Below are positions 1 to 64,000 of a stretch of DNA of 64,000 nt, in pieces (within the stretch, counting starts at the first letter, position 1; the number at the start of each line of letters is the position of its first letter). Origin of the DNA: Asterias amurensis. Lineage: Eukaryota > Echinodermata > Asteroidea > Forcipulatida > Asteriidae. A program made the position numbers and the translations under genes. The DNA lies in contig NC_092666.1 in assembly GCF_032118995.1 (NCBI RefSeq), forward strand, positions 11,358,501 through 11,422,500. The letters run 5' to 3'. The notes beneath the pieces were generated by a model. It was not told the DNA's origin and ran no database searches. It saw only the letters and a list, made by a program, of their open reading frames with translations.

Positions 1-47
1 ACTGCCTTTAACCTAGCCACCTTTTTCTTAATGCCATGTCTCTACAG

Positions 48-18242
<18,195 letters not shown>

Positions 18243-18249
18243 GAAATGA

Positions 18250-18640
18250 CCCAGATGAGTATTCAACACCCATTTAAGGAATGATGATGGACAAGTTGCT
18301 CTGGTGTGACTATCCCACACTGATAAATAGAAAATTACATGTTATTCCCGATTGAGTAGCTAACACCCGATTAAGAATGACAAACAACATGTTTATCCCA
18401 GATGAGTATCCTGCACATGCCTGCACCCATTTAAGAAACGCTAATGGACAAGTTGCTCCTGTATGAGTACATCTTATTCAGTATCTAACACCCGATTAAG
18501 AATGACAAACGACATGTTTATCCCAGACGAGTATCCTGCACCCATTTAACAACACTCATCAATGGAAAACTACATGGTTTTTTTTTCCAAATGGGTATCT
18601 AACACCCAATTAGAAATGACAAACTATTCAATGCTCATGA
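18250..18640 (+). repeat. Imperfect tandem repeat in the 3'UTR derived from the coding end
   Basis: GAGTATCCTGCACCCATTTAA variants occur at about 18,255, 18,398 and 18,528, resembling GACTATCCTGCACCCATTAA at the end of the coding region. The spacer blocks ATGGACAAGTTGCTC and ACACCCGATTAAGAATGAC also repeat. Confidence 0.8.
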
Positions 18641-19271
18641 TACGTACCAATCCAAAGGACCCTTTCGATGAAATATGCTCATTACATTCACGCATATGCG
18701 TGCAGACCCTATTGGTTGGCAAACGTTACAGAGTTGTGCACTATTAAGCAGACGCGCAAACGCTCCGAGTCACGCAGCCATTAGTCGTGTACAAAACAGC
18801 GGGATGTTTCCTTATTTTTGCCAACCAAAATGTGCAATTTACATATTTCATGGGAAGAGTCTATTGTTTTAATTCGTTCAGTTTACTTAATATTTTACTA
18901 GTTTGAATCAACATAAAACTGTGTGACTTTTAGAGTTTATTATTGAGTTACTTACAGTGTGCAGGCCTTGAACTTTGCTTTTGAAGAGGCGAAGCAATTG
19001 TTCTTTGGTAATGGTTTTTCTATGAGGAAAATGTAAATATTTTGTCTTGGAACTTGCAAAGGCAACCACGGCAAATGCTGTGGGTGCCAGAACCTTGAGA
19101 GTATTATTAATGTAGTAGATTTACTTTTGGAATTTTAGTGTTTTAAGTGTTTTATGAGTTGTAAGGAAAGGTTCATTTCCACTTCTATGCTATCACAAGA
19201 ACAATTATCTTGTTTACAAATACAAATGTATATATACACAGTTGATTCCTTGAGCAAAAGAAATGTGCTTT

Positions 19272-19454
19272 AAAGGGAAGGTACACGTTTGGTAATTAGT
19301 CAAAACAAATATTAACTTAAAAACTGACTTAGTAATGAGCATTGGTGAGCTGTTAATAGTATAAAACATTGTGGGAAACGACTTCCTCTGAAGTAACGTA
19401 GTTTTTGAGAAAGACGTAATTTCTCACTAGAAGTCTTTTACCTTCCCTTTAAGG
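19272..19454. mobile_element. Short internally deleted MITE, subfamily B
   Basis: TTAAAGGGAAGGTACACGTT at the left and TACCTTCCCTTTAA at the right, only about 180 bp apart. The body matches the left half of the 8.6 kb copy, and the right arm is reduced to its tip. Confidence 0.85.
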
Positions 19455-20197
19455 AACTAAATTACTGGCTGGAAGGGATAACCAATAGGTATGTGCTGCT
19501 GATTACAGAATGTAAATTATCATCATTATTATGCTTACAAAAGTACGTTCAGATTTTGTTTGTTGCCCCCTTGAAAATGGAGGTTTTTGGTTTCCAGTTA
19601 AACCATCAAATATTAAACAAAACAAATGAAGTTCTCTTAATATCCAATTACATTAGCCATTTTAAAAGTACAATCACAGCTTGGTTGTGTGGTGTTAGGA
19701 TTGTTTATAAAGATCGAGTATGATTGATTTCTAACGGTGACAGAAACATGAAGTATTTAGTTCAGATTTACTATTTTTCTTATATAATTTTTGCTCAGGT
19801 GTTGTTAAATAAGTTTGCGGTGAAAATCCTGAGCAGCAAGGCCCTTGAGGCAAGGTGAGCTTTTCTGTGGAAGTTGACCCATGCATAAAGATAATGACTG
19901 TGGTCTGCGTGATAATATCAGGGCTCTACTTAACTGTACAAATTGTGATTACTTTTTGTCTTTTTTAAATGTTTCACAATCTATTTGGTTAGTATTTTAA
20001 ATTTGGGCATTATTAAGATAGGTAGATGTGAGGTATTGTTTTAATAGCTAATTATAATTTTTTTTGTTCAGAAGTTCCTTTTTGTACACCTTGATCAATA
20101 TATTTGTTGTGTTTAGTTGAGAACATTTCTATAGTTGGTTTTACTTGGAAAGTAATGTATACTTAAAACTCAATTTCCTGTTCAAAGAATTGTTTTA

Positions 20198-20203
20198 AAT
20201 AAA
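20198..20203 (+). terminator. Candidate poly(A) signal, TTC3-like gene
   Basis: AATAAA in AT-rich sequence about 1.95 kb after the stop. It is followed by a GT-rich stretch (TTGTGTGGTTATTG). Confidence 0.35.
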
Positions 20204-20683
20204 TTGTGTGGTTATTGAAGTGACAATCATCATACAAGTTCAACACATTTAATTTGTTAAAGTCTTTATTAACATATCAAATTCAATTCAAAACATTCAA
20301 CAATAAGACATATAAATGTACACCAGTGGTATTGCTGACAAAACAAAACAAAACAGTCAAAAGGCACAAAGGGACTTCACCTAAACACAGATTATAAGTT
20401 TCAGGCTTCGTGTAACTCCACAGATTGTCAGCTCCAGAGATGAGATCATTAGGTGGATTTGCAACAGCACCATGTATAATTCTCTTTTTGATTAGCATTT
20501 TTATTTTTTTATTTTTTATTGAAGTCGCCAGACACACAAGGCCCTTCAAGGTGTTGGTTTTGAAAAGAACCGGTGGTTTACAACTTGACATTTTGATCAG
20601 TATGCTTAGATCGTTTTCTGGAATTGAGACCGTACAGTTTGAATTCAGTCAATTGTCAATTAAGCCTAAAACCTTGCTTCTAC

Positions 20684-20880
20684 CAGGGCCCAATTTCTTA
20701 GAGCTGCTTTAAGCACAAAAACCAGCTAAGCACAGCAAAATCATGCTTACCAAAAAACAGCTAAAATACATTTTCAGATGTAGGATTTGTGACTGGTTTC
20801 CTGCTTATTGTTGCTTAGCAGAAATCTTTTAAGCAACTGTTTTTCTACTGAATTAAGCAGCTCTATGAAATTGGGCCCTG
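20684..20880. mobile_element. Foldback MITE, GGGCCC family
   Basis: CAGGGCCCAATTTCTTAGAG at the left and CTCTATGAAATTGGGCCCTG at the right, with TTAAGCA-type blocks mirrored inside. It lies between the 3' ends of the TTC3-like gene and CFAP45. Confidence 0.85.
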
Positions 20881-20980
20881 TTACAAAAAAAAACAGTGTA
20901 GGCAGTATTTCGCAACACTTTATCAATATGCAGTTTTGGTCTTCGTGATTTCACAACTGCTGTGTGTAATGCTCTATTAA

Positions 20981-21195
20981 TATAGACGACGTGACCTCTG
21001 ATGTCACCCGAAAACCATAACATTATTCGCGCGCATACCGCCGGGCAAAACCTTTGTGTTTTGGCAGCCAGCTAGAAAGTGTATGCAATCTTACCATGAC
21101 AACATGTCTTTTTGCCCGGCGAAACATGGCTGGCGTATACAGTGTTTTGTCAACATAGGGCGGTTTGAATGTAAACATAGGTCACATTGTCTATA
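20981..21195. mobile_element. MITE with TATAGACGACGTGAC ends
   Basis: The left TATAGACGACGTGACCTC and right GGTCACATTGTCTATA are inverted. A second copy of about 90% identity by eye is at 37,967-38,179 in MRPL39. Interior marks: GCCGGGCAAAACCTTTGTG and TTTTTGCCCGGCGAAACATG. Confidence 0.85.
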
Positions 21196-21489
21196 GACAC
21201 AACAAAAAAGAAGCTATATACCATCCCTATAGTGGGAAGTTTATAATACATGTATCCAACTTCCGGTAGGTAATCGTGACTGCGGCCAATGATAAAAAAA
21301 ATGAATACAAAACCCCATACAGATAGGTAACTAATAAAATACAACAACATGTTTTAATATATACATCTTATGTACATGTAGCGCATGAAACCCACAACAT
21401 AAAGTGTATTCCATACTGGACGAATGTTTTTAAAGTAAATTGTAAATTTATACAAAAACTAAAACCATCTTCTGATTAGAAATTTGAAA

Positions 21490-21495
21490 TTTATT
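21490..21495 (-). terminator. Candidate poly(A) signal, CFAP45
   Basis: AATAAA on the minus strand, about 290 bp after the CFAP45 stop. The intervening 21,496-21,786 is AT-rich and shows nothing else. Confidence 0.35.
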
Positions 21496-21786
21496 TGGGA
21501 AGTACAAAACAAATTATAAATTAAGCACTTTTTTTAACATTAACTTAAACTGAAGGCCTCAAGTTGGACGGTTTAAATTCTGGAAGATTAAATTTTGATA
21601 GCTTTAAATTTACAACTGGAGATTTTCATTGGACGGATTTTACTTTCCCGAATTGGAAGCTAGTGGGGAGCCTTCAGTGTACCATCATTGAATTATTACT
21701 GTGGTATACAGGAAACTAAACCATCATGGCAGTCGTAGTCAAGTGTGATAAAGATCTATTATGTTATCAGGGAATAATTATTGAGC

Positions 21787-24700
21787 TTAAGTACTGAAAC
21801 CTGCCAATGCTGGGGCATCTATCCTCCGTTCAACCTCGGCACAGTATTTCTCTGGGACGCCAGCATTTCTGTGAAAAGAATAAGAAAAATACTTAAGGAT
21901 AGGAAACATTTTTTGTAGTTCTTTTTTTTTATAGGCAAGTTTGCGTCAAACAAGAGTAAAAGCCAGTCTTGGTAAGAGCCTTCAAAAAGAAAAATATTAA
22001 AAATGAAAATAACTCTGGGGAGCTGGAGGTATGAGTTGATATTCCTCTTGAAATAGTATATAATTGTTGGATGGATGAAAATAATCCTAGACGTTAAACC
22101 AATGTTTGTATGAGAGAGATTGGCTGATGCCATTTTGGTGTTTGTATTCCCCTGTGGGAGTTTGCCAAATTCCCTTAAGGGGAGGATCATCTAAACAAAC
22201 ATGACAAACAGATATTGTTTCATTGATATAACTCACCTTAACTCCGACAGTTTCTTTTGCTTGATAGAGTCCAACTTGTTCCTGCGAGCCCTGGCCTCTT
22301 CGTTGATGCGAACCCCTTCCTCAAAGAACGAATGACGCTCAGCGACCTTCAACTGTTCCTTCTCCCTGATCTGTCGACGGACTTCCTCGGCGTGGTCGAG
22401 ACGCTTCATGTGATGGTCCACCTCCTCAGAGTTCTCTTTGTGCATCGCTTCATTCTGTGCTCTATTGGGAGAAGGAGGGAAGAGGGGTCGGAGTTTAGCC
22501 AAGTTTTAGAACAATGTGTTACTCAAAAGTGCTGAAGTACTGTTTCTGCAAGTCTTTGGTTTCCATGGAGAAACACACAAAGGGAGCAGAAGTCCCCACC
22601 AGTGTTGTACTGTTTAGTTTATTTGTTGCTTTCTCTTGTATAAATTTGTTTATTTGTTTTGTAAAGCGCATTGAGAGTACTTGCAGTACTGAATTGTGCT
22701 ATATAAGTATTTCTTCTTATTATTATTAGATACATCTGAGTTTGAGACTGACACAAAGACTGAGACCTGCCTTCCCGAGACCAGCCCTTCCTAGAATGAG
22801 AACAAGACCAAGACCGTGACAAAAAAGGTCTTGGTACCGAGAGCAGGGCCCAATTTCATAGAGCTGCTAAGCAAACAAATTTGCTTAGCATGAAATTTCT
22901 GCCTCGATAAAAACAGGATTACCAACCAAATTTCCACATGGTTTTCAGGATGAGCAAACAGCCGAATATCGGTAACAAGCAATATGCAACAAACAAAAAT
23001 TTGGTTGGTAATCCTGTTTGTATCAAAGAAGAAATTTCATGCTAAGCAAATTTTTGTGCTTAGCAGCTCTATGAAATTGGGCCCTGGTCCTCAGACTTTG
23101 GTCCCCACAAAAATGTTCACTGTGAAACTGGGTCCCCACTACCATTGGGTAAGAGACCCGACGTGGGCCGGTGGATATAAGTATTTCTTCTTCTTATTAT
23201 TATTAGATACATCTGAGTTTGAGACTGACACAAAGACTGAGACCTGCCTTCCCGAGACCAGCCCTTCCTAGAATGAGAACAAGAACAAGACCATGACAAA
23301 AAAGGTCTTGGTACCGAGAGCAGGTCCTCAGACTTTAATCCCCACAAAAATGTTCACTGTGAAACTGGGTCCCCACTACCATTGGGTAAGAGACCCCACG
23401 TGGTCCGGTGGATGACCAACACGTTTGTGAAGAAAAAAGTCAAGAACTTTTCTCTGTTTCCCCGCTGTTTGAAACTTAATCTCTGTCAGCCACATTCCCA
23501 CTTATTTTGTACGCAATTAAAAACAAAATTAAAAAGTAAAATCTTACTTCAGGACGCGTTCAAACTCATGTCGTTCCCTCTTGGCCTGTACAGCCAAGAA
23601 ATGCTCCTTGTTCTGCACCTGGACTTCTCTGGCAATCTTGAGCATCTGTTCTGTCTCAGCCTTCTTCTTGGCCTCCTCCTTCTCTTTTTGTCTCCACTCT
23701 CGCTCTCTTTGCTCCTGGTTGCGTTTTGCTCGGAGGGCGTCCTTCTCGGCCATGTAGTCCTTTGCCCTCTCCTGTGTGATTCAAATATTTATAGTTTCGT
23801 CAAAAATAATAATCGTTTGGGCTTGAGCAAAGTCAACTTTACTAGAGCAGGACTTGAAACAACGACCTCGAGATTAAAATACTGTCGCTCTACAAATTGA
23901 ATACAGCTCTATGTTGGTGGTCTCCCTTTTCGTCACAATCTTTGTTCATGGGTGCCTAATAACGATCATAATGGCTGCTTGTATAGCATTCAATCGGTCA
24001 CGCAGTTATGCTGATGTCGCTCAACGCTATTACCCCAGAAGCTGCTTTCACAAAACTTCATGCAACTGTGTTTAGTCCACATGTGTTAGTTGGGCACATG
24101 CAGTGGTTTTACACAGTTTCCTAAAGTTTCATAAGATTGGCGACTAACAGCTTGATTTGTCGTCAAGTTTTTGAGGAAAAAGAAAAGTGTAAATCACAGA
24201 GCAATGTTTTCAGCAGAAATCCGTTGTACATGCTGAACAATGTCCGTCTCACTGAGACAAACATTATTTTCGTGAAACAGTAACATTTTAAGAGAAGTTT
24301 TTTACCAGCATTATCTTTAAATCGACGACTTTGTGTTTTGTGTTGTACAAAAAATACACAAACTCTCTAAGTACGGACATCTACTTTACCTGCATAGCTC
24401 TGAGCCTTGCAATCTCCTTCTCCTTCTCCAGTTTGATGCGTTCCTGCTCGGCCTCAAACTCTGCCTCACGCTGCGCCTTCTTCTTCATGTACTCCGTCAC
24501 CTTCAGGTCAGCCATCTTTTCTTGTTCCTGGCGACGGATGCGTTGTTCCTCTGCCTCCTGATTGGCTCGTGCGATCTCTTTCTGCGCTTCTAGGGTCATT
24601 TCATGTTTGCGCTCCAAATCCTGGAAGATTAAGAGAGCAGGATATGATTGAGAACTATCAAGATGCTGGCTAAGTGTAAAGTCACTTTGCAAACAGGAAC

Positions 24701-27700
24701 CAGACTATCTTGTTCTTCCAGCCTCGGTTTGGTAACATTGATATCAATGGGAGAAATTCAAGATGGCTGCACCATGATAAAGGGCTATTGTTACAATAGT
24801 TTAGCTGGTTTGTTAACATTCAACAACCGCTAAAGATTGCCCAAAGGCGACTTTCAGGGATTCAAATATCTGTGGTATCAATTTGTGTATGCTGCAGGCC
24901 AGAGATGTGGTTGGCACCCATTATCATCCAAACCCAATATCATGACTCTGCTTACTGTAAACTTAGAATCAGCGCTTTCAGAAGAAGGGAATACCTCGCT
25001 TACATCCAGCGTATTTCATGGGTTAGTAGGATGTTTTTGATTGTTGGCATTATTCGCTTACACAGCTAGCGAGGAAATTTGGCGCTTATGGTGATCATAA
25101 CCGCAACTCAGTGACAAATTTGTTGTCCTTTGTTTTTCCATCTTCTTGCTTGTGGTCAAGCCAGTCCCTTTCCTTCACCCCCCCCCCTTTTTGCCCCCTA
25201 TTCATTGTTTACCCCCTGCTTTTTACGTATGCTTTCTAACCCCATTCATGTATTTCCACTTCACTGCTTATGTTTCACTTAGTTACCTGTTCATGTTTGT
25301 TGTGTTGTCATTTAGCCTTTGAGACAGACTCTGCTAGGTGGAAACGTCAGGCCATTAACTATTTTTTTGCTTTTATACTCTCGGTCCATTAGGTTGGTAA
25401 GTTGTTTGCAACAGCTAATTCTATTTTCTCAAATTTCTAACTAGTTAGATTAAAACAAACACCAGAAACCGCAGATCAATTTACCTTGAGATCTTCCACC
25501 TGGAGTTTTTCCAGATACTTCAACATGTGCAGGGCTTCCTGGTCCTTACGTTCCTGATCCAACAATCGCTCCTCCTCCCTCTGGGCAATTTGAGTCAGGA
25601 CTTGAGAAGCACCCCTAATGGAAAGAGAACAGCATAATTAACATCAAACTTGTGTGCCATTTCTATTTACATCCATAGATTAGAAGAGATGGAAGAAAAT
25701 AAATTTATGTGAAGTGTCTTGCTTAAAGTCACAAGTGTTCTGAACCATATTCTGCTGATGAAAATTACCAGGGCCCAGTTTTATAAAAACTGGTAAGCAG
25801 AAAACACTGCTTGACAAATTTATTTGCTTAGCAAAAATTGAGTCGTGCACCTGCGACAACAATGCAAACATAATATAATTTTGGCTGGTCACCTGATTCT
25901 GCCAAGCAATACTTTTCTGTGTTTTTAGTGTTTTTGTGTTTGCAGGCTGTATGAAATTGGGATCTGAGCTTAGGTCCAGTGAGCTTTATCGCTCGGCCAC
26001 GAGACTGTTTTAAAAATAGACAAGAGTTATGACATCGCCAGTCTGAGTTTAATTTCAACCAATCAACACACTCACTCGTATCGCTCTTCTTTCTTTTGCG
26101 CTTCGATCTCCTCTTGGAGTTGTAGCGCCCTCTGTCGTTCAACCTCCATCATGAGATCCAGTCGTTTCTCTTCGTCCGTCATCTCTCCCTTGATCTGACC
26201 CTTCTCCAGAATCTGGGCATCTCGGATGGCGTGGCACTTGGCGTTGAGAATGAGCTGAAGAGGGTAAATGGGGGAAAAACGAAAATCAGTTACAGGAGGA
26301 AAATATTTCTATCAATAGGGGCCATTGCCTTGGTGCCCCATGCCCTTAACATTTTCAAAATTTTCTCTCATAGATGGCATTGATCAATGCAAAGGCCAAG
26401 TCACACAGGCCCCGAAAACGAGAACGAAAGCGATAACGATAAAAATGCATGCCCCTCGATTGGTTGAATGAGCGTGGGCGTATTCTGCGTGGAGCATTTC
26501 AACCAATTGAGGGCGTGCTTTTTTATTGTTATCATTATTGTTCTCGTTAACGGTGCCTGTGTGACTTGGCCTTAAAACAGCTTTGTCCATATTGCAACAA
26601 GAACAGAGTAACGTTGAAAGACATTGGACATATTCATTTTGGATTTTCCGAGATATCTCAAAAAGGCGAACACCTTTTGGAATGAAGTTTTCACTTGTGT
26701 GCATTTACATAGGATGAATACAGTCAAACGGTTCTTTGCCTTGAAGCGTTAATTTTTTTTTAGGGCGGGGAGGGGGGGGGGAAACTTGCATGAAAAACAT
26801 TTTTAAAGCTCAATTCAAGTCTTGTTCTTTTCTTACCTCATTGAGATGTTTGATTTCATCTTCCTGCTCTTCTTGTTGCTCCTTGGCTTTCTGAAGGAGA
26901 TACTCCGCCTTCTGTCTCGCCTCTTCATCAAGATCGTTCAGTTTCTCGTTCTTCTGTCTGGCTCGGTCCAAAGCCTGCATCTGTAGCTTGCGATCGTTAC
27001 TAGCTTCCTGAAATATTACGGGGGAAAAATATTACATTTTTATCTCCGTCTTCTACTATTCATCTATTACACCGGAGCTTTAATTTTATAGAGTTTCCTC
27101 ATGGACGATTTTGAGCTTTTGACTATGTCATTTTGATTTCCACTTCAACTAAATGTAAGCGCAGGAAAAGGCATGTTAACGCAGAGAGCTAGTGTCCACC
27201 AAAGAATGGTGAACGTAGCTTTCAGTTTGCTGGACCTCATTGGAACAATCTCCCTCTTCACATCAAACAAGCTACCACCTTAAACATGTGTTTAAAATAA
27301 ATCCGTAATTCTCGTTAACGAGAATTTGTATTGTTTTGCTGTTTTCTCAAAAAGTAAAGCATTTCATGGAATAATATTTCAAGAGAAGTCTTTCACCATT
27401 GCCTTCTGTAAACCCTGTAAGTTATGTGTAAATCTGTGAACTTTTTTTTTTTTTTCTGAACCGAAAGGGTCCAATGGCTTTAACCGTCTGGTGCTTACAA
27501 TGAAAATTTGTCACACAAAATGTGAGACCATGAAAAGCCAGTCATCGCCAATGACCGAATGACATCCGTACACTCACCTGTATTGCCTCTTTCTCTTTTT
27601 GTCTGTGTTGTTCTGCTGCAATACGCTCCTGATGTGTCAATACACGAGCAGCGTTGATAATCCTCTGGTATTCACCGAACGGTAACACGACTGACTGACC

Positions 27701-29260
27701 GGACGGATCATCCTGAGGTACACTGTAGGGCGGGGCAGGAACAGGGCACAGCAGAAACAGGGAAGAAAAGAGATGAAGAATTATTAATACAAACAATAAA
27801 ACCAATCTATGACCCCAACTTTAAAAGGGAATATCGTCATGATCATATAGAAGGGCTGTGGCTAAGCAAGGATTAATAAACTTTGAACACAATCTGTCGC
27901 GCAGAATCGCTGATGATAGTCCCCCGTTCAGGCTTCTAAATAACCCACGATCTCCACAGTAATTGCCATGGTGCCCTGTGCTTTTGCTGTGGTGCCCTGT
28001 GCAAGGTTTCTGTACAAATTTGCATTTTTCTCAAAGAGGTGCACTTCACGAGAGGGAAATTGCTGTGCCCTTTTTCAAGGGCAAAGTTAATGGCCTGCCC
28101 TTTAACTTTAAAAGCTTTGCTTGTAACCATTTATATTTCGAAAAGCATTTAGTCCAACGCAATCCATTTGATGTATCACACTTACATTAAATTTCTGATC
28201 AGGTCTTTCGTGATGACTTGGACGGTTTCTTTCTTTTTTTGCGTTCTCCTTCTTTGCCCACCAGCCGACTGCGTCTGAAGTACAACTTCCTCGGACTTGG
28301 TCTCATTCTGTCGTTGTTTGGCGTTTGGAGCAGTCCCAAAGAGCGACTCATCCACTGAGGAATTTTTGCTGACGGTGAAGTACTTTCTTGTGTTTGCATG
28401 GCGGGAACCGTTGCTACCGGCCGACTGCGTGCTGATTACACTGCGAGGCTAAATGAGGAGAATTAAATTTAAGATCAACAAGAGAACTTTGTGTGAAAAC
28501 TGATGATGTTAAATTGGCAGTGAGTAGGACTATGATGGTGAATATTTGTTTCAACCTTCTGTCATGTCTGTGGTGTTCTTTTGGTGAATGCTGCTGCCAA
28601 AGTGAAAGATGCGGTTGGTATTCACTGGCATCCCCTAGGCCTAAATAAAACGCAATGTGGATTTAAAGTTCTTGAAGGAAACACTGTTCTTTAATCTTGA
28701 TGATATGATTATGAAAATAAAACCTTTTCCACGTTTTCTCAACAAGACACACACTGCTGTAAATTGAAACATTCACAGGTATCTTTTATTGTATCTTTCT
28801 TGATAATGTTGCCTTGTGTTTGTAAAGTAACATTGTGTTGAACAATAAGTAAAATAATGATTGATGAATGATGACCTTAAAATAGTAAACATGTTAAATA
28901 AACTAAGAATTAACTAAATTTAACTATAAAAACAAGATTCGATTGGTACAGTTTGACAACTGTAATGTCACAGCCCAAAGCAAAACTACACACCACAAAA
29001 CTAAACCAAAGACAAAACACCAGCCATCCAAGGGAAGTATTTAATATTCTACATCATCATGCATGTTGCAAATAATCGAGCTTATTTGCAATGCTTTTGT
29101 GTTTTACAGTTTACACGGCAACAGGAAGTTGTGACTTTGTTGTGTCTCAACAACAAGCTAAATACGTCAAAATAAATGGTTAATTTTTGCTCAAAAACAT
29201 CGCCAAATCTACTTACAATTAACGATCCCAAAACGTTTATGATTTAACGATACTTACCAT
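21787..29260 (-). CDS. CFAP45: CFAP45, cilia and flagella associated protein 45 (complete, 10 exons)
   Basis: Coiled-coil microtubule inner protein. The family lines the lumen of axonemal doublet microtubules in motile cilia and sperm flagella, and is reported to bind AMP. Exons (transcript order): 29258-29260 (ATG only), 28186-28448, 27578-27722, 26837-27007, 26076-26254, 25485-25614, 24390-24620, 23548-23771, 22237-22461, 21787-21868. They sum to 1,653 bp, so 550 aa against a remembered 551 in human. Family blocks seen in order: VDESLFG, VITKDLIRNLIVPQDDPSG, VLTHQER, LILNAKCHAIRDAQILEK, EKRLDLMMEVER, REAEFEAEQERI, DALRAKRNQE, FEEGVR, VPEKYCAE. All junctions keep frame. It is almost entirely charged alpha helix with no membrane segment. 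The first coding exon holds only the start codon. It is divergent from MRPL39, so promoter sharing is likely. Confidence 0.95.
22701..23415. repeat. Direct duplication in a CFAP45 intron, one copy split by a MITE
   Basis: Block one is 22,701-22,846 plus 23,087-23,174. Block two is 23,175-23,415. Both read ATACATCTGAGTTTGAGACT, GGTCTTGGTACCGAGAGCAG, CCTCAGACTTTG/AAT and CCACTACCATTGGGTAAGAG. The first is interrupted at GAGAGCAG by the foldback element 22,844-23,086; the second reads straight through. Confidence 0.9.
22844..23086. mobile_element. Foldback MITE, GGGCCC family, with a paralogous empty site
   Basis: CAGGGCCCAATTTCATAGAG and its inverted copy form the ends. Longer mirrored blocks are TTTGCTTAGCATGAAATTTC and AACAGGATTACCAACCAAA. 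The uninterrupted duplicate at about 23,320 shows the empty site. A close copy is at 45,842-46,081. Confidence 0.9.
25770..25965. mobile_element. Diverged foldback MITE, GGGCCC family
   Basis: Left CCAGGGCCCAGTTTTATAAA and right TGTATGAAATTGGGATCTG, with GCTTAGCA-type blocks inside. It is older than the copies at 22.8 and 45.8 kb. A reverse B-box-like remnant (GGTCCAGTGAGC...CTCGGCCACGAGAC) follows at about 25,975-26,010. Confidence 0.65.
26391..26573. mobile_element. Short MITE, GTCACAC family
   Basis: AAAGGCCAAGTCACACAGGC at the left and GCCTGTGTGACTTGGCCTT at the right are inverted. It lies between two CFAP45 exons and is related to 8,432-8,603. Confidence 0.85.
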
Positions 29261-29619
29261 TTTATTTGTTCTTGGCTTTTCAGTTTGAAACACCTTTTAA
29301 TAAATCGTTTTTGCTAGAAGTTTTATTGTAGATTTTGATGAGTGCCGTGTTATTTCTGTGTTGTCTTCCTTTTTTGGTCCAAAGATCACACACAAACGCC
29401 GCATGCGCGAAAACTATTTACGTGACCGTCGCTTAGATACAACGAGTCGTGAAGCGCGTACTCTCGCGTGACTCACCGAGATTTGATTCTGACAAACTCT
29501 GGGGCTCGGGTCAAGGTTCACAATAAGAGTCGCATGTGTTCTCAAAAAATAGTCAACTCGTCTTCAACTTTATTCTTGATTCTCTTTGGCTGTGGACACA
29601 ACTACAGGTGGAAAACACA
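29261..29619. promoter_or_regulatory. Divergent promoter region shared by CFAP45 and MRPL39
   Basis: Only 359 bp separate the two start codons. The middle (29,395-29,480) is unusually CpG-rich for this window and contains CCGCATGCGCGA, close to the NRF-1 palindrome known from many mitochondrial-protein genes, plus TTACGTGAC (CREB/ATF-like) and CTCTCGCGTG. No TATA box is placed convincingly. The start sites are unknown, and an X-box for ciliary RFX factors was not clearly found. Confidence 0.6.
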
Positions 29620-29668
29620 ATGAAGTGGTTGAAACACACGTTGTCTGTCCGTCGTTTTGCGTGTAGAT
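29620..29668 (+). CDS. MRPL39: Predicted first coding exon of MRPL39 (transit peptide)
   Basis: ATG to the donor AGAT|GTAAGT gives 16 codons and one base, with Arg/Lys, Leu and Ser and no acids, typical of a matrix-targeting peptide. Its phase fits the next exon (T+GT, then ATG). It lies in the CpG-rich divergent promoter area facing CFAP45, where a first exon is expected. Confidence 0.75.
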
Positions 29669-32600
29669 GTAAGTTTGATAATTTTAATGGATGAAATTGC
29701 GAACTAACCCAAAATATTTGTTTCTGCCCAGTTTCCGGACATACCGCCACATCACTTTTTGAAGCCAAACTGTGACATGCGTCGTGTGTGTTGTACCGGG
29801 TACCGGACACTTCGGCACCTTGCAAACTCGGCACCAGCAAACTCGGCACTCACTCGGCACCAAGAATGTCGGCACCAAACAAACTCGGCACCGGCCTTTT
29901 TTGGTCCAACAAACTCGGCACCAAACAAACTCGGCACCGGCCTATTTTGGTCCACCAAGCCAAACTCGGCACCAACAGCAAATACCACCCGAAGAGTGGT
30001 ATTAACACCATAAAAACTGGTTTGAATTTAGTTAACATAATAAGTAGTTATGCTTGCTTAAATGACTATAACCGCTTCCGAAATTTCGAAAAATTGGCAT
30101 CGGAGATTTTTTTTCCCCGGAAACTTTACGTCCGCACGTTCACAGTTTTTGTTTTGTTTTTCGTTTTTTTTAATGTTGGTGAAAGTGCATCGCTATTTGT
30201 TGATGTATTGGGCTTTGAAAATGTTAGCGTTTGGTTGACAATGACTTTTTGATTTTGAAGAGAGTGTGATCTGGGAGCGTGCGGCCGTCGGCCGTGGGGG
30301 ACTTTTGCCCCACCACGACGGCGGCAGCGACAGTCCAGCGTGCCCGGTGTTTAGTGGAATCGTGCGTAATAAAACACAGTGTATCGTTGCGGTACCCGCT
30401 GCCAAAACATAGGATTCGAACTGCCTCTAGCTGCCGGGCAACCTCGGTAGTCTAGTTGGTAAGACACTGCTCTAGAATTGCAAGGGTCGTGGGTTCGAAT
30501 CCCACACGAGTAATATGCCTGTGATATTTTTTCACAGGACTCGGGAAAGTACTGAGTATACAGTGCTAACACACATCGGTGTATGGGTAAAAATCAAAAT
30601 TAATATTCTTTATCCCCGATGCAAATTTAACATCTATTATATCGTTGCGGTACCCGCTGCCAAAACATAGGATTCGAACTGCCTCTAGCTGCCGGGCAAC
30701 CTCGGTAGTCTAGTTGGTAAGACACTGCTCTAGAATTGCAAGGGTCGTGGGTTCGAATCCCACACGAGTAATATGCCTGTGATATTTTTTCACAGGACTC
30801 GGGAAAGTACTGAGTATACAGTGCTAACACACATTGGTGTATGGGTAAAAACCAAAATTAATATTCTTTATCCCCGATGCAAATTTAACATCTATTATAT
30901 CGTTGCGGTACCCGCTGCCAAAACATAGGATTCGAACTGCCTCTAGCTGCCGGGCAACCTCGGTAGTCTAGTTGGTAAGACACTGCTCTAGAATTGCAAG
31001 GGTCGTGGGTTCGAATCCCACACGAGTAATATGCCTGTGATATTTTTTCACAGGACTCGGGAAAGTACTGAGTATACAGTGCTAACACACATCGGTGTAT
31101 GGGTAAAAACCAAAATTAATATTCTTTATCCCCGATGCAAATTTAACATCTATTATATCGTTGCGGTACCCGCTGCCAAAACATAGGATTCGAACTGCCT
31201 CTAGCTGCCGGGCAACCTCGGTAGTCTAGTTGGTAAGACACTGCTCTAGAATTGCAAGGGTCGTGGGTTCGAATCCCACACGAGTAATATGCCTGTGATA
31301 TTTTTTCACAGGACTCGGGAAAGTACTGAGTATACAGTGCTAACACACATCGGTGTATGGGTAAAAACCAAAATTAATATTCTTTATCCCCGATGCAAAT
31401 TTAACATCTATTATATCGTTGCGGTACCCGCTGCCAAAACATAGGATTCGAACTGCCTCTAGCTGCCGGGCAACCTCGGTAGTCTAGTTGGTAAGACACT
31501 GCTCTAGAATTGCAAGGGTCGTGGGTTCGAATCCCACACGAGTAATATGCCTGTGATATTTTTTCACAGGACTCGGGAAAGTACTGAGTATACAGTGCTA
31601 ACACACATCGGTGTATGGGTAAAAACCAAAATTAATATTCTTTATCCCCGATGCAAATTTAACATCTATTATATCGTTGCGGTACCCGCTGCCAAAACAT
31701 AGGATTCGAACTGCCTCTAGCTGCCGGGCAACCTCGGTAGTCTAGTTGGTAAGACACTGCTCTAGAATTGCAAGGGTCGTGGGTTCGAATCCCACACGAG
31801 TAATATGCCTGTGATATTTTTTCACAGGACTCGGGAAAGTACTGAGTATACAGTGCTAACACACATCGGTGTATGGGTAAAAACCAAAATTAATATTCTT
31901 TATCCCCGATGCAAATTTAACATCTATTATATCGTTGCGGTACCCGCTGCCAAAACATAGGATTCGAACTGCCTCTAGCTGCCGGGCAACCTCGGTAGTC
32001 TAGTTGGTAAGACACTGCTCTAGAATTGCAAGGGTCGTGGGTTCGAATCCCACACGAGTAATATGCCTGTGATATTTTTTCACAGGACTCGGGAAAGTAC
32101 TGAGTATACAGTGCTAACACACATCGGTGTATGGGTAAAAACCAAAATTAATATTCTTTATCCCCGATGCAAATTTAACATCTATTATATCGTTGCGGTA
32201 CCCGCTGCCAAAACATAGGATTCGAACTGCCTCTAGCTGCCGGGCAACCTCGGTAGTCTAGTTGGTAAGACACTGCTCTAGAATTGCAAGGGTCGTGGGT
32301 TCGAATCCCACCCGAGTAATATGCCTGTGATATTTTTTCACAGGACTCGGGGAAAGTACTGAGTATACAGTGCTAACACACATCGGTGTATGGGTAAAAA
32401 CCAAAATTAATATTCTTTATCCCCGATGCAAATTTAACATCTATTATATCGTTGCGGTACCCGCTGCCAAAACATAGGATTCGAACTGCCTCTAGCTGCC
32501 GGGCAACCTCGGTAGTCTAGTTGGTAAGACACTGCTCTAGAATTGCAAGGGTCGTGGGTTCGAATCCCACCCGAGTAATATGCCTGTGATATTTTTTTCA

Positions 32601-35600
32601 CAGGACTCGGGAAAGTACTGAGTATACAGTGCTAACACACATCGGTGTATGGGTAAAAACCAAAATTAATATTCTTTATCCCCGATGCAAATTTAACATC
32701 TATTATATCGTTGCGGTACCCGCTGCCAAAACATAGGATTCGAACTGCCTCTAGCTGCCGGGCAACCTCGGTAGTCTAGTTGGTAAGACACTGCTCTAGA
32801 ATTGCAAGGGTCGTGGGTTCGAATCCCACCCGAGTAATATGCCTGTGATATTTTTTTCACAGGACTCGGGAAAGTACTGAGTATACAGTGCTAACACACA
32901 TCGGTGTATGGGTAAAAACCAAAATTAATATTCTTTATCCCCGATGCAAATTTAACATCTATTATATCGTTGCGGTACCCGCTGCCAAAACATAGGATTC
33001 GAACTGCCTCTAGCTGCCGGGCAACCTCGGTAAGACACTGCTCTAGAATTGCAAGGGTCGTGGGTTCGAATCTCACCCGAGTAATATGCCTGTGATATTT
33101 TTTCACAGGACTCGGGAAAGTACTGAGTATACAGTGCTTACACACATCGGTGTATGGGTAAAAACCAAAATTAATATTCTTTATCCCCGATGCAAATTTA
33201 ACATCTATTAGAAATTATTTACACGTGCTTTATTTTGAACTAGTGTTTTATTGGATCAAAGTTTCGTGTAAATGTTCCCAAAAAAATACTTGGACATCGA
33301 AATTACGTATTCGACTCAAAAACGTCTTCAAAAGTTTACACAAAATAAATTTAATTATTTTGATACAGATTTTTGAAAAGGGCGACCTCACCATGACAGT
33401 GAAAAATACATATTAATTATTAGGTATGTATCGTCGGTACGACACGAAACCGATACACACGACGCGTCGGGGATCGGGATTTATTTCAATTTCGAACTGG
33501 GTGCCGAGTTTTTAACCGTGGGCAGATTGAGCGTTTTTCAACCAGGTGCCGAGTTTGTAGTTGTGAATGTGCCGAGTTTGTGGGTGCCGAGTTTGCAAGG
33601 TGCCGAGGTTGTGGGTGCCGAGTTTGAGAGGTGCCGAGTTTGCTGGTGCCGAGTTTGCAAGGTGCCGAAGTGTCCGGTATTCGTTGTACCAGTACCTGCC
33701 ATTTTCTGAAATGTATTACTGAAATTGTCCGAATCATCCTGACACCACTTTTTTGCACACGTTATGAAATAAATTAGTATCTTTTTATTTAAATTTACTA
33801 TAAAAAAATCCCTTTTTAATTTTAATTTTAAATTAAACGAATTAATTAATTATTTTCCCCGTTATAATATATAATTATAATTGGGGTGGGGCCGGGGTTA
33901 CTCCTAGAACTATTTCGGTTTTGTCCGCTATTGGTCCTGTAATGGGAGACGATAGCGGACGAAACCGAAATGCGTAGTTCTAGGAGTAGGGAGGAGTAGG
34001 AAAAGTAGATACTTGTTCCGAATTCAAAACTAATCTCAAAACATATCTGTTTGGGAAACAATAGCCTTCAAACTTTTGGTTGTCTTGTGTCATTGTGTAT
34101 TAGCAGGGTTCTTTTTTTTTGGCACCAGGAGTGTCATCATTGACAGACATGGTGCACTAGAAATGTTCAGCGTTATTATCATTATTATTAATAATGAATA
34201 GGGTAGATGGCCTTAGCTTTCGATCCAGACCAGACCCTCTTCAGAGGCTTAAATCAAGTACAAACAAATACATATCCATTTATAGAAAAAGAGAGGGGAA
34301 AGGGATTAAGGGAAGGATCCAGAAAGAAGCGGGAAAATAACAGCCAATCAAAGTTTCTATTTCAGAAACAATTGGTGGCTATGAACCAATACTATATAGG
34401 AGTAAAGTGGCGAGGATAAAGGATGTTTAGTATGAAAGGATGGATTACTGGACCATAAAAGTGGTAAATGCATTGTTCGATAACAATGCAGGGAAACATG
34501 AAAGGGTAGAATTAGAGAGCAAGTTGTATCATGATGCAACTAACAATGGTTAATTATTATTATTATATAATAGTTCACACGCCCAAATGTTTATATTTTT
34601 TACAGGTATGTCAACAGAGATGACTGCAACAAACACAGCAGTCACATCCAGGCAAAATGAGGTCTTTGAAAAAGAGAAACAACGACAGTTATCGCTCATC
34701 AAAAGAATCGAGAAGATTGAGGTGGAACATGTTGATCCTAACGAGCCGTGTAAATTCATGATGAATAAGTATCTATCGACACCGTACCATGCTGCTATGC
34801 GTAAGAACAACTCTTTGAAGTTATTTATATTTATATTTATATTTTATTGACCAAACCAACAGCGGATGAGCCGCCAATTACAGGAAAGGATAAAAAACAA
34901 TTAGAAATATTCATGTAGCCTATATAAAAACAATCTGATATATGTACAAAGTAAACAATTAAAATAGAATCATCTTAGGAAAGAAGATTAAATCATACAT
35001 TGAGGATTAAATAAAATAAAATAGGGAACAGAAACAGACCACCAAGAACGACTGTGAAAATATATTTGAAATAATTTTTAAAAGCAAAAGCCTACATTAA
35101 ATTATAAAATAGAATAAACAATAAGAGACAAGGGAAATAATTTTTTTTTTTTAAATTCTATTAGATAATAATATTAGTATAATCGTGCAGGGCCGAATTT
35201 GAGGAAAAATCCACAGGATTACAGGGCTACTTGTAGCTAAGACAATTTACTGGACAAGAGAATTCATTACGAGACCAGAAGAATAAAAATGATAAGAACA
35301 CTATACACATCGGTGTCCGGGCAAGAACAAAATTGTACTATCTACACCATATTTTGGGTCGTTGTTGGACCTTGTTGAACTTGTTATATCACTAAGTGAA
35401 GATGGGTAAAGTACTTCAATTATGTCAATATTCAACAGAATTGACAAATATTTATACTTCAGTTTAAAGACATTGGACACTATTGGTAATTGTCAAAGAC
35501 CGGTCTTCCCACTTGCTGTATCTCATCATATGCATAAAACAACATACCTGTGAAAATTTGAGCTCAATTGGTCATTGAAGATGCGAGATAATAATGAAAG

Positions 35601-38600
35601 AAAAAAACACCCTTGTTGGACGAATTTGTGTGCTTTGAGATGCTTGATTTCAAGACCTCAAATTCTAAATCTGAGGTCTCGAAATCAAATTCGAGGAAAA
35701 TTACTCGTTACCAAGTAAGGTTTTATGCTAATAATTATTTTGAGTAATTACCAATAGTGTCCACTGCCTTTAAATTAAAATTGCACTTAGGTGTTTAGTA
35801 TTCAAATTAACTGGCATTGTTGATTTCAAGTCTCGTCATGGTTTGCCCGTAACTTTTTTCAGTAGTGACTAGCCAGACTGGTTAGCTTTTCATTTTTCTG
35901 GTCCCCCAATTTTTCACTGGTCCATTATCTGTCAATTAGGAATTTGTTACTCTTGTTGTCTTTTTATATTGTGCCTTTACTTGTATCTATTCTGAAATGG
36001 CATGTTTTTTATATCATGACAATTTTGAATCTTTGAATCTTGAATCATGATTGCAATTGGTTCTCACAGCGTTATTTTGAATGTATCTTATTCTAGATTT
36101 GAACCAGAGATACCTCAAGCATTCAGCAATAGCGATGGTTAACGGCAAGCCGTGGCACATGCTGCAACCGCTCATTGAAGACTGCGAGCTGAGGTTTGTC
36201 ACAATGAAAGATGATGATGTCACAGAGGCAAACCAGGTTTGTAGAAAAGATCTTTGAACAGAATAAAGGTGGATTGCACATGATGCAGACCTGACATTGG
36301 CCTCCATGCCCCCTAGGTTATTGCCTTGGTGCCCTTGAAACGCTCCAGTAGAAATTTACAATTTTTTCATAGGGTGCCCTTTACCAAGAAGAAAATGTCT
36401 TTAAAAAAAACCGAAACATACAGGCCTGATAACGCCACATGTTTCACAATGACAATCAAGCGTTGGCCATCTTGGATGATTATAGCATTTAGTTTTCCAT
36501 TACAAGTTTGTTAATAATAAATAATAACAATTCTTATAAAGCGCATTTTACAATAACTGTATCAATGGGCTTTACATTGGTGCCCTGGTCATAGGGCCAA
36601 TAACATCCCGTTTAATGTTTCTCAGCTTCCTTGGGAGTGTACAACCTGGGCAACAGTTTACGTGTACATCGCTCCAAAGGGTTTTTCATTCACAATATCA
36701 ACCTCTACCCTCGCAGTTACCAATCTATACCCCTGTGTGAAGAAAAGTAATTATAGTAAAGTATCTTGCTCAAGGACACAAGTGTCACGACGGGGGTTCG
36801 AACCCACACTCTGGTGACTTAGCACCAGAACTTGAATTCGATGCTCTTAACCACTCGGCCATGACACTCTATATTAAAACTGCAATATTTAAATATCATC
36901 TTCATCATCTTACTTTACAGGCATTCTGGAGGTCCTGTTCACACATGATGGGCGCAATCTTACACTCGGCATTCAAAGATGACGTCAGAATACAAGTAGC
37001 TCGCTCACCGGAAATCCCAAGTAAGATTGAAAGCGTATTCTTGTCTGTTATTAGGATGCTAGTCTCAGATTGTGCTCCCTACAGCCTTTAATCAAGGCAC
37101 ACGCGGGTATGGCACCCCAAGATATTACGCACGAACAAAGGCCAAATCAATCAATCAATCTTGCACCGTATCACGCAGGACATTGGCTCTATGAATTTTC
37201 TTTCCTTCACTCTTGCCTGTCTTGCGCTATTCGATGTTCCAGGTAGAAGCTGCTGTTCATGATGGTATCGTTTTCCCACCTCTTCCGAGGCCTACCCCAA
37301 CTATTTTTTCCAGTTACTGTTTCAAGTAGGATGCATTTTGAAAGTCTGTTGTTTTTCATTCTCACTATGTGGCCAAACCAGAAAAGTTGGATCTTGTAGA
37401 TGCGCGAAGTGAGTGCACACTTGAGAAATTCTACATTTACTATTAAGTGTATTTCAATGGTGAGCAAGTAATTGGTGTCTATGTGCGAGCGTTCTTCTAG
37501 TTTACAAAGCACTCTTATCTAGCTAGCATACAAATTTACCGCCAACCGTAAAAAGCAAACAATAAATAATCTTAACCTTGTGCAGAATTCTGAGTTAAAA
37601 CAGAGCCATGAACTTTGGGCTTGTTCTTCAGAGTGAATAATCAGAACTTTTAAAAAACAAATTCTGATTTGTCCGTTCCAGTTTCCAAGGGATGCTTTGC
37701 ATATGACGTCAACCTTCCATTCAAGTGGGAGCCAACAAGAGAAGAGATAATCTGCCTCAATAGGCAAGCCTTCAGCCTCGCCGAGAACAAGGTCAACTTT
37801 GAGAGGTTAGAGGTCAGCAGAGAGGTTGCGCTCAGCATATTTGAGGACAATACGTAAGTGTTTTAAATGGATTTTATTATTTATGAGAGGGCTAGGCTAA
37901 TTACCATGTTATTGACAGCAATAGTGTATACCTTTGGTTTTTAGAACCGTTCGATTGTTTTAATCCTATAGACGATGTGACCTCTGACGTCACTCGGAAA
38001 CCATTAACATGATTCGCGCGCATACCGCCGGGCAAAACCTTTGTGTTTTGGCAGCCAGCTAGAAAGTGTGCGCAATCTTACCATGACTACGCGTCTTTTT
38101 GCCCGGCGAAACATGAGGTATACAGTGTTTTTTCAAAAGTTGGGCGGTTTGAATGTAAACATGGGTCACATCTTCTATACAAATGTAGTTGTATGCAATA
38201 AAATTAACCATGTAAACAGACCCTTTAATGCAGTTATGTTTAAGTTTTTTAAAAAACTAGTTTTGACCTTCGACCCTTTATGACCTTTTGACCCTAGATA
38301 CAAGAAGCAACAGATCGAAGAGACACAGGCAGACAGAATCATCCTCTTCAGATTAGGGGAGTTTGTGGACATCAGTGAAGGTCCCATGGTCACCAACACA
38401 GGGTTCATTGAACCCTGTAGATTTGTCTTTACATGTGTAAGTATACCTGCCCCAGAAATTATTGTTAAACCAAAGTTGTAGCATACACGAACACAGCATC
38501 ATTTTGTAAGCATGACTTCCTTGTTATGCATGCACATTTACAAAGGATAAGGGAGCTCATACACATACGTTTAAAGGGATACTGTTTTGCTGATTTGAGT

Positions 38601-41031
38601 TGTAATTTTGCCCTTGATTAATAACATTTCCCTGGTATTGCCTTTAAAGATGTCATTCATGATATAGATAAAAATCTATTGATATATTTTGTATTGCGTG
38701 CTGGAAACTTTCTTTACACTTGTTTAACAAAGTAATTAGACTGATATTATTCTTTCTCAAACTAAACTGAAAATGAAGTTAACCTTTTGTACTATCTCAT
38801 TATTATTGCAGATACATGGCATTGAAGACTATCTCAAACCAAGGGTAAGTTTGTAATTTGCTTTTATGATCAGATGATATAGAATGAAATTTACAGAGTT
38901 TGAGTCCAGTGCTCTTAGCTGCTCAGTTGCAACACACCATCTTTCTTTCATCATTCTTCGAACAAATTCACAGGCATATTACTCAGTGGGATTTGAACCC
39001 ACGACCTTTGCAATTCTAGAGCAGATGTCTTACTAACTAGGAGGCAGGAGGCAGCTCAAATCCTGTATTTTAGTAGGGGGTATCGCATTGACTGAATAGA
39101 TTTGCACCTGTTAATTTGCATATCCCTTGTACTTTATCTGTATGTTTAATAACTTGTTCATTTTTTTTTAAAACCTCACAGAATAAGCTGCTGAGATTCC
39201 AAGGTGTTGCTTTGCCATCAGAATTCCAGGTGAGTACTCGATGATAAAATTCTTACATTAAAATGTTGTGTGCACAGTGGTTTAAAACCCTATGTGACCC
39301 AGACATCGACACGTTTTAGAACAATAATCGGTCAAAATATCTCAAGCATGTGTCAATCCCAAAGATCAACAAACAATTTCTGCCAGGGGAAAAAAAAAAG
39401 AGAAAAAAAAAAAAAGTCTCAATGTCATCTTTTGGCAGATAAAACTTGGTTGTCCTTCAAAATAAAACACAATTTACCAATGCATGTCATGATTCACGAA
39501 TTTTATGACATTTAAAGAGGAATTGCGCCCTCTTGTGGCTGTTTTATGAAGCGCTGCATCTCATTGTCAACGAAGGTTGCTACATTTTCTGTGTGTTAAC
39601 ACATGGTGTAGTATGGTGTAAACAATGTTTTGGGTTAAAAACAGCGTTTTGAAAGTTAAATTTTTGGGAGAAAAGGCGATCTTGTGGGATTTTTGCGCTA
39701 TTTTATTTTCAAACCTAAGTAGTCACTCTATTATTTTATGGAAAAAATACAAGAAATATTGTGGCCGTTGGTGGCTGGTTGAGAAAATGTCCAAGGTTTC
39801 GATTTTAGTCTGTCCTACTGTACACATTTTCTGTCTTCTGTATAGTATTTTGTGTTGTTTGTCTGTAAATAGGTTAATGCACAAAAGCCTCTGCTTCACC
39901 CTAACCTAATTCTTGTCCCACTTTAAGCTTTAAAATATATTTTACTATCTAAATCATTGTGAACTTTCATCTTTTGCTATCCTAAGTTACAATGTATTAC
40001 TGTGAACTACTCATAATTTGAATCTAATTGACAAAGTTGGTTAAAATGTGTAAAATATGTAGAGCAGTAATAAAAACAAATGTGTAAATGAAATGAAATA
40101 AACCTAATAGTTTGGCATCACCACTAACTTTTGACTCTTTTCTTCTACATTTTGGATCCAAATAATCTCTACTTGGCTGTAATAGTTTACTTTTATGAAA
40201 ATAAAAACAAATGAGATAAAAAGCATTTTATGCTATTTACGGTCCACCTTACTGCATTGAACAATTTGATTAAAGAACATATGATACCCAACCCTTCAGC
40301 AACAAAATTAACAATACACTTTTGCACTCAATTCTATCTTATCTCGAGTCTATCTAATAAAGATAAATGAAAGGCAGAAGCTCCATTAGTTGATGCATAC
40401 AGGTAAGAGTAACATGTTTTTTTGATTTGATCAATCATTTTTGCTTATTTCAACAGGTGCATCACACAGCATGGAGTATTATCCAAGACCGAGCTAAGAA
40501 ACCAGTAAGTTTTTAACAGGTTGGATCTGTGGCATTTTCTCATCAGTACTAGTACTCAATACTTTTTGATAGTACTCAGACTTAGTACTTGTCATTAAGT
40601 TCTACTCAAGTGCCCTTTATATTGTACTTTAACTCAGCTAGCAAAATTCTCAAACTCAAAGTCTTGAACTCGAAACTGAACTAAGGCCCTTTTCGAAACC
40701 ACGGCTTTGGCTTTGGATTCGGCTTCAGGGTCCGTTCTCTCCTCTGAAGACCTGAGCGCGTATGCAAAGCATGCGCCAATTGTCAAAACAACCGCGGGGC
40801 CAAGCTAGCCTGAGTCAAATCCAAACCCAAAGCCGTGGTTTTGAAAAGGGCCTGTTATGGAAAAGTCCTATTTGATGTAATCATAAACAGCGCCCTCTGG
40901 AGGCAGGTATAAACACAGTTACAGTAACAAGTTGGTGGTTTCCTTTTTCATACCAGATCTTGTTGGACTTGGCACCTAGCATAAAATCCAGCCAGCAAAC
41001 AGACCAAACACAACAGGAGTCTACATCTTGA
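29620..41031 (+). CDS. MRPL39: MRPL39, mitochondrial ribosomal protein mL39 (complete, 10 exons)
   Basis: Component of the mitochondrial large ribosomal subunit, related to the N-terminal (TGS and second) domains of threonyl-tRNA synthetase. Exons: 29620-29668, 34606-34800, 36097-36236, 36921-37020, 37682-37853, 38298-38436, 38812-38844, 39182-39229, 40457-40504, 40957-41031, total 999 bp, 332 aa (human about 338). Family blocks: KEKQRQLSLIKRIEKIEVEH, NKYLSTPYHAAMH, WRSCSHMMGAI, CFAYDV, GEFVDISEGP, RFQGVALP. The first exon is inferred: MKWLKHTLSVRRFACR plus one base (T) joins GT at 34,606 in frame and gives a basic, amphipathic mitochondrial presequence. An alternative start is the ATG at 34,608, which would lack a presequence. 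Intron 1 (4.9 kb) houses the SINE-array transposon. No obvious AATAAA was found just downstream. Confidence 0.93.
29798..33682. mobile_element. 3.9 kb non-autonomous DNA transposon carrying a SINE array
   Basis: The octamer GTTGTACC stands immediately outside both ends (29,790-29,797 and 33,683-33,690). 29,801-29,849 and 33,631-33,679 are perfect 49-bp inverted repeats. Just inside each end is a cluster of AAACTCGGCACC (left) or its reverse GGTGCCGAGTTT (right), about 8-10 copies per side. Such subterminal iterations are usual transposase-binding regions in hAT elements, and the 8-bp duplication fits hAT or P-type. No transposase is encoded. Unique inner flanks are 29,990-30,378 and 33,212-33,490, and between them lies the array. 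The whole element is in MRPL39 intron 1. Confidence 0.9.
30379..33211 (+). repeat. Tandem array of 11 tRNA-derived SINE units (258-259 bp)
   Basis: Unit starts (CGTTGCGGTACCCGCTGCC): 30,385, 30,643, 30,901, 31,159, 31,417, 31,675, 31,933, 32,191, 32,450, 32,709 and 32,968. Units differ at only a few bases; the last lacks about 12 bp of the A-box region. Each has a tRNA-like domain: D arm GTCT-AGTTGGTA-AGAC, weak anticodon arm, T arm GTGGG-TTCGAAT-CCCAC and a CTCGG/C(A/C)CGAG acceptor pair. Units 8-10 keep the fully paired CCCGAG. A T6-T7 run in CCTGTGATATTTTTTCACAG follows, fit to stop RNA polymerase III. The same SINE occurs singly at 1.6, 13.4, 17.1-17.4 and 39.0 kb. The 67-residue minus-strand frame in each unit follows from the repeat. 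Confidence 0.95.
33899..33987. repeat. Compact perfect-stem hairpin in MRPL39 intron 1
   Basis: ACTCCTAGAACTA, TTTCGGTTTTGTCCGCTAT and their inverted forms (ATAGCGGACGAAACCGAAA, TAGTTCTAGGAGT) face each other across about 20 bp. It is about 90 bp and outside the 3.9 kb transposon. Probably a tiny MITE. Confidence 0.8.
34015..34205 (+). mobile_element. 3' end of a CR1/L2-type LINE
   Basis: The frame reads EFKTNLKTYLFGKQ-stop, the usual C-terminal signature of these reverse transcriptases. A short 3' region ending in TTATTATCATTATTATTAAT follows. It is 5'-truncated to under 200 bp. Confidence 0.75.
34207..34545. repeat. Interspersed repeat with a second fragment at 51.84-51.96 kb
   Basis: CTTAGCTTTCGATCCAGACC and ACATATCCAT recur as TTAGCTTTCAATCCAAACC and ACATATCCAT near 51,860-51,920. 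The family is unknown to me. It lies just before the second MRPL39 exon. Confidence 0.5.
34801..35460 (+). other. MRPL39 intron sequence without recognisable features
   Basis: AT-rich, with T/A-rich blocks and a small SINE-tail-like piece at about 35,305-35,340 (CTATACACATCGGTGTCCGG). No exon-like segment is seen. Confidence 0.5.
35463..35777. mobile_element. TTAA MITE, subfamily A
   Basis: TTTAAAGACATTGGACACTA at the left and TAGTGTCCACTGCCTTTAAA at the right, with the central GACCTCAAATT/GAGGTCTCG arms. About 70 bp are missing from the right half. It lies in an MRPL39 intron. Confidence 0.8.
36510..36870 (-). mobile_element. SINE with a tRNA-Leu/Ser-type head
   Basis: On the minus strand: GTGTCATGGCCGAGTGGTTA (A box and D arm), a long variable arm (TCTGGTGCTAAGTCACCAGA), B box GGGTTCGAACCC, then a body with CCTTGAGCAAGATACTTTAC and TAATTACTTTTCTTC. 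The long variable arm indicates a class II tRNA source. It ends about 50 bp before the MRPL39 exon at 36,921. Confidence 0.8.
37195..37480 (-). mobile_element. LINE reverse-transcriptase C-terminal fragment
   Basis: The minus-strand frame contains WFGHIVRMKNNRLSK and GRPRKRWENDT, the common C-terminal block of several non-LTR retrotransposon proteins. It is truncated on both sides and lies in an MRPL39 intron. The repeat of AATC at 37,146-37,160 may be its tail region. Confidence 0.75.
37967..38179. mobile_element. MITE with TATAGACGATGTGAC ends, second copy
   Basis: Matches 20,981-21,195 along its length, with GCGCGCATACCGCCGGGCAA and TTTGCCCGGCGAAACATG. It ends about 120 bp before the exon at 38,298. 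Confidence 0.85.
38950..39110 (-). mobile_element. Single array-type SINE, reverse
   Basis: CAGGCATATTACTCAGTGGG, ATTTGAACCCACGACC and TTGCAATTCTAGAGCAG are the minus strand of the tRNA-like domain of the array unit, including a good B box. The 3' tail is lost. Confidence 0.75.
39230..40456 (+). other. Long MRPL39 intron with no recognised element
   Basis: 1.2 kb of AT-rich sequence. I see only A-rich and simple tracts (39,390-39,420), no splice-flanked frame and no known repeat. Confidence 0.5.
40684..40854. mobile_element. Palindromic MITE, AAGGCCCTTTTCGAAACCAC ends
   Basis: The left end (AAGGCCCTTTTCGAAACCAC) and right end (GTGGTTTTGAAAAGGGCCT) are inverted; the next 8 bp (GGCTTTGG/CCAAAGCC) also pair. 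About 170 bp, in the last MRPL39 intron. Only one copy is seen in this window. Confidence 0.85.
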
Positions 41032-41099
41032 TGCACAAGTGAGCCCCCTACCGATGCTTGGAAAAGATCTGGACCCCAGGTTACAAATTAGCCTCATGC

Positions 41100-41300
41100 A
41101 GAGGCCATATCTTTTATATGTTGAAATGCCATGATAAAACTTACATCCCATCCAAAAGACAAAGCAATTATGATGAAGTTTTTGTTCCAGGACACAAGTG
41201 CCATGACTCGGTCTCGAATCCATACTCAGAAGCAGATCAGAAGCATCAAAGCTTTAGTCGGGTGCTTTTGACGGCTAGACCAAGACACACCGATGTTAGA
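41100..41300 (-). mobile_element. SINE remnant downstream of MRPL39
   Basis: CTTACATCCCATCC, GGACACAAGTGCCATGACTC, a degraded reverse B box (GGTCTCGAATCC) and GACGGCTAGACCAAGACAC match tRNA-derived SINE parts seen at 13.5-13.8 kb. It probably lies within or just after the MRPL39 3'UTR. Confidence 0.6.
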
Positions 41301-41729
41301 ACTTGACTTATTTTAGCGATGTCTCAGTTGAACTAGCTGATTTCTGCTTTTTTCTTATTTTGTTAGATTATAATGCTGCATGTCTGTAACTTAAATCTTT
41401 CAACCATCAGAACTTGAAATTGTTCCACTAGACCAGTCGACCGTTCTGTCGTCGGTGTTACCCCAAACCTTAGGACAGTAACTTTCCACACTCCAAAGTT
41501 TCAAATTCATAATAACTATGTTCATGCATGCAATTAATAATCACATTTTATTATCATTGTTCTTTTGATTATAACGATATGTTTGAAGTGATCACGTGGA
41601 CTGATCATACTGGAATTATGGAATTATAACCAATTATGTAAAATATAAAAAATTTTCAATTGATGACGTTTGATTTGTTTCGTTTATTTTGTTGTTTACA
41701 TTGCACCTCATGTTTCCACCTCTGGCACT

Positions 41730-44700
41730 TAACGGCACTGAACACGTTTGGTAATTGTCAAAGACCAGTATTCTCACTTAGAATAACCCAACATATTATG
41801 CATAAAATAACAAACCTTAAAAAATTTGGGCTCAATTGGTGATCGACGTAAAAAGAAAATATTGAAAGAAAGACAAGCGTTTTAATATTTGAGTAAGAAC
41901 TTACCTCTTCCTCAAAAACTATGTTACTTCGGGGGAGCCATTTCTCACAATGTTTTATACTATCAACAGACAACAGCTCTCCATATCATCAGCTCAATCA
42001 TTCGAACTTGCCTACATCACCAACCCTACTAAACAGCTTCGGTTGTTTGCAATCTACAGACCGCCCCCCTCCGCAAAGAACGGTCTGAATACACCACAGT
42101 TTTTGTCGGAGTTCAACGATTTTCTGGCTGAGATCTCACCCCTCTCCGGCAATCACCTGATACTAGGGGACTTCAATCTGCACCTCGATATCCCAAGTAA
42201 ACCTGAAGTTGCTCAGTTTCTCACACTGCTTGTCGACCATGACCTACAGCAACATGTCTATGGAGCCACCCACAAATATGGTCACACACTTGACCTTGTG
42301 ATATCGCGTCAAGCGGATACCCTCGTGCAAAACTGTAACAGTGTCAATAATCTCTACTCGGATCATCATGTTATTGTATGCATCATTGACCATGCCAAAC
42401 CTACTCGACAGTTGGTACAATCGAAGGTTAGGAACTACCGCACCCTCGACACTGATTCATTCACCAATGATCTTACCCGGTCTTTTCAGCTGTTTCCATA
42501 CGACAGTTGCCCCAGTGATCAACTTTTATTTTATGACAACGCTGTCCTCGGTGTTCTTGATGCTCACTGCCCCGTCAAGATAAAGACACGCAGGTTTAAA
42601 CAACAGCAACCTTGGTATACGAATGACATTCACCTCGCAAGACGCAACCGCAGACAACTTGAGAGAAAATGGCGTAAAACCAGACATCCTGATGACCACC
42701 ATGCGTATGTGAGTCAGATCAACTCACTTACCAAGCTCATACGTCATGAAAAGTCGAAGTACTTCAAGGCCCATCTTTCATCTGCTGACACAAAAGCGGT
42801 GTTTCAAACTATCAACTCACTGTTAAACAAAGGGGCTCCTCCCCTTCCATCTGGCCAACCCTTGAAAACATTGAGCAACCGGTTTGCAACTTTCTTCAAA
42901 GACAAAGTTGCCAAAATAAGATCTAACATCATGTGTTCACTCACCCACACCCCTGAACCCGTTTCACTCCAGCATGCTGATTGCCTAGTACAAGTACCTC
43001 AACTCTCTGACTTCCCCCTTGCCGGTGAGGACGAGGTCCTCAGACTCATTAGCAAAGCACCGAGCAAGTCATGCGACCTGGACCCTCTCCCGACATGGAT
43101 GTTGAAATTGAATACCGGGACTCTCCTCTCTGCTCTGGTTTCAATCGTCAATAGCTCGCTTGCCACAGGTTCCTTCCCATCGAGCCTCAAGGAAGCCATA
43201 GTATCTCCCATTCTAAAGAAGCCCGGGCTAGACGTGAACAATCTCAAGAACTATAGACCGGTTTCTAACTTGGCATTTATATCGAAACTGATTGAAAAGG
43301 TTGCTTTAACTCGTATCAATGATCATCTTTGTACTAATATGTTGTTTCAGAAGTTTCAGTCTGCTTACAGGTCTGGCCACAGCACTGAGACGGCATTGCT
43401 GAGAATCAAGAGTGACATAATGCGTGCTCTTGATGATCGGCAGGCTGTTTTCGTGGTGTTGCTGGATCTGTCGGCGGCGTTCGATACCATTGATTATGTT
43501 TCCCTCTTGGATAGATTATATAATGTTTTTGGGTTAACAGGTCATGTTCAACAGTGGTTTCATTCATACCTTGTTGGTCGCACTAATAGAGTTAAGGTTG
43601 CTAGTGAGCTATCTGACCCCCAGGTATTGGAGTTTGGTTTACCACAAGGTTCTGTGGTAGGGCCTCAGCTGTTTTCCCTATTTACTTATCCCCTGGCCAC
43701 AATTATTGAACGGTTTGAGCACATTCGCTATCACTTCTATGCTGACGATACCCAGCTGTACATTCAATTTAATCCCAACAACCCTGGTGAAATCAATCAA
43801 GCTCTTTCCACATTGTCGCAATGTATAATGGACATAAAACAATGGATGTTAAGCAACATGCTTCAACTCAACGATTCCAAAACTGATTTCTTTGTCTGTG
43901 CCAACAGTAGATGTCTCAGTTCGCTATCTGATGTTTCCCTCCAAGTAGACTCCGAAATCATCCAGCCTTCCACGAATATCAGAAATCTTGGAGTGGAGTT
44001 TGACCAGGCCATGCGGATGTCCGACCAAGTCACTTCTATTTGCCGATCCGTTAATTTCAGTCTACGTAACCTTTCTCGGATAAGAATGTACATTGATAAG
44101 CCCACATGCCATGCTGCTGTTAGAGCCCTTGTAACGTCTCGTCTCGATTATGCTAACTCTCTTCTCTATGGAATATCATCTGTTGACTGTCAACGCCTTC
44201 AACGGCTCCAAAATCGTGCAGCTAAACTGATCTACCAGGCCAAGAAATATGACAGAGTCACTCCCATTCTTCACGATCTTCACTGGCTGACAGTCTCCAA
44301 CCGTATCAACTTTAAAATACTTACCCTGGTCTTCAAATGTCTCAATACCGCCTCTGCGCCTTCATACCTAACGGATCTCATTCAGTTGTACAAACCTAAC
44401 AGATACCTCCGGTCATCTACTGACACCAGACTACTTGCCATCCCCAAAACACGCACCACTACTGGTGAAAAAAGCTTCCACGCTGCTGCCCCCAAACTCT
44501 GGAATGATTTACCTCACAGCATCCGCCACTCTAGCTCACTAGCAGCCTTCAAGAAATCTCTCAAAACCCACCTGTTCACCTGATTTGCTAGCTTTTATTT
44601 ATTCTTTGCTCTTTGTTTATTTTGTGTGTACAGCGCTGTGGTACTTTCCCCTGTTAGTTAGAGCGCTTTATAAATACCTTGTATTATTATTATTATTATT

Positions 44701-44775
44701 ATTGCTCATTACCAAGTAATTTTCATGCTAACAATTATTTTGAGTAATTACCAAAAGTGTCCAGTGCCTGTAACC
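41730..44775. mobile_element. TTAA MITE interrupted by a LINE
   Basis: The left MITE part is 41,731-41,973 (GGCACTGAACACGTTTGGTA to ATACTATCAACAG). The right part is 44,704-44,775 (GCTCATTACCAAGTAATTTT to GTGTCCAGTGCCTGTAA). Joined, they follow the order of complete copies, so the LINE came later. A short CAACAG repeat marks the left junction; no clean target duplication is seen on the right. Confidence 0.85.
41950..44583 (+). CDS. LINE (CR1/L2 group) endonuclease/reverse-transcriptase protein, 5'-truncated
   Basis: An uninterrupted 877-codon frame; the first dozen or so residues come from the host MITE. It opens inside the apurinic-type endonuclease domain (FAIYRPPPSAKN, LILGDFNLHLD, YSDHHVIV), so the catalytic N-terminus and ORF1 are missing. 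Reverse-transcriptase blocks follow: NYRPVSNLAFISKLIEK, QSAYRSGHSTETAL, LLDLSAAFDTID, GLPQGSVVGP, and the catalytic FYADDTQLY. The end is FKKSLKTHLFT. A 3' region of about 115 bp ends in (ATT)n at about 44,683-44,703. This is the normal outcome of target-primed insertion, and the open frame suggests a young copy. Not a host gene. Confidence 0.92.
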   Translation: MFYTINRQQLSISSAQSFELAYITNPTKQLRLFAIYRPPPSAKNGLNTPQFLSEFNDFLAEISPLSGNHLILGDFNLHLDIPSKPEVAQFLTLLVDHDLQQHVYGATHKYGHTLDLVISRQADTLVQNCNSVNNLYSDHHVIVCIIDHAKPTRQLVQSKVRNYRTLDTDSFTNDLTRSFQLFPYDSCPSDQLLFYDNAVLGVLDAHCPVKIKTRRFKQQQPWYTNDIHLARRNRRQLERKWRKTRHPDDHHAYVSQINSLTKLIRHEKSKYFKAHLSSADTKAVFQTINSLLNKGAPPLPSGQPLKTLSNRFATFFKDKVAKIRSNIMCSLTHTPEPVSLQHADCLVQVPQLSDFPLAGEDEVLRLISKAPSKSCDLDPLPTWMLKLNTGTLLSALVSIVNSSLATGSFPSSLKEAIVSPILKKPGLDVNNLKNYRPVSNLAFISKLIEKVALTRINDHLCTNMLFQKFQSAYRSGHSTETALLRIKSDIMRALDDRQAVFVVLLDLSAAFDTIDYVSLLDRLYNVFGLTGHVQQWFHSYLVGRTNRVKVASELSDPQVLEFGLPQGSVVGPQLFSLFTYPLATIIERFEHIRYHFYADDTQLYIQFNPNNPGEINQALSTLSQCIMDIKQWMLSNMLQLNDSKTDFFVCANSRCLSSLSDVSLQVDSEIIQPSTNIRNLGVEFDQAMRMSDQVTSICRSVNFSLRNLSRIRMYIDKPTCHAAVRALVTSRLDYANSLLYGISSVDCQRLQRLQNRAAKLIYQAKKYDRVTPILHDLHWLTVSNRINFKILTLVFKCLNTASAPSYLTDLIQLYKPNRYLRSSTDTRLLAIPKTRTTTGEKSFHAAAPKLWNDLPHSIRHSSSLAAFKKSLKTHLFT

Positions 44776-45841
44776 TCAGCTTTAACTACATTTTGTACAT
44801 TTGTTTCCACACATGTTATGCACCATGTTTTTAACCCCCAGCACATCAAAATCAAACACATATTTTGTTTGATTCTGTTGGACTGAGGACTGCACTGCAC
44901 TGGTTAACTGATTATGCTTTATGTATAATCTGGCATACCACCACAATCAGAGTCACAGCAGATTGGGTCTTGAGTTTACTGAAATGGTAATTAACTGTGG
45001 ACTACAGTTTAGTAAACTGACCATGCTTTACATGGGATCAAGCAGACCACCATATTCAGAGTTCAACCGTTTGGGAGTTAAGTTACTGAATTGGTGTTTG
45101 ACTGAGGACTGCACCAGTCAACTGAGTGCTCTTCATGGAATCAGGTACATTGTACATGTACATGTATAACACCATAATCAGTCCAGCAGTTTGAGTGTTG
45201 AGTTGTGGCTTGCCACAATGGTGAGGAAGGATCTCACTAAAACAACAAATTATACAGGTTTAGGATTAAGGTTTAAAAAGGAATACTCAACTGGTAATGA
45301 TAGAGACAACTTACAAACCGTATTTTTAAAACTTGTTAAAATGTGTCCTTCACTGGTTCATTATAAAGTTACCGTTCTATTAGCTCTGTGGTTATTTAAA
45401 AATGTTCACTCCATAAGTTCTTTGGTTTTTTTAATCATAAAAAATGCAGAATTCCCCCCCCCCCTCCTTTTGTTGGCATCCTTTTGGACCAACTCGTGGC
45501 ACCTTCAATGCCACAATCTATTGTCAAAGGTTTTGCCCAAACAGGTCCATTCGATACTTTCCATGAGTGGTTTGCCTCCAGCTCAGAATACCTTTGTTCA
45601 GGACAACACGCAAAGAACAATTCTTTTTGGAATCTAAAGTTCAGATCCTGGTTCGTGAAAGTGGTGGTGTTGGTTGCTGTCGCGTTGAATAACACCGAAA
45701 GAAATATGGGGACTTGATTTGTATTTTGGATATTCCAGTGCTTTCCATTTTTTCCATTTTTTTTAAAACAGTGCTTCTATCACTGAAATTCAATTTGCAG
45801 TTGATGAAGTAGTTGTTGCTCTAGGTTGTCTTTAGTTCCTA
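44776..45841. other. Intergenic, no gene recognised
   Basis: It contains three loose repeats of GGACTG-CAC-GGTTAACTG type (44,880-45,180) and a C-rich tract at 45,453-45,468. Open frames of up to about 148 codons show no domain, no repeat-free conservation cue and no splice context. Confidence 0.4.
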
Positions 45842-46081
45842 CCCTTTCATAGAGCTGCTAAGCACAAAAATTTGCTTAGCATGAAATTTCTTCCTTGATA
45901 AAAACAGGATTTCCAACCAAATTTCCACCTGATTTTTCAGGATAAGCAAACAACAGCTGAATACCGGTAACAAGCAATATGTAACATATGGAAATTTGGT
46001 TGGTAATCTTGTTTTTATCAAGGAAGAAATTTCATGCTAAGCAAATTTGTGTGCTTAGCAGCTCTATGAAATTGGGCCCTG
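45842..46081. mobile_element. Foldback MITE, GGGCCC family
   Basis: Mirrors and matches 22,844-23,086: AGCTGCTAAGCACAAAAATT, AACAGGATTTCCAACCAAAT, then inverted copies ending TGAAATTGGGCCCTG. The left tip is eroded. Confidence 0.85.
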
Positions 46082-47199
46082 ATCTATCGGACTATAACAT
46101 GTTTTTTTTTGTAGTATTGTCTGACATAACTTATAAAGACGCTGTTAGTAATGATAATCTCATTAAATAACCAGAAAATTGCGCCATGGGAAATGGTAGC
46201 CCCTAAAAATGGAGATGCCTTATATATAATGAACTTGGTGTTGAGTTGGAGTTTATAGTCTATGTTACGTTTTCCAAAATTTGTTTTTGCCGTGCATAGC
46301 TAGTATTTAAAATAACAGTCCATGGCTGGTTTAACATTTCTGACTACATAAAATGAATACCCTTGCATTGCAGAACAACATCAAATATATCAACTCGTTG
46401 ACGCGTACTTAACTCAGCTTTGGAATGCAATGGGTTCGCAACAAGTTCAGGCTGAAATATTTTGCTTTGCAAATTAATTGTTAGATCAAATCGATGCTTG
46501 TGAATCGGATTGATTTGAATCGAATCTTGTTTTTACCCAAGCAATAACACGCCCATTAGAGGCCTACATTATTTAACTGTGTACAGAGTCAATCGGTTCA
46601 TGGTCGGTTTACACAGCCCACATTTCTTAAGCGCTTTAACCCTAATCCTACCTCCATGTTTAACCATAGAGTAAGGGCTTTGCTGAACCTCAACAACTTC
46701 CTCACAGTTCTTCCTCCATGGTTCAACCCAAACAGTGCCAGGCAACAATGCCGAAACTCATTCCATTACAAACACGTCGTAAACACGTTTACTTAGATTT
46801 CCACGGCCTCATGATTATTAATAAAGCACCGCCCGCCGTGTGAGTCTGCTGGCTGCCATTGTGAAACGTTTACCTGAACGTGTTTGTATCAGGCCCCCTC
46901 ATTTGTTGAATATCGAGCGGTTTAATGAGGCGTGACGGTACAGACCAATCAGAACGCTGGAAAGTGAACGGACGGGGAAAGTGGTGTTCACTCGTGCGCG
47001 CTGTGTACTGTCGTTTACGGTATCGTCTTACTGCATACACACGGCGTGAGCAACGCTGTGACATGTAGCTTGTTTAGGGGACCTGACAACGGTTGCTAGA
47101 GTCTCGATGTTTACCCCTTTGTTATGCTCCCCTGCCCCCACATAGGAAACAACTATCTTCTCCCGACCCCATTTTCTTTTTGTGACTCCATAGACATAC
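46082..47199. other. Upstream region of the IgSF gene, possible promoter
   Basis: No repeat or coding unit is recognised. 46,860-47,050 is richer in CpG than its surroundings (ACACGTCG, GAGGCGTGACGG, GTGCGCGC) and is a plausible promoter for the gene at 48.9 kb. Confidence 0.3.
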
Positions 47200-47512
47200 G
47201 TGGTGTAATTTGCCACACGTTTGAGTTAAACTTGATGTAATTTATCTGCGCGTTAACACCATCTTCACGTGGGTTTTAAAAGAGACTTCTTCTACCACTT
47301 GAAATGGAATTTATTTGCCAAGATCTTCAGAGTGGATATCTCAACGAATGATCACCACTGATTAAGTGGTTTCTCGTCCAAGATTTGGATTTATGTAGAT
47401 ATCGTACGCGCGTGTTTATGAGAAAAAACGGACATAAAACCTGTTTGCAATCATCGAAGAGTTTCTTGATCGAAAGGGAGTTTATAAAAGGCTGCAAAAT
47501 CTTATTTGTTTG
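47200..47512 (+). other. Putative 5'UTR exon of the IgSF gene
   Basis: The coding start exon begins with an acceptor at 48,901 and 11 untranslated bases, so an upstream non-coding exon must exist. TTTGTTTG|GTGAGTAT at 47,513 is the best donor upstream. The exon start is not known. The intron 47,513-48,900 is AT-rich with no feature seen. Confidence 0.35.
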
Positions 47513-48911
47513 GTGAGTATTTTATCATAAGTTGATGTATGATGTTAATTGTTATCATTAATAAAAATATGTATTGTAATCATCAATTTTTCGTTGTTAT
47601 TATGAGGTATTTCCGGATAATTTCCAATGTTTACTACATTCATTTTGGTTGTTGTGTTGACCATGTCAATTGATATTGTGACTGCCTGGTTACTGTGGGC
47701 ATTTGCTGGGGCTAAACTTAGACCGCAGTACATTTTGTTTTGTAATTCTATTACTATTAGTATCCAGAATGGATAACTTTCCGTATGGCGCCAGCACTTT
47801 TTTACAAAAAGAAATATCTCATTGAGGCCAATTAGATACTGTATTATTTCATATCGAATGAAAAAGTGCTTGCGACAAACGGAAACGTTACCTTAAGAAT
47901 GATGGCATAATGTTTTCTTGGTTGTTTTTCGTTGCTTGTTGGCAATGACATAATTGTGAGTGTGACTAGATTGAAATTTATGTAGTTTAATTAAATGTAA
48001 TGATAGCATGCGCCAAAACGATTCCAGGCCTAATGTTAAGGAAGTCGTTTATCAGCAATATTTTAAATTACCATAACAAAAATTAATGCTTTCAGATATG
48101 ATAGTGAATACTAATTTGTTTACGTTTCAAACAAAAAAGTAAAAGCACGTAGAGTAAACCATAGCTCTTTATCTGTAGGTCATTATTTGTGTTTTATACT
48201 TATTTTACTTTCCACATACATGTTTTACAAGAATTGTGCTTTCCAATTGGTCATGTGGTTGGCAAGCAGTTTGCAACAGCTAATTTTGTCCTCGTCATAC
48301 AATGAACGATGTGACATTTTTTTACTTTGGAAGGATTTGCTATTCAGAATGACTTTGTAAGATTTAAACATTATTATTTTTAACCGATTTTCTATGGGTG
48401 TGTCAAAGGATCAATATGATTCATTCAAATTGTTTTCTTTCTTTGTTTAATCAATCGGTTAAGTTTGATCGCTGAAAGACGCTGCTTGTATAAGTGGATC
48501 AACGAATGTGTTATGTAACATTGTTAAACATGAACCGTTTGGTGACGCGTTACCCTTAGTAATTGAAAAAGACATGTAGTATACGCAGTCACAAAATGGT
48601 TACAATGTTATTTCTTATAAAAATTATAGTCCCTTACCGTTAGTTGTGAATTTTGGAAAAGTATAGTTTGAAATGAAACCGTTCCATGAAAGTTAAATAT
48701 TTCAAACGGTATTAGTCATTCATATTTGTTCACTTTGCATACGATTACCCCATGTTTTGTATTGACATAATCTTGTGCAGATAATGATCAGTGTAAATAA
48801 TAGTTTCAAAAATTCCTTGAAATACGTTTAAAATACCTCTGAAAGTTCATTTGTAGTTGCATTCAGTTTTCTAATTTTCTCTCTCTTTTTGTCCCAACAG
48901 AGGTGGCCATC

Positions 48912-51900
48912 ATGACTTTATCAACGCAGAAGGTCGTTTCATTGGTGGCCCTTTGCTTACTCGTGTTGCAGATCAGAATTGGTAAGTGGTTTCAAAGTGA
49001 TTATTGTAACAAATTAACTGTAAAATATATTTTATTTTTAGTATAGGCCTTGGCTTTTTTTTTATGTTGGATTTTCTGCCTATGTTTTGTCTTTTATTGT
49101 ATGAATTGGGTACGCGCATTGTGTTTATGCATGTAACAGTTTTTTTTTATGGCCATTCATGCGCATGCAGGCAATTTTTTGTCAATTTCACAAGGGTTTT
49201 CATTCTGATGGTAAACTCGTGAAAGATATAGACAATGATTATTAATAAGCTTCCTTCAAACTGTCTTCTCTTCACTTGGAGTTTTGGCTAATATTACAGT
49301 GATTAAAGTTCGCTTTTCTCAGAGGCCTTGACTTCAGAAATGAAATATCAAAGTTTCCCCAAAAAACGTTATTAAAGGATTTGGGTACTTTTTCTAAAAC
49401 AGAACACAATGTTCACAGATTTACATGAAACTTACACAGTTTGAAGATAAATTTGAAGCTTCCCTTTAAAATATTAGTTGCTGAGGTGCTGTTGAGAAAT
49501 GAGTAAAACAAAGTCATGAAAGTACGTTTTTACAAGCTAAAATAATTTTCGTCTCATGATGAGTGACACGAAAATTATTTTCATTTATAACATTGTTTTA
49601 CTCATTACTCAAAAACTACAGCACCTCAGCAAGTAATATTTTCAGGGAAGCTTTCTACTATCATTATCTTCATACTGTGTAAGTTTAGTGTAAATCTGTG
49701 GACATTGTGTTTGTTGTCCTACAAAAAGTACCGAACTCAAAGAAATAGTGTTTTACCTGATTTATATATATTTTTTCCAATCAAGAGAAATGCCCATCAC
49801 CAAGAAACATTATTTTACCTGATATATATCTCCCCCCATCCAGGTAACGCACAGCAGGCCTTCTCCGTACTCCCCACGGACACCTCTGCCACCGAAGGCG
49901 CCACAGCAACCTTGCAGTGCTCCGTTACGAACCTAGCCGGTACCGTCACATGGACCAGGAACTCTTCCCCAGTCAGCGTCGGCACAACCATAATCGACAC
50001 ATCCAATACACGGTACACCATCGAGGGTGATGGCTCGTCTATCTTCAACCTGCAGATTGTCAACGCTGAGCTGGCCGATTCGGGGGAGTTTCAATGCCTT
50101 GTGACGGGGAGCGGTGTCGGCACCGACGAGCTTCTCTCTGGCACTGTTACACTCACTGTGTTTCGTAAGTATAGCCGAGAATAACATCGTCTTATTTACG
50201 GAAAAAATATCACCGTCGAAAGTCGAGAAAAATGCAGGCAAACCAGAATTTACTGAAACAAAACGTCACTGTCAAAAGTGGCACCCTCTTAACTACGAAA
50301 AAGCAACACTTTGCAGTTCTAGTGTTCAACAAAATGAAAAGGTCTTCATTCATCATTGACACAGCGATTGTTGTTTGATTTCTATCTAACATTGAGATAA
50401 ATGACAGTGATTTTCAAACTATGGTTCGTAAAGTGGACGCGAAAATAATGCCCACCCATGGTTGTGGCTGTGCAAATAAGCAACAGGATCTTGGGTTGAA
50501 TATAACCGAACAAAATTGATGAAAACTATTTTTGTTGTGATTTCAGAGGTCCAAAGCTTCACCACTCAGCCAGGGGACACCTCTGTATCGTCAGAAACGA
50601 CGGCAACCCTGCTGTGCACAGTCGACAACAAAGAGGGGTTCTTGTATTGGCTAAAAGACGGCGTCATCATAAGCAACGACACAGTAGTGACCAATGGGAA
50701 CGCCCGTTACTCCATCGTTGGGGACCAATCAGCCGGCGAGTACAATCTCAATATTGTGTCGACAGAAGAGGCCGCTGATCAGGGCGCGTACCAGTGCGTT
50801 GTCACGGCGGCGGGTACCAGCGCGAGAATCGAGTCAACTCAAGCAACATTGACTATACAAGGTATGAACTTGTATCCGTATACCTTGAAGTAGAAACCAA
50901 ACAACAAGATAATTGCTGTAAACCCAATTGCACAAAATTGTCATACGACAGATCCCACTTTTGGCGCAGACGATTTATCAACAAGTGTAAGAAATCAAAT
51001 GTTTGACAACAAAAAAATTGTTTCTGAAACGATTTCTTAACCAACTTTCAGGAAATTTACTTTGGCTATTATGACTTAGATGTATACTCCAAAATAGCAA
51101 TGAAAGTAAAGTTAGTTTGATATTATTGGACATTCACATACGTTTGTACAGTGAATGTTTTTACTTTTCTATATCGATATTGGACATTGAACATTCACAT
51201 AAATTACTGTACAGGTGTGAATGTACAATATCAAACTAATTTTACTGTCATAATTTAGCATCCCTGAAAAATGTATGTTAAGGATGCGATTACCGTATGA
51301 AGTTTAATAATTTCAAATCGATTTAACATTCAAGAAAGACCCTGAGGTCATAAACTTTTTTTTAGTTTAACTCGTGTACCTTTTTTCTTCTCAAAGGGTC
51401 CGGACAACGTCTCACAATCGTACCGTCGAGCTCCGTGTTCGTGGAGGGCACCGATGCCCTGATGCGGTGCAAAGTGGTCGACAGAGTCGGAACTGTGTCG
51501 TGGTTACAGAACAGTCAGGCTATCAGCTACGACTACGAAATCGCCAATGGCAACACCAGGTTAGTTTGCCGACTACATAAAGTTCCATTTTCAAATACTT
51601 TGAGATTAGTACTTCTGTTGTAAACAGACCCGACGGTATAATTATGTTTTGCTGTTCGTTGATTTAAATCTGCGGCTTTAGTATCTGCATTCGAAAGTTC
51701 TTTATTGTCTTTGTATTTTGTTCCCAACTCTTTTAACCGAAGGGAGGCAAACATTTCCTGTAGTGTTAGGCAGACATCCTTCTTTTAAAATATAGACTTA
51801 TTTTTTGTCAATTGTAACTTTTTTTTCAATATACACATCGACAAGGGGAGCTCAGTTATTAGCTTTCAATCCAAACCGGTTTGTCATTTGCATAAACAAG

Positions 51901-54900
51901 TAAAACATAAACATATCCATGTATTGCAAAAGAAATAAGCAAACGAATTAAATTAAATATTGTTAAATTATTTCCTTTTGGTAGGTTTTCAATCGTTGGT
52001 GACCAGGACGTTGGTGAGTTCAACCTAATGATCTCAGACGTGGCAGATACGGACGTGGGTACCTACCATTGTATCGTGAGCGGTGGTGGTGTAGGAAATG
52101 ATGCTATCTCATCTAGTGGTGCCACTCTAACTGTCATCGGTAAGTTTGTATAAATTATTGAAAAAATTTGAGGATTATTTTATAACAGCCTCCAATGTGG
52201 CCGGAGTTTGCATTCATCTGCCCTGGCCTAGATGGTCGTTTGTGCAGTTTGTTTCGATTTCATACAAATGTTTTTTTTCTTTTTTCCGAGCTTCTGGTAA
52301 ATGAAGTTTATGGATCAAGAGTGGGCTTCAAAAAGAAACGACATTTTTAAATATAATATTTGTTGATGGTTTTTATTTTGAGTTACTGTTTAAATGCATT
52401 TTTCATTTGAAACTTTCTCATCGCACGAAATTTACGAATATGAAAATTAGAGCCCAGAGAGTGATTTGGGGGTACAATACGTCTGACAATTTTTCAATTT
52501 GACGGTAACTTTGGAAAAAAACTCAGACTCAACTTCCGAATAGGTCTTTATAACGAAACAACCTAAATAAAACTAAAAAAATAATTGTTGTACAATAGGT
52601 CAATGCTATCCAGAGACCTGATCTGTCGAAGTATATAACTAATTTATTTAATTTTTATTTTTATTTTCACCTCTTTAGCTGCTACTGCACCCGATGGCGG
52701 TTACCCACTCTGCTCTATGTTGCCCTCGTCCGACCTGCGAGAGGGTGACAACGTCACAATCTCATGCACGTCACGCGGTGGCGAGCCCCAGCCAAAACTC
52801 GACTGGTTTAGAAACAACGCTGAGCTCTCGGGAGATTACAGAGCCTCTGACCTCTACTCCAGGAATGACGTCAACTTCGTGTTGACCAATGACATGATTG
52901 GGTCTACTTTCGAGTGTTTGTCTAGTCATCCGTCGTACACCACGACGCAGAAGTGTGAACTGCCGCCGTTGGACTTTGAACGTGAGTTTAGTTTATGAGA
53001 TAATAATTGCTGTCTTTTAAAATTTAGGACTTCATGCACTAAATAGTTAATTAATGGTGATTATCCCTAAAAAAAATGCAACCTAAATTTACCTAAAGAA
53101 TATTTGTATAAAGTGTATCGATTTGAAGCACTTAGGTCACCCAAATATATTTGCCCACAGCATTTCCTTGTCACAAGGATTAACTTCGTGGATAAAAAAC
53201 TAATTAAAACTTGTACAATTAATTTTGCGAACAAAATTAAGTCAGTACATGTGGTCATAAAGTGTCACTAAATTGGTCAGCGCCATCAAATATTCACCAT
53301 GTACCGATCAGTTGAAGTTGCAGTGTTGAGTCCTATTCTATATATAACGTGGCTAAAAACATCAACTAAATAAACTGACAATTGTTTTTATTTTGTACAG
53401 TGACACCTACAATCTCAGTGAGTCTAAGCCTCCTGAAGCTTGAAATATACGAGGATGAAACCGGCTCTGTGATGTGCACCGCCACCGGCGACCCAGCTGT
53501 CCTCGGTTACCAGTGGTTCTACAACGGTGTTGAGATCGCCGAGAGCGACGACCGGTTTGTAATCAGCGACTCGGGGACGTCTGAGTCAACTCTTACTATC
53601 ACGTCCGCATCACTCAGCATGGACGAGTCCGTGGTGTTGTGTCAGGCGAGGAACCGAATCGATACTGAGAGTGTTTACGCTGTGGTCCGCATTGTTGGTA
53701 AGTGTAAACAAAAATATTAATCATCGTATACACACAAAACAAGTCTTGATTATTGCGTAAATACTGAACATGAGGCAATGTTTATTTTGCAGAATTTGAC
53801 TTTGCAAAATGAAATGCAAACAGATAAATTGATCTCATCTTTCATACTTCGACAAGATAAACTTATGTGGACGATCTTAAAACACAAAAACAGCATAAAT
53901 AAACATATATTTATTATAACATACTACTCTGTAAGAATGTACAAGAGTGTTTTTCTTCTTTACCTAAATAAGCACCACTTTCAACTGGATTGTAAGATTG
54001 CCATTGTTTGGCAATGTCCAGCAATCGTGTTATAGCGAGAATCGATTGTAAATGTATCTTCGAATTTTCGTACTGAGTATTGAATAATCAAAATTGAGTA
54101 TTCTTTTACTAATCTATGATTATTTTTATTTTACCAATAGAGGACAATTTGTACACGATAGTGCTGGCAGTGTTAGCACTGATCGCAATATTCGTCTTTG
54201 CTTTGATCGTCGTCCCAATCATTGTCTACTACTTCTACCGTCGCCATCAAAAGCGGACAAAAGGTACGTTTTTTTTTAAGTTATTATTATTTGTAACTAT
54301 GAAAGTAAACATACATTGCTTTTTAAAAACTTTTGTTCACATGCAAAGCAGCAAGCACTCTCTGATCCTACAGAAAGTTCCCTGACATTAAATCTGTCCA
54401 TGTTCTGATGAACAAATCGGAAAATCTGCCTGATTATGAAAATTTTGTCCTTTTTTATTGTGAATGTATTTCTAAATATTTCCCTGGTTGGTGTGCAAAA
54501 TATGCCTGATTGTAAGATGTAGATGTTGGCAGTTCTGAAACGTGTTGCCTTAATTTGTTATAGGGTTAAAACTTGTGATTGAGGCATCTTATGATGATAG
54601 CTTTTAAACTGTTTTACTTATTTGTACTTCTACATAGTCAAGATGTTTTATTGTCCAAAGATTACAATAATCTAATGTGAAAAGACAATGTGTGTACCGG
54701 TTGTTTGTTTGTGTGAAAAGTTACAAGATTTTTTTTTAAACAAATATTATTAACTGTTACTTTGTTTTGTTTTGATTTCCAATAGTTGCACCCATCGAGG
54801 ACGGTGCAGCCACCATAAGCGGCACAAAGGTGACCTCCAACTATTTCATCACCGAGGAAACCGTTCCGAACGGTAACGCCAACAAACTCCGTCGCCAGTC

Positions 54901-55975
54901 CAGCAAACCGAAAGTCCTGGACCACGAATCGGTTCACGCCGGCTCGGGTAAGCTACCTGAGATAACGGGCAACGGACGGTATCCTGCCCCAATCAGAAGC
55001 CAGACACCGGAGACCTTCCCGATGGATCGATTAGACCAGGAACGCAGCGGGAGAAGAGGGTCGTACGACGTGGAGTCCGTCCAGCTCGCAAGGCTCCTGA
55101 AGGGCAAACCGAACTCCCGACCGTCTTCGTCCAGGCGAAACTCGGTGTCGCCAACGGTACCGCAGCTGTCGCCAGGGGAGTACAAGGTCCGGGACGAGTA
55201 CGAGAAGAAACTGAAGGAGCTTGAGTCGATGAAGAAGAGTCTGACAGGATCGGAGGTGATTCAAGATGATAGTAAATCAAGGAAGTCCACCAGGGATGGA
55301 GGGGAGAAAAAGCATAAGAAACACAAGAAGAGGGATAAGGACCGCGACGATAAAGATCACAAGGTACGTTTGCATTTAGCTATGACATGGTGTTGACAAT
55401 ATATTCATGACAATAGAATTTGTGTTAAAGAAACACCCAATCTCGTCCAGTTTTGATTGAAAGTAGAACTATTTTTGAAATTCAATCTTAATTGCTAACA
55501 ATTGATTTCACACATATAGACCACTGTACATGCTGTTGACACACCCGTCTTAAGATGAATCTTTGTGCTTTGGGGGATCGAGAGTTTTTTACGACACATG
55601 TTATGAAAGTTTTTACAAAAAAATACAAAACCTGTTTATCAAAACTGTTGAAAACTCTTCACGTCTACTGTTGATTGAAGAAACAATATCATTGCAATTT
55701 AATCTTAATTGCTAAGCAAAATGTGATGTCACGATGGTGATACGGACGGCTCGTCCTAAAGATTTGTCAAACCGAGAGTTTTTTGACCCACTATGTAATA
55801 CCGCCTCACGGGACTGTATTCTATGTTCGTTATTTTAACTAATGTGTTGTTTTCCTTTCCTTAACCTATTCAGAAATCCAAATCAAGGGACCACAAAGAG
55901 CATCGAGACAAGAAAGACAAGAAAGATCGCAAGGAGAAGAAAGATAAGAAGGACCGGAAGAAGGATTCAAGATGA
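48912..55975 (+). CDS. Five-Ig-domain single-pass receptor-like protein (Kirrel/nephrin-like Ig domains)
   Basis: Complete, 808 aa. Exons: 48901-48981 (ATG 48912), 49844-50164, 50547-50861, 51397-51559, 51985-52139, 52679-52981, 53401-53697, 54141-54263, 54786-55363, 55874-55975. Signal peptide at about 1-26 (LVALCLLVLQI). Ig1-Ig3 (about 28-341) are V-like and alike (TDTSATEGATATLQC, EYNLNIVSTEEAADQGAYQC), each with the Cys-Trp-Cys core. Ig4 (about 342-442, ISCTSR...FECLSS) and Ig5 (443-541, GDPAVLGYQWFYNG) are next. Membrane helix about 547-571, then YRRHQKRTK. The cytoplasmic tail of about 230 aa is Ser/Arg-rich and ends in Lys/Asp/Arg repeats. Ig-encoding exons are phase 1 at both ends (Ig3 split in two), typical of exon-shuffled Ig genes. 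The role is probably adhesion or recognition at the cell surface; the ortholog is not identified. Confidence 0.85.
49372..49738. mobile_element. Foldback MITE, ATTTGGGTAC family
   Basis: TTAAAGGATTTGGGTACTTT at the left; mirrored blocks GATTTACATGAAACTTACAC/GTGTAAGTTTAGTGTAAATC, CTGAGGTGCTGT/ACAGCACCTCAG and AAAATAATTTTCGTCTCATG around the centre near 49,555. It lies in intron 2 of the IgSF gene. Fragments of the family are at 3.6, 24.3 and 27.4 kb. Confidence 0.85.
51106..51248. repeat. Inverted repeat in an IgSF intron
   Basis: TAAAGTTAGTTTGATATT and AATATCAAACTAATTTTA face each other. Inner pairs (ACATTCACA/TGTGAATGT) make a nested hairpin of about 140 bp. No terminal duplication was found. 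Confidence 0.7.
54786..55975 (+). CDS. Cytoplasmic tail exons of the IgSF protein
   Basis: Two exons (54,786-55,363 and 55,874-55,975) encode residues 583-808. The first part carries Ser/Pro/Arg patches (RPSSSRRNSVSPTV) and short Tyr sites (SNYF, GSYDVE, GEYKV), possible kinase targets. The last 70 or so residues are almost only Lys, Asp, Arg, His and Glu (KKHKKHKKRDKDRDD), an extreme composition for a receptor tail. No ITIM or PDZ-binding end is evident. Confidence 0.8.
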
Positions 55976-56794
55976 GACTCCGACGTTCCTGGTTAACTTT
56001 TCCCGTAAGCTTTGAGCTTACACAACCGATAACTCCGCCCTGCCCGATCAGGTGCAGCATGTTATCTTGCCAGGATAAACTTTTGATGCATGGTGCTAAC
56101 AGTAGAAGGCAAAGTTTGAAGAGTTTAAACTTCCATGAACCATGAAATCGATGGTGGGAAACCGTGGAGTGAGCTTCAGAAGAGAAACAGTAAATTAAAA
56201 GAGTTAATGGCCCGCGGCATAGATCTTTATCATGGTGCAGCGATCTTGAATTTATCTCATTGATATCAATTATACCATACCGAGGCTGGAATAACAACAT
56301 AGTCTGGTTCCTTATTGCAAGGTGATTGTTAGCATGGATTATTGCTATTCGATACGAGGAACATGACCAAGATGGAGGCAGCATAATAAAGGTCTATTGC
56401 AACTTATATCAAACGTCGTTATAGAAATAATTGTGCATCCGTTTGTGTTTGTTTGTTTTGGATGTTGTTGGTTTATGAAACAAAATTGCGACTTAAACAA
56501 TCTGACCAATAAGTATCAAAATATGAACAATTTCACTGAAGTTTTTTAAATATCTGTTTAAACTAAAGAGTTTCCATACGCCAATTAAGTGAACGCATAT
56601 TAATGGTTGTTTTTGAATATGTTAGTGTAACATAGTGTTTGGAGTGTCACTTTAACTATGATGGGAAGTATAAATTCACACCTGATTTGTTCATACATAC
56701 ACAATACATGTATACTGTATTTGTTAGTTGAACAAAGAAGACGGCAGGTACAGATGAATGGCTTCCGACGAAGATATTGACAAAATGGGGTCAG

Positions 56795-56865
56795 TATCAG
56801 GGCCGGATAACTCACTTGGTAGAGCGCCGGCATGTATGCATGTAAATCGCAGGTTCTTGTCATTT
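56795..56865 (+). mobile_element. tRNA-like SINE head remnant
   Basis: GGGCCGGATAACTCACTTGG, TAGAGCGCCGGCATG and a poor B box (GCAGGTTCTTG) look like the start of a tRNA-derived SINE. The B box and stems are too damaged for a tRNA gene. Confidence 0.55.
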
Positions 56866-57671
56866 TTTCCCTTTTTCAGCCCAAACTCATTTTAAAATGC
56901 CCCCAAACAGTCAGTTTTCCATTATGTTGATACTTGGTCTTATAACACATATATTGCTTCTCTGAAAACTTTTTTTTTTTACACATTTTGGTACCCTATG
57001 TGGCATTTTGCTCTTGGTGCAATCTTCGAGGTTCTTCAATTCAATTCATTTTTTTTTTAAATTCAAAATTGGTTTATTTTCATTCTAGGCCATTTTCGTC
57101 GGATCTGCTGTGAAAATTCGAAATTGAGTGTGCTTTTGGCAAATGGTTTTCTCCTCGTCTTGCATGCTTTGTTATGAATTTCAGTTCGACAACGAAACAT
57201 TTTTTAATTTTAGAAAAAGAATTATGGCTGCAGGGAAGACAACTCGTCTTAAAAAAACTTAATAAATGAAACTTTGAAATTAATCAATTATAATTGCACA
57301 TTGTTGAAACTCTAATTATTTGTTTACAATGCCACAGAGCTGTATGCTTAGTCATATCATTTGCAGAACAAACAAAATGTTGCTAACTAGCATAGTGTTA
57401 CCATGGTCAAAATAGCACATCACATGTCGTCTGTGACTGGTTTCCATCGTAGTTTTGCTTAGTAAATTGAAGCAGATGACTCCTGCTTAAAGAGCTCGAT
57501 GAGGATGGGTTTCTTTGATTTGTTGTTGGTTTCTTACTTCACATTATTGGAAGAAAATGTGCATAAATTATTTGTTGAAGTTTTTAATATCGGTTTGTAA
57601 ATGTTTTTTTGTAAGTATACGCGTACATCTGTGCCGTAATAATGTACATAATAATTTTATAAATTGTAATT

Positions 57672-57677
57672 AATAAA
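57672..57677 (+). terminator. Candidate poly(A) signal, IgSF gene
   Basis: AATAAA in AT-rich sequence, 1.7 kb after the stop at 55,975. The transcript end is unproven. Confidence 0.35.
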
Positions 57678-57699
57678 TGATGCTAATTGAAGTTACTAC

Positions 57700-59340
57700 A
57701 AAATACGTCTGATTTTGAAATTTGTACCGTTAGGAAATATTTAAATCCTCATTTTAAAAATAAATACTCCAGCAATTATTTGCCCACTGCAACCAGCCGG
57801 CCGGTGTCATGGGGGAATTATGGTCCCGGAGGCTACCCTCTTGTAAATTAACATGGCTTGGCGGATGATAATTCATAATGGGGCTCTATCAGAAAGTGGT
57901 TCGCCGTATTGGGGCAGTGGGTTCATGACTAAGTTTACTACATGTACATGTAGTAAGAAAGTGATTACATGTACAATACTATGGTAACTGAAGCTTTTTA
58001 CTTGATTAAAAGGTTGCGTAGGCCTTCTTGGTCTGTTTGTCACTTCTCACGTAGTCACTTGGTCAATTCATGGAGGTAGATTTCTACCTCCAACTCGGGT
58101 TGGTAGTCATTTTTGGGAATGAGCAGTTTTCAACACAATCTTTCTTAATTTGATTAAAGTTCATGAGGCGTAAACTTGTGGTTTAGAGGGTGTCACTGCC
58201 TGCGAGTTTACTTATAAAAACATCGACACAATTTGAGAGGCTCTTGTATCCGTGTGAAGTATTGAGAAGAGTGGTAAATGTTGTCTTGCAAGCAACTTTG
58301 AATTATAACAATCGACAAAATAATATCCTGAGAAACCAAATAAGAAACGGGAGGACTTTCTCTGTGCATGCTCTTTCAGCACTTTCCGTGTTGACACTAG
58401 CTGGCAGCGGTGCCAGCGAGAAGGGTTGTGGGAACCAGCCTGGCCTTGGGGAAGTGGGCTCCAGTGTGAATGTTTATAAACGATCACTTCATGATAACAA
58501 CTGCAGAACTGATAACAATCATAGTGAAACTGAGACCGGTGTGGCGAAATCGGAGAATTTAGTAATGGGAACTTACGTATACGAATATTTGTCACTGACA
58601 CTTCGGTTCTTGGCCACTCCCTCACGTGGTCTAGTGGTCACTGGGTCAACGACGGTCACCGAGTTGTTTACTAGTGGTTCATTGATTGTGTTGTCTCCGA
58701 AGGGGGAAGGGCCCTCACAGTTATCTTCAATGGTGCCACTAATGTGTAGCTATCGAGAAAAAGTAATTAGCCCATGCAGTGGTTCTGCTAGTATATCTTG
58801 ATGTTGTGCTCCTCTCTATGTCAGGTCAGGGATCGGAGCTCGGGTTGATCATTCAGTGTCCGCCGAAACCACTGATGCTGGTCGTGAGTATGGAGGTATA
58901 AATTCCAGTTTGCAGAATTTTGGGAATTTGGGAAGTGTTTTATGATAGGCTTTGGTTCTTGAGGATGTAGTGCTGCACGTGAGTGGATCATGGTTTCTTG
59001 TGGTGACAGCGTGGAGGCTCATTGCGTTAAAGTGCAGATGTTCTTCCAGATCAAGTTCTCCATGGTTGTGGATGATTTGTGCATCATGAGAAGTCTCTGG
59101 TCACTGAGGCGTAATTGTCTTGTTGAAAGGTAATGCTGGAATTCATTTAGCATAAGCAGGTGTTCAGCTTCATGGTAGTCGACGTCTTGTCAATTATTTA
59201 GAATAGAGAATCAAGTATTATCAAACTTACTGATTGTGCATGATTGATAATTATGAAGCTACTTCGAACAAAATGCCACATAGTAAAGTGCACAATCCTG
59301 TTATGCTATTACAATTATTTGCCACTGTGTTGAACTGTGT
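57700..59340. repeat. Diverged copies of the right-end repeat
   Basis: 58,380-58,660 contains GGCCTTGGGGAAGTGGGCTC, GTGAATGTTTATAAA, GTGAAACTGAGACCGG and GGTCACTGGGTCAACGA, also found at 61.4-63.1 kb. It is therefore an older relative of that tandem unit. The remainder shows nothing clear. A 203-codon open frame here is not supported as a gene. Confidence 0.55.
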
Positions 59341-59344
59341 TCAG

Positions 59345-59697
59345 CTTTAAAGGCATACAGCCTTTCTTGATTACGAGTATGTGGGAGAGGTTGATGGTAT
59401 AAAACATTGTGAGAAACGGCTCCCTCTAAAGTGTCATAGTTTTTGAGAGAAGTAATTTTCCACGAATTTGATTTCGAGACCTCAGATTTAGAACTTGGGG
59501 TCTCGAAATCAACCATCTAAACGCATACAACTTCGTTGACAAGGGTGTTTTTTTTTTCTTTCATTATTATCTCGCAAGTTCGATGACCGATTGAGCTCAA
59601 ATTTTCACAGGTTCGTTATGTTATGTATATGTTGAGATACACTAACTGTGAAGGCTAGTCTTTGACAATTACCAATAGTGTCCACTGCCTTTAATTG
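59345..59697. mobile_element. TTAA MITE, subfamily A, left tip damaged
   Basis: Body AAAACATTGTGAGAAACGGC, central GAGACCTCAGATT/GGGGTCTCG hairpin, right end TAGTGTCCACTGCCTTTAAT. The first 40 bp are altered. Confidence 0.8.
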
Positions 59698-59817
59698 AGT
59701 GATCTGTTAGCAATGTGTGGGATAAGAGAAAACTTAGTAATACTGTATAACGGAACAAAGCACTCATTTTTATTGAGTGGTTTGTTCCCGGCCCCGAAAT
59801 ACGCACAAACAAATCAT

Positions 59818-59960
59818 TCATTCATTCATTCATTTTTTTTTTAATTCCAACTTGGAACACACCCCTTAACCCCGGGGAGGGTTACATCAACATTTTAAAC
59901 CTGAATTATTTTAATATACATTTGCGGGAGAAAAAAAAAAATCAACAGAGGTAATCAGAC
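59818..59960. repeat. Simple-sequence stretch
   Basis: A CATT run (59,813-59,832), a T-run and an A-run frame the sequence AACACACCCCTTAACCCCGG. Nothing else is seen up to 60,340. Confidence 0.6.
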
Positions 59961-60342
59961 CATTTTTTCTTTCTTTTAAATTCATAAATAAAAAGGCGAG
60001 TTTGACGACACATTGTATAATAGATTCATCTGTAGAACTCATAAGAAATTCAAGGTTTTCACTGTTAGTAAACAGATGAAAATGTGCATTATTTCCACTC
60101 ACAAAGTTAAGCATTTGTTCCCTAAGCACTGTATAATGGACAATTGAGTAAAAATGAGTAAACATTTGATCAAAACAATAATAGACTTTTCAAAAGCAGA
60201 ATTTCTTACAAAATCCGTAATAACTTCAGATTGCAAAAAGCGAATTTTATAGATTGTTTATAGTATTATGAAGAAGAGTTTACTCTTTTGCAATTCATGT
60301 AAATTGTTTGTTCTATATAATAATAACGCCCTTTTGTTTTAT

Positions 60343-60672
60343 TTAAAAGGCAGTGTGGAAAATAATATTAAAACTAGAAGCATAAAAACATACCTGGTAA
60401 CGAGTAATGGGCAGCTAGTATAAAACATTGTGAGTTAGAGAAAGAAGTAATTTTCCACGAATTTGATTTAATAATTAGATTTTTTGGTCTCGAAATCTAG
60501 CATCTGAAAGCACACAACTTCGTGTGACCGTGCGACAGGGGGTGTTTTTCCTTTCATTATTTATAGTCTTGCAGCTTCGATGACCAATTGAGCTCATATT
60601 TTCACAGGTTTTGTATTATATGCATATACCAATATACCAAGTGAGAAGACTGGTCTTTGACAATTACCAATG
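60343..60672. mobile_element. TTAA MITE, decayed
   Basis: TTTAAAAGGCAGTG at the left, AAAACATTGTGAG, then GGTCTCGAAATC and GACAATTACCAAT near the right. The central hairpin is reduced and the right tip is lost. Confidence 0.65.
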
Positions 60673-61180
60673 AAACAAATTGACTTTCTTGCTCGCGCCT
60701 ATAGCGGGGAGTGAAAAACTATATCGAATTTGCAACTCTTGCCATAACTCGTGCACTGGCTGGATCAAACGTCTTTTTGGAGCTGAACAGTTTATGATGG
60801 ACAACACCTGTTGCCCTAGAATGAAACAGGCGCTGTCATGTCCAATGAAATGTTACAATTATCAACTTTTCCGTATGTTGTGTGTGCCGATGGCCATTGA
60901 CTTGGTACAGGGACAGCTCATTTTGGGAAGGTGGGGGTGTTCATAAAGGAAAGAACTGTTTAATGCAATCATTGCTAAAGTTGGATCTGACAGCTTGTTA
61001 TACTAAACTTTATCTCACGTTTATCTTCGTGTATCACAGTAATACGCAACGCTCCCTCTTGCGATTGTTGTACTCCATCCCCGTGTCAAAGTGGTACAGC
61101 CCGTAAATGACCTACCTCCAATCCTCCATGGTCCCAGTGACGAATATTTATTTTGTTGATTCCTCGTGTGAACCATGTTC
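60673..61180. other. Intergenic, no gene recognised
   Basis: Non-repetitive as far as I can see. Short open frames only, with no domain or splice context. Confidence 0.4.
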
Positions 61181-61420
61181 CGCTAAGATTTTTTCCATCG
61201 AGCATCGAGTTTAAGTTTTTGTAGGCCTACGTCGAATGTGGTCTCTGAAAATATGCTATCACGGCACGTCAGGATGTATAGTATGTCGCCCAGTTGAACT
61301 GCGCAATCCCAAAATATGCTAATGACGTTGCACGCAAATAAAGAGTGCAATAGAATGCTTATAACCACGGCTGAAAAGCTCTGCAACATTAACTTCTGTT
61401 ATTGACACCAGAGTTAGGCT
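61180..61420. repeat. Older partial copy of the right-end tandem unit
   Basis: AGTTGAACTGCGCAATCCC and AAATATGCTAATGACGTTGC match 62,330-62,372, but no 5S sequence follows. Confidence 0.7.
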
Positions 61421-61629
61421 TGTGTGCCAGGATCACTGGGAAAGTGGGTTGCAGGGTGAATGTTTACAAAACAATACAGTGATCAACATGCTGATAAAGG
61501 TCAAAGTGAAACTGACACCGGCGCGAGTACAAATCGGAGATTTTGGTTGTGGTAGCTTCTGGGAATTCACGTACAATGATGCACTTTGTCACTCAGTCAC
61601 TAACTTGTTCACGTGTCACATCACAGCAT

Positions 61630-64000
61630 GCAGGTCAACGATTGTCACTGGGTTTACTTGGTTATTTTGAAGTCCTCTCCCTAACCGTTTCTTGATGATG
61701 TGCAGGCACCAATACCGTACGTTGATACCAGCAAGTAAAGCCCTGTGGTCAGAGTCCGCACTGGCCTTGGGGGAAGTGGGCTCCAGGGTGAATGTTAATA
61801 AAACAATTGCTGTAGTAATAACAGTTGATAAGAGTCACAGTGATAAGTGATGAGTGATATGTCGTAGATTTTGGTGAACATGTGATGACTTGCCGCATGG
61901 TCACTGTCTCCTGGTCACTTGCTCTCGATCTTCCGGTCACTTCCTCAAGTGGTCACTTGGTCAGAGATGGTAATTGAGTTGGCTAGAGTTTTACTTGGTT
62001 ATCGCGGACACATGAAATGCCCCTGCATGTGGTAGCTTGATTTATCTTCTTCTTTTTTCTATTTTTTTTTAAGTGGCCAGCTTGTTGGATCGACCGTGAT
62101 GCGACTCGTGTTTAGCTTTTATAAAAGGTTGAGTTGGGGAGAAAGAAAACTTATTCTGAATGTCATGTTGAACATGCTATAAATCGTCACGCACTCTTGA
62201 GTGTTTTATGCCCACAGTTCCTTGCTCTATGGAGTGACACATATACCTCTGGTAGGAGCTTTTTAAGAGCTCCTTAAAGAGCTACCTCGAAGTGCAACGC
62301 ACATTTGTTGAATGTAGTATGCCGCATAGTTGAATTGCGCAATCCCGAAATATGCTAATGATATGGCACACGAGGTCGTCGATAAATATGTACAAAGGCC
62401 TTAATTGATCGCCTACGACCATACTACGTTGAATACACCGGTTCTCGTCCGATCACCGAAGTTAAGCAACGTCGGGCCCGGTCAGTACTTGGATGGGAGA
62501 CCGCCTGGGAATACCGGGTGTCGTAGGCTTTTTTTGTTTATTTATTAATAACAAAAATGCTCTTTTTTTAGCATTACCAAATTATTGTGTGCCAAGATCA
62601 TAAGATAGTAAAATTGGTGTTATTACTGTTGTTCTTGTTTTTCAATGTAAACCTTTTCAAATGGGCTGGTTAAGCGGCTCAACAGAATGCTTAAACTAAA
62701 GTGAGTGAAAATTATAATGTCAATGAAGTGTTGCTATACTAATTCTCGAATACTTGGCCACTTGGTCACAATGGTGACAAGTAGTAAATGGGTCAACGAT
62801 GACGTCAGTGAGTTGGTCACTTGGTTATTGCATTGCTGTGAAGTCGTGCCTCCTGAAGTCAGCTGATAACTTACGTGTCAGAGCTGGCAGGTCACTGAGT
62901 TTACTTGGTTTTTTTGATACATGTTTGTGAAGTCCCCTCCCCAACCGTTTCTTGATGATGTGCAGACACCAATACCGTATGTTGACACCTAGCAAGTAAA
63001 GCCCTGTGGTCAGACTCCGCACTGGCCTTGGGGGAAGTGGGCTCCAGGGTGACTGTTTATAAAACAATTACTGTAATGATAAACAGCTGATAAGAGTCAA
63101 AACCCATATCATTATAAATCGGCGATTTGGGTGAACATTGATGACTTGCCGCATGGTCACTGTCTTCTGGTCACTTGCTCTCGATCTTCCGGTCACTTGC
63201 TCAAGTGGTCACTTGTTCAAAGATGGTAATTGAGTTGGCTAGAGTTTTACTTGTTACGCGAACACATGAAATGCCCCTGCATGTGGTAGCTTTATTTATT
63301 TATTTATTTTTTTTTTTTTGCCGGATTGTTGGATCGACCGTGATGCGACTCGTGTTTAGCTTTTATAAAAGGTTGACGTCTTAGCGATATTTGTTGGGGA
63401 GAAAGAAAACTTATTCTGAATGTCATGTTGAACATGCTATAAATCGTCACGCACTCTTGAGTGTTTTATGCCCACAGTTCCTTGCTCTATGGAGTGACAC
63501 ATATACCTCTGGTAGGAGCTTTTTAAGAGCTCCTTAAAGAGCTACCTCGAAGTGCAACGCACATTTGTTGAATGTAGTATGCCGCATAGTTGAATAGTTT
63601 TTATTTTGTTATCAATAACAAAAATGCTCAATTAGTATAACAAAATAATTGTGTCCAAGTCATAAGATAGTAATATTGGTGTATTCAATGTTGTCTTGTT
63701 TTTCAATGTAAACCTTTTCAAATGGGCTAGTAAAGCGGTTCAACCGAATGCTCAAACTTTAGTGAGTGAAATTTATTATAATGTCAACAAAGCTTTGCTA
63801 TGATTATTCTCGAATACTTGGTCACTTGCTCACAATGGTCACAAGTAGTAAATGGGTCAACTATGGCGTCAGTGAGTTGGTCACTTGGTTATTGCATTGT
63901 TGTGAAATAAGTGCCTCCTGAAGTCAGCTGATAACTCACGTGTCACAGCAGGCAGGTCACTGAGTTTACTTGGTTATTTTGATACATGTTTGTGAAGTCC
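61630..64000 (+). repeat. Tandem duplication, units of about 1,260 and 1,065 bp, cut by the window end
   Basis: Paired landmarks: CCCTGTGGTCAGA at 61,741 and 63,001; CCTCCTGAAGTCAGCTGATA at 62,849 and 63,914; TTGCTCTATGGAGTGACACA at 62,222 and 63,482. Both units are rich in GGTCACTTGGTCA-type words. The first contains the 5S gene; the second lacks about 200 bp there. A third unit begins near 63,950. Confidence 0.92.
62411..62529 (+). rRNA. 5S ribosomal RNA gene
   Basis: 119 bp beginning GCCTACGACC and ending GTCGTAGGCT, which pair as helix I. The conserved internal-promoter words are intact: GATCACCGAAGTTAAGCAAC (A-box region) and GTACTTGGATGGGAGACCGC (C box). A T7 run follows at once, a standard RNA polymerase III stop. 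ATAAATATG about 30 bp upstream may act as a TATA-like element. The sequence agrees with remembered echinoderm 5S RNA at nearly all positions. Only one copy is in the window, though it sits in a tandem duplication that runs off the end, so a cluster may continue. Confidence 0.95.

Follow-up and report, generated by a model that had tools for sequence, protein, structure and literature searches.

A tRNA-headed retroelement multimer nested in a DNA transposon of Asterias amurensis, with a Penelope-like element as its likely helper

As a rule, it is the partner LINE that defines a SINE. The locus described here is a tandem array inside a DNA transposon, located in a stretch of 64 kb from Asterias amurensis (referred to as the window), and it shares features with several types of retroelement. 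Penelope-like elements (PLEs) are described as tandem units to which an inverted unit is joined head-to-head; one of these bears a 31-bp tail, and target duplications measure 8-10 bp or are absent (PMC3846280). Two neighbouring internal sites serve a PLE protein as starting points of reverse transcription, and the stretch that separates them is the optional tail of 30-40 bp (PMC11167929). Metazoan retrozymes are non-autonomous rows of low-GC units of 150-450 bp, ranging from dimers to large multimers, with duplications of more than 4 bp when present (PMC7229834).

With Penelope and Poseidon elements, and possibly with non-autonomous derivatives of them, the array family shares tandem and partial-tandem units, a head-to-head inverted unit, a tail of 30-40 bp at one end only, 5' truncation, and short target duplications or none. 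Its units differ from PLEs in coding for no protein and in carrying tRNA/pol III boxes, and no hammerhead, as reported in PLEs, was found. Metazoan (non-LTR) retrozymes are alike in unit size, low GC, tandem rows and duplications of more than 4 bp (PMC7229834), but their type I hammerhead was not found here, and a tRNA head is present instead. The resemblance to tRNA-derived SINEs lies in a tRNA-like head that carries boxes A and B, in target duplications and in the mostly single-B-box copies on C1 (among the matches listed), while the two alternative 3' ends, multi-unit insertion and a T6 run before both ends are different. Satellites derived from SINEs in squamates also form tandem rows of SINE-related sequence, but their units are portions of SINEs (PMC10702118), whereas whole units stand here in rows with target duplications. 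Among the papers listed by literature searches, none was recognisable, by title and abstract opening, as a description of a tRNA SINE with Penelope-type ends.

Two nested mobile elements

The 8-bp duplications which the original prediction had placed at both ends of the outer element were confirmed. GTTGTACC is present at 29790-29797 (left) and 33683-33690 (right) and at no other site in the window on either strand. It encloses the left part of a non-autonomous DNA transposon, with a terminal inverted repeat (TIR) and a subterminal AAACTCGGCACC cluster (29798-30381, plus strand), and the right part with subterminal repeats and the right TIR (33211-33682, plus strand). Sequence comparison of the TIRs gave 48 identical bases (29801-29848, plus strand, versus 33632-33679). 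Inverted repeats had been predicted correctly, but the predicted perfect 49 bp was slightly too long, and two of the three outermost bases differ (GGG left, GAA right, read inward). The subterminal clusters are also as predicted, with six copies of CTCGGCACC near the left end and seven of the complement GGTGCCGAG near the right end; neither occurs in the rest of the window.

The left part has 92 match pieces in its own genome (40 of 241 candidates were scored), and a terminal 34-base pattern was found at 124 ends genome-wide with up to 2 mismatches, compared to 0 for the control. As the original prediction required, such ends recur with 8-bp duplications: identical 8-mers flank 14 of the 22 other copies for which both ends were located, a count that leaves out L006, which is composite, and L064, L074, L076 and L078, where an end is missing or unclear. 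The outer element belongs to a genuine family of non-autonomous DNA transposons about 1.1 kb long, and no longer copy was recognised among 100 of the 124 ends. TIRs and an 8-bp duplication are common to it and to Merlin, hAT and P elements, of which the last two are recognised by this duplication plus a transposase of their family; it differs from them in that no transposase was found and in its unlike ends. Merlin is defined by a conserved terminal 5'-GG of the TIRs and a duplication of 8-9 bp (PMC8101967). It was rejected as the class of the outer element because the right terminus GAA misfits, though the duplication fits.

Inside this transposon, as predicted, lies a nested tandem retroelement of 11 tRNA-headed units of 258 bp (30382-33210, plus strand), which begins at unit position 1 and ends at 258. 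Seven units have 258 bp and three have 259 bp, in accordance with the predicted lengths, while the last has only 246 bp (12-bp deletion). The 3' end of the array is a 34-bp terminal extension (33177-33210, plus strand; unit positions 225-258), which we liken to the optional Penelope tail. The array occupies the place of 16-17 bp in other transposon copies (L002, L003, L005, L060, L069), and comparison with uninterrupted copies revealed no target duplication around it. Two unrelated mobile elements are nested here, the array being an independent mobile element within the DNA transposon. The assembly appears to be PacBio HiFi from fragments of about 15 kb, which should span the 2.8-kb array.

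Rfam lists a tRNA in units 1-10 with 40.5-48.1 bits (gathering score 29), but not in unit 11, which carries the deletion, and ARAGORN recognises tRNAs in no units other than 8-10. An example is the tRNA-like domain of unit 8 (32247-32319, plus strand; RF00005, 48.1 bits), called by ARAGORN as tRNA-Ser(AGA). Box A is at unit position 67 and box B at 111, and the unit has a GC content of 44.6%. A T6 run at 146-151, ahead of both candidate start sites of reverse transcription, would be expected to terminate pol III before either is reached. A hammerhead or other known ribozyme was rejected for the units: Rfam lists no ribozyme family up to E 5, nor up to E 10, and CTGANGA is absent from both strands of a unit dimer.

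The original prediction further held that a SINE had inserted into the transposon, expanded in place, and then spread as an array with the transposon. The array does sit inside the transposon, and its block-wise variants resemble local duplication: C125A is confined to units 1-7, of which units 3-7 are identical, and an extra T (145+T) occurs in units 9-10. However, arrays exist at many loci without the transposon. All 20 other array loci that were read (the best-scoring genome matches, among which young and long copies are over-represented) are tandem arrays with unrelated flanks, mostly with a target duplication of their own. None of the 27 other transposon copies inspected holds array units, and the left transposon/array junction (up to 2 mismatches) occurs a single time in 491 Mb; the array is thus not the spreading "satellite seed" that had been postulated. 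We consider expansion in place followed by transposon-borne spread very unlikely. The mobile entity is the array's own retroelement family, although the distribution of C125A and the extra T leads us to allow that some units of the window array may have been duplicated locally after insertion. C133T was rejected as a variant private to the window array, as its pattern has 285 exact genome matches, window array included. The pair A125+T133 has 14 genome matches, seven in the window array and seven single ones elsewhere.

Genome-wide distribution and insertion footprint

B boxes of the unit were found 3,670 times in the genome (up to 1 mismatch), with units occurring singly or in rows, the longest of which has 17 tRNA-bearing units (L051). 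On C1, exact B boxes form 83 clusters, and in 73 of them there is one box (among the matches listed; counts for C1 and for junctions refer to the first 100 exact matches listed per pattern).

A flank of 8-14 bp is shared at 16 of the 20 array loci; at the threshold of at least 8 nt, this compares to 7 of 380 mismatched pairs (median 12 versus 5). The other four loci are without a duplication, and at L057 the duplication is offset by 11 bases. Rows favour two 3' ends, at unit position 224-226 or 258: of the 16 loci outside the head-to-head group, nine end at 258, five at 224-226 and two elsewhere (L039, which carries a short inverted piece at its 5' side, is treated as direct). The 5' starts vary among rows, yet they are not simply scattered, as 7 of 16 fall at 203-225. 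No simple-repeat tail was noticed at the 20 array loci. Taken together, this is an RNA-type insertion footprint. Satellite dispersal at the DNA level, by extrachromosomal circles that reinsert, would fit tandem units of near-constant period, but it is hardly credible in view of the preferred 3' ends, the varying 5' ends, the duplications, and inversion that is solely head-to-head.

The junction between unit positions 258 and 1 occurs at 772 genome places (up to 1 mismatch). A clean 224/1 junction was not found; the exact pattern with 0-8 intervening bases matches at two places, both of which carry 7-8 intervening bases resembling shortened remnants of 225-258. End-to-end joining of RNAs ending at 224 was rejected on this account.

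Older copies of the family are present in the window. A single copy (1566-1786, plus strand; nhmmer 157 bits, alignment) ends at unit position 225 and has AGCATATGG on both sides, and another (13341-13488, minus strand; nhmmer, alignment) ends at the distal site (256-258). A head-to-head copy (17099-17428) has its minus arm at 17099-17239 and its plus arm at 17239-17428. A copy at 38957-39108 (minus strand; nhmmer, alignment) still crosses the 258/1 junction.

Head-to-head loci and the proposed helper

On C1 below 30.3 Mb, all eight mixed-orientation loci are of the -/+ type (exact pattern, among the matches listed), and five more -/+ loci are C1:27609495, C2:7136269, C2:15063963, C2:21254580 and C1:31223095. 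The 34-bp extension is found on one end only at 11 of 12 assessable head-to-head loci (four of them read in sequence) and was seen on neither end at the twelfth; at C1 loci, a missing tail was judged among the matches listed. The count omits the mixed loci C1:5913834, C1:11075344, C1:27609495, C1:31223095, C2:15063963 and C2:21254580. At C1:156629, there is no exact tail at either end (among the matches listed). The modal unit length is equal between the arms at all six head-to-head loci with both arms measurable. Four of these are informative, with 257/257 at C1:11833595, C1:13040580 and C2:21254580, and 259/259-260 at C4:23000607, while the remaining two have the common 258. The family is thus characterised by the head-to-head form, the one-tail pattern, and rows with a locus-specific unit length in both arms.

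These loci bear on whether the family is an ordinary tRNA SINE mobilised by a LINE, with copies inverted by twin priming and arrays grown later by unequal exchange. This would account for the tRNA head and its boxes A and B, for the target duplications and for the predominance of single-B-box copies on C1 (among the matches listed), and a LINE whose open frame spans 877 aa lies in the window itself (41950-44583). Twin priming, however, predicts variable outer ends of the inverted arm, whereas those observed lie at 258 or 224-232. Unit lengths that are locus-specific but common to both arms, and a 258/1 junction crossed even by diverged copies such as that at 38957-39108, also disagree with this explanation, which we regard as unlikely. 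The LINE in the window was rejected as helper, since comparison of the unit with the 2 kb of its 3' side gave no similarity (scores 20 and 21, against a shuffle mean of 21.8).

The footprint matches that of published PLEs and we therefore consider a PLE the likely helper. The array is probably a tRNA-headed non-autonomous Penelope-type element that was inserted as a multimer into the DNA transposon. According to this proposal, the host transposon of about 1.1 kb would have received a multimer moving via RNA. Reverse transcription would begin at unit position 258 or at about 224-226, two sites that are 34 bp apart, and would run 5'-ward for several units along a template that is either multi-unit or circular, ending at varying points and usually producing target duplications of 8-14 bp. 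Where both cut DNA ends were extended, a head-to-head insertion with the 34-bp extension at one end only would result. Rows would be already multimeric at insertion, and the template may have been a circle or the transcript of a donor array. Points that we count against this explanation are the missing hammerhead, the T6 run, the clustering of 5' starts at 203-225, the lack of a duplication at the window array and at four of the 20 other array loci, the offset duplication of L057, the locus C1:156629 without an exact tail, the block-wise variants of the window array, and two results on candidate helpers given below.

Two further points speak for a PLE helper. The A. amurensis assembly paper tabulates 2,072 Penelope copies, and we found 64 GIY-YIG domain matches, six of them within open frames of 921-951 aa. 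One 921-aa GIY-YIG frame (L079) is a putative PLE, and 83 aa of it gave no match in Pfam. The unit and the 301 bases of its candidate start region are not similar (scores 16 and 15, against a shuffle mean of 17.6). As this one candidate region was compared and is dissimilar, our claim is that the array family works like a PLE, which falls short of proving that it belongs to the PLEs. Three GIY-YIG matches on C1 below 30.3 Mb have no exact tail-region match nearby (among the matches listed).

A retrozyme-like cycle, in which unit RNA is circularised and copied repeatedly and another processing step replaces the ribozyme, overlaps with the Penelope-type explanation, as the template may be a circle there too. 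Unit size, GC content, rows and duplications fit metazoan retrozymes (PMC7229834), and one circular template would suit rows that each have a unit length of their own. Against this, the hammerhead that defines retrozymes was not found, and such a cycle is possible but doubtful. A bolder possibility, which we rate as somewhat less likely than not, is a SINE family with a tRNA promoter that relies on Penelope-type machinery where other SINEs use a LINE. From RNA that is multimeric or circular, it would insert ready-made rows of up to 17 units (4.4 kb), a single retroposition founding a small satellite. Such a family would be a PLE-driven SINE and would also parallel retrozymes while lacking their ribozyme.

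If a PLE is the helper, a second class of reverse transcriptase has acquired SINE-like parasites of its own. In the head-to-head loci, nature has also recorded the points at which a PLE-type enzyme begins to copy, and the way in which rows of units may come about in a single step. Such a route from a retroelement to satellite DNA is open to testing in a marine animal that is easy to obtain. Young units are scored as tRNA genes, and automatic tRNA counts in the A. amurensis genome are therefore at risk of inflation.

The outer transposon and its relatives

The 8-bp duplication GTTGTACC is seen at both ends of the element in the window (29790-33690), at the positions originally given, and the subterminal clusters of CTCGGCACC are likewise present where they had been placed. 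Inverted repeats also exist, but they are not perfect over 49 bp as had been described: the exact part comprises 48 bp and lies behind three terminal bases, two of which differ. An inverted repeat, long but imperfect (CCTAGAACTA...TAGTTCTAGG, window 33890-34000), follows just to the right of the transposon and could be another small element.

The assembly of Asterias amurensis is described as having 491.53 Mb and a scaffold N50 of 23.75 Mb, based on PacBio HiFi and Hi-C data (PMC10625585). The genome searched comprised 491,506,623 bp in 23 contigs. The left part of the outer element gave at least 92 match pieces (best 40 of 241 candidates scored), and 27 other copies were inspected (L002-L008, L059-L078). 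Both ends were first located in 21 of them, with a length of 731-1362 bp (median 1116). Identical 8-bp flanks occur in 13 of these 21 copies, compared to 0 of 420 mismatched pairings, and L060, a later addition, raises this to 14 of 22; five copies do not enter this count, being composite or lacking a clear end. The flanks of L063 and L071 show an apparent one-base shift and those of L072 a single mismatch. A terminal 34-base pattern detects 124 ends at up to 2 mismatches (control: 0). The recurrence of ends with identical flanks, which had been proposed as a check, together with the number of pattern-matched ends, shows that the outer element is a genuine family of non-autonomous DNA transposons.

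Transposon ends are of two kinds throughout the genome, GGGTACCGGA and GGGTACCGGT. According to match coordinates, the copy at C6:15166382-15170096 appears to be longer by ca. 2.65 kb, the additional DNA lying between query positions 243 and 246. Reverse nesting is seen at L069:1352-2766, where a copy of this transposon with the 8-bp duplication CTCTGTGG is flanked on either side by a diverged, old piece of the tRNA-headed element that forms the array.

The array as a separate family

The array (window 30382-33210) has the 11 units of 258-259 bp that had been counted, except that the last unit has only 246 bp due to a 12-bp deletion. Their tRNA derivation is substantiated by Rfam, with tRNA above the gathering threshold in units 1-10. 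The array had been considered to have expanded inside the transposon and to travel with it. However, none of the 27 other copies holds a unit; unit matches at those loci are old fragments only (in L069 and L074) and lie outside the transposon. The transposon/array junction is found just once in the genome at up to 2 mismatches. Judged from sequence, the array belongs to a mobile family of its own. Five array-free copies (L002, L003, L005, L060, L069) have 16-17 bp close to CACGACAGTCTGTAACA at the site of the array, so that in the window copy the array has replaced a short stretch without duplication.

Allowing up to one mismatch (controls: 0), the genome contains 3,670 matches to the B box, 1,460 to unit positions 5-30, 3,473 to the tail region (229-254) and 772 to the unit junction 258|1. 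The exact B-box matches listed (100, each of them on contig C1) form 83 clusters, and 10 of these hold two or more. Among the matches listed below 30.3 Mb on C1, exact B boxes have an exact tail region downstream in 25 of 85 cases and an exact unit 5-30 upstream in 21 of 85. The first 100 listed junctions represent 66 loci, and at 12 of these there are several junctions (2 to 11). A single B box is thus the usual state of a copy in these samples, and a minority form rows. The longest row examined has 17 tRNA-bearing units (L051). Units are scored as tRNA genes by ARAGORN (3) and Rfam (10) at window 30441-32837, and by Rfam in L051 (17) and L046 (12), so automatic tRNA gene counts could be inflated in this genome.

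Ends of array loci and the Penelope-type pattern

A query with the unit gave at least 165 genome matches (best 40 of 1,637 candidates scored). We fetched 20 array loci, of which 16 were counted as direct. Their flanks look unrelated to one another; within loci, a shared flank of at least 8 bases occurs at 16 of 20, against 7 of 380 mismatched pairs, and these stretches are AT-rich (0.71, compared to 0.62 in the outer flanks). The 3′ end of direct loci is at unit position 258 in nine cases, at 224-226 in five, and elsewhere in two (L044, L055). Their 5′ starts (L039-L057) vary from 37 to 245, with 7 of 16 at 203-225, near the proximal of the two 3′ end sites. If the template were circular, a copy would reach its own start at this point, which we do not regard as a firm explanation. 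Two preferred 3′ ends, varying 5′ starts and shared flanks have the characteristics of RNA-templated insertion.

Loci with mixed orientation are head-to-head, minus arm before plus arm, in all eight cases among the exact matches listed on C1 and at five further loci. Of 12 loci whose outer ends could be assessed, 11 have position 258 at one end and 224-232 at the other, as seen by sequence (L042, L047, L052, L058), by match coordinates (C1:13040580, C1:11833595, C4:23000607, C6:928164) or from listed exact pattern matches (C1:22387131, C1:26882135, C1:12205234). At C1:156629, neither end has an exact tail among the matches listed. Twin priming driven by a LINE could also be a source of inverted copies, but it would lead to varying outer ends rather than to this pair.

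For one Penelope-like element (PLE), two adjacent internal start sites are described, with the sequence between them being an optional tail of 30-40 bp, together with cutting and extension of both strands and a preference for AT-rich targets (PMC11167929). In a second account, direct terminal repeats (pLTRs) of PLEs lie next to an inverted pLTR in head-to-head orientation, one carrying a 31-bp tail, with duplications of 8-10 bp or none; unrelated DNA can be moved in trans by pLTRs (PMC3846280). As far as these accounts go, the array family is a close match in kind (head-to-head form, tail at one end, short duplications). A tRNA SINE with Penelope-type ends was not recognised in the open literature searched, including passages of PMC5753468. 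Both 3′ ends, head-to-head arms and the junction 258|1 are found already among diverged older copies in the window (1566, 13341, 17099, 38957), and this insertion behaviour is therefore old.

Templates and candidate helpers

Both arms have the same modal unit length at all six head-to-head loci with units measurable in both, and four of them have an uncommon length (257 in three cases and 259 in one, from coordinates alone). Had the rows expanded only once inserted, this would be hard to explain; it suggests that they were copied from a homogeneous template, either a multimer or a circle. Given the block-wise variants in the window array, some local duplication may have followed later. By exact pattern, position 224 joined to 1 is found at two places, compared to 772 for 258|1 at up to one mismatch, with 7-8 bases between that resemble shortened remnants of 225-258.

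Because the unit contains a T6 run, simple pol III templates are doubtful, and a read-through transcript could have served instead. A strong fold (z -5.9) is predicted for the RNA of the unit, in which an inverted B-box-like stretch pairs with the tRNA T arm. A hammerhead was not found in the unit, which therefore falls outside the definition of a retrozyme.

The GIY-YIG domain has 64 genome matches, six of them in uninterrupted frames of 921 aa (C3:11684860-11687595, C10:12547565, C11:13499500, C4:23661516, C2:18808919) or 951 aa (C11:22120702). As canonical PLEs carry this domain, we take the frames for putative PLEs, and their integrity suggests a recently active Penelope family. The unit does not resemble the start region of one candidate PLE frame. 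At C6:15179695-15180939, a unit with A125 and T133 follows a GIY-YIG domain at a distance of ca. 960 bp; by our estimate, chance alone would give about one case of this kind. The window itself has a non-LTR retrotransposon frame of 877 aa without stop (41950-44583), with endonuclease and reverse transcriptase domains.
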